From Ecytonucleospora hepatopenaei (taxonomy: Eukaryota; Microsporidia; Enterocytozoonidae): a stretch of DNA of 64,000 nt. The first letter of the stretch is position 1, and every line of letters starts with the position of its first letter. The notes beneath the pieces were generated by a model. That model had not been told where the DNA came from and did not search any database. It was given only the letters and a program-made list of their open reading frames with translations. Position numbers and translations under genes: made by a program. Location of the stretch: the NCBI GenBank assembly GCA_026692725.1, contig JAPMUG010000007.1, forward strand, positions 110,191-174,190, in the 5' to 3' direction. Shown here in pieces: positions 1 to 64,000 of this stretch.

Positions 1-349
1 TCCCATTTTATATTATTATATTATCTTAAAGTTTTATATTATGACTTTATATTATTATTTTTTAATATTATTTTATATTTCTGTATATTTCTTATTTAAA
101 ATTCAATAATATTTCAATAAACTTGTAAAGTAACAAAAATATAAATAATTTATATACAATCTCCTTAATATTTTAAAATCATTTTTTAAGATCAATTTAT
201 TTAAATGAAATTTTATATTTGTGTGTATTAAAATACTATTCATTTCTCATTTATTAATGTTTTTAATTAAATAATATAAAATATTTATAATACAAAGAGT
301 GTTTTAAATATGTTTCAATAACTTTTAAATTTATGATTTTTTTATATTT
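1..349. other. AT-rich non-coding left edge
   Basis: Very AT-rich DNA with no open frame, RNA gene or repeat that I can support. It ends directly at the NF-YC start codon and presumably contains its promoter. Confidence 0.5.
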
Positions 350-865
350 ATGAAGAAAAACTTTATTAAAGAAGTAAATAAAGATTTTTTCTTAAATGAC
401 AAAAATGACTTAGAAAAAAGCATTTTTGGTAAACCTAAACAAAATGTTTACAGTCATCTTAAAAATCAATTTAACGAAAATGTAAATTTTGAAAGTTCAG
501 GTATAAAAGAAAACCAAAAAGAAATGGTTAAGAAATACTGGGCTAAAGAATTTAGAAAAGCTCAAAATATGCCCATTAACTTTAAAAACGTAAAATTACC
601 TTTAGCAAGGATAAAAAGACTAATGAAGGTTGAAGAAGACGTAAAGGTGATAGCACAGGAAGTTCCCGTTCTTTTTGCTTTTGTAACAGAAAAATTTATA
701 GAAGAGTTGACACTCCGTGCCTGGCTTTTTACAATGGAAGGAAAAAGGAAGATTCTTCAGGGCAGTGACATTTTTAAAGCAGTAAAAACATCAAAATCAT
801 TTGATTTTTTACATCAGATAATTATGGAGACAGAGGCAGCAGAATTAAAAAAGCAAACAGAATAA
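350..865 (+). CDS. HAP5: NF-Y/HAP complex subunit C (histone-fold)
   Basis: CCAAT-binding transcription factor subunit C, which pairs with NF-YB through a histone fold and recruits NF-YA in the nucleus. The core at residues 83-165 begins LPLARIKRLMK, continues with EDVKVIAQEVPVLFA and FIEELTLRAW, and ends with ILQGSDIFKAV and FDFLHQII, which is the order and spacing of the family. The 80-residue N-terminus is basic and not conserved to my eye. At 171 aa it is compact, without the Gln-rich activation tail seen in animals. The start is the first ATG. The other possible reading is a DNA polymerase epsilon/DRAP1-type histone fold, but the FIEELTLRAW block favours NF-YC. Confidence 0.88.
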   Translation: MKKNFIKEVNKDFFLNDKNDLEKSIFGKPKQNVYSHLKNQFNENVNFESSGIKENQKEMVKKYWAKEFRKAQNMPINFKNVKLPLARIKRLMKVEEDVKVIAQEVPVLFAFVTEKFIEELTLRAWLFTMEGKRKILQGSDIFKAVKTSKSFDFLHQIIMETEAAELKKQTE

Positions 866-1014
866 AATATAATCATTAATTAATTTAAACACATATTTAT
901 ATTATTAAAATACTATAATTTAAATTAAATTTAAAAAAGTAAAACATAAAATTAACTAAGATGCTATAATATATTAATTAAAAATATAATTAATAAATTT
1001 AAAATATATTTTAT

Positions 1015-2312
1015 TTATTTAATATAATCACTTGAATCGTCACTAGAAGTATTTTCCTGCTGAATTACAGTTTTTTTCTCTCTTTTGAGTTCTTTCTGTA
1101 ATTCATGCACTGAAATTCCCTCTTTAAGTCTTTTTTCTTTTTCCTCTTCTCTTTTTTTCATATTTTTATAAAATCTGTTGATTGTTTCAATTACAATAGG
1201 CATCATAACCTTCCTAGACTTTTTTACATCAATTTCATAATAATGCAATCCTTTATATTCAATTGGTTTAAAATTATTTTCTTTGGCTAATACACTCTCA
1301 AATGAACAATTATTTATAATCAAATATCTTTTATCCCCTTTTTCCTGTTTATAAACAAAAAATCTAGTCCAAAATTTCTTCTAAATGTGTTAAAATATGC
1401 TTCAAGGTAAACACCAGCATCTTTTCCTCTTCCTTCTCTATCTACCCATTCCTCCGCTGGGTATTTAACAGTTGCACATCCAAAAGTTAATCCCCTGTGG
1501 TGATAAATCTTAAAATCTTTTTGCATAATTATATCATTAGGCTGATCTGCATCATTTAATCTGTGTTTTCTTATACCTTTTCTAATTTGCTTCATTTCTT
1601 TCCTGGTAACGTTACTTTGTCTCAATAACTTTTCAAATTCTCCCACGTCGAAGTGTGACGCTCTTCTTTTGAAATTGCTTGTGTCTAAAATTATAGGCAC
1701 CAGCAGTAATTTAGCAATGTTTTGGGTTATCTCTGAATCTTCAAAATCATCTGTTTTATTTGCTGTGTTCATAATTAGGGAATGTCCTATATATTTGCTT
1801 ATAAGCGTAGAACAGGATCCTACATCCAAATCTATGTAAATACGCCTCGCCTTAACAGATCCTTTGCTTAGGGCGTGGTGGTCAATTATCAGGTCTAATT
1901 TTGCATCTTGCAGTTCTATAATCGGCTCATTATGGTCAACAATGCAAAGATCCACATTTTTTTCTTTAAGTGGATAAGACTCTACCAGTTTGTCTTTTTT
2001 ATATATGCTAAATTTTGTGCCTAATTTTCTTGCTTCTGTTGAAAAATCACCTATAGGCTTTTCTAAGTATATTAAATCATCAGGATCAATGTTAAAATGT
2101 TTAAGAACATATCCAACATCTCCTTTTGCCATAAAAACTTCCCTACTCATGCATATTACGTGTATGAGTGAATCATGGAATGCAGTTACCAAGGAACTAA
2201 TAAAGGAATCAACGTCACATGCTTCATTACCTATGCAAATGGATATATCTTTCTCTCTTATTCTTTTTTTATTTTCGTCAAAAAATTCTTTCATGCGCTT
2301 TAAGAAATTCAT
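1015..2312 (-). CDS. PPX1: DHH-family exopolyphosphatase/Prune-like, interrupted by a -1 frameshift
   Basis: Predicted cytosolic phosphoesterase that hydrolyses polyphosphate or a related substrate using divalent metals. Metal motifs are visible: DVDS at residues 33-35, VDHNEP at 125-130 and DHH at 144-146. The start is ATG at 2312; an upstream in-frame TTG is not used here. The frame closes at 1320 inside the C-terminal DHHA2 domain. The remainder continues without a break in the -1 frame from 1323 to 1015 and contains KKSRKVMMPIV, which resembles the SRKK..VP block that ends DHHA2 domains. The second segment has no ATG of its own near its beginning. The shift lies at an A5G4 run (plus-strand positions 1335-1343). 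Bridging it gives about 432 aa, close to yeast Ppx1 (397 aa). Assignment to Ppx1 rather than Prune is uncertain. Confidence 0.75.
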
Positions 2313-2666
2313 ATTGTTTACGTAAATCAATTGATTATTAATAAGTTATGAAACAAAAAATAAACAATCTAAATTAAATTAAAAAAATTATTATATAGAC
2401 TACAATTAACTAGATTGTTAATTTATTTTAAAAAGTAAAATTTAAATTTTGAAATGTTTTTTTAAACCATAAAAATAAAAAATATTTTTATAAACACAAA
2501 TATTCAAATTAATATATTACAATATTATATAGATATTCAATTAATTATAATATTATATTGCATTTATATATTTATAGACTTTATTATTTTATTTTTATAC
2601 TATATAAAGCTGTTAATTATATTTAAAAAACTATAATATTAATAAAAAGTTAGGTATTTTTATATA
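2313..2666. other. divergent intergenic region, 354 bp
   Basis: AT-rich promoter-side region between the PPX1-like gene (leftward) and the small rightward gene. Nothing beyond poly-A/T and AT runs is recognisable. Confidence 0.4.
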
Positions 2667-3029
2667 ATGCATAGTTTTTTAACCTTAAAACATTTTAAAG
2701 GTCTTTTTACCAAAATAAATAAAAGTAGAAAGCTTAAAGCTTATTTTGACAATATTACATGTGAAATAAAGTGGGAAAATAAAAAAATTTCTACATTATA
2801 TGGATGTACTTTTTATATAACAGAAAAAGAAATTATTATAAACAATAAGGAATTAGAGGAAGAATATGGTGTAAACTATTTAAGAATAAAATATAAAGAC
2901 ATTACACATACAGATCATGATTATTTAACTTTATGGATTTATTTTATTTACAAAACAGAAAATGAAATGGAACTTAAAATACAAAACTGTCCATTGGTTT
3001 TACGTTGTCACATACACAATTTATTATAA
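2667..3029 (+). CDS. small conserved-looking protein, possible PH-like (pICln/Lot5) fold
   Basis: An ATG-started 120-aa frame without low complexity, signal peptide or membrane segment. Residues 45-95 have the alternating hydrophobic pattern of a small beta-rich domain: GCTFYITEKEIII, then YLRIKYKDIT, then LTLWIYFIYK. This vaguely resembles the pICln/Lot5 PH-like domain (GTLYIT, a Y..I..HA segment, then LY), but I cannot confirm it by eye. The codon composition is like that of neighbouring real genes. It stands alone between divergent and convergent neighbours. Function unknown. Confidence 0.5.
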   Translation: MHSFLTLKHFKGLFTKINKSRKLKAYFDNITCEIKWENKKISTLYGCTFYITEKEIIINNKELEEEYGVNYLRIKYKDITHTDHDYLTLWIYFIYKTENEMELKIQNCPLVLRCHIHNLL

Positions 3030-3147
3030 CTAAAACATATTATGTCATTTATTAAAACTAAAAAATAGATTATTTTATTTCTTTTATATAATTAAATAAT
3101 TATAATATTATACAATTTTAAAAAACAATATATAAAGAAAAATTATT

Positions 3148-5087
3148 TTATTTCTTTACTATTCCTATGGTTGTTTTTGTTTGTTTCTGTAAAATAAATG
3201 ACCCTAACAAACCTATCAAAAACCCTATAACTAACACCATTACTATGCATATACCATAATTTAAGCTTTCTAATCCAAATGCTTTAAGCAACTCATCTCC
3301 ATCTATACTACTCATTCCTTCTGAAAATTCTCTTCCCTTTGCCTGAGACTGTAGTAACCCTCTAAATGCATATTGCACAGGTGAAATGTAAATTATCCAT
3401 CTCAACCAACCTGGAAATTCGCTTGGATTGTTAAATGCACCGCTAAATAAAATAAACAAAATTGCTATTGTTGAACCAAGTGCCTGTGCTGAATTTGAGG
3501 TGGGTGCAGCACATGAAACCGTTAAACCCATTGTAACCCCTAGCATGACTTCTGCAAACATTATAAAAATAAACTGAAGATACATCCAAAATGTAAAATA
3601 AAAACCAGTCGCCAAGTAAATTACTGTTAGGTATGGAAATTCAAATAAAAACAAAAATGTCATTTCACTTAAAAACTTAGCTATATAAACAGTATAACCA
3701 CTGTACAATCCACTCTGTCTTTCTCTTAAAATTACTTTTTGTTCCTGTTTGAATAAATTGAAAATAGGTCCACAAATACCAAAAGCTCGTTCATAACAAA
3801 AAATGTAAAAATTCCTCTAAATGAAAATATTTCAACAGGATCTTTTGCACCCAGTTGCCAATAAACAGCAGAAAGTAAAAATGCAGTTGTAATTCTTTGA
3901 ATGGTCTTAACAAAAAGTAAAGGTTTATTTTTCAAATTATCCTTTAAATTTCTTGTAAAAACATCATAAAGAACAGTGTTAAACTTACAACATCTTGTAT
4001 CCTTATCAAATTCATTAACTAAATTATTATCAATGGTAGGTTCAAAAGTTATATTTTTATTTTTTACATATTCACTAAAACTTTTTTTCATATTTTCTAC
4101 CTTTCTTTCACTTTCTTCATCATAAACAGCAATTTCATCTAAGAAAAAGTCAGTAGGATTTGTATTTTCAGGTAAATTTAAATTTATAGACTTAAAAAAA
4201 TCTACACAATCTTCACAGGTACCGTCAAAAACAACACCACCCTTTGCCATTAAATAAATTTTATCAAAAAACTGTACCATTTTGTAGCTAGGCTGGTGTA
4301 TGGTAACAATCAAAGTCTTTCTCTGCTCATGTGCCAAATCCCTTAAAAATTTTAAAATTTTAACAGCATTAAAACTGTCTAATCCTGAAATTGGTTCATC
4401 TAAAAATAAAATACTTGGATTACCAACAAGTTCGATTCCCACAGATAGTCTAATTCTTTCACCACCAGATAATTCTTTAACTTTATTTTCTTTAGCATGT
4501 TCTAAACCTAAAATTTTCAATAAATCATTTATTTTATTATCAACTACATTAGTAGTATTATTTAATATATTGTTGTTAGTATTAGTATTATTATGTAATA
4601 TATTTTCATTATTATTTTCATTAGTATTACTAATAGTTTTATTTTCTACTTCTAATCCTTTTTTTATTAATATTTTTATAATAAATCCTAATGTTTCTTT
4701 TACTGTTAAATTTTCATAAGCATGGAAAGTTTGACTGACATACGCACTGATTTTAGGCCATGTTTCAGGCACTCTCCTCCTGTTATTTACCAAAATTTCA
4801 CCGGTAAGTGTTAAAGAACTGTCTAATCTCCCTGTTAGTGAATTTAGCAAAGTTGTTTTACCAGCCCCAGAAGATCCCATCAAAGCCACCATTTTACCAG
4901 GTTTTATTTCCCCACTGATTCCATTAAGTAGTACCTTACCATCCTTAGTCTTTAATTTTAAGTTTTTAAAAATCAATTCAGCATCTTTATTAATATTTTC
5001 ATTAGGAATATCACATCTACTATTATTTACATTATCAATAGTATTAATGTTATCATCAATGTTTATAATTGTATCATTGTTACTCAT
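3148..5087 (-). CDS. ABCG (White-type) half-transporter, interrupted by a -1 frameshift
   Basis: ATP-driven membrane transporter with the ABC domain first, the order typical of the ABCG family. Visible motifs: Walker A GSSGAGKT (residues 71-78), Q-loop AYVSQTFHAYENLT, signature LSGGER (from 206), Walker B ILFLDEP (226-232) and switch His in VTIHQPSYKMV. An Asn/Thr-rich insert occupies roughly 153-184. After the first membrane helices the frame stops at 3732 (SNRNKK then stop) and continues in the -1 frame with GLYSGYTVYIAKFLSEM and helices down to 3148. That second piece lacks an ATG start. The break lies at an A5 run (3736-3740). Bridged length is about 646 aa, normal for a half-transporter, which must dimerise. 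The substrate is unknown; microsporidian ABC transporters are commonly proposed to exchange metabolites with the host. Confidence 0.88.
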
Positions 5088-5544
5088 TTGATTTATAAAA
5101 TAAGTTATTTATATATTTATTTTATGTTATAATCTATTTATATTTATATTATAATCTATTTATATTGTATTATAATCTATTTATATATTTATATAATCAA
5201 TAAAGGGTTAAAATATACTAAAAATATTTATAAAATCAAAACATAAAAAATTGATTAAAAATATTTCCTACTATAAATAACATTTATAAAATTTAAACGG
5301 ATTAAAAAAATACTTACAACATTAATAATTAATAATTAAAATATCTTATAAATATATTCCTTATCAAATAATAAAATCATAATAAAATTATACCCCTAAT
5401 AAAAAAGTAAAAGAAATAATTTATAATAAAAAATAAAAAGTAAAAGAAATAATTTATAATATAATATAATATAATTTAATACAATATAAATATAAATTTA
5501 ATACAATATAGTTATAAATTTAATTTAATACTTTATATTTTATT
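5088..5544. repeat. divergent promoter region with direct repeats
   Basis: 457 bp between the divergent ABCG and BRF1 genes. A perfect 26-bp direct repeat, AAAAAGTAAAAG followed by AAATAATTTATAAT, occurs at 5402-5427 and 5435-5460 (33-bp period). Closer to ABCG, TTATAATCTATTTATA-type units repeat about three times between 5128 and 5190. CCC-containing sites occur near 5391 (TATACCCCTAAT) and, on the minus strand, near 5205. These could be regulatory or simple slippage products. Confidence 0.55.
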
Positions 5545-7041
5545 ATGTCTAAAGTATGTATAAATTGTAATTCTAATGAACTTACCACTGATACTTCTAG
5601 AGGTATAATATGCTGTGAAGAGTGTGGTATGATACAAGAAGAGAATCTAATTGTTAACACCATACAGTTTGAGTCAACCAACAACAAAAGCACAATGCAT
5701 GGGAAAGTGGTGAATGTGGAAAACAAAAATGTAGGCACCCAATACGTGGACAGCTGCTACTACATCAAAAACACAATAAAAAACATCACCATTAAGCTGT
5801 CACTAACTAACACCCATGCAGACATAGCATTCAGGTGGTACAAGCTGTGTCTGGCCAATAACCTGACCAAGGGCAAAAGCATACTCCATACCCTATCAGC
5901 ATGCATATACATAGCATGTCGTCAAACCAACTCCCCCCACCTGCTAATAGACTTTTCCAATGTGTTACAAATAGACATGTATCAGATAGGCAAGATATAT
6001 TTGAGGATAAGAAATACATTTAAGATAGAGAATCAGGTGGAAGATACATATTTATTATATTTACATAGATTTGTAGATCAATTAAAATTTAATACTAATA
6101 CCAATAATAGTTTAAATAATAATATATTAAATAACAATATATTAAATAACAATAATTTAAATAATAACAATATATTAAATAATAATAACAATATATTAAA
6201 TAATAATAAGTGTACACCTAAAGATGTTATTTTACTCAGCACTAGAATATTAAATAGAATGAAAAAAGATTGGATCATAGAGGGAAGAAAGCCTAACAAT
6301 GCGTGTGGTGCTGCCATACTCCTGGCATCAAGGATACTTGGTGATCCAAGGGAAGTACATGAGGTGGCAAGGGTGGTCCATGCAGCACCAGCCACGCTCA
6401 CCAAGAGACTAAAAGAGTTTGCAAGTACACAAACAGCCAAAATGGATATAAATGAGTTTAATACAGAGTGGTTAGATGAGGAAGCAGCACCACCAGTATT
6501 AAGACAGTTTAAAACAATAAGAAGTAATAATAATAATATAAAAGATAATAATAATATTTTATATTCTAATAATATAAAAGAAAACAATATTAAAGATATA
6601 GAGAATAACACTAATTTATATAATACTAATACTAATAATACTAATAATACTAAAGATATTTTTATTAATGAATTAAATAATACATTAAATAATAAAAATA
6701 TAATAAATAATGATAATAATAAAAATATAATAAATAATGATAATATAATAAATAATAACATTTTAGATGGTGATAATGACAGTTCTTTTATTAATGACAT
6801 GATTTTACCCAGTGATGAAGTTGCCACTAAAACTGCCATATGGGAAGAAATGTATGGCACATATGTGAAGGAAGCAGAAAACAAGAGAAAGAGCAAGGCA
6901 TCCACTGCAACAGGAGTGACCAGAAAAAAGACAAAAAAGAAGCATAACTTTGCTACGGTGGAAGAGGCATACAAGTCATTAGATAAAAAAGTATCAAGTA
7001 AGTTAAATTATACAGCATTATCAGGGTTATTTCAGAAATAA
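5545..7041 (+). CDS. BRF1: TFIIIB subunit BRF1 (TFIIB-related factor)
   Basis: RNA polymerase III initiation factor. The N-terminal zinc ribbon has CINC (residues 5-8) and CEEC (24-27). The first cyclin repeat contains FRWYKLCLANNLTKG and HLLIDFS, both much closer to BRF1 than to TFIIB. The second contains MKKDWIIEGRKPNNACGAAILLA. Near the C-terminus AIWEEMYGTYVKEAE and KVSSKLNYTALSGLF fit BRF1 conserved regions that contact TBP and Bdp1. Two Asn-rich inserts interrupt the protein: about 175-222 between the cyclin repeats and about 328-410 after them. At 498 aa it is shorter than yeast Brf1 (596 aa). The start is the first ATG, only a few bases before the conserved ribbon. Confidence 0.92.
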   Translation: MSKVCINCNSNELTTDTSRGIICCEECGMIQEENLIVNTIQFESTNNKSTMHGKVVNVENKNVGTQYVDSCYYIKNTIKNITIKLSLTNTHADIAFRWYKLCLANNLTKGKSILHTLSACIYIACRQTNSPHLLIDFSNVLQIDMYQIGKIYLRIRNTFKIENQVEDTYLLYLHRFVDQLKFNTNTNNSLNNNILNNNILNNNNLNNNNILNNNNNILNNNKCTPKDVILLSTRILNRMKKDWIIEGRKPNNACGAAILLASRILGDPREVHEVARVVHAAPATLTKRLKEFASTQTAKMDINEFNTEWLDEEAAPPVLRQFKTIRSNNNNIKDNNNILYSNNIKENNIKDIENNTNLYNTNTNNTNNTKDIFINELNNTLNNKNIINNDNNKNIINNDNIINNNILDGDNDSSFINDMILPSDEVATKTAIWEEMYGTYVKEAENKRKSKASTATGVTRKKTKKKHNFATVEEAYKSLDKKVSSKLNYTALSGLFQK

Positions 7042-7411
7042 CATTTAATAAATATAAAATAAAATATATTATAAATAAATAAAATATAATTAATAAATTA
7101 TTATATTTTTACTAATTAACCAATAATATTTATTTATATATTTATTTATTTATATTTTTTTTACTAATTAAATTAACAAATAAAAATACATTTACTATAA
7201 AATAGACTATTACTAACTATTATATAATATAAATTAAATATATCACTATATAAACATATAATATAACATAATATTTATAAATAATATACTACAAACAATA
7301 AAATATAAATATAATATACTACAAATAATAAAATATATTAATATACTTCAAACAATAAAATAATACTATACTACAAATAATATTATTATACTACAAATAA
7401 TAAAATATATT
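7042..7411. repeat. AT-rich intergenic region with TACTACAAA repeats
   Basis: 370 bp. Between about 7281 and 7410 the motif ATACTACAAAYAATAAAATAT (sometimes shortened, once ATACTTCAAA) recurs about five times, spaced 20-35 bp, and ends 10 bp before the SNARE start codon. No gene is visible. Confidence 0.6.
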
Positions 7412-7831
7412 ATGACTGATAAAATAGATGAAGTTGATCAACAAGTTAATTTGCTACAAAACAAATTAAAAGATAGACTCAAACAAACACAAGATTTATC
7501 TGACCTGAACAATGATGTGTTTAAGTCAACCATGAAAATAGAAAAGTCAACAGCAAGACTAAAAGAAACAGCAGTAAAGACCAAGTGGTACTGGTTCTGG
7601 GAGTGGTTTAAGTGGGCATGCATAGCATTTGCAATAGCAACAGTAATAATATTGATATTACTAAATAAGATGGGATTTATAGGAAAAGGAAGTACAACAA
7701 CAATAAATGAAAATAATACAGAAAACAATAATACTGAAAATAATAATACAGATAATACTGAAAATACAGAAAATACAGAAAATAACAATAATACAGAAAA
7801 CAATACTGATAACAATAATGATAATGGATAA
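7412..7831 (+). CDS. R-SNARE (synaptobrevin/VAMP-like) with a polar C-terminal tail
   Basis: Vesicle-fusion SNARE. Residues 5-60 align without gaps to the VAMP SNARE motif: IDEV, then 13 residues, then the zero-layer arginine R22, heptad hydrophobics, and an aromatic juxtamembrane WYWFWEWFKW before one membrane helix (about 70-90). The residue spacing from IDEV to the arginine is the same as in VAMP2 from VDEV to its arginine. Unusually, the helix is followed by about 45 residues of Asn/Thr/Glu repeats (NNTENNNTEN type), which would face the lumen or exterior. R-SNAREs normally stop within a few residues of the membrane. The protein probably acts in secretion; the exact compartment cannot be told. 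Confidence 0.8.
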   Translation: MTDKIDEVDQQVNLLQNKLKDRLKQTQDLSDLNNDVFKSTMKIEKSTARLKETAVKTKWYWFWEWFKWACIAFAIATVIILILLNKMGFIGKGSTTTINENNTENNNTENNNTDNTENTENTENNNNTENNTDNNNDNG

Positions 7832-7984
7832 AATATAATTATAAATAAATTATGTATATATAATATATAATATATTTATATATAAACTATGTATATATAA
7901 TATATTTAAATATAAACTATGTATATATAATATATTTATAAATAAACTATATATAAACTATGTATATAACATGTTATATTATTG
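7832..7984. repeat. imperfect tandem repeat, ATAAACTATGTATATATAATAT units
   Basis: From about 7845 to 7978 the motif AACTATGTATATATAATATA recurs about four times in 27-36-bp units with small length changes. It fills the gap between the SNARE gene and the next small frame. Confidence 0.7.
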
Positions 7985-8227
7985 TTATATATATTTAGTA
8001 GTTATTCTCTTTTCTAATATTTTCTTATATATTTCTTTTTTGTCTCTTATGCTTATATCCACATAAAATATTCTCTTATATATTTTACATTTATTACATA
8101 TACAATCTATATGTCTATATAGAAACATAATAGTAGGTCTACATATAATATCATATTGATTATACTTATTATGTATATTATGTCTATTATTAAGTAATAT
8201 ATTATAAATATAATAATTAGTATACAT
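7985..8227 (-). CDS. doubtful small Cys-containing protein
   Basis: An 80-aa ATG-started frame. The middle reads CRPTIMFLYRHIDCICNKCKIYKRIFY, with four cysteines that might bind zinc (CICNKC), and the tail is basic. The composition (Tyr/Ile/Asn) is what random AT-rich DNA also yields, and it lies between two satellites. I do not recognise it. It is reported because the Cys/Arg-rich segment does not look like translation of a simple repeat. Confidence 0.25.
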   Translation of the reverse strand: MYTNYYIYNILLNNRHNIHNKYNQYDIICRPTIMFLYRHIDCICNKCKIYKRIFYVDISIRDKKEIYKKILEKRITTKYI

Positions 8228-8568
8228 AATATAAATATATTATAAAATATAATATAATATAATATAATATAATATATATTATATTATATGTTTTATATTT
8301 AAATAAATTGTATCATATACTAATAAATAATTTGTTATAATATAAAATAATATAATATAATATTATATTTTATTATGTTACATTTTATAATATAATGTTT
8401 TTATTTATAATATTTTTATACCCTTATTATTTTTATATAAAATTTTACACATATATAAATACATAATATTATATATTATATATTAATTATATATTGTTAT
8501 ATTCTATTATATAAATACATAATATTATATAAATATTATTATATTAATTATATAAATATATTACTAAC
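8228..8568. other. AT-rich intergenic region, 341 bp
   Basis: Almost only A and T, with TATAA and ATATT runs near 8245-8280. A CCC site (ATACCCTTATT) lies near 8420, about 145 bp before the next start. No gene seen. Confidence 0.45.
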
Positions 8569-11500
8569 ATGCATATATTAACATTAATTAACAAAATACA
8601 TAAAGATACATTAGCAATAAAAGAAGTAGAAGAAGAAGTAAATAGAATAGCAAATGGAGATATAAGTGAGATATATACATTAATAAAGATAATAATAGAT
8701 AGCAGTAATACTAACACTAATATTAATATATGTAATAATACTAATATAAACAGTAATACTAATATATCTAATAATAATATTTCTACTGTTATATTTTATT
8801 TATTTAAAATAATTGAAATTAAAATAAGAAATATAAAGAATACTAATATATGTAATGATACTAATAATACTAATACTAATGTATATACTAACAATAACAA
8901 TGTATATACTGATATAATATCATTAGTAGAATCATATATATCACATGGTATGACTAATGACATTAGTATAATAAAGCCATGTGTATTAGATACATATGTG
9001 TTATTAGCATTATATTGTTGGCCAACATATATGCCTAATTTTATATCATATATAAATAATACTAATAATACAATATATAATGATAATACTAATACTAATA
9101 ATAGTTTATATAATGATACAGTATATAATGATACTAATAATACAGTATATAATGATAACAATAGTTTATATAATAATATTTTAATCAAATATGATCTATT
9201 ATATTTATTCCTAACTGAAACCAACTATAATATGGAAATAGATAATAAAAGAAGAGGTGAAATCAAGAAGTGCATCAACACCATATTATCAGATATCAAC
9301 AATAACAGTAACATATTAAATAATAGTTTTATACACAATATATTGAATAATATAAATAATGATAATATCAAATATAGTGTAATTGACATACTTATCAAAA
9401 TATATAAAGAACTATTGAAAATAAACCATACACTCATTGATTATGATGTGGTATATGGTGCAGCACCCACCCACCCACACAGAGTAGCAGAGTTCTATAC
9501 AGAGTGTGACATAGCATACATGGATATGGATAAGTTTTATAAGTCACTGGATGGGTTATATCCAGATATAGGGATAATAGAAGAATATATATTAAATACT
9601 AATACTACTAAAACAGTATGTAATAATACTACTAAAACTAATAATACTGATAATATATGTAATACTACTAATACTACTACTAATAAAGTTATATTAACTA
9701 ATAATCATATACTTAATTATATGTATAAATCTATTAGTGATAGTGATACATATAATAGCAGTATAATATATTTTACAAGGATATATAGTAAAGTATATGA
9801 TAGTAATAATACTAATACATGTAATATTAGTAATTATATAGAAATGATATTAAAAGAAATATTTAATAATACAGTATATAATGATACATATAATACTGTT
9901 TTATATAATAATACTAATATATTATATAATAATACTATTAATATATATAATGATAGTGATTCATTATTATTTAACCTTATTATCACACTTAGTAAAACAT
10001 ATCCTACTCAACTATTTATGTATTATATCAATAATGAGAATATAACAGATAGTAGGTATATTACTACATCAATAAGTAAGTATAATACATATATAAATAG
10101 TAATATAAATAATACTAATATATTATATAATATATCATTTAGTAATATATATAATGATACATATAGAATGTATATAATAAATGATAATGAATGTATACAT
10201 AGAATAAATAATATGTTAGACAGTATAATAAATACATATAATAACACTAACAATATAAATAACAATAATATAAATAACAGTAACAATATAAGTAACAATA
10301 CTAATACATACAATAAGAATGTATGTAAATTAATTATATATATCATATCTAAATATAAACATAATATTGATAGTAATATATTACATAATGTATATAATAA
10401 GTTATATATATTACATACTAATATACTTAATAATACATATACTAATATAATACATATATATAGTATATTAGTATATGGATATGAAATATTATCAATGATA
10501 GATAATATATTAGATAGATATATAGATTTTACTAATATATTAAATAATACTAATAATAATACTAATATATCAAATAATAGTAATACAAATACTAATATAT
10601 CAAATAATACAAATATTACTGATATTGATTATATGTCTAATCTATATTCTATTATGTATTATTATTATATTAAGTCTAATTATGCTTATTATAGTAAATA
10701 TGCTAATATATATTTAGAGTATTATATAAATTATAAGTCATATAGGCCATTAGATAGGTGTTATACAATTATATATAAGATATATAGTAATATAAGTAAT
10801 ACTAATATAAGTAATACTAATAATATAAACAGTAATATCAAATATTCTTTTAATGATATACTTAAATATATATATGATAATATACATACATATGATATCA
10901 ATACTATATTATATATTAACAATGATATATTATATAAGCTAATAAGTGATAATACATATGATAACATAATACTACTATATATTGATAAAGAATATAAAAT
11001 ACTATTAGACATATATGATAATATTAGTGATTATAAAATATATTATACATGTATAAATAATATATTACAATTAATAGAGAATATATTACGTAATATTATA
11101 ACAGATAATACTAATAATACATTATATAATAATACTACTAATACTAATATATTATATAATAATACAAATAATACAAATAATACATTATATAATAATACTA
11201 CTAATACATTATATAATAAGTTAATATGGGATTATATTAATATATTGATTAATTTATTATATATTGATTATAGTAATATTACTAATAAGATATTACATAT
11301 ATTTATTAATACTATTAAACATATAAGTAATACTGATATATCTGATAATATACATAATACTATACGTACTACCATATATAATCTATTAATGTGTTATAAT
11401 ATGCCACACCTAATGGTAGCACAGTCTAATATAATATATAGTATAACATTACTAATAATAAAATATACATATGCATGTGATATATTAAATGAAATATTAT

Positions 11501-11784
11501 ATGGTAATACTAATATAAGTAACAGTAATATAAGTAATACTAACACTAATATAAGTAATAATATAAGTAATGTTGCTAATCATATTAGAAATATGGATAA
11601 AAAGAGTGCATGTAATGTTATTAAGAATGTATTAAAAGATTATAAAGGTAAGTCAATTAATAGAATGTATGAAGGTAATAAAGTAAAAGAATATAAAGTA
11701 TTTGATAGTAATATAAATAGTAATATAAATAATAGTAATACTAACATATATAGTAGTAAAGATTTTAAAGATACATTAGGATAA
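8569..11784 (+). CDS. large Asn/Thr/Ile-rich helical protein, possibly a karyopherin (exportin-like)
   Basis: A single uninterrupted 1071-aa frame, by far the longest in the window. Most of it is helical-looking segments (Ile, Leu, Tyr, Lys) separated by AAT/ACT-encoded TNNTN tracts. A few blocks look genuinely constrained: LDTYVLLALYCWPTYMPNFI near 140-160, which recalls the WP..WP.FI segment near the N-terminus of exportins; AAPTHPHRVAEFYTECDIAYM; and the end KKSACNVIKNVLKDYKGKS, reminiscent of exportin-5/Msn5 C-termini. Size and alpha-solenoid look fit a nuclear transport receptor, but this is inference. What is certain is that such a long stop-free frame in DNA this AT-rich must be under selection. 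Confidence 0.7.
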   Translation: MHILTLINKIHKDTLAIKEVEEEVNRIANGDISEIYTLIKIIIDSSNTNTNINICNNTNINSNTNISNNNISTVIFYLFKIIEIKIRNIKNTNICNDTNNTNTNVYTNNNNVYTDIISLVESYISHGMTNDISIIKPCVLDTYVLLALYCWPTYMPNFISYINNTNNTIYNDNTNTNNSLYNDTVYNDTNNTVYNDNNSLYNNILIKYDLLYLFLTETNYNMEIDNKRRGEIKKCINTILSDINNNSNILNNSFIHNILNNINNDNIKYSVIDILIKIYKELLKINHTLIDYDVVYGAAPTHPHRVAEFYTECDIAYMDMDKFYKSLDGLYPDIGIIEEYILNTNTTKTVCNNTTKTNNTDNICNTTNTTTNKVILTNNHILNYMYKSISDSDTYNSSIIYFTRIYSKVYDSNNTNTCNISNYIEMILKEIFNNTVYNDTYNTVLYNNTNILYNNTINIYNDSDSLLFNLIITLSKTYPTQLFMYYINNENITDSRYITTSISKYNTYINSNINNTNILYNISFSNIYNDTYRMYIINDNECIHRINNMLDSIINTYNNTNNINNNNINNSNNISNNTNTYNKNVCKLIIYIISKYKHNIDSNILHNVYNKLYILHTNILNNTYTNIIHIYSILVYGYEILSMIDNILDRYIDFTNILNNTNNNTNISNNSNTNTNISNNTNITDIDYMSNLYSIMYYYYIKSNYAYYSKYANIYLEYYINYKSYRPLDRCYTIIYKIYSNISNTNISNTNNINSNIKYSFNDILKYIYDNIHTYDINTILYINNDILYKLISDNTYDNIILLYIDKEYKILLDIYDNISDYKIYYTCINNILQLIENILRNIITDNTNNTLYNNTTNTNILYNNTNNTNNTLYNNTTNTLYNKLIWDYINILINLLYIDYSNITNKILHIFINTIKHISNTDISDNIHNTIRTTIYNLLMCYNMPHLMVAQSNIIYSITLLIIKYTYACDILNEILYGNTNISNSNISNTNTNISNNISNVANHIRNMDKKSACNVIKNVLKDYKGKSINRMYEGNKVKEYKVFDSNINSNINNSNTNIYSSKDFKDTLG

Positions 11785-12074
11785 TATAATAGTATAATAT
11801 AATAGTATAATATTACTAATAATATAATAGTATAATAGTATATTTTATATAATAATATATTTTATATAATAGTATAATATTACTAATAAATATTTTTAAA
11901 TAAATTTTTATTATACCCTTTATAACATAACATAACAGATTTATTTAACTATATTATATATATAATACATATAATAATATAAACTATAACAATACATATA
12001 ATAATATAATAATATAATATAACAATACATATAATAATATAAACTATTTTTAATATATAATAATATATTTTAAT

Positions 12075-12734
12075 ATGAGCACTAATAAACCTATTAAAAA
12101 ACATAAATCTAATATTATTAAATCTATTGATAAGTTTGATAGTTACTTACATAAGTATAAATATATGTTACTTATTGATAAACATAATATTAGTACACCT
12201 ACTATACAGCATATTAGAGATACATATAAAGATAGTATGGTATTGATATCAATAAAAGGAAGTATATTAAGAAAGTTATATGATATAAATACTAATAATA
12301 ATATATGTAACAATACTGATATAAATATATGTAATAATACTAATATTAAACATAATTTTATTATATGTCTTACTAATGATATTGATATTATTAAATCATA
12401 TACATATTATGATTATTTATTAGAAGGTGAAAAGAATGAAAAAGAATTATATATAAATATGTTAGAATGTAAGAATAGGAAAGTATTAGAATATATCAAT
12501 ATTACTACTAATAGTATAAATGATAATAGTATAAATGATATTATATGTAATAATACTAATATATGTAATAATACTAATATATGTAATAATGATAATGTTA
12601 TTAAGTTATTTTCTATTGGTCAAATAGTTAATAAAAAAGATATTGAAATTATGAAAATATTACAGTTTAAAGGTATATTACGTAAGTTACATATTATAGG
12701 AGAATATAATACTGATAATATACATAAGAAATAA
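12075..12734 (+). CDS. MRT4: uL10-family protein, Mrt4-like (60S assembly)
   Basis: Predicted ribosome assembly factor that occupies the P0/uL10 site on pre-60S particles in the nucleolus. Residues 15-70 carry the N-terminal uL10 pattern: a basic start, LHKYKYMLLIDKHNI, then TPTIQHIRDTYKDSMVLISIKGSILRKLY, the counterpart of the P0 NV.S..LQ.IR....A..L.GKNT.MRRAL helix and strand. A later segment, VNKKDIEIMKILQFKGILRKL, resembles the Mrt4 LT.EQA..LK.FG..MAEFKV block, and there is no acidic P-protein tail. These favour Mrt4 over P0. Asn/Thr tracts (about 75-95 and 150-175) interrupt it. Upstream, 290 bp are AATAGTATAAT-type AT repeats with one TACCCTTTAT at 11914. Confidence 0.62.
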   Translation: MSTNKPIKKHKSNIIKSIDKFDSYLHKYKYMLLIDKHNISTPTIQHIRDTYKDSMVLISIKGSILRKLYDINTNNNICNNTDINICNNTNIKHNFIICLTNDIDIIKSYTYYDYLLEGEKNEKELYINMLECKNRKVLEYINITTNSINDNSINDIICNNTNICNNTNICNNDNVIKLFSIGQIVNKKDIEIMKILQFKGILRKLHIIGEYNTDNIHKK

Positions 12735-12896
12735 TAAAATATTATACTAATATACTATATATTAATAAAGTATTATACTATTATACTAATATATTATTGT
12801 TTATTTATATGTTTTATATGTTTTATATTTTATTATAAATAAATAATATATATTTATATATTAATTTATTATATATTAATTTATTATATTATATTT

Positions 12897-13751
12897 ATGT
12901 ATACTATTGATGATTATACTAAATACTATTTAAATATTAAAACATCTTATAATAATTTTATATCATTACATAATCATATATTTATTAATCATAAGAAATA
13001 TAATATTACATATAATAATATAATAGTACATAAATATATATTAAATAATAATATAAATAGTAATAGTAATAGTAATATAAATAGTAATAATAATATAAAT
13101 AGTAATATTCATTTATATAATGATATAATTGTATATAATAATTATATTGCTCTATTTAACCACAATCAATTTAATTATATACACATATATACCATTACCA
13201 ATAGTGTTATTAAGCTATATAAGTCTATAGATGTGTCATGTATGTTTTACCACTGCTATGCTAATAAGAAAGTACGAAGGACATGCATACGAATATACAT
13301 GAGTATAATGCATATGCATAGGAGTGACTGTTATATGGAGGGAATACTATCATATATAAATATAGAGGATATAAAGAATATAAAGGAATATAAGGAAGGG
13401 ATGGTAGTAGAATATAACAGTAATATAAACAATATAAATAGTAATAATATAAACAATATAAATAGTAATATAAACAGTTATACTATTATATATGATAAAT
13501 ATTTAAATATAATAAATACATCTAATACAACTGTCAATGATAATAGTAGTGATATTAAGTTAAATAGTATTCCTAATAACTTAATACAGGATACTTTTAT
13601 GATTAAAATATATAAAGATAATATATCTATTATTAAGGATGATAGTACATATATAAATAAAAAGAAAATAAAGATAAGAAAGTATGAAGTATATGAAAAT
13701 AAAATATATAATTTATATAAGGATACATTACAAATAATAGAGATAATATAA
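12897..13751 (+). CDS. hypothetical Asn/Ile/Tyr-rich protein
   Basis: A 284-aa frame from the first ATG. Residues 1-60 and 85-190 look constrained (for example [21 protein letters not shown] and [21 protein letters not shown], with several Cys and His), while NINSNNN tracts at about 50-85 and 170-200 are microsatellite-like. There is no signal peptide or membrane segment. I do not recognise a family. Its 3' end runs directly into the 8-bp satellite at 13750. Confidence 0.6.
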
Positions 13752-13997
13752 ATATATAAATATATAAATATATAAATATATAAATATATAAATATATAAA
13801 TATATAAATATATAAATATATAAATATATAAATATATAAATATATAAATATATAAATATATAAATATATAAATATATAAATATATAAATATATAAATATA
13901 TAAATATATAAATATATAAATATATAAATATATAAATATATAAATATATAAATATATAAATATATAAATATATAAATATATAAATATATAAATATAT
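13750..13997. repeat. 8-bp satellite (AATATATA)n
   Basis: About 31 essentially perfect copies of AATATATA fill the space between two convergent genes. It begins inside the stop codon of the upstream gene and ends just before the stop codon of Mtq2. Confidence 0.95.
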
Positions 13998-14004
13998 TTT
14001 AAGC

Positions 14005-14703
14005 TTATAATTTTATTTTATAAATTTCTATTGTTTCTCCTAATATCTTTTTTGTTTTTACTAATGATATATTTATATTATTTATATTATGTATATTATG
14101 TATATTATGTATATTATGTATATTATTTATATTATTAGCTTTAATTACTAATAAATATACTATAAGATTATTATTTATTATATTATTTTCATTAGTAATG
14201 TTTATTTTATTATAATATTCTACTATATTATTCATAAACTTATTTATTACTTCACTTCCTTCTTTCCCTCCTTCTAATATTGTCCCTCCCATATTTGTGT
14301 CTTTATATTCTTCTATTTCTTCACTTGGTACATATGGTGCATTAAATAATATAATATCAAAATATGATAGATTAATATAATCAAACATATTGGTTAATAT
14401 TAAATTATAATCAGTATTGGTATTATCGGTATTATTATTGGTATTATTGGTATTATTAGTGCTATTGCTTACTGCTTCTAATGCTTTTATATTTATATCT
14501 GTACTTATCACTATATTGTTCTTTTTTACCTGGTTAGTTAGTATACATGTTGAACAACCTAAATCTAATATTACTTTGTTAGTTAGTGACAATTCATTTA
14601 GTAGATCTACAAATAGATAGCTATCTTCTTGAGGTTCATAATAATCAAAGTTATATCCATATTTATTAATATAAGAAGAATTAAATATATTGTTGTTATT
14701 CAT
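14005..14703 (-). CDS. MTQ2: eRF1 glutamine methyltransferase catalytic subunit (Mtq2/HemK2-like)
   Basis: Class I SAM-dependent methyltransferase; the eukaryotic family methylates the GGQ glutamine of release factor eRF1, working with Trm112 in the cytoplasm. Seen: [14 protein letters not shown] (residues 20-33), motif [13 protein letters not shown], the acidic end of strand 2 [12 protein letters not shown], and the catalytic loop [10 protein letters not shown]. The usual NPPY is NAPY here; the catalytic Asn is kept. [11 protein letters not shown] and NIHNIHNIH tracts are inserted. At 232 aa it is close to the family length. The start ATG immediately precedes five Asn codons. Confidence 0.85.
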
Positions 14704-15262
14704 ATGTGTTTATAATATATTTTACAATATTTTTATAATATATTTTATAATAATAAAATAATATAAATTACAATATTTTGTTAATAATACAATAATATAT
14801 TTTATAATATTTTTATAATAATATTATATAATTTTATAGGGTTATTATTTTAGTATTTTATTACATTTACATAAAAACATACTAATTTATATTATAATTA
14901 CAAATATATTTATATATTATTTATTTAAATAGAAAAAACAATATTTTTGTTTATATTTATATAAGTTTATTTTATACTTTGACATTTTATCATATAATTG
15001 TTTATTGATTAAAATATACAAACATTTTATATTTATGAAATAATTTATTTATTGTTATGAATTAGCATATATAAAATATAATCACACCTTTTTAAGGATA
15101 AAAAACTAATTATATTTTTTGTTTTTTAATATCAAAATCAATAATATTTATTTATAAATAAAATGTTATTGTTTTTATAATATATAATATAAAATATAAT
15201 AATATAAAATATAATATAAAATATTAATATATAATAATATACTATATTTATAAGTAATATAT
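14704..15262. other. divergent intergenic region, 559 bp
   Basis: Lies between leftward Mtq2 and a rightward secreted-protein gene. AT-rich with AATATAAAATAT-type repeats at 15180-15260. A CCC site for the minus strand (AACCCTATAAAA) lies near 14838. No gene or RNA recognised. Confidence 0.45.
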
Positions 15263-16213
15263 ATGTATAAAATGTATTTTTGTTTTTTTATATTTAGAAT
15301 TATATTTTGTTCAGGTGAAAATATAAATAATATAAATAATACAGATGGTATAAAAAATATAACTAATAGTAATTTTCTTTTTAGTGATTTATCAAAGTAT
15401 ACAAGTATAGAAAGAATTTCTAATCTAGTAAAAAATACAAAATATTCACACTCATTTGAAAATATTGTAAGACATTCAATATTATTAAAGAATGAAATAA
15501 ATAAAATAAAAATAGATGGTAATCCTTTTGAATTTAATTTGCAAGATACAGAAGAACAGTGTATTAAAAGAACAGTAGATTTTATAAATAACTTTTATAT
15601 GGATGATTTAAAAATAAAAATTAAACACATAAGTGAACAACTAACTCTTAAAGATGTTGTAAAATTACATGTTAATGATATTGAATTCAATGAAAATGAA
15701 TTAGAATCATTTAAAGCATATACAGAGTATGAAACATCTGATAGAATATTATTAGCACTTGGAAAAATAAAAAATAAGGTTGATTTATGTGACTATTTTA
15801 ACCTTTTTATAAATGATAATGCTTATGATAATTATATAAAAGGATTTTGTACTATTTTAAATAAAGTACAAGAAGAGTTAAATAACCTTAATAAAACAAA
15901 TGATAAAATACAAAACCGACTAATATTTGATAATAAAGAAGGAGAAGATTTAAGGACATTTTTTGTTAATTTTGTGTATTATGTAACATTTTATGATGTT
16001 TGTGAAAAATACGGTAAAATTGATAAAAATTTACATCTGTTTCATACAAAAACATACATTTATGATTTAAACACCAAATACAAACCATTAATAAGTAATT
16101 TAGATTATTTAAAGCATAATATTTTATTAAGTGCTGAATCAATCATAAAAATAAAAGATTTGTTTGAAAAATATAAAGAAATGAAATTTAATTTAGTTAT
16201 GATGCTAGATTAA
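15263..16213 (+). CDS. secreted protein of unknown function
   Basis: A 316-aa protein with an N-terminal signal peptide (MYFCFFIFRIIFCSG, probably starting at the second ATG, 15272) and no other membrane segment. The mature part is helical, Lys/Glu/Asn-rich, with scattered cysteines (positions near 113, 191, 205 and 263). It begins a pair with the next gene, also secreted and on the same strand. No homologue recognised. Composition differs from the Asn/Thr-expanded genes to the left. Confidence 0.7.
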   Translation: MYKMYFCFFIFRIIFCSGENINNINNTDGIKNITNSNFLFSDLSKYTSIERISNLVKNTKYSHSFENIVRHSILLKNEINKIKIDGNPFEFNLQDTEEQCIKRTVDFINNFYMDDLKIKIKHISEQLTLKDVVKLHVNDIEFNENELESFKAYTEYETSDRILLALGKIKNKVDLCDYFNLFINDNAYDNYIKGFCTILNKVQEELNNLNKTNDKIQNRLIFDNKEGEDLRTFFVNFVYYVTFYDVCEKYGKIDKNLHLFHTKTYIYDLNTKYKPLISNLDYLKHNILLSAESIIKIKDLFEKYKEMKFNLVMMLD

Positions 16214-16353
16214 AAATTATTTATAGTAATTTTTAGATAATGATTTTAGTTAGAGAGTTTTTAAAATTATTAATAAACTATTTGTGTTTTAATTTTACCT
16301 TAATTTTTTAATAAAATTAAAATTAAAACATATCTAATTTTTTACATCCTTTA

Positions 16354-17110
16354 ATGTTTTTGTGTATTTTATATAAAATTATTTTTTTCTATAAAGTGAA
16401 ATGTGCTAGATGGGATGGTGGTAATCATACAGAGAGTATTGAATGTAATGATATTAATTTAATTGATGATGAACTTGTAAAATATTTTAATTTGCTACCA
16501 ACTTATCAGAAATATAAAATTGAAGAACTTTACTATGAAAAAACGGGTAAAGACACTGTAAATTTTGATTTAATACATAAAAATAAGACATTAAAAGATA
16601 TTATATGTTCTTTTTTAGTTGCTGAAATAAATAAAACCTGGAATAGTAAAAAAACAAATGTAACACAATATTTCTATGATAAATATAATGGAAATCTATG
16701 TGATAAAAAATTATAAATTTATTAAGTTATTTTGTTTTATCCATGAAGGAATTTTAAACTATACTGATAATAACTTAGATGCGCTTAAAAATGAACAGTC
16801 TAATATATTAGCCAATAATCATTTTTTAAGCATAGATATTGAATTTATAAAAAATATTTTTAAAGATTTAGAAAAAAACCATGGTGAAACAAGAGATTTA
16901 CTATTAAAATTAGAAGGTGATATTGTTGAATTACAAAAAAGAATAGATGAAGAAGAAGAAAAAGCAGCGTTAGAAGAACAATTAACTCAGTTACATATAG
17001 ATTTAATTCATTTAAATCATCAAAAAACCGAAACTAATTTTAAACTTGTTTCTTTAGAGTCTAAATTGTTACTATTAAAAAAAGAAATGGACATATTAAA
17101 TAACTTTTAG
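16354..17110 (+). CDS. secreted coiled-coil protein, interrupted by a one-base shift
   Basis: The first frame (16354-16716) has a hydrophobic N-terminus (MFLCILYKIIFFYKVKCARW) consistent with a signal peptide, then N-glycosylation-like NHT and NKT sites, ending NLCDKKL. A second frame overlaps it by 41 bases and continues to 17110, with coiled coil DIVELQKRIDEEEEKAALEE and following heptads. The second ATG lies inside the first frame, and the natural join is at the A6 run 16705-16710, where one A too many would explain the break. The joined product would be about 251 aa. Unknown function; the neighbouring upstream gene is also secreted. Confidence 0.6.
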
Positions 17111-17313
17111 CATGTAAATAAAATTTAAAACATATTTGCAAAAGTTTTTATACAAAAGTATTTTATCCTATATAAAATAAAATAAACCGTATCTTATTAT
17201 ATTCTTTTAAGTAATGATTAAAATTAACTTTATACCTAAAAACTATAAATTAAGTGTTTTATACAGGTAAAATATAATTAATCAAAAAAGTCAAGGAATA
17301 TTTAACGTAAAAA

Positions 17314-18105
17314 ATGCAAAATAATTTTTTCTTAAAAAGTTTTTTAAGCTTAAAAAGTATTTTTGATCAAAGAAATAATATAAAAGCACCGGTTGATAGT
17401 TTTGGATGTCACATTGTACAAGAAAATCAAATAGATTCTGACGAGTATAAATTACATATTTTGATTAAACTAATTTTAAGCGTACAATCTAAGGATGAAA
17501 ATACACATAAATGCTATTTGGATATTTGTAGAATTAACAACAACAATATATTTTTAAATAGAAGATTATTAACAGATTATCATTTAAATAATGGTGATAA
17601 TTTACAAGAAAATAAGCGTACAAAAATATTAGAAGGAAAGAAAATTAATAAGGTTAATTTCTTTAATAAAAAAATGCAAGTTATAAAAGAAATTTTTTCT
17701 AATAAAAATTTAAGTTTACTGCTTAACAATCCAAACGAATTAATAAAGCTTAAAGGTATAGGAAATAAAATAATATCTCTTTATACACAACATGCATTGT
17801 TCATATTTACTGAAATACCTGTTGATTTGCATGTACATCGAATTCTTAATAGAATAGGAATGGTTGATTGCAAAAATAGCAACATGACAGATTTAGAATT
17901 AAGAAAAAATAAAAAACAAATCATTAGTGAAATGGGTAATCTTAGTGCAAAACAAAATAATCAAAATTTTAGTTTTAAACCTGAAAACATAAATGCAGTT
18001 TTGGTTGGATTTGGGCAGGTAGTTTGTACGGCTAAAAATCCTAAATGTAAAGAATGTTATGCAAGTTCAACCTGTAAATTTTATTTAAACAAGTTTAGCT
18101 TTTAA
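17314..18105 (+). CDS. NTH1: endonuclease III-type DNA glycosylase/AP lyase
   Basis: Base-excision repair enzyme that removes oxidised pyrimidines and nicks abasic sites. HhH-GPD fold: SVQSKDENTHKCY (usual LSAQ-TD region), hairpin LKGIGNKI at 146-153 with catalytic Lys152, and VDLHVHR with catalytic Asp171. The C-terminal 4Fe-4S loop is intact, Cys238-x6-Cys245-x2-Cys248-x5-Cys254. At 263 aa it is near the bacterial size. A Lys/Asn-rich insert (about 95-125) and another (about 190-220) are extra. The start is the first ATG; no targeting sequence is obvious, fitting a nuclear enzyme. Confidence 0.93.
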   Translation: MQNNFFLKSFLSLKSIFDQRNNIKAPVDSFGCHIVQENQIDSDEYKLHILIKLILSVQSKDENTHKCYLDICRINNNNIFLNRRLLTDYHLNNGDNLQENKRTKILEGKKINKVNFFNKKMQVIKEIFSNKNLSLLLNNPNELIKLKGIGNKIISLYTQHALFIFTEIPVDLHVHRILNRIGMVDCKNSNMTDLELRKNKKQIISEMGNLSAKQNNQNFSFKPENINAVLVGFGQVVCTAKNPKCKECYASSTCKFYLNKFSF

Positions 18106-18207
18106 AGTAGTTACCATATATATTTAAATTTTTATAAAAAACTCTTTATATGATTTATTATACTAATAATAAGTTATTTTATACATTTATTGTTTAAAAA
18201 ATAAACA

Positions 18208-19029
18208 TTATGTGTATTTTTTAAGTTCTTCTTTTAAAATTCTAATTTCTTCAGAAAACTTCTTTTTAAGCACTGGGTGAGTGGTTTTAGCCAATAATCC
18301 TTCTTTTTCTTCCAGTTTTTTAGTAATTTCATCTTTTGCTTGTAAATTTAAAAGACGCTGGCTTTCATCTTCTGTATTCTTTTCACCGTCATTTTCTTCT
18401 TGTATATCCAAATCGTCAAATTCATTTTCTAGCTCATTTTCTAAATCTGCTGCAATTTCATCCAATTCCTCATCATGGGAGTGAATTACCTCAACTTTTA
18501 TAGCTTCTGCATCCCTGGCAAGTAGATCATTAACCTTCTTTTCAATTTCTTCAACAAGTTCTAATTTCATTTCTACCTTCTTAAAACGTCTATCTTTACA
18601 CCATTTCATAGGTGGAGTTAAACATTCATATGGACACTCTTCTGGGTCCTTAAAAGATATTTTTCTTTTTGTATAAGAATTGTTCTTACTTAGGTAATGA
18701 CCTTTTACATCATTTTCCTCTTTAATGTTTTCTTCATTGTAATTAGCAAATGTCTTAATATCCTTATTGTTGTTTTCCTCATTTAAAACATTAATTTCAT
18801 TATCACAATAAATTCTAATTATTGCAGAAATGTCACTTATTTTATACAATTTGTTATCAATAACTTTATGTGATTCTATAACAGTTGGTGGTCGATGTAT
18901 TAACCCATGATATATCTTATTTTTATAAATCAAATTTACATTTATATCATCTAATTTTTCTAATTCACATTCTTCTAAATTTATATGTTGTAATTCTTGT
19001 GGTAATCTCAATACAAATTGTTGCTCCAT
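18208..19029 (-). CDS. TAF7: TFIID subunit TAF7
   Basis: RNA polymerase II general transcription factor subunit that binds TAF1. The N-terminal TAFII55 domain covers about residues 1-155: EQQFVLRLPQEL, then IYKNKIYHGLIHRPPTVIESHKV, YKISDISAIIRI, and after an acidic insert YECLTPPMKWCKDRRFK, matching the family's HG.TPPM/LK..R.RRF end. The rest is acidic and ends in a coiled coil (LEEKEGLLAKTTHPVLKKKF), as in other TAF7 proteins. 273 aa. Two TFIID/SAGA-type genes lie close together here on the same strand (see 19624-20649), though a rightward gene separates them. Confidence 0.88.
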   Translation of the reverse strand: MEQQFVLRLPQELQHINLEECELEKLDDINVNLIYKNKIYHGLIHRPPTVIESHKVIDNKLYKISDISAIIRIYCDNEINVLNEENNNKDIKTFANYNEENIKEENDVKGHYLSKNNSYTKRKISFKDPEECPYECLTPPMKWCKDRRFKKVEMKLELVEEIEKKVNDLLARDAEAIKVEVIHSHDEELDEIAADLENELENEFDDLDIQEENDGEKNTEDESQRLLNLQAKDEITKKLEEKEGLLAKTTHPVLKKKFSEEIRILKEELKKYT

Positions 19030-19171
19030 TTTTTATTTTTAGTTACTTTAATATATTTTAAAATAATTTAAATGTTTAAAATAGGTCGAATGTTTAAAAT
19101 AATTGAAATGTTTAAAATAGTTGAATGTTTTAAGGGCTTAATAAAATAAAAAAGAAGTTTTTTTGAACAAC

Positions 19172-19522
19172 ATGATTTTAAAATTAAAATATAACAAAGA
19201 ACCATTAGAAAGACTTAAAGAAATACAGGATTTGCTTTTAAGCATTAAGCAAGTGTGTGAAAATAGAAACGAAGAAACATTTCCTTATGAAAACGTAGAA
19301 AAAATTGTTAAAATAGCAAAGGAAGTAGAAAATGAGTTATTAGGCAATGGTAAAAATAAAAACAACAAATTAGAAGATGTTTCAGTTGAATTCTTTAAGA
19401 AGGTTATACAAGCAAAAGACTTTTCAAAGATACTTGAAGGTTATAAAAAAGAAATGCAAAAAGGACAAAATGCTGTGACTAAAAAACAAAAAAAGTTTGA
19501 AGAAATTTCAAAAAAGTTGTGA
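19172..19522 (+). CDS. small helical protein of unknown function
   Basis: A 116-aa protein from ATG 19172; an in-frame TTG nine bases earlier is unlikely to be the start. Lys/Glu-rich, predicted all-helical with heptad-like spacing (LKEIQDLLLSIKQVCE; VEKIVKIAKEVENELL), ending in a basic tail. No signal peptide or membrane segment. Not recognised. Confidence 0.55.
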   Translation: MILKLKYNKEPLERLKEIQDLLLSIKQVCENRNEETFPYENVEKIVKIAKEVENELLGNGKNKNNKLEDVSVEFFKKVIQAKDFSKILEGYKKEMQKGQNAVTKKQKKFEEISKKL

Positions 19523-19623
19523 CTTAAAAAAAGACTTATTTTATAAACATTAAAACGTTTAATATATTAACTAATTAAAATAAAACAGTTTAATTTATTT
19601 TTTGATAAATTGCACAAGAATAG

Positions 19624-20649
19624 TCAATCTTTATGCAAAGGATGTTCCTTTTTATTTTTCTTTTTAATTGCTATTTTTTTAGCCTTTCCAAAATCATCCA
19701 AAAAACTTACAGGAACTTCTTCGGAATTTTCTTTAATAAATTGCATCTTAAAATCATTAAGATTTAAATTACTACAAGTGTATGTTGAATTATTATATAA
19801 ATTATTAGAACTTAAAGTATTAAAGTTAACATTATTAACATCATTGTTTGATATTTGATCTGTATTTTTTTCCAAATCAAAGTTTTCATTATATGGTTTT
19901 GTACCAAGAAATGTTTCTTCTATAACCTCTTCCAAATCATATAAATAGTCTTGATTAAACTTTTTTTCTTCTATTTTTTTATATTTTACTGTGCATTTTT
20001 CTATAAACGTTTTAAAAAACTGTTCTGACTCAACTCCCCCTCCCTCCTCTCGCTCGTTTTTTGATTCTTCACTGTCTTTTTCTACTTCTTCCTCGTTTGT
20101 ACCGATAATGTTGACTCTACTGGTTGATTTAAAATTATCTTCCTTTTTCTCAAAAATTTCGTCTTCTATAAATAAATTTGTTTTTAAAGAAGTTTTGTAA
20201 GCAGCCTTTATGGACTGTTCTCTAGGTAAAAATTTGAGAAGTCCAAGCATGTTCATTTCATCACTTGAATGTCTAACTAACTCTGTAAGTGCAATTTGCT
20301 GTGAACAAAATTGAATTAGTTCACTTATTTGCAGGTTATATGTTTGTAAAAACAAAATAATAGTTTTGTCGGTATAAGAAAAAACATTTTCTCTTTTAAC
20401 TTTTTTTACACTTTCTTCATCTTCTATATTCTTTTTAGAATGGTGTGCTTCCTTGTCTTTTTTATCACTTTTATATGAATTACTTAGTAAAATAATTTCT
20501 TTATTGTTACCTATGCACCTATCTATGTAATAGCTAAATACTTCGGACAAAACGTTTAAAGACTCTTCTGTGCACTTTTCAAAACCTAGCTGTAGCAAAA
20601 TTTCAACTGCTGCGATTTTAAACAGTTTTTTATTTAGCTGTGACTTCAT
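19624..20649 (-). CDS. Bromo_TP histone-fold protein (TAF3/TAF8/SPT7-like)
   Basis: Residues 8-50 (FKIAAVEILLQLGFEKCTEESLNVLSEVFSYYI split over the domain) fit the bromodomain-associated histone fold found in TAF3, TAF8 and SPT7, which pairs with TAF10 in TFIID or SAGA. The remaining sequence is acidic and low in structure, apart from ILFLQTYNLQISELIQFCSQQ and LLKFLPREQSIKAAYK, and it ends with a basic KKKNKKEHPLHKD tail. 341 aa. The choice between TAF3, TAF8 and SPT7 cannot be made by eye. A CCC motif lies 16-18 bases before its ATG. Confidence 0.6.
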   Translation of the reverse strand: MKSQLNKKLFKIAAVEILLQLGFEKCTEESLNVLSEVFSYYIDRCIGNNKEIILLSNSYKSDKKDKEAHHSKKNIEDEESVKKVKRENVFSYTDKTIILFLQTYNLQISELIQFCSQQIALTELVRHSSDEMNMLGLLKFLPREQSIKAAYKTSLKTNLFIEDEIFEKKEDNFKSTSRVNIIGTNEEEVEKDSEESKNEREEGGGVESEQFFKTFIEKCTVKYKKIEEKKFNQDYLYDLEEVIEETFLGTKPYNENFDLEKNTDQISNNDVNNVNFNTLSSNNLYNNSTYTCSNLNLNDFKMQFIKENSEEVPVSFLDDFGKAKKIAIKKKNKKEHPLHKD

Positions 20650-21311
20650 AAAAATATTTTACAGAGGGTAAAAAGAAGACTTAAGAATTCTCATGGGATT
20701 TTTATAATAAGCTACTTTTACTTTTAAAGTTTAATAAATAATAAAAGGAAGTTACGATGATAAAATTATTGTTTTGGTGTATGTTAATATAATTTCAGTA
20801 ACCTTAATGACTTTTCTTTTATTAAAGAATAATTTCTTGTTTTCTTCCAAATAAATAAAATTCTATCTCTTTAGTTTTTAATTTTAAGCGTAATTTTTAA
20901 GTTTTTTTCTTTTGTAGTACATGCTTTATAAATATACACAATAACTTGCATTTAAAGCATTTATTCACAGAGAATAAAAAATGATTTTAACCTTTATTGA
21001 TTGATTTTATAATAAACAGTAAAAGTTATTTGCATGTTTTTAAAGTTTTACATTTTAAGAGTGTCTTTTATATGTAAAAGTCATTTTTAATTTTTAGTTT
21101 ATATTGAGTATATATGATTACATAAGATTATATTGGTATTAAACAAAAATTATTTTGTAAATAATTTTAAAAAAAAATTAAGTGCTTATTAATTAAATAA
21201 ATAATAAATTGATAAAAGTTATTTAATAAATGAAACGGAAATAATAAAAACAAATACACCTGTCAATATATTTTAGAAAATAAAAACACAATAATATTTT
21301 ATTAATTAAAA
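20650..21311. other. intergenic region, 662 bp, no gene seen
   Basis: Less extreme in AT than most gaps, but with no frame longer than a few codons from an ATG. ACAGAGA occurs at about 20967, as in U6 snRNA, but the rest of a U6 sequence is absent. It could hold a small RNA that I cannot identify. Confidence 0.35.
20664..20675 (-). promoter_or_regulatory. CCC-type upstream motif of the Bromo_TP gene
   Basis: Minus-strand TTTTTACCCTCT ends 14 bases before the ATG at 20649. C-rich motifs close to the start are known for microsporidian genes (Encephalitozoon); others with the same look occur in this window. Confidence 0.5.
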
Positions 21312-22370
21312 CTATTCTTTAAACAGTAGATTGTCAAGTTCATCTAAAAATCTTTGATTTTCCTCCACCATCAATTTAAGATTGTCAAATAACGTAATAT
21401 TTGTAATTATTTTTATAAAATTAGTTCTTTCATCAATAGTTTTATTTCTTAAATCAATGTTTCTGTCAGGTATGTAAAAATCAAGTGTAAAATCAACCAA
21501 ATTTTGTAAAGTAGGCATTGTCTCTTTTTTTAAAAAGGTCTTAAAAACGTTTTCATTTTCTAAAGAATTTCTAAACAATGTACTGATGGTATTATATTGA
21601 TTTGCCAAATTCTCTTTCATTTTTTTTATTTGAAGTTTTAAATCTGTTACCTCATCATCTGAAAACCTATTGTTTTTGTAATAACCATCAGAATTTAAGT
21701 ACATAGTTTGCCCAAGATTTAAAAAATGAATTTTCTTAGAGATTTCTGGCTTTTTAATTTCTTTAATAAATAATGAATTAAAATCTTTGTTGTCATTTCC
21801 TTCCTCACTTAAATTATTGTCTGGTATTTTTTCATTAAAAAATTTTGGTTTTGTGCCTGTTCCATTAATAGAATTTGACTTAGATAATTTCTTTCTCAAT
21901 CTTTCATTTGCTTCCTCATAATCTTCAGGAATAACAGATAAATATTGCATGTTCTGTGCTTTGTTTTCAGATTTATCATTCTCTTCACAAAATTTATTAA
22001 AATTTTGTTCATAAATATCATCACTTAAGTCAATGTTTAAATCAAATTCAGTTTTTTTAGTTGAATTTTTTTCAGTATTAATGCATTCTTTGTTTAAATT
22101 ATTATGTTCTTTATCTTGTTCACTTTCTGTTGCACTTTTTTCATCTTCATTAGTATCAACAAGGTTAATAACACTATTATTTTCATCATTGTTGTCTTCA
22201 TTACTTTCATCACTTGTATCATCTAATAATTCTTCTCTTTCTTCTCTAATAATTTCACCATTATTGGTATCAATAACAACCGTGTTTAAATTGTTGGGAT
22301 TTGGGTTTATCTCAGCACAATGTATGTGTTTAAAAACTTTGTAAAGATTTAAAATAATTAGAAATAACAT
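21312..22370 (-). CDS. acidic secreted protein of unknown function
   Basis: A 352-aa protein whose N-terminus (MLFLIILNLYKVFKHIHCAEI) looks like a signal peptide cleaved near HCA-EI. Residues 30-110 are strongly acidic (EEREELLDDTSDESNEDNND), then a Lys/Asn-rich middle, then a helical C-terminal third (LQIKKMKENLANQYNTISTL). No membrane anchor. A CCC motif abuts the ATG. Function unknown; could be a spore wall, polar tube or host-directed protein. Confidence 0.7.
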   Translation of the reverse strand: MLFLIILNLYKVFKHIHCAEINPNPNNLNTVVIDTNNGEIIREEREELLDDTSDESNEDNNDENNSVINLVDTNEDEKSATESEQDKEHNNLNKECINTEKNSTKKTEFDLNIDLSDDIYEQNFNKFCEENDKSENKAQNMQYLSVIPEDYEEANERLRKKLSKSNSINGTGTKPKFFNEKIPDNNLSEEGNDNKDFNSLFIKEIKKPEISKKIHFLNLGQTMYLNSDGYYKNNRFSDDEVTDLKLQIKKMKENLANQYNTISTLFRNSLENENVFKTFLKKETMPTLQNLVDFTLDFYIPDRNIDLRNKTIDERTNFIKIITNITLFDNLKLMVEENQRFLDELDNLLFKE

Positions 22371-22376
22371 GGGTTT
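22371..22376 (-). promoter_or_regulatory. CCC motif abutting the ATG
   Basis: Minus strand reads AAACCC directly followed by the ATG of the acidic secreted protein. Confidence 0.5.
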
Positions 22377-22502
22377 ATTGTTGATTGTTTTTTTTAAATC
22401 AATTAAGCTTAAATTTAACCTTAAAGATTTAAATAAAAATTATTAAAAATTATTAAAAATTTAATGATTTAAATTTGTCTAATAATAAAATGTTTACAAT
22501 TA

Positions 22503-22730
22503 TCAAATATTTGTAAGAGGTTTATTGTTTGGATTTGGAACATTTTCTTCCCTGTCAAATTTAGGTTTATTACCACCACTGCCGTTGCCATTGCCGTTGC
22601 CATTGCCGTTGCCATTACCATTACCATTACCATTACCATTGCCATTGCCATTACCATTACCATTGCCATTGCCAGGTTTGTAAAATATCCAATACAAACA
22701 TGCTATTGTACTTATATGAAATAAAAACAT
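22503..22730 (-). CDS. short signal-anchored protein with Gly-Asn dipeptide repeats
   Basis: 75 aa: hydrophobic N-terminus (FLFHISTIACLYWIFY), then an uninterrupted (Gly-Asn) repeat of about 16 units from residue 20, then GSGGNKPKF and a short polar tail. The repeat is encoded by hexamers of the GGCAAT/GGTAAT type and is the most GC-rich simple sequence in the window. An alternative frame would give (Met-Ala/Val) repeats and is less plausible, because only this frame has an N-terminal hydrophobic leader. Could be a secreted or surface repeat protein. Confidence 0.5.
   Translation of the reverse strand: MFLFHISTIACLYWIFYKPGNGNGNGNGNGNGNGNGNGNGNGNGNGNGNGSGGNKPKFDREENVPNPNNKPLTNI
22581..22674. 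repeat. hexanucleotide repeat coding for Gly-Asn
   Basis: Tandem CCATTG/CCGTTG/CCATTA units (plus strand), about 15 copies; third-position changes are almost all synonymous in the Gly-Asn frame. Confidence 0.85.
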
Positions 22731-22801
22731 TTTAATTTCTTTTATGCTTTTTTGTTTTTATGCTTTAAATATACAACAAACTTTAAATTTGTTATATAAA
22801 T

Positions 22802-23116
22802 TTATAAAATTTCATATGGTTCTGTATTTTTATTATTTGGTTTAGAGTGTATATAAATCATATTATTTTGTGTATTTTGATTCCTTTGCATTTCACTATA
22901 TGACTGTCCTGATTTATTTCTTTCTCTCCTTAAAATACTAAAAAAGTAGTATATAAATTTAACAACACCTGTTATTAAAATAATAATGCAGTAAACACAC
23001 AAAGACATTAGCAAAAGCAAAAAAATAAAATAAAAAACTTTTTTGAAATTTACGTTTCTTTTATATTTAAAATCTTCGCATAACTCATGAAAATCACTAA
23101 AAACATTAAATGACAT
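22802..23116 (-). CDS. small single-pass membrane protein
   Basis: 104 aa with one long hydrophobic segment at about residues 26-61 (VFYFIFLLLLMSLCVYCIIILITGVV), preceded by a basic/acidic N-terminus and followed by RRERNK and a polar Asn/Gln-rich tail. No recognised family. Together with its neighbours it makes a run of three leftward membrane or secreted proteins. Confidence 0.55.
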   Translation of the reverse strand: MSFNVFSDFHELCEDFKYKRNVNFKKVFYFIFLLLLMSLCVYCIIILITGVVKFIYYFFSILRRERNKSGQSYSEMQRNQNTQNNMIYIHSKPNNKNTEPYEIL

Positions 23117-23217
23117 TCTAAAATATTTTTATTATGAGATCAAAAATAAAATCATGTTTTTATTTGTAAATAAAAAAATAAATAAGTAAAAATTTTATCC
23201 TATAAAAACCACAAAAA

Positions 23218-24198
23218 ATGCTCATAAAGCTAATTGGCACAGAGAATAAAAATGAGAGCATTTTGTTTACAATTGACAAAATAAACAAAGATGCATTTAA
23301 TAAAATACTTAATGGAAACTATTTTTATTTTTACAATGGCAAAATCTTAGACAGTGAAATTGAGAGTAAGTTAAATGATAAAAAAGAAGAAGAAATTGAG
23401 ATTTTTTACGAAAAAGAACATTTTATTGAAGATTATGATAAATACGAAGATATCATTGTAGATTTTTATGTAGTTGATAATAAAACATATACATTATTGA
23501 ACAATAAGCAACTTTATGAAAATGAGAGTGTTTTATTTTCTAATGTTATGCTTTTTTGTGTGTATAATGAAATAATTTTTATTTTTCAAAATAAAAGAAT
23601 TTTAGGATATAATTGCAATGATAAAAGCAAATTATATGAATTGGATTGTTTAGAAAAACCTAGTGAATTGTATTTATTTTGTAATGCAGCAATTTTTTAT
23701 TTATGTGTTTGTTTTAATGAAAAGCTTGGTCTTTATACACTTGAAAATGGTTTTCTAATTTTGAAAAACACAATAGAATGTGTAAAACCTAGATGTATAA
23801 AGTTTATTAATGAACATTTGTTTTTTATTGTAAATAATCATTCTTTGTATAAATACAATTTAAATGGTAAAAAGATTAAGCATTATAAAGTTAAGGAAGA
23901 AATCATTGATTATATAATTGAAGAAGATGTTATTAAAATAAACACACTACAGAATTTTTATTATGAAATTGTAGAAAATCATGTGAAACCTGTTAAAGTA
24001 CAAGAAAGTCAAAGAGGAATGGTTTTTATAGATAATTGCAATTTATCACATACTTTTGATAAGATTTTTATAAAATTAGAAGATAGTGATAAAGAATATA
24101 AAATTGTTAAAACAAAAGGACAGATAAATAAGCTGTGTAAACAAAAAGGAATAATATATGCATCAGTAGGAAACAAACTATACAAGCAAATGATTTAA
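23218..24198 (+). CDS. possible NLE/WD40 protein (Ytm1- or Nle1-like)
   Basis: 326 aa with no membrane segment. The first 70 residues look like a ubiquitin-like NLE domain: a starting strand MLIKLIG, later FYFYNGKILDSEIESKL and EEIEIFYEKE, comparable to the F.FL.NG..L..SL..yl...E..l.IeY end of NLE domains in Ytm1 and Nle1. The rest alternates short hydrophobic strands (IIFIFQNKRILGYN, AAIFYLCVCFNEKLGLY, HLFFIVNNHSLYKYN), suggesting a strongly diverged beta-propeller without clear WD dipeptides. If right, it acts in 60S ribosome assembly with Rea1; FCF1 next door is also a ribosome factor. This is a fold-level guess. Confidence 0.5.
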   Translation: MLIKLIGTENKNESILFTIDKINKDAFNKILNGNYFYFYNGKILDSEIESKLNDKKEEEIEIFYEKEHFIEDYDKYEDIIVDFYVVDNKTYTLLNNKQLYENESVLFSNVMLFCVYNEIIFIFQNKRILGYNCNDKSKLYELDCLEKPSELYLFCNAAIFYLCVCFNEKLGLYTLENGFLILKNTIECVKPRCIKFINEHLFFIVNNHSLYKYNLNGKKIKHYKVKEEIIDYIIEEDVIKINTLQNFYYEIVENHVKPVKVQESQRGMVFIDNCNLSHTFDKIFIKLEDSDKEYKIVKTKGQINKLCKQKGIIYASVGNKLYKQMI

Positions 24199-24234
24199 AA
24201 TATTTTTATATTATAATAAATTATTTTAATAATA

Positions 24235-24759
24235 TTAAACACCATGAAAATTCTCACTGTATAATTTCCTTCCTCTAAAAATCAAAATGGGTGTTTTGGC
24301 TTTTTTTATAATTCTTTGCTTTAAATTCACGTCAGAAGTCGCAACAAAAAATATTTTGTTCATCATCACTCTGTTTAAAATACAATTATCAGCATAATTT
24401 CCCTTGTGATCGCATACTAATCTAGTGTGTTCTATTTTCTTAATCATATTTAATGCAATTCTATATGTTCTTCCTAAATTTTCTAATTCTGCAAAAACAC
24501 ACTCGGTAACATAAATATTTACATTTGCATTTAATGCTTCCATTAAAATATCTTTTACGTCTATTTTCTTTCTAACACAATCGTTAATAAAGTTTGTGTC
24601 TAGAATAACATTGTAAGGTGGTCTATACAGATTGTCTATTATTGTATTTTTCATCAAAGCGTCATTGTCGCTGCTTTCTTCCATTTTCTCAAGTTCTTTC
24701 TTTTCTTCCTTCTTGTACTTCATTTTTTTGATTTTTTTAATTTTTTTCTTAATTCCCAT
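24235..24759 (-). CDS. FCF1: 18S rRNA processing PIN-domain protein FCF1/UTP24
   Basis: Nucleolar SSU processome protein. The MGIKKKIKKIKK start at 24759 matches the family start (an upstream TTG would add 18 unlikely residues). PIN domain: NVILDTNFINDCVRKKID, with catalytic Asp, then VTECVFAELENLG, YRIALNMIK, CDHKGNYADNCI and VATSDVNLKQRI with the later acidic residues. The order and spacing match yeast Fcf1 closely. About 174 aa, close to yeast (189 aa). This is among the most conserved proteins in the window. Confidence 0.95.
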   Translation of the reverse strand: MGIKKKIKKIKKMKYKKEEKKELEKMEESSDNDALMKNTIIDNLYRPPYNVILDTNFINDCVRKKIDVKDILMEALNANVNIYVTECVFAELENLGRTYRIALNMIKKIEHTRLVCDHKGNYADNCILNRVMMNKIFFVATSDVNLKQRIIKKAKTPILIFRGRKLYSENFHGV

Positions 24760-24936
24760 CTTTAAAAAATAGTTTTTGTTAATGTAATTGGTTTTGTTTA
24801 TGTTTAATAACAAATATAAAGTATTTAATATATTAATATATTAATATATAAATATATGTGCTGTTTATTAACAATGATAATAAGACAATATATAAATTTA
24901 AAAAATATTTTTTGGGTATAATAAAATTTTATTTTG

Positions 24937-25464
24937 TTATTTCAATTTATCATCATTTTTAAAAGTTAAATTACTGTGTTGTATAAAATTAAAATACATT
25001 TCTAAAATGGTTTTTACTGTGTTTAAAATTGTTTTATAAAACCTTCTATCTACAATATCAAATAGTGGTCCTAAATATTTAAAGTGCTCAGATATTGCAG
25101 CAATTTCATTGTTTTTATTTGTTCTATACTTTGCTATTTCATCATAAATTCTATGAAAATTATATGAGAGATAGCTTTTTTGCATATGTTTGATAAAAAG
25201 ATGTGTTTTTTGATCATTATTCTTTTCTAACATTTGATCAAATAATTTTAAAATGGTTTCTCCATTGCTTAACTCTGTTCCTAAAAAGAAATCTATATGG
25301 GAAACAAAAATATTCATCAGTTCTCTAAATTTATGTTCGTTGTAATTTTTATAATTATTGATGTGTTTGTTTATTTTGTTATGACTAGGTGTTTGTATCG
25401 GGTGAGCACTACCTGGTAGAATTGTCACTTCATAAATTGAAAAAATAGTCAGCATAAAGAGCAT
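24937..25464 (-). CDS. secreted protein of unknown function
   Basis: 175 aa from ATG 25464 (an earlier in-frame TTG is ignored). Signal peptide MLFMLTIFSIYEVTILPGSA, then a His/Asn-rich segment and a helical domain. SEHFKYLGPLFDIVDRRF loosely resembles PKHFEYLGIIKNIYNRLE in the subtelomeric secreted protein at 54278-55438, so the two might be distant relatives. No known family. Confidence 0.65.
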   Translation of the reverse strand: MLFMLTIFSIYEVTILPGSAHPIQTPSHNKINKHINNYKNYNEHKFRELMNIFVSHIDFFLGTELSNGETILKLFDQMLEKNNDQKTHLFIKHMQKSYLSYNFHRIYDEIAKYRTNKNNEIAAISEHFKYLGPLFDIVDRRFYKTILNTVKTILEMYFNFIQHSNLTFKNDDKLK

Positions 25465-25729
25465 AAAAACATTTACAAACAAATTTTAAAAACATCCTCA
25501 AACTTAAAAACACAATGTTATTTTGTATGTTTAAGTATATGGAAATTTCTTAGTATTTTGTTTCTTATACATATTTTATGGGAATTTAAACAATTAATCA
25601 TAACATTAATGATGTATAAAAGCAATGACTATTTATATTAAATTTTTTTAATTTTAACACTATAAAAACATCTCTTATTTTTAAATTTTTAATATTTAAT
25701 TAAATAGAAGAACATAAACAATCTAACCA

Positions 25730-26701
25730 ATGATATTTACATTTGTTTTTAATTTTATCAATTGTTCAACGTATTACGCACAAATACAAAACCCATTAGA
25801 AACATACCAAAAACTTGAAGATCATACCCCTGGTTACACTTGCTGTGCATTAGATTCTTCCATACTTGAGGCTAGAAAATCCCATTTAGAAAATATTTTA
25901 AAGGATTGGATAAAATATAGAGATTTTTTTCAGAAGGAAATAGATGGTGAATTTTATCCATATGAAGATGCCAAAGAATATTGTTTTGAATGTTTAAGAA
26001 AATCATTTACAAATATAAGTGAATTAGAAAAGCATTTGGATCACATAGAAAAAGTACTTGATCTTCATAAAAGTAAAAAACCAACCCCAGAAATTCTTTT
26101 AAAAGATTTATACCAGACATTTTATGAAATGCATGTCAACAGTATTTTTAAAAGAAATGAGAAATTTTATAAAAATGCAATGGAACAACTTGAGAAGGAC
26201 ATACAAGGAGTCGATCTATCAAAATCAAAACAATTAGATCACTTTAAAAACGAACTTCAGAAAATAATTAATGAAAACAAAAATGTTGGAGATCTACAAA
26301 ACACTTCTTCTTTAAAGAAAATGGTTAGTAAATGGGAAGATGAAGCTGATAAATACATAAAACAACTTATAGACTCAAAAAAGTTTGATTTAACAAAGAA
26401 TGAACTTAAATCGCTGTACGATTTAATCGCTCAACAAGGACGTGAATTAGAGTCTAATGTCATAGATTTGCTAGAGTCATTTGAAAAAACAATAAAAAAA
26501 GAAACTAAAGATCTATATAAAAAGCACTGCAAGTCAGAGTTACCAGATTATAAAGAAGAAAAAAAGAAATTTATTGAAACTAAAGTAGGTAAGGCTATAA
26601 TTATAACAGTAAGTATAATTGTAGGATTGTTTTTGATAACAACATTATTTTTGATTTTTAGGAATAAAAAAATAGCAATTATAAAAAAAGACAATATTTA
26701 A
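25730..26701 (+). CDS. type I membrane protein with helical ectodomain
   Basis: 323 aa: signal peptide MIFTFVFNFINCSTYYA, ectodomain with paired cysteines (YTCCALD; YCFECLRKSF; KHCKSELP), extended coiled-coil helices rich in Lys/Glu, one transmembrane helix near residues 286-310 (AIIITVSIIVGLFLITTLFLIF) and a short basic tail. This is the architecture of a surface protein. Function unknown. It is divergent from the secreted gene to its left. Confidence 0.7.
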   Translation: MIFTFVFNFINCSTYYAQIQNPLETYQKLEDHTPGYTCCALDSSILEARKSHLENILKDWIKYRDFFQKEIDGEFYPYEDAKEYCFECLRKSFTNISELEKHLDHIEKVLDLHKSKKPTPEILLKDLYQTFYEMHVNSIFKRNEKFYKNAMEQLEKDIQGVDLSKSKQLDHFKNELQKIINENKNVGDLQNTSSLKKMVSKWEDEADKYIKQLIDSKKFDLTKNELKSLYDLIAQQGRELESNVIDLLESFEKTIKKETKDLYKKHCKSELPDYKEEKKKFIETKVGKAIIITVSIIVGLFLITTLFLIFRNKKIAIIKKDNI

Positions 26702-26846
26702 TAAAATTACTTCATATCAATCAATAATGGTTAATTATTGTTTTTAATAATGTGTTTTACATTTTTATTGCTATTATTGAACATCTTTAAAATAAAAAAT
26801 CATATGAATATTTTAAAACATAAAAACAAATAAACAGTAAATAAAA

Positions 26847-27431
26847 ATGAACAAATCTTTAGGATCTGCTTGTTTTAATTTGTATGTAACCTATTTATAT
26901 GAATTGTATGCTGTATTTCACATTTTTTACTTGATTTTTGAAATTAAGAAAAATCCATATAATATTTCTACATATGTAAACAGTATTACATTTTCCATAT
27001 TCTTAGTTTTTTATGTAATTGTTAGAATGCTTGATAATTTAATTTATATGGACGAAATATTTTATAAGATTTTCTTTTACACAAAGTTATTTCAACAAAC
27101 AGAGGTTTTGCTTAAAATAATTGTATTTTTTATACATATTATACAATATAAAAGCATACATTTTGATAAGAATACAATGTTTAATCTACTTATATTTTAT
27201 ATTATACCAAACGTGTTTATATGGTTTAATGCACATAAAAGTTTTAAGGTTAAAAAAGAAACATTTTATGATATTGTTATTTATTACACAATGTTATTTT
27301 TATTAAGATTACATAGTTTACTCAGTACATTAATATATTTAGTTATATGCGTATTGCTTGCATTTTATTATTACTGCTTAAATGTACGTAAAGAAAGCAC
27401 TAACAGTAAAAAAACAAATAAAATAAAATGA
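26847..27431 (+). CDS. multi-pass membrane protein, diverged FAR-17a/AIG1-like (first of three)
   Basis: 194 aa with about six hydrophobic segments. It resembles its two downstream neighbours: a helix followed by NISTYVNSITFS (compare TYNISML and FTYNSLI in the neighbours) and later MFNLLIFYIIPNVF (compare DISIHLIPFL). In the FAR-17a/AIG1 family a Thr and a His are catalytic for hydrolysis of fatty acid esters of hydroxy fatty acids. Here the Thr position is kept (T42) but the His position reads Tyr (Y118), so this copy may be inactive. The C-terminus is basic. Family assignment is by pattern only. Confidence 0.45.
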   Translation: MNKSLGSACFNLYVTYLYELYAVFHIFYLIFEIKKNPYNISTYVNSITFSIFLVFYVIVRMLDNLIYMDEIFYKIFFYTKLFQQTEVLLKIIVFFIHIIQYKSIHFDKNTMFNLLIFYIIPNVFIWFNAHKSFKVKKETFYDIVIYYTMLFLLRLHSLLSTLIYLVICVLLAFYYYCLNVRKESTNSKKTNKIK

Positions 27432-27915
27432 TTTTTTAATAGTTAAAAATATAATATTTATTTTATATGCTTTATATTAAAATCTTTTTATTTTTTATAT
27501 TTGAGTAGCTTTTAGTATAAAAAACAATAAATTTTAGTGTATTTTTATTATAATTTTGAATATAAGTATGTTAAATATTTTCTAATTAAACCAATTATAT
27601 TTTAAACTTAAAATAATATATGCACAATATACAAAATAAAAAATAGTTAATACGAATTTATATTAATAGATTAATTATATGTTTAAAATGTAATGTAACT
27701 AACTAAAGAATTTTGTTTGGTATAAATAATAAACATTTTTACATGTTTTAAAATAAAAAGAACTAAATTATTAATTTATGTCAATGTCATTTATTTATTT
27801 TTCAGGTTTAAAAAAATTAACCCTATAAATTAGATTTATTAGCTCATTTATATATTAAATAAAAAGAAGTATCATTAATATAATTTATAAAAAACTAATA
27901 TATAATTAATATAAA
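27432..27915. other. intergenic region, 484 bp
   Basis: AT-rich, with no frame of note. AATTAACCCTATAAATT near 27817 is a candidate upstream CCC site of the next gene, about 95 bp before its ATG. Confidence 0.4.
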
Positions 27916-28704
27916 ATGAATAGCATTTCTAAGATATTTATAGGTTTACTATTTAATGTTTTCTTGTTTTTCTTTTTATTTCAATCAATGTATACGCCAT
28001 TGGAGCAGATGAAATTTAAAAGAACAGCACTGGGTAAATTTTCATTTTTTACGTATAATAGTTTAATAACTACAGTAATATTTTTATCTGTTTATAACTT
28101 AAAAAATATAATAGCACTAATAAGTTTATATAGAGCAAAAAACAGTAACTTAAATAGAGAAAAGAAAAACAAAATAAATGAAAGCAAACCTAACTATACT
28201 AATGATTTGAAAAATAACAGAATTAAGAATAAAACACAAAACAATCATTTTAGTTCCAGTGAAGAAAGTTCTAATTTTATGTTTTTTCTGTTAAAATTGA
28301 ATTTTACACTGGCTTTTGTTTTTGAAACGGTTGTTTTCCTCATGTACTGGTTTTTATTTTTTAGTAATAAAAATAGTTTTAACACAGATGAAGAAAATGC
28401 AATGAAAACATACATGGACACACTGGTAGATATTTCTATACACCTAATTCCATTTTTGTCTTTGCTTTTTGTGTTTTTAACAGATAAAGGAATGTTAATG
28501 AGAGAATACGGTGTTTTTATATTTATTAATCTTATGTGTACTTTATATTTTTATGGTGTATTATATTATTGTAATATTTATAAACAAACATATGTTTATT
28601 TATTTACTAAAAATTATAATGAAATGCAATTGTTAATATTGTCATTGGCATCAATGTGTTTAGGATTGATTTGTTATTTGATCTATTTTTTGTTAACAAA
28701 ATAA
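27916..28704 (+). CDS. multi-pass membrane protein, FAR-17a/AIG1-like (second of three)
   Basis: 262 aa with about six membrane helices. Features resembling AIG1/ADTRP: GKFSFFTYNSLITTVIF (compare K..FLT...L.LQ..yF) with Thr47, then FVFETVVFLMYWFLFF, then DISIHLIPFLSLLFVFL with His175, then further helices including a Tyr-rich one. AIG1-type proteins are threonine hydrolases of lipid esters that sit in internal membranes; both key residues seem present. A polar loop (about 72-118) is an insertion. Two more members flank it, all on the plus strand, indicating tandem duplication. Catalysis is inference. Confidence 0.5.
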   Translation: MNSISKIFIGLLFNVFLFFFLFQSMYTPLEQMKFKRTALGKFSFFTYNSLITTVIFLSVYNLKNIIALISLYRAKNSNLNREKKNKINESKPNYTNDLKNNRIKNKTQNNHFSSSEESSNFMFFLLKLNFTLAFVFETVVFLMYWFLFFSNKNSFNTDEENAMKTYMDTLVDISIHLIPFLSLLFVFLTDKGMLMREYGVFIFINLMCTLYFYGVLYYCNIYKQTYVYLFTKNYNEMQLLILSLASMCLGLICYLIYFLLTK

Positions 28705-28796
28705 ATTTATTTTTTAATCCCTCTTTTAAATTAATTTTGCTGTTTTCGTTATAATTAATTATATTGTTTTCGTTATAATTATTTAAATTTATAAAG

Positions 28797-29777
28797 ATGA
28801 CTGAAGAATGTTCCATACGTAATGAGCATAAAAGAAATGAAGAGGCAATTGTCATAATAAAAAAGACTGAAAACAATTTAAAGATAGAACAGACAAAAAA
28901 CAAAATATGGCAAATGCGTGTGTTTATGTTAATTATAAATTTATTTGATGTTGTTTGGAGCATAGTTTGCATGCAAAAAAGCGTACATTGTGAGGAAATT
29001 AGGATAAAATATTCAAAGGCAAGATATTATCCTCTTAATTATCTAACATATAATATTTCCATGTTAATAATGATATCAAATGTATGGTCAATGTTTCTTT
29101 CTTTTATTTCGCTTGCAAATGAAAATCCATTGGTAACAAGTTATGTTAATTTTTATATGTTTACACTATACCTCACTGTTTGCATGGTTTTAACCTACTG
29201 GCCTCTGCGTTTCACCGAAGGAATTGTAAAAATGAAAGATGCCCGGCTGAATGGTTCGTTTGAATTTTTTCTGGATCTTTACGACCACCTTATCCACCCT
29301 TTGTTGTTAGTTGCGAATGCTTTTCTTCTCCGATATGTAACATATAAAATGTGTATTTTGCGCAAATTACAACGGAAGATTAAAAAGATTGAAGAAGAAA
29401 ACTCAAGATACGATAGCATACGTGATGTAAATGAAATTTCAAGTGAAACTGCAAAATATGGTTTTGATGACATAAATGACTATGTTTTTAATAAAGAATG
29501 CAGTTTTTCTAGTTGCGATTATACGATAAAATACAAAACAAACAGAGTGGTAATTTTAGTAATGGTAACTGTCTTTTCTATTTACTATTTTGCGTTAACC
29601 ATGGCATGTTATGTAAAAGATAAATATGTTCCATATGAGGTATTAACATGGATAAATGTATATGCATCTTTTATAATTTTATTGTGCAGTTTAGAAATAT
29701 TTCCATTGCTCTTAAATGAATTTAGTTATATTTTTACAGTTACATATAAAAAAGTAAAATATGATGAAAATAAATAA
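28797..29777 (+). CDS. multi-pass membrane protein, FAR-17a/AIG1-like (third of three)
   Basis: 326 aa, the longest of the array. A polar N-terminus (about 35 residues) precedes helices. YYPLNYLTYNISMLIM carries the Thr (T84) and FFLDLYDHLIHPLLLV the His (H164 or H167). The motif order and the spacing to membrane helices match the second member. A cytoplasm-like charged loop with KKIEEENSRYDSIRD follows, then two or three more helices. The middle of the gene (29190-29400) is noticeably GC-richer than its surroundings. Confidence 0.5.
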   Translation: MTEECSIRNEHKRNEEAIVIIKKTENNLKIEQTKNKIWQMRVFMLIINLFDVVWSIVCMQKSVHCEEIRIKYSKARYYPLNYLTYNISMLIMISNVWSMFLSFISLANENPLVTSYVNFYMFTLYLTVCMVLTYWPLRFTEGIVKMKDARLNGSFEFFLDLYDHLIHPLLLVANAFLLRYVTYKMCILRKLQRKIKKIEEENSRYDSIRDVNEISSETAKYGFDDINDYVFNKECSFSSCDYTIKYKTNRVVILVMVTVFSIYYFALTMACYVKDKYVPYEVLTWINVYASFIILLCSLEIFPLLLNEFSYIFTVTYKKVKYDENK

Positions 29778-29828
29778 AATATTAATCAATAAATAGATTA
29801 ATTTATTAAATTTAAATGTATAAATAAA

Positions 29829-30578
29829 TTAAATACTGTTTAATAAGGAATAATTATGAAAATAATAAGTTACAACCCTATGCCACTGTGATAGAATATG
29901 GGTAGGTTTAGTGTTATTTATCACTAGATAGTTTTTTAAGTCTGTTAAAAATGTCTTAAATGATTTTCCTATTCCTGTATCTTCAGGGTTGTTTCTTATT
30001 TTTTCTATCATTTGTGTTATAAATATTTCGTGTTTATGCAAAATTATAGCTAATTTTTTTGTTTCTTTGGTTTCGTCATCATCCTCGTCATAATTGACTT
30101 TGGTTACATCTGTGCCTTCTAAAAAATTTAGTTTTGATGGATCTATGTTTGAGTCTGTGTATAGGTCAGAATTTTCTTTTGTTTTTATATTTTTGTATAA
30201 ATCTTCTTTTTTCTCTTTGCTATTTAGTGCAAGCTCGTTATTTTTTTCAATATGTGGCTTAAGTCTTTCTAAATACTCTCCTATATAAAGTTTATCTCTG
30301 CAAACAATTGGAGAAGCATTTTCAATGTGACACAAAGAATCATCGGAGCAAAAAACATTTGCAGTTGCAAAAAGTAAAGCACTCATGTTTCTACATATAT
30401 CAATATCCTCTCCATTTGTTACATAAGAATGAACGTGTCTTTCTTTATAAACCCACGGCATATTGTCTTCTCCCTTTGTTTCCTTATAATCGTACGTTGT
30501 CATTCCGTCCATTTTAGCCATTTTAAATCCAAGAACATTGCCATAGAAAAAGTTCATTTCGATTTTATAAAAAAACAT
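29829..30578 (-). CDS. probable member of the small secreted protein array (fourth copy)
   Basis: 249 aa, longer and more acidic than the three genes to its right. The N-terminus (MFFYKIEMNFFYGNVLGF) is only weakly signal-like, so secretion is uncertain. Near the end NNTKPTHILSQWHRVVTYYFHNYSLL matches in pattern the IL..I..A..YY..H ending of the neighbouring copies. A Glu/Lys-rich stretch with ENSDLYTDSN lies in the middle. Function unknown. Confidence 0.55.
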   Translation of the reverse strand: MFFYKIEMNFFYGNVLGFKMAKMDGMTTYDYKETKGEDNMPWVYKERHVHSYVTNGEDIDICRNMSALLFATANVFCSDDSLCHIENASPIVCRDKLYIGEYLERLKPHIEKNNELALNSKEKKEDLYKNIKTKENSDLYTDSNIDPSKLNFLEGTDVTKVNYDEDDDETKETKKLAIILHKHEIFITQMIEKIRNNPEDTGIGKSFKTFLTDLKNYLVINNTKPTHILSQWHRVVTYYFHNYSLLNSI

Positions 30579-30663
30579 GTTGTTTTTTTGATGAAACTTT
30601 GTTTTAGGAAGTTAGACAGTAATTTATTAAAAATAGTTTATATGATTAAAAAGAAAACGGAAT

Positions 30664-31206
30664 TTATTGCTTATTCAACATCAATTCTATTCTGTCTTTA
30701 TGATCATCATAATACTTTATAGCTGTTATTATACTTTTTAAAATGTTGTTGTCATTTCCCTCCTTTTTTGCATTAATTGATGCATCCAAATAAACTATGA
30801 GTTGTTTTACTATGCTCCTATCTGTTTCTAAATAGGATCCCTTTGTGTTATTTGTGAGTGACATATCATACTTTTTTATTCCATCCATGTTAGGTTCTGC
30901 ATTGTAATAACCCTCTTTTACGCCTTCAATTCCATGAAGAGATGCGCTCTGTTTTATTTTATTTAAAGAAGTGAGAAGGTCATCTTGTGGTTCATTGAGA
31001 TAAGAAGCAATAGCATTCAAAGTGCTGCTTTTTATAATTTCCATGTTTTTTACGACTGGATTTGTGTCGGTCCTAGAATTATCATAGCCATTAGGTGCAT
31101 TGCCTTCGTAAGTATAAAGAGGTTTTGCAGGATTAGCGGGTTTTCCATTAAAAATTTGATTGTTATTTGTTGCGAATGTACTGGTCATAAATAAATTAAA
31201 CAACAT
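30664..31206 (-). CDS. small secreted protein, array copy 3
   Basis: 180 aa with a signal peptide MLFNLFMTSTFATNN. Shares with the next gene (31351-31905) a Pro/Asn-rich N-terminal segment, NPVVKNMEIIK (next gene: NPAILNMEELK), LLTSLNKIKQSASLHG (LLQELKDMDKSASAPG), and the ending ITAIKYYDDHKDRIE (LIAGLDFYEKEREKIE). These are clear paralogues, diverged beyond recent duplication. No known family; candidate host-directed effector or surface component. Confidence 0.72.
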   Translation of the reverse strand: MLFNLFMTSTFATNNNQIFNGKPANPAKPLYTYEGNAPNGYDNSRTDTNPVVKNMEIIKSSTLNAIASYLNEPQDDLLTSLNKIKQSASLHGIEGVKEGYYNAEPNMDGIKKYDMSLTNNTKGSYLETDRSIVKQLIVYLDASINAKKEGNDNNILKSIITAIKYYDDHKDRIELMLNKQ

Positions 31207-31350
31207 TTGATCTAGGAAATCAACCGAAAATAAAAGTAAATGTTACAAATTATAAAACATGTTTCATAAATTTGTTTAATATTTTAAAAATGAGTGATTA
31301 TTTTATAAAATAACTTAATAATATTTGATATTTTAATAATTAAAAATAGT

Positions 31351-31905
31351 TTAATATTTATCTTTTGATTCTACTGGTAATTTCTCTATTTTTTCTCTTT
31401 CTTTTTCATAAAAATCCAATCCTGCTATCAAAGATGTTCTGACTGTTACGTAATTATCCTTTAGTTTTGCTTGACTTACTGCTAAATTCATCTTATCGAT
31501 CAGTTGAAGAAGTTTGTCCTTGTTTTCAATGCTTGGGCTTATTGATGTTGAGTATTTTTCTATGTTACTTATCAAATATCCATACGATGCAAGGCCTGTT
31601 ACGATTGTATTAAGACCTGGCGCAGATGCACTTTTGTCCATGTCCTTAAGTTCTTGTAAAAGAGTACTTGGTGATACTTGTTTGCTTATTGTATTTCCAT
31701 AACCAACTGCTAATTTTTCTTTGAGTTCTTCCATGTTTAAAATCGCAGGGTTTGTGGCGGTTCCATGGACCTGTCCTTTGTTTTGGGTTGGATTTGGGAC
31801 GTAATTTCCTTGTACCGCATTAGGTGGGTTTATTTCATAATTTTTAGATCCAGGAACGGCAGGTATTGCTGTGAGGATTCTTTGAATCAAAAAAGACAAT
31901 AACAT
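31351..31905 (-). CDS. small secreted protein, array copy 2
   Basis: 184 aa: N-terminal hydrophobic stretch MLLSFLIQRILTAIPAVPG, Pro/Asn/Gly-rich linker (NYEINPPNAVQGNYVPNP), then a helical domain with KSASAPGLNTIVTGLASYG, ending FYEKEREKIEKLP. Paralogous to copies 3 and, more distantly, 1. The high content of structured helices after a disordered leader is shared by all. Unknown function. Confidence 0.72.
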   Translation of the reverse strand: MLLSFLIQRILTAIPAVPGSKNYEINPPNAVQGNYVPNPTQNKGQVHGTATNPAILNMEELKEKLAVGYGNTISKQVSPSTLLQELKDMDKSASAPGLNTIVTGLASYGYLISNIEKYSTSISPSIENKDKLLQLIDKMNLAVSQAKLKDNYVTVRTSLIAGLDFYEKEREKIEKLPVESKDKY

Positions 31906-32089
31906 GAATACTAAACAAAAACATTTTTTTATTTTTTATGTGAAACATAATGAGGTAACAAAAGATTTTAAAACAATTTATCAAAAAACTAATTTTATAA
32001 CAAATAAAATATGTCAATGTTAAGATTTATATTGTTACGATGATATTTTGTTATTAAATAACCATAAAAAATAATTTTATAAATAGTAT

Positions 32090-32716
32090 TTAATTATCAA
32101 ATATCTCATGATTTTGTCCTGCTAAAAAGTACCTTGAGTTATCTTCATAAAATTGAAATGCATTTAAAATTGTCTGTGACTGAGAAGCAAGACCATGGTG
32201 TGGTGCTTTAATAAGTTCTAAAAGACGCACAAGCTCATTTGCTTTTGCTGTTGAATTAAGGCGTGGGTTCAAGTTTTGAACAAATGATTTTATTCTGAAT
32301 ATTTCATTGTTAGAAGAGTCCACTGATCGTATTAAGCTATTTAAAACATTTGCAGAATGCGTCTTATTATAATAATCTGAACCATATTCAATAATTATTG
32401 TTCTCAAATAACTTAAAAAATCATTTAAAACAGGACTATCTCCTGTCTCAAAAGCAATTCTATTTTTTGCCTTTTCTATCATTCTTACCATATTAGCCTC
32501 AATTTGGTTTTCAGATACAAATGGGCTTTCAATATATAAAGAAGGTTGTCTATCAAATGCTGCCTTATAAACACCTGATGGACGCATAAGTGAAGCATTT
32601 GGATCTGTTATGTTATTGTTTACATCAGATACTATTTTAGTATAAACTAAACTGGACAAAATAACCAGGCATAAAAAGTTTGGCATTATTACAATTTTTG
32701 TTATAAAACTAAGCAT
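32090..32716 (-). CDS. small secreted protein, array copy 1
   Basis: 208 aa; the signal peptide is probably MPNFLCLVILSSLVYTKIVS from the internal ATG at 32686, though an ATG at 32716 is also in frame. The helical domain and the ending ILNAFQFYEDNSRYF match the array pattern (..AI.YY.DH...). Two N-glycosylation-like sites (NIT, NKT). It is the first gene of a head-to-tail leftward set of four. Confidence 0.7.
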   Translation of the reverse strand: MLSFITKIVIMPNFLCLVILSSLVYTKIVSDVNNNITDPNASLMRPSGVYKAAFDRQPSLYIESPFVSENQIEANMVRMIEKAKNRIAFETGDSPVLNDFLSYLRTIIIEYGSDYYNKTHSANVLNSLIRSVDSSNNEIFRIKSFVQNLNPRLNSTAKANELVRLLELIKAPHHGLASQSQTILNAFQFYEDNSRYFLAGQNHEIFDN

Positions 32717-33040
32717 GATGAAACAAGAAAATTGGCAATATAAATTAGTGTTTCGGTTGTCAGAATATTTGATGCAAATATTACTGTGATTAACTAATCA
32801 TTTTATTTTTTGTTTTAACTATTTTTAAAAAAAACATATAAAATAAAATAGTAAAATATTATAAAATAAGGTTTTATTTTTAAACAAAATACTATCAAAT
32901 CATTTACAACTTCACATATTAATATTTGCTTTATATGAATTGTTTAAAATAAACTAAAAATGAGCATAGTGTAAAAATTAACTTTTAAAAAATTAAAATT
33001 TAAATAATCCCAGAAAATTTTATAAAAACATATCAATTTT
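32717..33040. other. divergent intergenic region, 324 bp
   Basis: AT-rich spacer between array copy 1 and the rightward 526-aa gene. ATAATCCCAGAAAA at 33003 is a possible CCC site 32 bp before the next ATG. Nothing else seen. Confidence 0.4.
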
Positions 33041-34621
33041 ATGAAAATAAAAACTGATTTTGATGTCGTGTGCGTCGATTTAGGAACTTTAAACATAGGA
33101 GTACCTAAGCCTAAATTCAAATACTTTATGTATAGCGATAACAGATATTTATCCAAGAAAAAATTACCAGAAATCAAGGAACTTCCAAACAAAGATGTAG
33201 AAGACATTGTGGAATCAAATTTAAATAGAGCATGGTGCAACAACCATTTTATAGTGTGGTCGCATGCACGACACAGAATTTTTAAAATAGTTGAAAGGTA
33301 CAATGGCTTTTTTATACGCAGAAAAGTCACCACAGATTATTACAATTATTTATCTAATGTATTTTTTGATGGTGAAATTTTCTACATTGTTACTAACAGG
33401 TTTGTCTTGTCAGTAACAAAAAAAGAAGACGATATAAATTACATTTATCATTTTGAAAAAGAAATTTTTGAAAAGGTCAAATCTAAAATTACAGTTGAAG
33501 TTAAAAAATGCACAGTTAAGAAAAAGAGGGAGTTGGTTGATAGTTGGTATGCATACCAGCGCATGTATTTGTTGTACGGTGACATTTTGATAGTGTTAAA
33601 CTGTAAAACCCAAAAAATTGAACAAGCTTTGGTTTTTAGTGAATTTCTGTCTAAAATTTTTGTATTTAATTCGAATTTGTTTGTTAAAAGAGCATTTGGA
33701 TGGACAATTTGTAAATTAGATTTGTTTACATATGAATATTTAAATTTAATTGATATAAACATAAGAAAAGTGATAGAAGTTCTGGTACATGAAGACAAAG
33801 TGGTTATTGTTGGCTATAATTTAATTGCTTTTTTAGATACGGTTGATAATATTGATGTTTTTAAAGTGGAAAGAGATATTCGCTATTCTAATGTTTCTTA
33901 TGGTGGGTTTTTTACTATTTATAATAAAAGAATGTGTGAAGTGTTGCAATATGATGGTGAGTTAATGTACATAAATTATGAAGAAAAAGAAAAGTATGAA
34001 AATTTAATTTCTGTGTTGGGTCATGAGAAGGAGTTAATTGAAATTTTTGATGATAAAATAATTATTAAAAATTATTGTAATGCCACATATTCAGTAGAAG
34101 ATAAATGTCATAAAAAAAGTACAGAATCTTGCATAAAATGTGAAAAAAATACATTTTTTTATAAAATAAATGTCAATGAGGATATATTTAAAAAAGAAAT
34201 AAAACAAAAAGAATGTCTAGCGTATGAAGACAAGTTTTTTGAGGACAATTTATTCAACGAAAAGGTTAATTCATTTGAAATTATTAAAGGGAAAACATTT
34301 CTTAAAAACAAAAGCTATTCTGAAGCAAAAGAATGTGAATTTGAAAAAAACAAAGAAACGGTGACCATATGGCTAGGTATTTATGAACTTCCTCGTGTAA
34401 GAGAATTTTTTGTTGAAAATAAAATAGTTGTGCAAGATAAGGGAAGCTTACAGTTAGATGCAGAATTTACTAATCAAGAAAAAGAAATACGTAGTTTTGC
34501 ACATGATCTTAATCTCTACAAAAAATATTATGAAGAAAAAAATAACTGTTGTGAAATTGAGCTTAAATATCCTCAATATGAGTGGATTTTAAAAAATTAT
34601 GAAAATAACCATAAAAAATAA
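33041..34621 (+). CDS. conserved-looking protein of unknown function, possible beta-propeller
   Basis: 526 aa, soluble, ordinary codon use, no low complexity. Repeating short strand pairs (HFIVWSHARHRIFKI; FFDGEIFYIVTNRFVLSVT; YGDILIVLNCKTQKIEQ; EDKVVIVGYNLIAFLDTV) suggest a beta-propeller in the first 300 residues. A Cys cluster (CHKKSTESCIKCEKN) follows and then a charged C-terminal part. Such an arrangement is seen in nucleoporins and vacuolar sorting proteins, but no specific family can be named. Confidence 0.6.
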   Translation: MKIKTDFDVVCVDLGTLNIGVPKPKFKYFMYSDNRYLSKKKLPEIKELPNKDVEDIVESNLNRAWCNNHFIVWSHARHRIFKIVERYNGFFIRRKVTTDYYNYLSNVFFDGEIFYIVTNRFVLSVTKKEDDINYIYHFEKEIFEKVKSKITVEVKKCTVKKKRELVDSWYAYQRMYLLYGDILIVLNCKTQKIEQALVFSEFLSKIFVFNSNLFVKRAFGWTICKLDLFTYEYLNLIDINIRKVIEVLVHEDKVVIVGYNLIAFLDTVDNIDVFKVERDIRYSNVSYGGFFTIYNKRMCEVLQYDGELMYINYEEKEKYENLISVLGHEKELIEIFDDKIIIKNYCNATYSVEDKCHKKSTESCIKCEKNTFFYKINVNEDIFKKEIKQKECLAYEDKFFEDNLFNEKVNSFEIIKGKTFLKNKSYSEAKECEFEKNKETVTIWLGIYELPRVREFFVENKIVVQDKGSLQLDAEFTNQEKEIRSFAHDLNLYKKYYEEKNNCCEIELKYPQYEWILKNYENNHKK

Positions 34622-34647
34622 AAACATAAAATATTTTTTATATAAAT

Positions 34648-34917
34648 CTATATGTGTTTGTATATTACTTTGTCATAAATAAAACTAGTTGGAACAAATG
34701 TCTCTTTTCTGTATTCCCTTAGTTTAACATAAAACAAATTTACATCTTCAACGGTCCCTGAATAAGATGACGAATTTCCCTCTATTGTTATTTTTGAACC
34801 AACTGCGAATGGTTTTGTAATATAAACAAAGGCAGATTTGTACATTTTATCCTTTAAAACCTTTGTTAAGTCTGCATTGTTAGTTTTGGTAATAAATCTT
34901 AAAAAATCCAAAAACAT
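34648..34917 (-). CDS. truncated MscS-like beta-domain protein
   Basis: 89 aa from ATG 34917. TTG 27 bases upstream is in frame, but a CCC motif lies between it and the ATG. Residues 30-88 carry the small beta-domain of MscS-type mechanosensitive channels: a pore-helix-like ITKTNNADLTKVLKDK, then YITKPFAVGSKITIEG, YSGTVEDVNLFYVKLRE and FVPTSFIYDKVIY (usual PF.VGD.V.I.G..G.V..I....T.L...D...V.IPNS). TM1, TM2 and the C-terminal cage domain are missing, so it cannot be a complete channel. MscS-like genes, some of bacterial origin, are known in microsporidia. It may be a relic or a shortened paralogue. Confidence 0.7.
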   Translation of the reverse strand: MFLDFLRFITKTNNADLTKVLKDKMYKSAFVYITKPFAVGSKITIEGNSSSYSGTVEDVNLFYVKLREYRKETFVPTSFIYDKVIYKHI

Positions 34918-34920
34918 AAA

Positions 34921-34930
34921 AGGGTAAAAA
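34921..34930 (-). promoter_or_regulatory. CCC motif that supports the ATG start at 34917
   Basis: Minus strand TTTTTACCCTTTT runs straight into ATG. Its place inside the TTG-extended frame argues that translation starts downstream of it. Confidence 0.5.
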
Positions 34931-35003
34931 CAAAATATTTTCAAAACAAATCCTACCCAAGTCTCAATGGCGCGAAACCATCACATCTGAAAATTAAATT
35001 TAA

Positions 35004-35681
35004 TTAATGTAACTTGATCTTCTGACCAGTTGTTCTTTTAATATAGCAATCCTTAATATTCAATGGACCTTTCTTTAAGTTATCCGCTAAAAACTGAATT
35101 CCATACTTTAAATTATCAACGATCTGTTCTTTGGTTTGTCCTGTGTGCCCAACTGGAAAACTTACTGAATACCAATCTTTAATTTTAAGCTTGTATGTAA
35201 AACGACAAGCGTCAAACACTTCAGGAAGTTTCTGGTTGTCATTGCACATAAAGTGTGTTTTCTTCTTCATCAAAATTTCTTTAAGGTTAAATGCCTTATT
35301 ATACCCTGGACACAAAATGAAATATGAAAATCCCTTCATAAATTTTTCTCTTTTTTTAACCATGTCTGGTGTTTTGCCTTCATATTCTGTTATTAATGCA
35401 AATGGAATATTATGTGCATCTGCAATTTCTTTTGCATTTGCATCGCCTATTGCACATGTTCCTGGCTTAAGTCTCATGTGGTATGGGAATTTGATTTCCT
35501 TTGTCATTTTAGGGTCTTTTCTGTTTTCGTATCCTTTTGTTGCAATTTGAATCTGAATAGACTCAATCTTGTTGTCATTTGCCTGTGCATCTGCAAGAAT
35601 GCTTTCAACTACGGGATCAAGTGTTTCATTTCCTAAAAATGAAACAATTTTCATTTTGTCATCCAACTTATTTCCTGCCAT
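35004..35681 (-). CDS. RPL10A: 60S ribosomal protein uL1 (L10a)
   Basis: Large-subunit protein of the L1 stalk, which moves deacylated tRNA out of the E site. KMKIVSFLGNETLDPVVESI near residue 10 is a diverged start; PYHMRLKPGTCAIGDANAKEIADA, then VKKREKFMKGFSYFILCPGYNKAF and the C-terminal IKDCYIKRTTGQKIKLH (compare IKS.YIK.TMG....) identify the family. 225 aa, about the eukaryotic size (217). No intron is needed. A TATCCCTT motif lies 12-14 bp before the ATG. Confidence 0.93.
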   Translation of the reverse strand: MAGNKLDDKMKIVSFLGNETLDPVVESILADAQANDNKIESIQIQIATKGYENRKDPKMTKEIKFPYHMRLKPGTCAIGDANAKEIADAHNIPFALITEYEGKTPDMVKKREKFMKGFSYFILCPGYNKAFNLKEILMKKKTHFMCNDNQKLPEVFDACRFTYKLKIKDWYSVSFPVGHTGQTKEQIVDNLKYGIQFLADNLKKGPLNIKDCYIKRTTGQKIKLH

Positions 35682-35690
35682 TATAAAACT

Positions 35691-35700
35691 AAGGGATAAA
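35691..35700 (-). promoter_or_regulatory. CCC-type motif upstream of uL1
   Basis: Minus strand TTTATCCCTTAGTTTTATA precedes the ATG, in the position expected of the microsporidian CCC motif. Confidence 0.5.
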
Positions 35701-35745
35701 TTTTTGTAAAAATATTTTATTATTTTTAGCTGAGTTAATAATTTA

Positions 35746-36369
35746 CTAACGTTTTGTATAAGAACAGTGCGAACGGTAATGTTGCATCATATTGTCCTTC
35801 CTATTAAAAGTTCTATCACATTCTTTGTTTTTACATTTAAACTTTTTGATTCCTGTATGTATATGGTAGTGTCTTTTTATACGACTTAGACTTGGAAATT
35901 CAGCCGTGCAACCATCAACAGGGCATGGAAACAAGTGCTTTTTTTCATCATATGTAAACAAATCATCAGGCAAATCATTAAAAGAAGTGATTTTTTCTAT
36001 TTCCTGGGGAACATCAATTTTAAGAACAGGTGGACGATTTGATGTGCTTTTACGCCCACTGGAAGTTGAAGAACTTTTCTTTTCTGAACCAGTTTCAGTA
36101 GATGTTGTGTTTAAAAAAACTTGTCTGTTAGTTCGTATTTTTCTATTTCTAATGTTTTTGTTAACACTTAACAAAACCTTTTTAGGTGGTAAATCAAACT
36201 CTTGTTCACTTGTGGTTATATACCTCTTTTCTTTTTCTGCTATTCTTCTAAAGTTTTCTCTAGAATTTAATGGGTTTGAAACAATTTTAATTTTCTTGTT
36301 GTTTAATTCTGGAGATGTTAAGCTGTCGTCTATGTATTGATTTTCATCAATATACATTCTTTTTGTCAT
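35746..36369 (-). CDS. C2H2 zinc-finger protein (two fingers at the C-terminus)
   Basis: 207 aa. Residues 146-170 form a finger (FPCPVDGCTAEFPS, ending HYHIHTG) and 175-200 a second (FKCKNKECDRTFNRKDNMMQHYRSH). The linker TGIKKFKC is the classic TGEKPFKC type. The N-terminal 140 residues are basic/Ser-rich and disordered, and include a SSSTSSGRKSTSN patch and LPDDLFTYDE. Likely a DNA-binding regulator. Two C-terminal fingers with a low-complexity N-terminus recall fungal Crz1/Msn2-type factors, but orthology cannot be claimed. Confidence 0.85.
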   Translation of the reverse strand: MTKRMYIDENQYIDDSLTSPELNNKKIKIVSNPLNSRENFRRIAEKEKRYITTSEQEFDLPPKKVLLSVNKNIRNRKIRTNRQVFLNTTSTETGSEKKSSSTSSGRKSTSNRPPVLKIDVPQEIEKITSFNDLPDDLFTYDEKKHLFPCPVDGCTAEFPSLSRIKRHYHIHTGIKKFKCKNKECDRTFNRKDNMMQHYRSHCSYTKR

Positions 36370-36460
36370 TTACATCTCCTTTTTACATAATTAAATATCA
36401 AAAAACATTGGTTAGTTTTTAAACATAAAAACCTTTTAAACAAAATTTACGTCTTTGTCT

Positions 36461-36470
36461 TTACCCTTAT
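36461..36470 (+). promoter_or_regulatory. CCC-type motif upstream of the RanGAP gene
   Basis: TTACCCTTATAAT lies about 25 bases before the ATG at 36491; the TATAAT-like part follows directly. Confidence 0.4.
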
Positions 36471-36490
36471 AATATTTTATTAAAGAATTT

Positions 36491-37492
36491 ATGGAGTATA
36501 AAATAAAAACACTTGATTTTAAATATGAAAATTTAGAAAGTGCTTGTGATTTGTTAAAGGATTTGGAAGAAGGAAAACATACGATTACTTGCTTGGATTT
36601 GTCGCATAATACATATTATCCTGTTGTATTTGCACAAATTGTTAAACGCATAACTCATTTTACGCATCTTATAGAGATTAACTTGGATTCTACTTTAAGT
36701 TGTTTAAATCTTGATGAAATGGTTGAGATATGCAAATTGATAAGTCTTTTTGTTCCAAAAACACTTAAAAAAATTTCAATGTCAGCGAACGCTTTGAGCT
36801 GTAACATACCTAATGAATGGTGCGATTTTATTGCAGAATGCAATGATCTCGAAGAGTTGACATTGCATAATTGTGGTTTAGGACATGACGGTATATCAAA
36901 AATATTTGGTGCTTTGAAGGGAAAATGCATTAAACTTAAAGTTTTGGATATTGGCAAGAATCGAATTAACATTTTAAACAAAGAATTAGGCAAAATTGTT
37001 AATGGTTTTAACCATCTTTTGGTTTTTAAAATGGCGCATAACACGGTTTCAGAAGGTTTAAACGATTTTTTAGGTGAAATTAATCATTCTCTTGATGTTT
37101 TGGATATTACGGACAATTTTGTAGATGAATTAGATGGTTTGAAGAATATTTTATCCAAAAATACATTAAAAGAAATTTACTTAAGAGACATTAAAACTGA
37201 AAATATGTCTGATGTTTTAAAAATATTTTTAACAAACAATTTTGAAAATTTAAAGATTTTAGACATATCACAGAATGACATGGAAACGGAAGAATGTTTA
37301 ATATTTTTAATGGAAATAGTAAAAAGAAACAAATCACTAAAAAAACTTGTTATTTACGATAATTTTTATGAGACAGAATATGAAACAATGTTTTTAGATT
37401 TAAAAATATTGATGAATCTTCAAGGAAAGTTTGTTGATGAAGACCCGTCTTTTATTGAAGAAATTTTAATTGAAAAACTTTCACGTATTTAA
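36491..37492 (+). CDS. RNA1: RanGAP (Rna1-like leucine-rich repeat protein)
   Basis: Cytoplasmic activator of Ran GTP hydrolysis, needed for nuclear transport. 333 aa of LRRs of the ribonuclease-inhibitor type: ITCLDLSHNT, LKKISMSANALS, LEELTLHNCGLGHDGISKIFGAL, LKVLDIGKNRI, LLVFKMAHNTVSEG, LDVLDITDNFVDE. The SANAL..DF...LEEL.LHN.GLG block is the strongest match to Rna1. The acidic C-terminal tail of yeast Rna1 is shortened to DEDPSFIEE. At the place where the catalytic arginine should stand, after the third repeat (INLDSTLSCLNL), I see no arginine; this should be checked by structure-based alignment. Confidence 0.78.
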   Translation: MEYKIKTLDFKYENLESACDLLKDLEEGKHTITCLDLSHNTYYPVVFAQIVKRITHFTHLIEINLDSTLSCLNLDEMVEICKLISLFVPKTLKKISMSANALSCNIPNEWCDFIAECNDLEELTLHNCGLGHDGISKIFGALKGKCIKLKVLDIGKNRINILNKELGKIVNGFNHLLVFKMAHNTVSEGLNDFLGEINHSLDVLDITDNFVDELDGLKNILSKNTLKEIYLRDIKTENMSDVLKIFLTNNFENLKILDISQNDMETEECLIFLMEIVKRNKSLKKLVIYDNFYETEYETMFLDLKILMNLQGKFVDEDPSFIEEILIEKLSRI

Positions 37493-37656
37493 AGAAAGTC
37501 ATAAAAATAAATTTAATTTATAAACTTTTAAATATTATCAAATATTGTTTTTGATATTTCTTATCTAGTTTAAAATCATTTAAATTTTTGTAAAAAACAC
37601 AAACCTTTAAAAATGTCGTGTTTTTAATCAACTGTAGAAATATCATTTCAAATTTT

Positions 37657-37669
37657 ATGCCCTTCTCAG
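37657..37669 (+). promoter_or_regulatory. CCC-type motif upstream of the WNK-like kinase
   Basis: ATGCCCTTCTCAG directly precedes ATG 37670; CCC at 37660-37662. Confidence 0.45.
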
Positions 37670-39661
37670 ATGAATGAAAGATATAAAAAGACAAACATTG
37701 TCTTAGGAGAAGGAAGTTATAAAACAGTAACAAAGGCAAACGATATTGAGGAAGGAAAGGAAGTGGCATACAACGAAGTAAAGCTTAAAAAATACGAGCA
37801 GGAGCATCAAGGGGTTTCTTCTATAAACAAAGAAATTTCTGTTTTAAAAAACATCCACCATCCGAATATCATTCAAATACTCAATTACTGGTGTCATGAA
37901 GACAATTTTATTTTCATCACAGAACTCATGACAGGAGGAACATTAAAGGATTATATTACTAAAAATGGAAAATGCAGCGACAAACTAGTTAAAAAGTGGG
38001 GAAAACAAATTATTGATGGTATAAGTTATTTACACAAACAAAACATAATACACAGAGACATTAAGGCAGAAAACATATTTGTAAATGCATCGCATGGAGA
38101 AATAAAAATTGGAGATTTGGGAAATACCAAGGAAAAGCAGAACAAAAGTTATACAATGGTAGGAACACTAAATTTTATGTCACGTGAGATTTTTGAAGGA
38201 GAGGGATATGATGAACTTGTTGATATATATGCATTTGGAATGACATTAATACAAATGTCAACAGGTAGAATGCCATACAGTGAATGTGTAGATGCAGCAG
38301 ATATAAAGAAACACGTGTTATCTGGCATTCCACCACAAGCATTAAATTACATTGAAAATAGGTGTTTAAGGAATCTTATACTTAAGTGTATATGCACTCC
38401 ATTGAACAGAATAAACGCAGAGCAGTGCAATAAACATCATTTTTTCTCAGAAAAAGAAGAGTGTGTCAAATGCATGCCTAATAAAGTTTGTTTGCTTTTT
38501 CCACTGGGAGAAAACAAAGGCATACAGCTTTCAATGTTTTCTTTTAAAAACAACAAAATTTCCTTTCAAATTCAGCTAACAGAAAAGAAAAGCGGCGAGA
38601 ATTTTAGATTTATAAAATTTGATTATGATTGTGAAAATGATAGTGTGGAGAAGATATGTGATGAATTGCAAAATGAAAATGTGTTTGATAAAGATAAATT
38701 ATCTATTTTTAGAGAACTTCTTGATACAGGGATTAAAAAGGCATTTAAAAAATTGCATAAAAATGAAATAGGAAATGGCTTTTTTAAGGTGGGAGAAGAT
38801 GATGATGTCCAACAAGAAATGATCATTGAAAACATTGAGGAAAGTAAAAAACCAGGCGTCATTGTTGAAGACGTTGAAACCAATAAAGTCATTTATAAAT
38901 CAGATAACAATCAAAATGAAGAAGAAGATTTTGGTTCTAATACTATTGAGATAATGAATGAAATTGAAAACGAGATGCAGATGAAAAATAAAAAAGTTTT
39001 CATGAAAAACGCATCTAAGCAAATAAAAAATTCTTCAGAAAACTTTATTTATGAAGAAAACCTTGTAGATTCTGAAATTGAAAAGGCTGCTACAATTTAT
39101 AAACAATACATGCTAAGGGAATCAAGTGAAACATTGCGTTCTAACGAAAGCTTAAATTTGGATATTAGCGAAGCATACGCCCTAACCAAGAAAAAATATG
39201 AAACAAATCATCCAATTGAAGAATTTGCGCTTGATGTGTGCAAAATAACCCAAAGAGAACCAGAAAATGCAAAAATTTGGTGTAAAATTTTTAAAGAGGA
39301 AAATATTTCATGCACTGATGATTTAAAAATACTGGCGCCAGAAGACTGGGGCAAGATGAATCTTACAGTATTTGCGATAAGAACCATGCAGAACATGCTT
39401 TATGGTCATAATGGGGCAAAACATTTTAAACCAATAAGAAAGGTAATAGACTGTGCCTATTCTTGTCCAATTGAAGAGTACGTCAGTTTAGTATGCAAGG
39501 AATATGATAAACTTGAGTTTGAAAAAGGATGGGTAGAAATTATGAAGTCACAGGATATAAATAGGTATGGGGAATTAAAAGAATTGACAGATAGTGATAT
39601 AATAAGATTTAAGACTGAATTTAAATTAAGCTTATTGGGCCTAACAATTTTATGTTACTAA
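37670..39661 (+). CDS. WNK-type serine/threonine kinase with two C-terminal SAM-like repeats
   Basis: 663 aa. Kinase domain 8-265. The glycine-rich loop is GEGSYKTV with the WNK-specific lysine K18, and the usual beta-3 lysine is replaced (EVAYNEV, N35), exactly the family hallmark. Also EVSVLKNIHHPNII, HRD (128-130), DLG instead of DFG (149-151), and SRE in place of APE (171-173). Roughly 277-350 resembles the PF2/OSR1_C domain that follows WNK kinase domains (FRFIKFDYDCENDSVEKICDEL). Residues about 515-585 and 600-662 are two related helical modules, PIEEFALDVCK...WCKIF and PIEEYVSLVCK...WVEIM, SAM-like. WNKs sense chloride, osmotic state and crowding in animals. What this one regulates is unknown. 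Confidence 0.88.
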   Translation: MNERYKKTNIVLGEGSYKTVTKANDIEEGKEVAYNEVKLKKYEQEHQGVSSINKEISVLKNIHHPNIIQILNYWCHEDNFIFITELMTGGTLKDYITKNGKCSDKLVKKWGKQIIDGISYLHKQNIIHRDIKAENIFVNASHGEIKIGDLGNTKEKQNKSYTMVGTLNFMSREIFEGEGYDELVDIYAFGMTLIQMSTGRMPYSECVDAADIKKHVLSGIPPQALNYIENRCLRNLILKCICTPLNRINAEQCNKHHFFSEKEECVKCMPNKVCLLFPLGENKGIQLSMFSFKNNKISFQIQLTEKKSGENFRFIKFDYDCENDSVEKICDELQNENVFDKDKLSIFRELLDTGIKKAFKKLHKNEIGNGFFKVGEDDDVQQEMIIENIEESKKPGVIVEDVETNKVIYKSDNNQNEEEDFGSNTIEIMNEIENEMQMKNKKVFMKNASKQIKNSSENFIYEENLVDSEIEKAATIYKQYMLRESSETLRSNESLNLDISEAYALTKKKYETNHPIEEFALDVCKITQREPENAKIWCKIFKEENISCTDDLKILAPEDWGKMNLTVFAIRTMQNMLYGHNGAKHFKPIRKVIDCAYSCPIEEYVSLVCKEYDKLEFEKGWVEIMKSQDINRYGELKELTDSDIIRFKTEFKLSLLGLTILCY

Positions 39662-39749
39662 GTTAAAGTATAAGTTAAAGTATAATGTAGAAATAATGAA
39701 ATTAATTAAGAAATACGTTTTTATTAAATACAGTTTTCCTAAGAGTATT

Positions 39750-39974
39750 TTACTTGTTTTTTTGTATTTTATTTCTTTTTCTTCGTGAATATACACGGAT
39801 TGTCATCAAACATATTTTTATTAACAAACAAACAAATATACTTAAAGATAGAAATAGTGCATACATCGGTTGTACATTAGCTTTAATTGCTAAAATAAAC
39901 GTAAGAATTGGCAGCGTAAAAAGCAAAACAACAAACAAAATAAGTTTTTTGTGAAATTCTTTTTTGTTTTTCAT
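39750..39974 (-). CDS. small two-helix membrane protein, Vma21-like
   Basis: 74 aa with two hydrophobic helices (LILFVVLLFTLPILTFILAI; YALFLSLSIFVCLLIKICL) and basic ends, finishing RRKRNKIQKNK. The arrangement, including F...LP..TF in helix 1, matches Vma21, the ER chaperone of V-ATPase Vo assembly. The Lys-rich end could serve ER retrieval like the KKxx signal of yeast Vma21. Any two-helix protein could look similar, so this is tentative. Confidence 0.5.
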   Translation of the reverse strand: MKNKKEFHKKLILFVVLLFTLPILTFILAIKANVQPMYALFLSLSIFVCLLIKICLMTIRVYSRRKRNKIQKNK

Positions 39975-40011
39975 GTAAACACAGTAAAAATATTTTTATG
40001 TTTATATTTGT

Positions 40012-40269
40012 TTATTTAAAAAAATCCATTCTTTTAGGTTTAAAATCGTCATTATCGGGTGAATTGTATTTTTTATTCTTTGTTGGTAATATAGGATCAG
40101 ATTTGATAAAAGGATTGGAATCTGAAGAATCATGGTCATCCTTTTTAGGTAAATTTTTTAAAATATCAGAGATGTCATCTGGACCAACCATCATTCCTTT
40201 CTTTTTATCTTTCTTTTTGTTGATTTTACCACCAAAAGGATTTAAATCATCTTCACCAATATTTTTCAT
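40012..40269 (-). CDS. small disordered protein with PI31/Fub1-like proteasome-inhibitor tail motifs
   Basis: 85 aa, hydrophilic. GEDDLNPFGGKINK followed by GMMVGPDDISDIL recalls the Pro/Gly-rich C-terminal region of the proteasome regulator PI31 (DDL.PfG, then GGM.vGP.hp.F). The rest is Lys/Asp/Asn/Pro-rich. No FP globular N-terminal domain is present, so, if related, only the tail that enters the proteasome chamber is kept. Low-complexity similarity makes this uncertain. Confidence 0.5.
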   Translation of the reverse strand: MKNIGEDDLNPFGGKINKKKDKKKGMMVGPDDISDILKNLPKKDDHDSSDSNPFIKSDPILPTKNKKYNSPDNDDFKPKRMDFFK

Positions 40270-40519
40270 TTTAATATAAAATATTCTTTATCAATAAAAT
40301 ATATCAATTCAATATAGAATAATAATATAATATGATAATGTGTTTATAAAAAAATAATATGATAATATGTTTATAAAAAAATAATACGATAATATGTTTG
40401 TAATACAATAGTTTGATAATTTAGGGGTTATATAACGTTATATTTTTAAATTCAAATAATTTGTATAAACAATATAAATTAAACATAAAAACAATAACAT
40501 AAATTAAATCATAAATATT

Positions 40520-42592
40520 TTAATCTAAAAAATAAATCTTGCCATCTGCATACAGCACAATATCCTGTGATGAAAGTTCCAATGCTAACTGTTCCATTTC
40601 CTCCTCTGTAACTTTTTTCTCTTTATTTTCTTTGTTAGTCTCTCGAACTAAAGACAAAATATCACAAAATTCACTCTCCATGTTTTTTTCTCTCCATTCC
40701 CACAGTATATCCACCAACATTTCCCTTCTTTCCTCACTTAAATCAACATTTTTGTCCTTTTCCTTTCTGGTTTTAACAATAATATTTGAATTTATATTCT
40801 CATCAGTGTTTTTAACACTTTCTTTATTTACCTTTGATTGTTTTACGATTGTTGCCTTTCTATAGAAAATATTATCATTTACCATTTTAATAGCATCAAT
40901 TGCATCTTCTTCGCTAACAACTTCAGAAAGCCTTAATTTAGCATTAGCAGTAGCCATTCTTATCATTGTCTCTAACAATCTGGGTGTTATGTTTATTATC
41001 AGGTTTTTATCATTTTTTCTACCGCGTAGCTCAGAATATGCAGAACTTATGGCTGCACCCGCTTCCCTGCTTAGTTTAGGTCTTAGACTTTTAGCATACA
41101 GAATATAATCCCTAAACAATTCTTGTGAAATAACATTTTCACTTTCTGTATTTATTTGCCTGTGAGTATTCAATACGTGTGTGCTAATTAACCCATCACT
41201 CTCCATTCCCTTATTGTCCAGCGTTATAAAAACCATATCAAAACGTGTCATAATAGACTCTGGTAATCTCACGTTATCCTGCGGTGAAAATTTATCATTG
41301 TAATGTCCATAACAGGGATTGGCAGCGGCTAAGACTGAACACCTTGCATTTAGTGTGGTGTGTATTCCTGATTTTGCTATGGTTACTGTTTGCTGTTCCA
41401 TTACTTCGTGTATTGCCACTCTGTCATCATCATTCATTTTATCAAACTCATCAATACACACAACACCGCGATCTCCCAAAACCATTGCTCCTGCTTCAAG
41501 TCTTTTGTCGTTGGTGTCTGGGTCAAACACCACTGCTGCTGTTAGACCGACCCCTGTCGAACCCTTTCCTGTTGTCGCAATAGTTAACGGCATAAAATTC
41601 AAGACATACCTTAGCATTTGACTTTTAGCTGTGCTTGGATCGCCGATGAGCAAAATGTTAATATCTCCTCTGATTTTAGCACCATTTTCCAACAAAATTT
41701 CATTTCCACCAACCATCTGCATGGCAAGTGCTTTCTTAATGACATCATGCCCAAAAATAGTCGGCGCCACGGAATTAAACTTGATGCTTGACTCTGCAAC
41801 CATCTGCAATCTTTCTAATGAATTTTTTTGTAAAAAAACTGCTGTTTTTTTATGCTTAACGTTATTTGTTAAGATGAGTGTTTTAAATTGGGAAGGAAAT
41901 TCACTTCCTGTGCTTTTAGTAAAAGACTTGTAAATTCCAAACACATCAACTCTATCACCTGGTTTAACTTTATCAACCAAATCCTCAGACAAAATACACT
42001 CGATGCTTCTTGGAAGCTGCCCTGCAGGTGCATTTTCAGGCATTTCCTGTAAAATGAATGTTTGAAAGTCAAAATACTCGCTAAGTCCATATTCTGATCT
42101 TAAAAAGTTGCCTTCATGGTTTAAAGGATACTTTGTGGTCGTGGGCATATTTAAAGTAAGCATGGTTCTGTCTCTGTATTCTTTTTCAAAAAACTGTTTT
42201 TTTGTTTCGTCAAAATGAATGCTTTTTGATATTTTTGGTCTTATAAGAGAAACAGACGTTACAATCCCTTGGCAACATACCATTTTACCAATATAAGAAC
42301 TATTTATTGTTCTTGGTGTCACGAAATTTTTACCAAATGCCCCTTCAAATCCAAACCTTTTTTTAGTTCCATCAACAGATGTCATTTCATTTTGAAGCAA
42401 TGGCATTATATTAAGTGGCATTTCCATTATTTCATCAACCAAGTTTCTGTCAAATTGCCTTAATTCATTTAAATTTATAATTGTTCTGGTTTTGTTTTTT
42501 AAATAATCCTTTTTTTCTTCTTCTGATGCTTTTTTTATTACAAACTGTTCAAATTGTTGCTTTAATGATGAAAAATCTTTGTCAACTTCCAT
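40520..42592 (-). CDS. MCM3: replicative helicase subunit MCM3
   Basis: Subunit of the MCM2-7 hexamer that unwinds replication origins. The N-terminal OB region has CCQGIVTSVSLIRPKI, TKYPLNHEG and LQEMPENAPAGQLPRSIECIL, an MCM3 signature. Walker A GDPSTAKSQ at about 317-325, Walker B VCIDEFDKM near 378-386, sensor 1 SVLAAANP, arginine finger LPESIMTRFD near 444-453. The C-terminal Lys/Glu-rich linker and a short end domain follow. 690 aa from ATG 42592 (a TTG nine bases upstream is in frame); yeast Mcm3 is 971 aa, the difference being mainly C-terminal. MCM3 normally lacks a full zinc finger, as here. Confidence 0.95.
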   Translation of the reverse strand: MEVDKDFSSLKQQFEQFVIKKASEEEKKDYLKNKTRTIINLNELRQFDRNLVDEIMEMPLNIMPLLQNEMTSVDGTKKRFGFEGAFGKNFVTPRTINSSYIGKMVCCQGIVTSVSLIRPKISKSIHFDETKKQFFEKEYRDRTMLTLNMPTTTKYPLNHEGNFLRSEYGLSEYFDFQTFILQEMPENAPAGQLPRSIECILSEDLVDKVKPGDRVDVFGIYKSFTKSTGSEFPSQFKTLILTNNVKHKKTAVFLQKNSLERLQMVAESSIKFNSVAPTIFGHDVIKKALAMQMVGGNEILLENGAKIRGDINILLIGDPSTAKSQMLRYVLNFMPLTIATTGKGSTGVGLTAAVVFDPDTNDKRLEAGAMVLGDRGVVCIDEFDKMNDDDRVAIHEVMEQQTVTIAKSGIHTTLNARCSVLAAANPCYGHYNDKFSPQDNVRLPESIMTRFDMVFITLDNKGMESDGLISTHVLNTHRQINTESENVISQELFRDYILYAKSLRPKLSREAGAAISSAYSELRGRKNDKNLIINITPRLLETMIRMATANAKLRLSEVVSEEDAIDAIKMVNDNIFYRKATIVKQSKVNKESVKNTDENINSNIIVKTRKEKDKNVDLSEERREMLVDILWEWREKNMESEFCDILSLVRETNKENKEKKVTEEEMEQLALELSSQDIVLYADGKIYFLD

Positions 42593-42627
42593 TTTAAACA
42601 AAAATAAGGCTAAAAATAAAAATTATT

Positions 42628-43394
42628 TTATTCAAAAGTATTGTACGTCATGTAATTAGAAAAAAATATCCATAAGTATCTATACCACACGAGTTGGGTT
42701 TTATGATATGCCATGTTTTTATATCCATTAAAGGCATTGCCAACAAAATGAGGACTGGTAAAACAAATAAAATATTTTTGGAATAAAGAATAAGATTTAA
42801 GGTAATTAAAATATACTGTTTGTGTATTTAAAAGTAATTTTTGGACTGTTTTTGTAGCATTAAAACAAGAAATATGATTTTTATGTCCTGATACTCCATA
42901 CCTGTCAAACGTAAAGATTGAAAGTTTGCATTTTTTAAAACTGAAAATTTTGCGTATTTTTTGAGTAAAATAAGTGCTATTTTATTTTTATTCCACTCTT
43001 CTCCATCTTTAAAGTCGTAAACGTACAAGTTAAACATTTTTTCAGAGCAAATATTATAAATTTCTTTTTCTCTCTTTGTGTTTTTACCTGACAAACACAA
43101 CACTGTTAAACAGGTATTTTCGTAATTCAAAAAAGTTTTAGTAAACTCTGTTTCTTTAACTTTTTCCATATATAAAGGTTGCTTTGATAAAATAAAATTG
43201 TTTTTGTTTGGATTTTTTACAATTTTAAAATTTGCACGATACATTTTCTCTATAAATGGAGTAAAAAACATTGATTCGTCATCAGGATGTGCAATAAGTA
43301 GTATGTTATGTGATGTTGTTTGTATTTGTTTTTTAAATAAAGTAGAAATATGTCTTAAAATAAAAAAACAAACAAGAATATGTGAAAAAAACAT
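42628..43394 (-). CDS. GPI12: GlcNAc-PI de-N-acetylase (GPI12/PIG-L), interrupted by a -1 frameshift
   Basis: ER enzyme for the second step of GPI-anchor synthesis. N-terminal membrane anchor SHILVCFFILRHISTLF, then zinc motif IAHPDDES (A35-S41), then LTVLCLSG and the helix up to KNANF. The uncorrected frame stops at 42828 with an unrelated tail, but the -1 frame contains FTFDRYGVSGHKNHISCFNA, the essential second zinc/catalytic block of the family, and later MAYHKTQLVWYRYLWIFFS, its usual end, with a stop at 42628. The break lies at an A6/T6 run (42931-42936). Joined length is about 255 aa, normal for the family. The end is 35 bp from the MCM3 start. Confidence 0.88.
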
Positions 43395-43574
43395 TTTTAT
43401 AAGGTTAAAAATAAAAAACTTATATATCTTATGATTTATGGTCTTCTTTTTAACAATATCATATGATTATTTCATACATAAAGATAAAGTATAAATACAA
43501 AACTTTTATTTTAAATATAAATATGGAGTAAATTTAGTAAGAAGATTATGATGAAATTTTAAAAAATATTTTAT

Positions 43575-43582
43575 AAAACCCC
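43575..43582 (+). promoter_or_regulatory. CCCC motif abutting the helicase start codon
   Basis: AAAACCCC at 43575-43582 touches ATG 43583. Confidence 0.5.
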
Positions 43583-45343
43583 ATGAAAAAAGGAAAAAGT
43601 TTTGAACATAAAAAAATAGAAAATCAAAGCATTTTACATGGGAAGATTAATGAATATAATATAAAAGGAGTCAAAATCGTTACAAATTCACCATATGAAA
43701 TAATGGAAAACTTTGGCAAAGACAGTAAACTTGTAAGTGATTCAGTCACAAGCAAAAAAGAAACTAAAAAAGCATCATTTTTTGCCAAGGATAACAAAAA
43801 TTCAAATAAAGACAATTTATTTAATTCTGATTTACTTGATTGTACACCAATTCAAGCAGTTGCTATTCCAGCACTTTTAAATGCACCAACCCAAAATGAA
43901 ATTTCATATAAAACAAATACGGAAAAAGATTTAACAAAAAATAGTATTGTAGTAAGAGCACCAACTGGAATGGGTAAAACATATGCATATTTATATCCAA
44001 CGATCAAGAATTTGATAGAGAGTGGTAGACCTAAAAATTCTAAAATTTCCACACTTGTTTTGGTGCCAGTAAAAGAACTGGCGGAGCAGGTCAAAACTTC
44101 AGGTAGATTTTTGATTAAAAACATGTTAAGCATCCAAGATTCTTCTGAAGATGAATTTTATTTTAAAAACATTGGGGACATAAGCAATAAGAGTCTATCG
44201 GATATAATGAGCAGTAATATTGAATTACTTTCATCTAAATTAAGTAGCATATCAGCATCACAAAATATGCAAACAAAAAGAAAAGTAGACAAAATATTTA
44301 TTAATTCACTTTATGGAGGTAAAAAAGTCATACCCTTTCAGTTAGAAAACACAGACATTTTGGTGGCAACAACAGGAAAGTTACTTGATTTTTTAATGAG
44401 GAAGAGTGTGGATTTGTCAGGAGTTACTAGTGTAATTTTAGATGAGGCAGATAAAATGATGGACATGGGATTTAAGGAAGACGTGGACACTATAATGGGC
44501 ATTATTGCAGACTCAAATTATAACAATTCTTATCTCAATGAAACACAAAAAACGAATTTGTATAAAAAATGTTCCGTCTGTTGTTTTAGTGCAACGTATA
44601 ATAAACACATACAAGAAATTATTAGAAAGTATATGCCTGAAAAGTACATAAACATCGAAGTAAAAAATGAAGTAGTTGAAACAATTAAACAAACATTTAT
44701 TAAAACTAACAATAAATTAAGAACGCTAATTGAAATTTTAAACGGGTGTAATTTGGATTCTTCTTGGGCTTCTCGTACATCATCGGATAAAATTATAATT
44801 TTTGTAGAGAGAAAAATAGATGTGGAAAAGTTAAAATCACAGCTTATTGCAACTAGAAACAACAAATATATTATTGACATACTTCATGGAGACATGGAGC
44901 AAAATTCAAGAGAAATTGCTTTAAAAAGATTTCAACTCAATTCAAATATTCTAATAGCAACTTCTGTGGCTGCCAGGGGCATTGACATTAAAGACATTAA
45001 AAAGGTGATAAATTATGACATTCCAAAGGATATTAAGGAATATATTCACAGAATAGGAAGAACAGGAAGAGAAGGCAAAAAAGGAGAGGCAATTAGTCTG
45101 TATGAAAATGTAGCAGATATAGGGAAAGATATGGTCAAGGATTTGGCAAATGTCATAAGTGAAAGTAACAATCAGGAAGTTAAGGATTTTACCAATTATA
45201 TTAGCAATTTATCATCAAATTCATCTTTAAAAAGTAAAAGCACTAAGAATAAAAAACCAGTGGAAAAAGACAATCATTTGAACGAAGAAAATTTTAATGA
45301 AAAGGAAGATTCAGATGCAGATTATTTAAATGATGAATGGTGA
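43583..45343 (+). CDS. DEAD-box RNA helicase (Dbp7-like candidate)
   Basis: 586 aa. Q-motif TPIQ (88-91), motif I APTGMGKT (126-133), Ia VPVKELAEQ, DEAD (287-290), SAT (336-338), motif V ATSVAARGIDI and motif VI HRIGRTGR. Between motif Ia and Ib is a long insert (about 180-235), and the N-terminus is disordered and basic. Inserts and the RAPTG motif I recall Dbp7/DDX31, a nucleolar 60S assembly helicase, but other ribosomal DEAD proteins (Dbp6, Dbp9, Dbp10) are possible. The C-terminal extension is acidic (NEKEDSDADY). Confidence 0.92.
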   Translation: MKKGKSFEHKKIENQSILHGKINEYNIKGVKIVTNSPYEIMENFGKDSKLVSDSVTSKKETKKASFFAKDNKNSNKDNLFNSDLLDCTPIQAVAIPALLNAPTQNEISYKTNTEKDLTKNSIVVRAPTGMGKTYAYLYPTIKNLIESGRPKNSKISTLVLVPVKELAEQVKTSGRFLIKNMLSIQDSSEDEFYFKNIGDISNKSLSDIMSSNIELLSSKLSSISASQNMQTKRKVDKIFINSLYGGKKVIPFQLENTDILVATTGKLLDFLMRKSVDLSGVTSVILDEADKMMDMGFKEDVDTIMGIIADSNYNNSYLNETQKTNLYKKCSVCCFSATYNKHIQEIIRKYMPEKYINIEVKNEVVETIKQTFIKTNNKLRTLIEILNGCNLDSSWASRTSSDKIIIFVERKIDVEKLKSQLIATRNNKYIIDILHGDMEQNSREIALKRFQLNSNILIATSVAARGIDIKDIKKVINYDIPKDIKEYIHRIGRTGREGKKGEAISLYENVADIGKDMVKDLANVISESNNQEVKDFTNYISNLSSNSSLKSKSTKNKKPVEKDNHLNEENFNEKEDSDADYLNDEW

Positions 45344-45918
45344 GTTTTTACCAGATATATTATGATTAGTTAGTTAATGGATTTTTTATTACAAATACAT
45401 GTTTTATTTTAATAAATTACTTACAGATTAGTATATATTTTTAAAAACAACAGCATTTTATAGTTTTTATAAATTTAAAAATTCAAAAACTCTATAACTT
45501 TATTTTGTGTTATTTACACAATAATTATGATAAACATAACTACATTCTTATTTAAAGTACTGTTATATATGACATATTAACAAAGTTATAATTGGGTGGA
45601 TATTTCTCGACCCTCAAAAAAATCTCAAACCCCATAAAAAATTTTGTTCACCCATAAAGTCTGTCCGCCACCCCTTAAATTAATCTCTAAACCCATAAAT
45701 TATGTATCTCGACCCATAGATTAGAAGCTTTATTTCAATTAACCAAGGTAAATATTTGGTTTAAATGAGTTAATGGTTTAGAGGTTTTTTTGAGGGCTTT
45801 GAGATTTTTTTGAGGGTGTAGCTGTATTTATCCTATTTATATTATGCATAAAACATTAAAACAAGATTTTACAAAAATATTTAAAACTAAAAAAATCTTA
45901 ATGAATTAATTTATTGGC
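45344..45918. other. intergenic region, 575 bp, contains a foldback element
   Basis: Downstream of the rightward helicase and of the leftward membrane-protein gene. The middle (45590-45820) is less AT-rich and holds the inverted repeat listed below and several ACCCATA motifs. The rest shows nothing. Confidence 0.6.
45610..45817. repeat. 208-bp element with 20-bp perfect terminal inverted repeats
   Basis: ACCCTCAAAAAAATCTCAAA at 45610-45629 is repeated exactly in inverse at 45798-45817. An incomplete second inverse copy (GAGGTTTTTTTGAGGG) is at 45781-45796. Inside are ACCCATA/ACCCCATA motifs near 45629, 45650, 45691 and 45713. No frame inside. It could be a MITE-like foldback, a 3' regulatory stem, or an old insertion. 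Confidence 0.75.
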
Positions 45919-46869
45919 TTATACCTGCTCTTCTATCATTTGAGCCTTCTTTCTTCTCTGAATTAAGAAGTATGCACCATATGCTGCAATACCAGCCAAA
46001 GCAATGAAAAACAACCACAAAAATACCTTTAAGCCAGTTCCCATTTTCTTTTTTCCTTCAGTTTCTGTTGTTTTCTCACTTGTTTTCTCTACTACTGCTG
46101 CATTGGTTGATGGAGTTGCTTCTACCTTGCCCTTCAAAATAACATTTCCCTGTTTTTCAACGCTAAATTCTAAGTCATACTGTTTTTTAGCATAATTGAA
46201 ACCTTTGTCAGCAAGATGCTTAAACCAGTCCAAATCAATTATTGTACCCATGTACTTTTCATTTGTCTTAAAATTCTTCAGTTCATTTTCTGTTTTGAAC
46301 TTCAAATTTAAAGTAGTCAACTTTTTATCATTTGCGAGATAAAACAAATTTTGAAATATACTTATATTATCATCTTCTGGCAATAACAAAAAATTATTCT
46401 TAAGCCTATAAACAGTTTCAGCTGGCATTTTGGTAAACAAAATTTCACCAGATTTTAATTTATTATCTCCCTTGGTATCAACATTTTCAGCTGTACGTGT
46501 TGATTGAACAATCTTACCATATGCACCATTTTTAATGTTATTTTTAAATAACACTTCAAGTTCAGTTGTGGTTATATCAACATTACTACTTAATGTTAGT
46601 CTATCACTATCTTTATACACAACATCGGTTCCTTTAGCTAAGAAACACTTTATATCCATTTGATAACGTTTAAACACATTTCCTTCAAGATAGCTATCGG
46701 TGTTAATAAAAAATTGTTGAGAAAAAAAGTTTAACCATTTCCAAGGTCTTGTCTTATTAACTTCGTGAATGTCAACATTAACAAACACTTTACTTCCTTT
46801 CTCTACCATTACATTTTCATTTGCTGCAAGTGTCTCTGCGTTTAAATGTTTAAAAAAACTGAATAACAT
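45919..46869 (-). CDS. type I membrane surface-type protein
   Basis: 316 aa from ATG 46869 (an in-frame TTG 18 bases earlier is separated from it by a CCC motif). Signal peptide MLFSFFKHLNA, a beta-rich-looking ectodomain of about 240 residues (VFVNVDIHEVNKTRPW; LTLSSNVDITTTELEVLF), a Thr/Ala-rich stalk (ATPSTNAAVVEKTSEKTTE), one helix VFLWLFFIALAGIAAYGAYFL and a basic cytoplasmic tail. The composition is richer in Gly/Ala/Thr than most neighbours. Not recognised; plausible plasma-membrane or spore-surface protein. Confidence 0.72.
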   Translation of the reverse strand: MLFSFFKHLNAETLAANENVMVEKGSKVFVNVDIHEVNKTRPWKWLNFFSQQFFINTDSYLEGNVFKRYQMDIKCFLAKGTDVVYKDSDRLTLSSNVDITTTELEVLFKNNIKNGAYGKIVQSTRTAENVDTKGDNKLKSGEILFTKMPAETVYRLKNNFLLLPEDDNISIFQNLFYLANDKKLTTLNLKFKTENELKNFKTNEKYMGTIIDLDWFKHLADKGFNYAKKQYDLEFSVEKQGNVILKGKVEATPSTNAAVVEKTSEKTTETEGKKKMGTGLKVFLWLFFIALAGIAAYGAYFLIQRRKKAQMIEEQV

Positions 46870-46880
46870 AAAGGGTAAAG
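46870..46880 (-). promoter_or_regulatory. CCC motif supporting the start at 46869
   Basis: Minus strand CTTTACCCTTT runs into ATG. Confidence 0.5.
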
Positions 46881-46902
46881 GAAGCAAATTTTTTAAATGA
46901 TC

Positions 46903-46931
46903 TTTTTTGATCTTATCAATTGATCAAAAAA
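46903..46931. repeat. 10-bp perfect inverted repeat upstream of the surface-protein gene
   Basis: TTTTTTGATC (46903-46912) and GATCAAAAAA (46922-46931) with a 9-base spacer, about 35 bp upstream of the start codon. It could be an operator-like site, or a promoter hairpin. The rest of the 302-bp gap (46870-47171) shows nothing. Confidence 0.5.
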
Positions 46932-47171
46932 CAAAATGTTATATTTTTAAATAAAATTTGTATTAATTGTGTAATGCGATAATTTATGAAAAAAATTTGA
47001 TCAGTTTCTAGATTAGGAAAGAGTAAAAAAAGGACTAAAAAATAAAAGTTAAAAAAGAATATTTTTTGCCCTAAAAGTTAGTGAAGTTTAGTTGAGTTTT
47101 ATTTTTAAATTTAGTTTTTGTCATTTAGTTTAGTTAGTTTATTAATTAAATATTTTACTGCTATAATTCAA

Positions 47172-47567
47172 ATGGATTCTTTTGTAATTCAGTGCAATAG
47201 TTGTAACAATATAGTTGGTGATTCAAATGCACTTGTAAATGAATTTGAAGATTTTTTTATACTTAAAACTATAAATGACACTATAAAAATAAAAATAGAC
47301 AAGGATAACATAAAAACCAAAAAAGCAATTGAAATAGATGATGCAGTTACTAATAATTTATCATGTGAGTGTCTTCTGAATGTTGGTGTATATTTAAAAA
47401 CAGCACCATCAGAATTAAATGGTTGTTCAGGTTGTTTTATAATTATAAAAAAGTTTACACATACATATTCTCTTAATAAAATGCATGAAAATAAAAAAAT
47501 AAAAACAATAAGTGATTTACAAAAAGATGTAGAAAATATAAAAAATGTATTGTCAAAAATATTGTAG
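47172..47567 (+). CDS. Mis18/Yippee-fold zinc-binding protein
   Basis: 131 aa from ATG 47172 (an upstream in-frame TTG is ignored). FVIQCNSCNNIVGDSNALV, then LSCECLLNVGVYLKTAPSELNGCSGCFIIIKKFTHTYSL, matches the Mis18 arrangement (F.C..C...LGDS; CxxC....G..Y..TP..LD....LF.l....i.sY.L), followed by a predicted coiled coil (ISDLQKDVENIKNVLSKIL), also as in Mis18. Mis18 licenses CENP-A loading at centromeres. The first CxxC (CNSC) is complete; the second is CEC plus CSGC, so zinc ligands may be rearranged. A Yippee or cereblon-type relative is the alternative. Confidence 0.72.
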   Translation: MDSFVIQCNSCNNIVGDSNALVNEFEDFFILKTINDTIKIKIDKDNIKTKKAIEIDDAVTNNLSCECLLNVGVYLKTAPSELNGCSGCFIIIKKFTHTYSLNKMHENKKIKTISDLQKDVENIKNVLSKIL

Positions 47568-47749
47568 ATTAATAAAATATATTCTTTTTACTAATTTTTT
47601 AATCCTAATATTTTACAATACTATTTTTATAATAAGTGTTTGAATTAAAAATATAAAAAACAAGCATCTAATACATATTCAAGTATTGAAGTATTGGAGT
47701 ATTAAATATTTAATATTCAACCATATATTTTTATATTAATATACAGATA

Positions 47750-48577
47750 ATGGAAAATAATTTTTTAAATTTAAATAATTTTATTGCACCTGAGTGGGTT
47801 TTAAAATTACTTGAAAAAGGAAAAACAGCAAATAATATTCCACATTTACTTTTATATGACCCACCTGGTACGGGAAAAACAACATTTGCAAAATTATTAA
47901 CAAAGGAAAAGGAGTGTTTAATGCTTAATGCAAGCGACGAAAGAGGAATTTCAACAATAAGGAATAAAGTAAAAGTGTTTGCACAGTTTAATAAGCAAAA
48001 GTTTATAGTTCTCGATGAGTGTGAAAATTTAACCAAAGACAGTCAAACATGTTTAAGGAGAATTTTAGAAGATTACAATTCTACAACATTTATTTTTATA
48101 ACAAATTATTTTAGTAAGATAATTGATCCTATAAAGTCAAGAACACTTAAAATACGTTTTAAAAGCAATTTAAGTGACATTGTAAATAATTTAGAAAGAG
48201 AGAATGGTGTTACTGGAGATGAGCTAAATAAAATATTAATAGAAACAGAAGGTGACATAAGAAAAACAAAATATATTATGCATGGATTGAGTGTGGTAAA
48301 AATGAATAAAAATGTTAAATTAGAAAGCAGCAAAATAATTGAATATTTTACTGGTGCATTTATTTATGATAAAAACAAAACATATGTAGAAAATGTAGAA
48401 GAAAATCAATTTAATTCTGTACCAGCTGTTAATTGTATAAAATACTTAGTAAAAAGAAATGAATCATATGAAAATGCAATTATTTTAGGGGAGTTAGAGA
48501 GAATGGCATTAAATGGCGTACCTGAAGAAATAATATATGAAAGAATAAAAAATATCACAAATATTAGTTTAGATTAA
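47750..48577 (+). CDS. RFC2: clamp loader small subunit (RFC2/RFC4-type)
   Basis: AAA+ subunit of replication factor C, which loads PCNA. DPPGTGKT Walker A (37-44), the RFC box NASDERGISTIRNKVKVFA (60-78), VLDECENLT Walker B (87-95), LRRILEDYNSTTFIFITNYFSKIIDPIKSR including the sensor and the SR.. arginine-finger place. NASDERGIS..R.KVK.FA and YV.RIIDP favour yeast Rfc2 (human RFC4). The first Walker residue is Asp rather than Gly, and SRC reads SRT. 275 aa, short of the usual 320-350; the N-terminal YRP.. segment is missing, and the C-terminal collar is abbreviated. Confidence 0.88.
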   Translation: MENNFLNLNNFIAPEWVLKLLEKGKTANNIPHLLLYDPPGTGKTTFAKLLTKEKECLMLNASDERGISTIRNKVKVFAQFNKQKFIVLDECENLTKDSQTCLRRILEDYNSTTFIFITNYFSKIIDPIKSRTLKIRFKSNLSDIVNNLERENGVTGDELNKILIETEGDIRKTKYIMHGLSVVKMNKNVKLESSKIIEYFTGAFIYDKNKTYVENVEENQFNSVPAVNCIKYLVKRNESYENAIILGELERMALNGVPEEIIYERIKNITNISLD

Positions 48578-48698
48578 TCATTATAAAATATATAACTAAT
48601 TTATTATACAATACTTTATAATAATATACTTAATAATATACTTAATAATATACTTAATATTATATTTATTACTGTATATTAATAAACTATATTTATTA

Positions 48699-49679
48699 CT
48701 ATATATTAATTAATAATGTTATACATAAAATAATAAAAAATAAATTATTTGATTTGTTACTATTATCCTTTACATTACTTTCTGTACTTTCATCACTACT
48801 ATTTTTATGCAATTTAAGTTGTAAATTATTAAAAGATTCATCTGTATCATCACTTATACTGATATCATCACTTATACTGATATCATTATTACTATTATTA
48901 CTATCATTTGTAGTATTATTTAATTTAAATGTTGTATCTTCTTTTACTTTTAGTAATGCATCTTCATTAGTAATATAAAATTCAAAAGAAAATGTTTTCC
49001 CTATTTTGTTTAATTGTTCAATATGTAAACATAAGACATTAAAACTGACTGATTGATCATTTTTACTATTGTATAATTTTAAAGAATCCACTGTAATATC
49101 ATCAACTATTATATCACTAACTTTTTTTATTTCATTTTTACTATTTGTAACTATCTTATACAATTCCTGTCCTTTTAAATTAATAGAAGTGTAGAATAAA
49201 TCATTTTTACATGTAAGTGGTATTTTATTAATTTCTTTATATTCTAATAATTCTTTATTTTTTATGTTATATTTATATTTATCAGAAGATACATGAAAAG
49301 AATTATTAGAAATTAAATATATAACAATATTTGTATTTGTAGTTTTACTTGTATTATTATTTGTATTTGTATTTCTGTCTTGATAAGGAATAGAAATATT
49401 AGCTTCTTTTATATTTATTTTAGTTTTTGTTATAGTATTTACTTTTTGATTATCTATCAATACTTCTGTATTTTTATTAATGTAAAACTCATAACTATAA
49501 AAATATTTTTTATATTTAGATAATTCCTTGCTGTATAAAATAAAAGCATTTCTATTATAATAAAATGGTATATTTATAGTAACATATGCTTTTATTAGAG
49601 TATTTGGTTTTACTGTTATAGAAGTACCTTTTTTAACTAACATTTCACATAATACTATTATTTTATGAATAAATAACAT
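48699..49679 (-). CDS. secreted, possibly GPI-anchored surface protein
   Basis: 326 aa with a hydrophobic N-terminus (MLFIHKIIVLCEMLV), a middle with many strand-like segments and N-terminal NTNTNNNTSKTTNTN, an Asp/Ser/Asn-rich stalk (SISDDISISDDTDESF) and a terminal hydrophobic stretch NNLFFIILCITLLINI right at the C-terminus without a basic tail, typical of a GPI signal. The GPI12 gene in this window shows that the pathway could exist. The ISISDD motif is doubled by a 21-bp DNA repeat. Unknown function. Confidence 0.62.
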   Translation of the reverse strand: MLFIHKIIVLCEMLVKKGTSITVKPNTLIKAYVTINIPFYYNRNAFILYSKELSKYKKYFYSYEFYINKNTEVLIDNQKVNTITKTKINIKEANISIPYQDRNTNTNNNTSKTTNTNIVIYLISNNSFHVSSDKYKYNIKNKELLEYKEINKIPLTCKNDLFYTSINLKGQELYKIVTNSKNEIKKVSDIIVDDITVDSLKLYNSKNDQSVSFNVLCLHIEQLNKIGKTFSFEFYITNEDALLKVKEDTTFKLNNTTNDSNNSNNDISISDDISISDDTDESFNNLQLKLHKNSSDESTESNVKDNSNKSNNLFFIILCITLLINI

Positions 49680-50014
49680 ATTACAATATTAAATACAATT
49701 AATTTAATAAACTTTTATTTATTTTTTGTAATATAAAACATATAAACAACACAAATAGTATATAATGTATTTATATATTGATTTTAAATTAAAAAATATT
49801 CTAATCTTTTTTAAAAAATAATTTATCCCCTATACAACGATATTGATAAAATTTTTTAGATATAATTATTTAGATATAGATAAAAGAATATTGATAAAAA
49901 GATATAGATATAGATAAAAGAATATTGATAAAAATATATAGATATAATTATTTAGACATATATATTTATTCAAATATAATTATTTAGATAAAAAGATATT
50001 TAAAATATTTTCAA
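49680..50014. repeat. AT-rich intergenic region with 34-bp direct repeats
   Basis: 335 bp. AGATATAGATAAAAGAATAT followed by TGATAAAAA occurs at 49872-49900 and again at 49906-49934 (34-bp period), with further GATATA/TTATTTAGA copies up to 49995. Otherwise AT-rich without genes. Confidence 0.65.
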
Positions 50015-51101
50015 ATGTCACCTAAAATTGATCTTAAAAATAACAATAAAAAATTTAACAATATTAATGAAAATAAAAAAAGGTGGAAATTATTAATATT
50101 CTTTTTAGCAGTTCTAGTAATTGGTGGTATCACATTTTTATGTATCTTTTTTATAAAAAAGCATAAGAAGAAAGAAGAAACAGGTAAAGTTGATGAAAAA
50201 GTAAAAGAAAAATACAAAGGAGATAAAATAGATTAAATAGATAAAGATAAGCTTAAAGACAATTTTTTAGCAGATGCATTAGATTATGATATAAACACAT
50301 AATACAGGCACAGTTAAATCTATAATCATCGATGTTATTGCAAATAAAAGAAATATTTTGTATAAAAAGACCATTTAATAGGGTAACACAGTCACATGAT
50401 TCAATATTTTCACTTTTTGATTTATTACACAATACAGGTGAAGAAGTAGCAATAGTAGCAGCAGCCAATGCCATTTATGTAGGTGGTGGATATACTGTTT
50501 TTAGGTCATGTAGAGATGGAAAAGGAACACAAGAAGAAGCATTAATGGTGTAGTACATAAATTATCAGAGGCAAATTTAACATTAGCAATAAAAGACAGA
50601 AATGGTGAATATTACAAAGATAATAAAGGTAGAATAAAATACAATAATGAAAAATTAAAGGATAAAATATGGCTATCAGAAAAGTTAGGATTGAAAGTAC
50701 CATTGGATACTGTAATGGGGTATAGGTACAATAGTAGAAATTGTAATTTTCTAAGTGATTATATTTTATTATGTTATTATGATAAAAAGTTTAAAATCAA
50801 GGAATATAAAGAAACATCTAAAAAAGTAAGTGTATACTCAATGGCAGCATTTGATGCAAGAAATGCTAAACATGTAGATTATGATAGATTATACACTGAT
50901 GTAAACAATAAGCTTATAACATGTTTGTTAGATGCAGAAAAGAAGAGAATTAAACATGTAGTTTTGACAGTACCAGGAACAGGTGTGTTTGCAAATGGAG
51001 ATAAAAAATATTTAGAAACAGTAAAAAGAGCAGCTAAAAATGCAGTTGAGAATTATGGAGGATCATTTAGTAATTTAGTGGTATCACCTAAAATTGACTG
51101 A
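50015..51101 (+). pseudogene. decayed PARG-like (microbial-type poly(ADP-ribose) glycohydrolase) gene with N-terminal membrane anchor
   Basis: The 5' frame (50015-50236) encodes a basic leader, one membrane helix (LLIFFLAVLVIGGITFLCIFF) and a Lys/Glu tail, and goes on after one stop to about 50300. The following sequence is coherent but scattered over frames: SIIIDVIANKRNILYKK, then VAIVAAANAIYVGGGYTVF ending GTQEEALMV, then from about 50550 to 51101 VHKLSEANLTLAI to NLVVSPKID. The GGG and QEE elements are the catalytic signature of PARG-type macrodomains, and VVLTVPGTGVFANG fits a later strand. At least three frame changes and a stop remain and not all are in homopolymers, so decay is more likely than error. 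A family with DUF2263-like PARG domains is the best guess. Confidence 0.65.
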
Positions 51102-51325
51102 ATAAATAATACATAACATTAAATACACGCTAATCTATAAATAGTCACACACTATTTAAATTTATTCTAATCGTGATTTAGCTAAAAAGTTTAACAGTTT
51201 TAATATAAATATATAAATTTTTACTAAATTAAAAATCCCTATATTTTTATTTTTATTAATTTAAACATTAAAATCGTAGTAAAAATAGCTAGAAATCATT
51301 ATAATTTAAAATACAATTTTATTTC

Positions 51326-53165
51326 ATGGAAAATAAAAACTCTATTTTAATAGATATGGATGAAAATCTTTCAAACAACTCAAGTTATATTTTACAAAAC
51401 ATAATTAAAAAACATGATTCAAATATCTTAAAATTTAACAATTTATCATGTTCAACCAAAGATAATCAGGAATTACTTAAGAATATTAGTTGCACTTTTA
51501 ATTCTGGTGAATTAGTTGCTTTAATAGGTCCATCTGGATCAGGAAAATCAACTTTCATGAATTTAATTACAGGGAGATTTAATGGAAATTTAAAAATTTC
51601 GGGTAAAATTTTATTAACTAACTGTAATATAGAAGAAAGACATTTTAAAGATTTTTATGCTTATGTAGCACAAAATTTTTATACATATGAAAATTTAACT
51701 GTATATGAAACATTAATGTTTGTAATGAAAATTTACATGAAAAATACTGATATTAAAGACAAAAATGTTATGAAAAAGATGCTTTTAGAAATACTTAATA
51801 TTTTTAGCTTAAGACCAAAAATAAAAAACAAAGTCAAAAATCTAAGTGGTGGTGAAAGAACAAGACTTTATGTTGCTGTTGAATTTTTAAAAAACACACA
51901 AGTTTTTATTTTAGACGAACCAACTTCTGGTCTTGACAGTTACAATGCAGAAATGGTTATAATGTTTTTAAAAAAACTGGTAAAAAAGTTTAATAAGATA
52001 ATGGTGGTTTCAATACACCAACCAAGTTTTAAGCTTATAGAATATTTTGATAAAATTTTATTGTTTTCAGAAGGAAGAGCTGTATTTGAAGGAAAGGTGA
52101 GTGAGTGTATAGATTTTTTTGAAATTCTTGGACATAAACTTCCTATAAATACAAATCCAATAGATTTTTTTATAGAGAAATTAGCAACATGTAAAATTGA
52201 AAATAAAAAAGAATCAAATAATTTAACAGAAAATTATAATAACATTAATACAAATGTTAATAATAAGGTCAAGATAAAAAATAAAGCCAATAAAAAAGAA
52301 ATACTTAAATCATTTAGCTTTTTAAGTTTATTTTATAGAAATATTAAAAACAGTTATTTAGATTTGTTGCTTATTATGATACACTTAATCATGAGAATTA
52401 ATGTAGGATTTATGATATCTGCTGTATACTGGAAATTAGGTTCAACAAAACACATAGATGCATATTCTTTTCGTGGTTTGTTGGTGTTTTTTATTTTCAA
52501 TCAGGCATTTGCTATAATGGGTCCAATTTTAAATTTATTTAAAAACGAAGAAAAAATTATAGAAAGAGAAATTTTTAGTGGATATTATGATGTTTTTACA
52601 GCTTATACAGTTAAAATCTGTACTGAAATGTGTTTTGTCATTGTTTTTGAAATTCCATTTTTAAGTGTAATATATTTTTGTAGTGGTTTATACTCTACAT
52701 TTATTTCTTATTTGAAATTTATTTTAATTCTTTTAGCAGAAGTATTTTTTTTCAATTAACTTAGGATGTACAGTTTCAATATGTTCTCCATCTGCTTCAA
52801 TAGGAAATGCAGTAGGTTCAATAATCGCAGTAATTTTTTTACTCTTTAGTGGTGGATTAAACAATCCAAAAAATATTCCTAAATTTTTAAGATGGCTAAT
52901 ATGGATTTCACCACTTCAATATGTTTTTAGAGCACTTTTGCAGTCACAATGTGTAATAAGTGGTAAAAAAAGAAATTTTACAGATGGAAATTTCTTTTTT
53001 TCAGGTGAAGAAATGTTAAAGTCAATAGGAATGGAAAATTTTAATTTTTATTTTAGTTATACATTTGTATTAATATTTTCTTTTTTTATAGCCATAATTG
53101 GAATTTTAGTTTTACAAAATAAAACAAGAATAAAAAGTTTACCAATAGAAATTATAACTAAATAA
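51326..53165 (+). CDS. ABCG (White-type) half-transporter, interrupted by a +1 frameshift
   Basis: Second ABCG gene, same architecture as the one at 3148-5087. Walker A GPSGSGKS (68-75), AYVAQNFYTYENLT, signature LSGGER (173-178), Walker B FILDEPTSGLD, VSIHQPSFKLI. The frame closes at 52759 after LLAEVFFFN at a T8 run (52745-52752). One T fewer restores AEVFFSINLGCTVSICSPSA, which aligns with AEVMLGVTMGLTVSCAAPTS of the other gene, and the frame then runs to 53165. Joined length about 612 aa. The two copies are clearly different proteins, so duplication is old. The substrate is unknown. Confidence 0.88.
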
Positions 53166-53313
53166 ATTTATAATAATATAATTGTTCTTTTAAATGCAGT
53201 AGTTTTTATGAAATGTTATTTATATAATTAACCTTAATTTTTAAAATATTCTATTCATTGTTTGCTAATTAAGGTTATGAACATTTAAGCAAACTAATAA
53301 ATAAATCCATCCA

Positions 53314-53870
53314 ATGTCTACTTTTTTAACACAGTATTACCTGAGCTCAAAGCCACAAGTACCAGTCGTCTCCGGACCAAAGGTACGACAGATTATATAT
53401 GTAAATAATTTATATTTTAATATTTTGTTAAACATGAATATATTCAAATTTTATTTAGGTAAAACATGATTATGATGGGTTAAAAGTACAAGATTATTTA
53501 TAAGGGCTATATTATACTACACATTAAATTTAAAGATAAAAAGGGAAGACTTTTTCATAATTACAGTAGAAGATAAAAAAGTAATAAATGAAAAGGAAAA
53601 GTTCATATTGGAATTAAAATATAAATCCAAAGAATATGTTGGTATAGATGGTCTTATCTAGAGAGAAGACAAATATGGAAATTGGCTATTTCAACTCAAA
53701 TTGCACAAAGTGATCCAAGAAAGGTATTTCCTTTTTTTAGTTTAGTTAGTTTTAGAGCCATTTTTAATTTTAAAATAAGTTGTGAAACCAAATACAATGC
53801 GATAAGTAAAAAATATTGGAAAGAAAATAATAAAAAAACAATTATTTTTAAAGAACACTAAAAATGTCTA
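53314..53870 (+). pseudogene. decayed gene remnants, possibly with a splice-like junction
   Basis: ATG 53314 opens MSTFLTQYYLSSKPQVPVVSGPK, in an unusually GC-rich stretch for this region. GT at 53383 and AG at 53457-53458 would remove 76 bases and join GPK to VKHDYDGLKVQDYL before a stop; this is only a possibility. After it, coherent but stopped fragments follow (DFFIITVEDKKVINEKEK; FILELKYKSKEYVGIDGLI; EDKYGNWLFQLK). Codon-like composition but broken frames point to a relic. Not identified. The flanks 53166-53313 and 53871-54083 show nothing more. Confidence 0.4.
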
Positions 53871-54083
53871 GTTATATTTTAGAATGGGTTGTTTTAGATT
53901 AAAATTTACATAAACAACTGATTTAGATAAAGAAAATTTTATAATAGTGTCATTTGGTTTAAATTGAAAATATTTTAATAAAAACTTTAAATTCATATAA
54001 TATTATGTTTAAGATAAAAATAGATATTAGCTATAAAGCGCCTAATTTAAAATAAACTTTAACAATATCAATATCAACTTCTT

Positions 54084-54290
54084 GTTTTATTTTATTTTAT
54101 TTTATTTTATTTTATTTTATTTTATTTTATTTTATTTTATTTTATTTTATTTTATTTTATTTTATTTTATTTTAATTTTAATTTATTTTAATTTATTTTA
54201 ATTTATTTTATTTTATTTTAATTTATTTTAATTTATTTTATTTTATTTTAATTTATTTTAATTTATTTTATTTTATTTTAATTTATATTA
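54084..54290. repeat. (ATTTT)n pentamer tract with ATTTA variants
   Basis: About 18 near-perfect TTTTA units up to about 54172, then a mixture of TTTTA and TTTAA units to about 54290. The last bases overlap the 3' end of the leftward gene. Confidence 0.9.
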
Positions 54291-55438
54291 GTAATATATT
54301 TGTCATTTTCTTCCATTAAAAATAATTTGTTAGTATTGTTATCATCATTGTTTTTTGTTATATTTTTAAGGTTATTTTTATACACATCATTTACATCTTT
54401 CATAAACTTTTTTATATCATTTATAGTATATTCAATGTGTTTTAATTTATATTTATCACAAAAAGATTTACGTTTAACGCGCAATGTATCTTTATTTTTA
54501 AATATATTATTTTCATTCCAATCTTTATACATAATAGTTAATTCATTCTTTGTGACAATATTTCTAACAATCTTTGTAACATTATTTTGAGAAAAATCCA
54601 TTTCTTCTAATATACATAGATTTTTTAATTCCGTAAAGTATTTTTTAAACCTTATCATTTTGTTATATAAAACAAAATCAATAGAAAATATTGCTTTTAC
54701 ATTATCAGTATATACATTTAATAACTTTTGGAATTCATCAATTATAGTAAAACCTTGAATAATATGTGCAACACTAACATGCATATACATGTCAGTTACC
54801 ATCATTTTAAATTTTAACTTTTCATTAAAATCTTTATAATTTACAAGAATAAATTTATGATATTTATGTGCAGCTAAAATTAGATTAGTAATTGAGTTGA
54901 AAAAAACATTAAAATATAATTTTCTATATTCTAAAAAATCCATTCTAAGTCTTGTAGTTTTACAAAAGTTATAGACTGTACTTTCATGAAAAAAATCATC
55001 AATGTTTAAATTGGTATTCATTTCAAGATTATATAAAGGTATAAGATATTTTTTCAGAAAAAAATAAATAGTTGAACTTAAAGTTCTTGACCCTAATGTA
55101 AATTGAGAAAAACCAGGTTTTTCTAAACGATTATAAATGTTTTTGATTATTCCAAGATATTCAAAATGCTTTGGACCGGACCAAAGTTTAGAGAACAAAC
55201 TACGTAAAAATAGTCTATAATAACCTTCTTTGTTATAATTTTTAAATAATTCTTCCATATCTTTTAAATATTCATCATCATTATCTAAAAGTGTTTCTGT
55301 TGTATTAGTTATTTCTTCTTCTACACTATTATGTAAATGTGAATTAGTAAGATTGTATTCATTTTCTTTTTTTATAATAATAGCATTATAAATAATATTA
55401 GAAAAAAATAAAAAATTTAAAATTTTAAAATAAATCAT
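54278..55438 (-). CDS. secreted protein, last intact gene before the telomere
   Basis: 386 aa with a signal peptide (MIYFKILNFLFFSNIIYNAII), N-glycosylation-like NLT and NTT sites, and a helical mature part (FEYLGIIKNIYNRLEKPGFS; FMKDVNDVYKNNLKN). No membrane anchor. HFEYLGII.NIYNR may relate to HFKYLGPLFDIVDR of the protein at 24937-25464. Its stop lies in the ATTTT tract. Subtelomeric secreted proteins are often species-specific and variable; that role is inference here. Confidence 0.68.
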   Translation of the reverse strand: MIYFKILNFLFFSNIIYNAIIIKKENEYNLTNSHLHNSVEEEITNTTETLLDNDDEYLKDMEELFKNYNKEGYYRLFLRSLFSKLWSGPKHFEYLGIIKNIYNRLEKPGFSQFTLGSRTLSSTIYFFLKKYLIPLYNLEMNTNLNIDDFFHESTVYNFCKTTRLRMDFLEYRKLYFNVFFNSITNLILAAHKYHKFILVNYKDFNEKLKFKMMVTDMYMHVSVAHIIQGFTIIDEFQKLLNVYTDNVKAIFSIDFVLYNKMIRFKKYFTELKNLCILEEMDFSQNNVTKIVRNIVTKNELTIMYKDWNENNIFKNKDTLRVKRKSFCDKYKLKHIEYTINDIKKFMKDVNDVYKNNLKNITKNNDDNNTNKLFLMEENDKYITNIN

Positions 55439-55446
55439 AGGGTTTT
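55439..55446 (-). promoter_or_regulatory. CCC motif abutting the start of the subtelomeric secreted gene
   Basis: Minus strand AAAACCCT directly precedes ATG 55438. Confidence 0.5.
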
Positions 55447-57836
55447 TTAATGTAAAGTATAAAAAGTATAGACTAATGTTTAATTAGAAAATCAATATAT
55501 ATTTATTAATACAATTAATGTGTACAAAAGACATAGTAAAGATGTGTATATATTTATAACAATTTATTCATTAGATTATTTAACCTTAAAAGTTTAAAAA
55601 AATATAAATATTTATATTTTTACATACATATAAAATAATAGCAATATTTAGTAAACTTTTAAACATATTTTATTATATAGCAATTTAATAGTAATAGAAA
55701 ACAATAGAAGAAAATGTTTATAAAAATATTAATCATAAAACTGAACAATAAAAACTTATTTGGTTATTCATAAAAATAAAAAACAATAGATAAAAAAGTA
55801 AGTTTATTTAATAACATAGGAAAAGGATAAGGTTAATATAAAAAGTAAAAATAATCATAAAATAACAAATACAAGCAAATATGTAAAAAATTATTTTTAT
55901 AACTATATGGTTAAGAAACAAAGATATAAATAAAAAATACGTTTTACTTACTAATACACAAGATACTGTTAATATTTTGAATCATTATAAAATGAACCAT
56001 ATAACTTAATGTATAGTAAAATAGTATCATTTAAATCAATATTATGTAATACACAAAGTAATAGTCATATTAAAACAATTAAACAATAACTATACTTAAT
56101 ATGTTTAATAAACATAATACAATAACTAAAAAAAAACTAAAAGATATTATTTAAATATGTTACTAATTAAAAAATTATAAAAACTAAAACATTAGAGATA
56201 ATATCAGGTAAAAAATATTATAGCATTATAAAAATATAAACTAATAAATATAGAAGTAATAATAAAGTAAAAAAAGATTAAGAAAATACATTAGAAACAA
56301 TTATATTATATTATATTATAATATATTATATAATATTATTTGAATATAATAAATATCATATAAAACATCATTATATATTATAACATTATTATAATAATAT
56401 ATAAAGGTGTATTAGTAAAATTAAAAGAATATAGTTAGAAATGATATTTAAAATAAAATAAACTTAACTTCAATAACACATAATACAATATAAAAGTGTT
56501 CATATAAAATTTAGTAGTTTAATGTATAATTATTATATAGGTATTGTTGTATATTGATGAAATATTAGATATAAAAGAAATACTAACATAAACAGTAATA
56601 ATAGTAATAATACTTAACAATATAGAATATAATATTAAAAACATTAAAAATAAAATATAAGGTAAAATGCATTAAACTAACAATATAAAGAAATGTTAAT
56701 GTTGGAAACTAATTTATCTGTCATAACAATTTATTAAAGTAAAAACAATATGGGTAAATTTTTATAAAAAATATATATTAGATATTAAACACACTTCAAA
56801 CATATCCATAATCCCAACAGTTAATAAAAAATAGAAAATATTTAAAAGCATATGTAATATAGTAAGAAAATAATAAATATAAAAAATATAAAGAAATATT
56901 AGCATGTAATAATAAATGACAATAATAATAACAAGTATTTGTGTTTTATATAATAAATATAAATGATACTACTAGTAATTTATTAAAGATAGAAATATAT
57001 TAATTATACTCATGTTTTAGTATTTTATTACTTAATTGTTTTATTATTTTATTATTTTATTAATTGTTCATTTTAGAAGTTTTAAACATACTAATAAATG
57101 ATTCAAATTTTACATATAAGATAAATATTTATTAAAAACAATATATGTAAGGTTATAAATAAATCTTGTGCTATACCTTATAAAAATATTTTATTAGTAA
57201 AATTATAAACATAATAAATAGTAGTAAAATTATAAGTATATTTAATAGTATAGGTAAAATTTCAAGGGCAAAAAGTAATGTAAACTTTTTAAAAGTCAAA
57301 TTTTATAAGTAAAAAGTTACAAAAATAATTTCAACTTTTTAGGCAAAAATATTTTATAAAGCACAATTAAAACAAGAAAAAGGTAAAAAACTAACTTAAA
57401 CATAATTTTATCAAATTATTTAACACCTCTTTTATTAGATAACATGTTTTTTAAATAAAATTGTTTTTTTATTGTTGTATGCCACATCCTGACAAAATTT
57501 ACAAATAATAGGTTTTTAAAATAAACTTGTGTATTTCTAAGTTTTAGCATTTTTATGTAAGTACAAGCATTATAGCATTCTTTTACATTTAATTAGTTTG
57601 AAAAGTTTATTTAAACTTTACAGCTTAAAAAACAAGTATTAGATAAAGTCATCCGTAGTTATTTATTCAGTGATAAGTTTTTAATCAAAATAGAGTTTAT
57701 TAATAAGTAGTGTTAAAAAAATAAGAACCATAATTTTGATAGGTTAAAAAATGTTATTTAGTAAATAAAAAAGGTTTAATAAATAAATCTCTAATTTTCA
57801 AACTAATATTTATTTTGTCTCCTTTAACATGAAAGT
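55439..57836. other. gene-poor subtelomeric region, 2.4 kb
   Basis: Very AT-rich with stops in every frame, poly-A and AATATTA runs, and no convincing protein fragment, RNA or mobile element. It marks the transition from genes to subtelomeric repeats. Confidence 0.6.
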
Positions 57837-57837
57837 C

Positions 57838-58155
57838 AATAATGTAATAATGTAATAATGTAATAATGTAATAATGTAATAATGTAATAATGTAATAATG
57901 TAATAATGTAATAATGTAATAATGTAATAATGTAATAATGTAATAATGTAATAATGTAATAATGTAATAATGTAATAATGTAATAATGTAATAATGTAAT
58001 AATGTAATAATGTAATAATGTAATAATGTAATAATGTAATAATGTAATAATGTAATAATGTAATAATGTAATAATGTAATAATGTAATAATGTAATAATG
58101 TAATAATGTAATAATGTAATAATGTAATAATGTAATAATGTAATAATGTAATAAT
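57838..58155. repeat. 8-bp satellite (AATGTAAT)n
   Basis: About 39-40 tandem copies of AATGTAAT without visible variants. It would be read on the minus strand as an open repeat frame, but this is an accident of the unit (no stop in that phase). Confidence 0.95.
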
Positions 58156-58289
58156 TTCTGCGTTGGAAAATCCAACAAATTTTTAATTATCATTAAATAT
58201 ATTTTTAAGTTATCATTGATTATTTATGGAAGGAAAATCTTTTGTTTGTTTTTAAATGTGGTTTTTTGTACTCTAAATTTTATTTTTAA

Positions 58290-59390
58290 AATAAAATATG
58301 AGCATAATAATGCAGAAACAGAAGATTTATGGGAAGAACTTGATAAATCAAGGGATAATAATGAAATAAAGATAAAAGACCTTATTGACAGTTAATTTTC
58401 AACTAACAATAAAATGGTAACTAACAATAAAATGGTATAACACAAAAAACAATTCTAATAATAGTTTAAGTAATAGTGGAAAAGTAGAAAAAATATTATT
58501 TGATAAAACAGAAAGAACAATTCATAAATTACTAAACAACTTTATAAGTTTATTTTAAAATATAATTTATTATTTTAAATTAAAAGAATATTTTATAAAA
58601 TTACTTAGTGATAAATACAGTTCTTTAAATTTAAACAATGTTGATGCTTTAAATTTAGTAGCAGATTTTTTTGAATTTTCAACAACATTATATAGATAAA
58701 TCAATTAGAATTGTATATAGAAAAACAATAATAAATAATAAATGTAGTAGAAAAAGAGACAAATTATGAAGTAATTGAAAATGTATTAATGAATTTGAAT
58801 TTTTGAAAAATGCATTTTAAGATAATAATGTTAAACATTTCAAATTACACTTTAAAGATATGCAAAACAAAATAGTTGAGAATAGATTAAAAAACATAAA
58901 TTTAATTACTAGTATACAAGATAAAGACATTAAGTGATTTATGTATTGATAAAATAGCAGTAACCATATGAGTACAGAATAGTATTTTTAAGATAGAGAG
59001 TAAATATGTATTGTATTATAGTATATAGGAAGAACTATTTAATGTCACTGGTATAAATAATGATTTTTACAAAACAAATATATGAATATATATAATGCAG
59101 TAGTAGCTAACAATACTAACAAATTTATTATAGTATTACTACTATTATAAAATATTTTGTAATACACAACTATATATTAACTACTAAAAACTTTTTATAT
59201 GTTTTATAAATAAATAGTATAATAACTAAAATTATTAGTGTATATTATATATTAGTAGTTTTAAGATATTTTATGTTAAAATAATTTGAAAAATAAAATA
59301 TAATAGAAATAAAAAACACGTAGGTAAAAAGGAAAAGAAAAAAGATGAAATAAAAGTATATATAGAATGCAATGATATTGAAAATTGAAT
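58290..59390 (+). pseudogene. decayed protein-coding gene(s) in the subtelomere
   Basis: Short coherent peptides in changing plus-strand frames: EDLWEELDKSRDNNEIKIKD (about 58325), GKVEKILFDKTERTIHKLLN, SDKYSSLNLNNVDALNLVAD (about 58610), VKHFKLHFKDMQNKIVENRL (about 58830), IKTLSDLCIDKIAVTI, KYVLYYSI then EELFNVTGINNDFYK (about 59040), and HVGKKEKKKDEIKVYIECND (about 59320). Each ends at stops or shifts, many more than simple errors would give. It looks like one large Lys/Asn/Leu-rich gene, or two, in decay. Family unknown. 58156-58289 holds nothing else. Confidence 0.5.
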
Positions 59391-60165
59391 AGTTTTAGGT
59401 AGATGTATTTTTCAATTTTTTGTATTTGTGAGTATACCCTTTAGTAAAAAATATGGTTAATAAAATTAGTACTAGTAAATATTTTTTAACCCTAATAGTA
59501 AAATAGAATAAAAAAGAATATAAAAGAATAATAGTAGAAATATAATTTAAATGTATTAATATAAGTGTAAAACATAATATAAATGATAGTAAATAAATTA
59601 TAAGTATATAAAATGCATTAGTTTAGTATATATTACTAAATAAATTATTATTTTAAGAAATTTAAAAAAAAATAGAAGAAATATTCTAATAAAATATATA
59701 AGTAAAGGTATAAATGATAAGGTATATGTGTATTTAAATAGTATTAATAATTATAAAAAGATACTTTATTAACTATTTACATGTTTTTAATAAATAAATT
59801 ATATAAATATATACATTTATTAGAAAATATTATAATATTTGTAAAAAAATAGGAATATTTTAAAAGATAATAAAAATAAGAGAAAACAATGAGTGTATTA
59901 AATAAAAAAAATATAAAGTAAAAAAAATAAAAAAACTAAAATAAATACTTAAGTATATTTACATATAAAAAATATAAAACTATTAACAAGTTTATAAACC
60001 TAATAATAAAATAAAAATAACAATAAAAAATCAAAAGAAATAAATACAAAAAGTTTAATTTAATTTATTAGTACTTAAAAAACATTATAATACTATTTTA
60101 TGAATAGTAAAAGTAAAAACAAAGAAAAGAAAATACGTGAAAACAAAAATTAGATTATGATTAGT
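59391..60165. other. AT-rich subtelomeric spacer
   Basis: Dense in A/T runs, no coding fragments noticed. Confidence 0.5.
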
Positions 60166-60215
60166 AGCGCGAGAAAACTTGACGGAGTGTAACGAAGTTA
60201 AAGTTTTGGAGCGCT
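60166..60215. other. GC-richer hairpin at the entry of the 30-bp satellite
   Basis: AGCGC (60166-60170) pairs with GCGCT (60211-60215) and AAAACTT (60174-60180) with AAGTTTT (60201-60207), leaving a 20-base loop GACGGAGTGTAACGAAGTTA. This 50-bp block is far more GC-rich than anything within several kb and abuts the first satellite unit. It might be a small structured RNA, a replication element or a junction from recombination. Confidence 0.6.
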
Positions 60216-61701
60216 ATTGACTAGATATCTTACCTACGGTAAGCTATTGACTAGATATCTTACCTACGGTAAGCTATTGACTAGATATCTTACCTACGGT
60301 AAGCTATTGACTAGATATCTTACCTACGGTAAGCTATTGACTAGATATCTTACCTACGGTAAGCTATTGACTAGATATCTTACCTACGGTAAGCTATTGA
60401 CTAGATATCTTACCTACGGTAAGCTATTGACTAGATATCTTACCTACGGTAAGCTATTGACTAGATATCTTACCTACGGTAAGCTATTGACTAGATATCT
60501 TACCTACGGTAAGCTATTGACTAGATATCTTACCTACGGTAAGCTATTGACTAGATATCTTACCTACGGTAAGCTATTGACTAGATATCTTACCTACGGT
60601 AAGCTATTGACTAGATATCTTACCTACGGTAAGCTATTGACTAGATATCTTACCTACGGTAAGCTATTGACTAGATATCTTACCTACGGTAAGCTATTGA
60701 CTAGATATCTTACCTACGGTAAGCTATTGACTAGATATCTTACCTACGGTAAGCTATTGACTAGATATCTTACCTACGGTAAGCTATTGACTAGATATCT
60801 TACCTACGGTAAGCTATTGACTAGATATCTTACCTACGGTAAGCTATTGACTAGATATCTTACCTACGGTAAGCTATTGACTAGATATCTTACCTACGGT
60901 AAGCTATTGACTAGATATCTTACCTACGGTAAGCTATTGACTAGATATCTTACCTACGGTAAGCTATTGACTAGATATCTTACCTACGGTAAGCTATTGA
61001 CTAGATATCTTACCTACGGTAAGCTATTGACTAGATATCTTACCTACGGTAAGCTATTGACTAGATATCTTACCTACGGTAAGCTATTGACTAGATATCT
61101 TACCTACGGTAAGCTATTGACTAGATATCTTACCTACGGTAAGCTATTGACTAGATATCTTACCTACGGTAAGCTATTGACTAGATATCTTACCTACGGT
61201 AAGCTATTGACTAGATATCTTACCTACGGTAAGCTATTGACTAGATATCTTACCTACGGTAAGCTATTGACTAGATATCTTACCTACGGTAAGCTATTGA
61301 CTAGATATCTTACCTACGGTAAGCTATTGACTAGATATCTTACCTACGGTAAGCTATTGACTAGATATCTTACCTACGGTAAGCTATTGACTAGATATCT
61401 TACCTACGGTAAGCTATTGACTAGATATCTTACCTACGGTAAGCTATTGACTAGATATCTTACCTACGGTAAGCTATTGACTAGATATCTTACCTACGGT
61501 AAGCTATTGACTAGATATCTTACCTACGGTAAGCTATTGACTAGATATCTTACCTACGGTAAGCTATTGACTAGATATCTTACCTACGGTAAGCTATTGA
61601 CTAGATATCTTACCTACGGTAAGCTATTGACTAGATATCTTACCTACGGTAAGCTATTGACTAGATATCTTACCTACGGTAAGCTATTGACTAGATATCT
61701 T
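60216..61701. repeat. subtelomeric 30-bp satellite, about 49.5 copies
   Basis: The unit is ATTGACTAGATATCTTACC followed by TACGGTAAGCT, repeated with no variant that I can see. Each unit contains the palindrome AGATATCT and the hairpin CTTACC-TAC-GGTAAG. The array starts at the hairpin and runs into the telomeric repeat. Because 30 is a multiple of three, one phase is open through the whole array (a ten-residue repeat of the TRYLTYGKLL type); a protein is unlikely. Confidence 0.97.
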
Positions 61702-61715
61702 AGTAGTTAGTTTAG

Positions 61716-61755
<40 letters not shown>

Positions 61756-61783
61756 AGTAGTTAGTAGTTAAGTAGTTAGTTAG

Positions 61784-61815
<32 letters not shown>

Positions 61816-61846
61816 AGTTAGTTAGTTAGTTAGTTTAGTTAGTTAG

Positions 61847-61886
<40 letters not shown>

Positions 61887-62038
61887 AGTTAGTTAGTTAG
61901 TTAGTAGTTTAGTTAGTTAGTTAGTTAGTTAGTTTAGTTAGTTAGTTAGTTTAGTTTAGTTTAGTTTAGTTTAGTTTAGTTTAGTTAGTTAGTTAGTTTA
62001 GTTAGTTAGTTAGTTAGTTTAGTTTAGTTAAGGTTAGT

Positions 62039-62069
<31 letters not shown>

Positions 62070-62080
62070 AGTTAGTTAGT

Positions 62081-62111
<31 letters not shown>

Positions 62112-62191
62112 AGTTAGTTAGTTTAGTTAGTTAGTTAGTTTAGTTTAGTTAGTTAGTTTAGTTAGTTAGTTAGTTAGTTAGTTTAGTTAGT

Positions 62192-62222
<31 letters not shown>

Positions 62223-62237
62223 AGTTAGTTAGTTAGT

Positions 62238-62305
<68 letters not shown>

Positions 62306-62335
62306 AGTTTAGTTAGTTAGTTTAGTTTAGTTAGT

Positions 62336-62378
<43 letters not shown>

Positions 62379-62525
62379 AGTTAGTTAGTTAGTTAGTTTA
62401 GGTTAGTTTAGTTTAGTTTAGTTAGTTTAGTTTAGTTAGTTAGTTTAGTTAGTTTAGTTAGTTAGTTTAGTTTAGTTTAGTTAGTTTAGTTAGTTTAGTT
62501 AGTTAGTTTAGTTAGTTTAGTTAGT

Positions 62526-62560
<35 letters not shown>

Positions 62561-62598
62561 AGTTAGTTAGTTTAGTTTAGTTAGTTTAGTTAGTTAGT

Positions 62599-62658
<60 letters not shown>

Positions 62659-62691
62659 AGTTAGTTAGTTTAGTTAGTTAGTTAGTTTAGT

Positions 62692-62730
<39 letters not shown>

Positions 62731-62937
62731 AGTTAGTTTAGTTAGTTAGTTAGTTTAGTTAGTTTAGTTAGTTTAGTTTAGTTAGTTTAGTTTAGGTTAG
62801 TTTAGTTAGTTTAGTTAGTTTAGTTAGTTAGTTTAGTTAGTTAGTTTAGTTTAGTTAGTTAGTTTAGTTAGTTTAGTTAGTTAGTTAGTTTAGTTAGTTA
62901 GTTTAGTTTAGTTAGTTTAGTTAGTTAGTTAGTTAGT

Positions 62938-62972
<35 letters not shown>

Positions 62973-63734
62973 AGTTAGTTTAGTTAGTTAGTTAGTTAGT
63001 TAGTTTAGTTTAGTTAGTTAGTTTAGTTAGTTAGTTTAGTTAGTTAGTTAGTTTAGTTAGTTAGTTAGTTAGTTTAGTTAGTTTAGTTAGTTTAGTTAGT
63101 TAGTTTAGTTTAGTTAGTTAGTTAGTTTAGTTAGTTAGTTAGTTAGTTTAGTTAGTTAGTTAGTTTAGTTAGTTAGTTTAGTTAGTTTAGTTAGTTAGTT
63201 AGTTAGTTTAGTTAGTTTAGTTAGTTTAGTTTAGTTAGTTTAGTTAGTTAGTTTAGTTAGTTAGTTAGTTTAGTTAGTTTAGTTAGTTAGTTTAGTTAGT
63301 TAGTTTAGTTAGTTAGTTAGTTTAGTTAGTTTAGTTAGTTAGTTTAGTTAGTAGTTAGTTAGTTAGTTAGTTTAGTTAGTTTAGTTAGTTTAGTTTAGTT
63401 TAGTTAGTTAGTTTAGTTAGTTAGTTAGTTAGTTTAGTTAGTTAGTTAGTTAGTTAGTTTAGTTAGTTAGTTAGTTTAGTTAGTTTAGTTAGTTAGTTAG
63501 TTAGTTTAGTTAGTTAGTTAGTTTAGTTAGTTAGTTAGTTTAGTTAGTTTAGTTTAGTTTAGTTAGTTAGTTAGTTAGTTAGTTTAGTTAGTTTAGTTAG
63601 TTAGTTAGTTAGTTTAGTTAGTTAGTTAGGTTAGTTAGTTTAGTGTTAGTTGTTAGTTTAGGTTAGTTTAGTTAGTTAGTTTAGTAGTTTAGTTTAGTTA
63701 GTTTAGTTTAGTTAGTTTAGTTAGTTAGTTTAGT

Positions 63735-63781
<47 letters not shown>

Positions 63782-64000
63782 AGTTTAGTTAGTTAGTTTA
63801 GGTTTAGTTAGTTTAGTTAGTTAGTTAGTTTAGTTAGTTAGTTTAGTTAGTTTAGTTTAGTTTAGTTAGTTTAGTTTTAGTTTAGTTAGTTTAGTTAGTG
63901 TTAGTTTAGTTTAGTTAGTTAGGTTAGTTTAGGTTAGTTAGTTAGGTTAGTTAGTTAGTTAGTTTAGTTAGTTAGTTTAGTTTAGTTAGTTAGTTTAGTT
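61702..64000 (+). repeat. telomere-type array of mixed TTAG and TTTAG
   Basis: 2.3 kb of TTAG and TTTAG units in irregular order, with occasional TTAGG, TAGTAG and TTTTAG variants. The G-containing strand points toward the right end of the window, as expected at a right chromosome end. Variants are frequent near the junction (61702-62040) and again at 63620-63670 and 63880-63950. There is no non-repeat sequence after it. Confidence 0.93.

Follow-up and report, generated by a model that had tools for sequence, protein, structure and literature searches.

When a contig ends in a long run of short repeats of unequal length, it may be asked whether the run is a true chromosome end and, if so, what kind of activity has written it. 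Both questions are raised by the right end of the 174-kb contig C11 (174190 bases) of Ecytonucleospora hepatopenaei, a microsporidian of farmed shrimp which belongs to the Enterocytozoonida. The DNA analysed here, referred to as the window, is a stretch of 64,000 nucleotides corresponding to C11:110191-174190, and its last ~2.3 kb form a tandem array of TTAG and TTTAG units (Table 1) which is terminal in the contig, since the window end coincides with the end of C11. The MCM3 protein encoded in the window has Enterocytozoon bieneusi (57% identity, 96% covered) and Nucleospora cyclopteri (58% identity, 95% covered) as its highest-scoring named relatives, and is 65% identical to that of Enterospora canceri (69% covered). 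An initial annotation had started the array at 61702, which is correct to within 2 bases, and had called it a telomere. We estimate a chance of roughly three in four that the window array is a real chromosome end of E. hepatopenaei, maintained by telomerase in a loose register that gives units with either two or three T's (T2 and T3 hereafter).

Table 1. Features of the window at the right end of contig C11, in window coordinates
Feature	Position	Strand	Remarks
Gene run, proteins rich in Asn/Thr low-complexity stretches	5500-14700		among the lowest-GC parts of the window
Array of 8-bp unit ATATAAAT	13746-13997		perfect, 31.5 copies
Frame of tandem HYYIITLL repeats	57810-58193	-	
Short non-repetitive block at the subtelomere/satellite junction	60160-60213	+	delimited by eye; more G+C than the preceding AT-rich DNA
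Subtelomeric satellite, 30-bp unit CTATTGACTAGATATCTTACCTACGGTAAG	60214-61699	+	~49.5 copies; abuts the telomere; 49 of 49 complete copies identical
Terminal telomeric array, mixed TTAG/TTTAG	61700-64000	+	unbroken; G-strand 5'->3' toward the contig end; sequence read directly

The genome assembly examined comprises 3.09 Mb in 13 contigs (C followed by a number), from which both ends of every contig were taken (26 ends), and the units were counted in the assembled consensus sequence. TTAG/TTTAG arrays reach 19 of the 26 contig ends, which bears out the identification of the window array as a telomere. In 17 of these 19 ends the G-strand runs toward the end, as expected; the two exceptions, C2 left and C13 left, finish in a piece of opposite orientation, located past a tail-to-tail join. 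No array reaching the end was found at C1 left, C3 left and right, C4 left and right, C8 right, and C12 left (two of these were read in part), and at C4 right the contig stops within satellite. The left end of C3 terminates in a TATAT-type array, without a telomere.

The 30-bp satellite that precedes the window array is no more than 130 nt away from the proximal edge in 19 of the 29 arrays examined. Of 322 satellite copies at 14 ends, which coincide only in part with the 14 tested arrays described below, 321 are identical. Divergence of this satellite is near zero both within and between ends. The DNA adjoining the array at 433 kb in C5 is other than the 30-bp satellite. The short block between subtelomere and satellite has near-identical counterparts at C2 right and C13 left (the ends compared, by eye).

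Counting of the window array gave 533 units, i.e., 352 TTAG, 157 TTTAG and 24 others, 12 of the latter ending in GG (if counting starts one base later, TTAG falls from 352 to 351 and TAG rises from 7 to 8). Over all 29 arrays, internal and junction arrays included, which measure 0.36-2.7 kb as assembled, there are 10,208 units: TTAG 64.4%, TTTAG 27.7%, TAG 2.0%, TTAGG 1.4%, TTTAGG 1.1%, and TTAAG 1.0%. Most tests were carried out on a set of 14 end arrays with 6,169 units. Fifteen of the 29 arrays were left out of this set, 13 of them as internal or beside a join or block (one internal array in C1, four in C2, three in C4, three internal arrays in C5 and two at C13 left), together with C9 left and C10 left, in which 25-37% of the units are non-standard throughout, perhaps as a result of low coverage; the C5 right array was clipped at the edge of the fetched piece. 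In the 14 end arrays 6,146 of the 6,169 units have the form T-A-G, with a T-run of two in 69.4%, three in 28.5% and one in 1.9%, a single A in 99.0% and a single G in 97.5%; TTTAG makes up 27.4% of the units. The irregular number of T's, the predominance of one G per unit and the rarity of two-G units, all claimed earlier from the window alone, are thus borne out, and so is the expectation that hardly any standard G-quadruplex could form, as two-tetrad motifs (four GG with gaps of 1-7) number 0 in the window array and 2 in the 14 end arrays (26,537 nt). The other ends were also compared for a regular TTAGG array; none is present in the assembly, and three TTAGG in succession occur at only 4 places in the genome. 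Non-standard units were followed along the arrays of 15 ends, where they amount to 26% of the first 50 units, 12% of the next 50 and 2.6-5.1% of units 100-500, rising again to 12-18% past unit 500, where few arrays contribute. Renewal of the outer part would be expected to leave them densest at the proximal edge, as is observed.

Could the telomere be a regular TTAG (or TTAGG) array after all, with the T2/T3 mixture introduced as an artefact of sequencing or of the consensus? The question is pertinent as this assembly has telomeric artefacts elsewhere. Blocks consisting only of G and T (C and A on the other strand), about 0.6 kb or more as seen, are found at the right end of C2, at two places in C4, and in C5 at 430.8-431.8 kb and near 220.5-221.5 kb, and they grade into TTAG where both sides are readable. 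Beside two of these blocks in C4 there is an unusual stretch at least about 45 nt long, to which the PacBio hairpin adapter aligns with scores of 74 and 56 under the base map A->T, C->A, T->G, G->G. Of the 256 maps this one scores highest for each of the two C4 sequences (for the second, another map scores 54), and none of 60 shuffled adapters, under any map, exceeded 45 and 47, respectively. Under this map TTAG becomes GGTG, and the G/T blocks are therefore most simply explained as telomeric arrays read with shifted channels; they look like PacBio artefacts. Between T's the map predicts G-runs of 3 and 4, but runs of 2 are common as well (at C2 right there are 62 of length 2, 65 of length 3 and 23 of length 4), which speaks against this explanation unless bases were lost. 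Tail-to-tail joins (TTAG followed by CTAA) are found at C2 left, at C13 left and twice in C5 (near 219.7 kb and near 432.9 kb), and could be palindromes left by a missed adapter or misjoined chromosomes; in three of them (C2 left, C13 left and the one near 432.9 kb in C5) no adapter was seen, only degenerate AT-rich sequence. The 811-kb contig C5 may consist of three chromosomes falsely joined. The window array itself is free of G/T blocks; its TG and TTG units at 63644, 63650 and 63899 may be traces of the same artefact.

Consensus error is nevertheless an unlikely source of the mixture, because all complete copies of the adjacent satellite are identical and the variation is confined to the T-run, the A- and G-runs scarcely varying. 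The share of TTTAG among TTAG plus TTTAG is 24-39% in each of the 29 arrays, and random errors would be expected to leave the order of units independent, whereas TTTAG following TTTAG is deficient in 28 of 29 arrays. The identical unit order over the first 176 nt at C7 left, C9 left and C12 right also speaks for real variation, as supporting evidence only, since duplicated ends might have shared reads. Nanopore base-callers are described as able to alter unit length in telomere-like repeats (PMC9414165), but the remnants in this assembly point to PacBio. An artefact would also bring the species into line with its relatives, published with a plain 4-mer (PMC12449221, PMC13174016). Taking both sides together, we find it improbable that the mixture is an artefact. 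Its particular form, a TTAGG telomere with a lost G, was ruled out, as no TTAGG array exists and the G-runs hardly vary.

If the mixture is real, the order of its units becomes informative. The units had been said to alternate, which is too strong: TTAG is about twice as common as TTTAG and fixed alternation is absent. Unit type is negatively autocorrelated in segments of the 29 arrays at lag 1 (-0.20) and lag 2 (-0.035), and from lag 3 to lag 12 the coefficient differs from zero by no more than 0.04; a periodic higher-order unit was ruled out, as the autocorrelation shows no period. What is found instead is an avoidance of close repetition. The probability of TTTAG over the 29 arrays is 0.361 after TTAG and 0.181 after TTTAG, the difference having the same sign in every array except C9 left (17 cases). 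In the 14 end arrays the probability of TTTAG depends on how many TTAG have followed the previous TTTAG: for 0, 1, 2, 3 and 4 of them it is 0.174, 0.300, 0.368, 0.418 and 0.463 (n = 1461, 1207, 845, 534 and 311), and the rise is uneven thereafter, with 0.365 after five TTAG and about 0.48 after six to eight.

These figures bear on the simplest account of a mixed telomere, i.e., pure slippage on a two-A template, in which each unit gains a T independently and with fixed probability. Slippage of this kind would produce T2 and T3 from one template and fits the overall TTTAG share of the 14 arrays, but it predicts neither the halved probability after TTTAG nor the distribution of intervals between TTTAG units. 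For 1,461 such intervals the log-likelihood is -2934.8 for independent units, -2841.0 for a first-order model, -2821.8 for a negative binomial and -2820.3 for a recovery model (constant 2.0 units), the last with one parameter more than independence. We therefore give pure slippage little chance. Successive intervals are almost uncorrelated (0.036). A Markov chain of order 2 has the best BIC for the unit order, and the memory may exceed order 2, as the AIC over 29 arrays favours order 3. The choice between T2 and T3 thus remembers about two to three units, or 8-13 nt. Template-cycle models of 2 or 3 units, roughly optimised, gave no gain over the plain order-2 chain (BIC 6216.3 for the best of them, model 445, and 6204.0 for the chain).

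The initial annotation had offered recombination-based maintenance as an alternative to telomerase, by which, as in ALT, variant units would be copied and scrambled among ends. Exchange near the arrays does occur: some ends have their proximal edges in common and the homogeneous satellite adjoins 19 of 29 arrays, from which we conclude that the subtelomeres exchange. When all 29 arrays were compared with their proximal parts included, 4 of 406 pairs shared a unit order longer than 134 nt, the maximum of 1,186 simulated pairs, and in three of the four (234, 176 and 176 nt) the common stretch starts from the proximal edge in each array. C7 left, C9 left and C12 right are the arrays concerned, C9 left and C12 right agreeing over 234 nt. 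The fourth pair, C1 right and C12 right, has 136 nt in common away from the edge, slightly above the null maximum, and C6 left and C10 right have 133 nt in common at the proximal edge. The edge-anchored identity ends, however, within about 130-235 nt. Among the 91 pairs that the 14 arrays form, the longest order in common beyond the proximal 100 units is 19.03 units on average and reaches 31 at most, compared with 18.71+-0.37 in 25 simulations of the between-array null (maxima 24-36); the longest repeat of order within an array is 18.00 units (maximum 27), compared with 17.57+-0.48 in simulation (maxima 19-28). With outer sharing between and within ends not above the simulated level, and with a gene for telomerase reverse transcriptase (TERT) that includes an RNA-binding domain, maintenance by recombination is unsupported and very improbable.

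A search of the genome for TERT, as the initial annotation had suggested, found the gene at C12:72741-75293, encoding a protein of 850 amino acids. Pfam family PF12009 is the sole family above its cut-off in this protein (E 8.7e-9), which shows 100% identity across 850 residues with EHP00_886 of E. hepatopenaei, named telomerase reverse transcriptase in the database. When a large protein set was searched with it, only the E. hepatopenaei protein itself was returned (7,994 candidates scored), and the match of its reverse-transcriptase region to human TERT is weak (E 0.5), the best chain in that list being Prp8 (E 0.35). By eye, DLNSCFD, GILQGLSSS and YVDDF resemble reverse-transcriptase motifs, which we take to be A, B' and C, respectively. 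For the telomerase RNA, the patterns BCTAACTAAACTAA and BCTAAACTAACTAA (13-nt templates preceded by a non-A) have 31 and 59 matches in the genome, all of them in telomeric arrays; one pair of matches inside C5 seemed extra-telomeric and proved to lie in a telomere join, so that no telomerase RNA was found with these two patterns. An Rfam search of the window returned nothing at gathering score. Among capping proteins, the POT1 family PF02765 has no match in this genome, nor in any control genome. Encephalitozoon species are reported to have TERT, Stn1, Ten1, Pot1 and Tpz1 (PMC10158259), and Microsporidia sp. MB has been reported without CST and shelterin parts (PMC13174016).

The data are consistent with telomerase and a loose use of its template, as first surmised from the window. 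We propose that telomerase would maintain the ends, the outer unit order looking independent from end to end. Its RNA template would hold repeats of the CUAA and CUAAA type and would be about two to three units (9-13 nt) long, with an A-tract open to copying or re-pairing in either of two registers; one round of synthesis would then seldom yield two TTTAG in succession. The single G per unit would reflect the presence of one C in each template repeat, possibly a reduction common to other Enterocytozoonida, given TTAG in Glugoides and Microsporidia sp. MB. The usual template size of telomerases is about 8-13 nt. The memory of 8-13 nt in the unit order is close to this and may be read as the footprint of template-copying rounds. 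We would put even odds on a fuller proposal, in which telomerase writes its choices between T2 and T3 as a record that reaches back two to three units, the chromosome ends carry the template-cycle footprint of its RNA, and, with one G per unit and almost no G-quadruplex motif over kilobases, capping has to do without G-runs.

The one-G unit had been singled out as unusual; one G is confirmed here, but it is not unique, since two other members of the Enterocytozoonida have been described with TTAG telomeres. Glugoides intestinalis (PMC12449221) and, like it, Microsporidia sp. MB (PMC13174016) carry a four-base one-G unit at their chromosome ends. For both relatives a 4-mer is reported, and the word TTTAG is absent from the main text of either report (PMC12449221, PMC13174016), whereas the telomeres described here have about 27-28% TTTAG and no single 4-base unit, which makes them a variant rather than a plain member of the TTAG type. 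The arrays of Microsporidia sp. MB are given as 1.3-7.1 kb (PMC13174016), compared with 0.36-2.7 kb here as assembled. Interspersed 4- and 5-base units that differ by one T are described in Nosema muscidifuracis, with its composite TAGG/TTAGG telomere (PMC11592040); there one or two T's are combined with two G's, while here two or three T's are combined with one G. The TTAGG telomeres of Encephalitozoon, Ordospora colligata and Vairimorpha necatrix (PMC12449221, PMC10158259, PMC11592040) are related in sequence, but TTAGG accounts for only 1.2-1.4% of the units here and forms no array. Heterogeneous repeats are described for budding and fission yeast as well (PMC6410037); in budding yeast it is the number of G's that varies (G1-3T), whereas in E. 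hepatopenaei the variable run is that of T, and nearly all units have one G. No report on E. hepatopenaei telomeres was found among the papers listed in the literature searches, nor was the combination of TTAG with TTTAG or its order rule. One G per unit was thus already known from the Enterocytozoonida and a one-T wobble from another microsporidian; the TTAG/TTTAG mixture is new.

The analysis extends the one-G TTAG telomere to Ecytonucleospora, with a loose unit length. No microsporidian telomerase RNA was found among the papers listed in these searches, and the term "telomerase RNA" is absent from the main text of PMC10158259; the order statistics reported here provide a testable prediction for the template of such an RNA. 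A G-strand almost without adjacent G's also raises the question of how the chromosome ends are capped.
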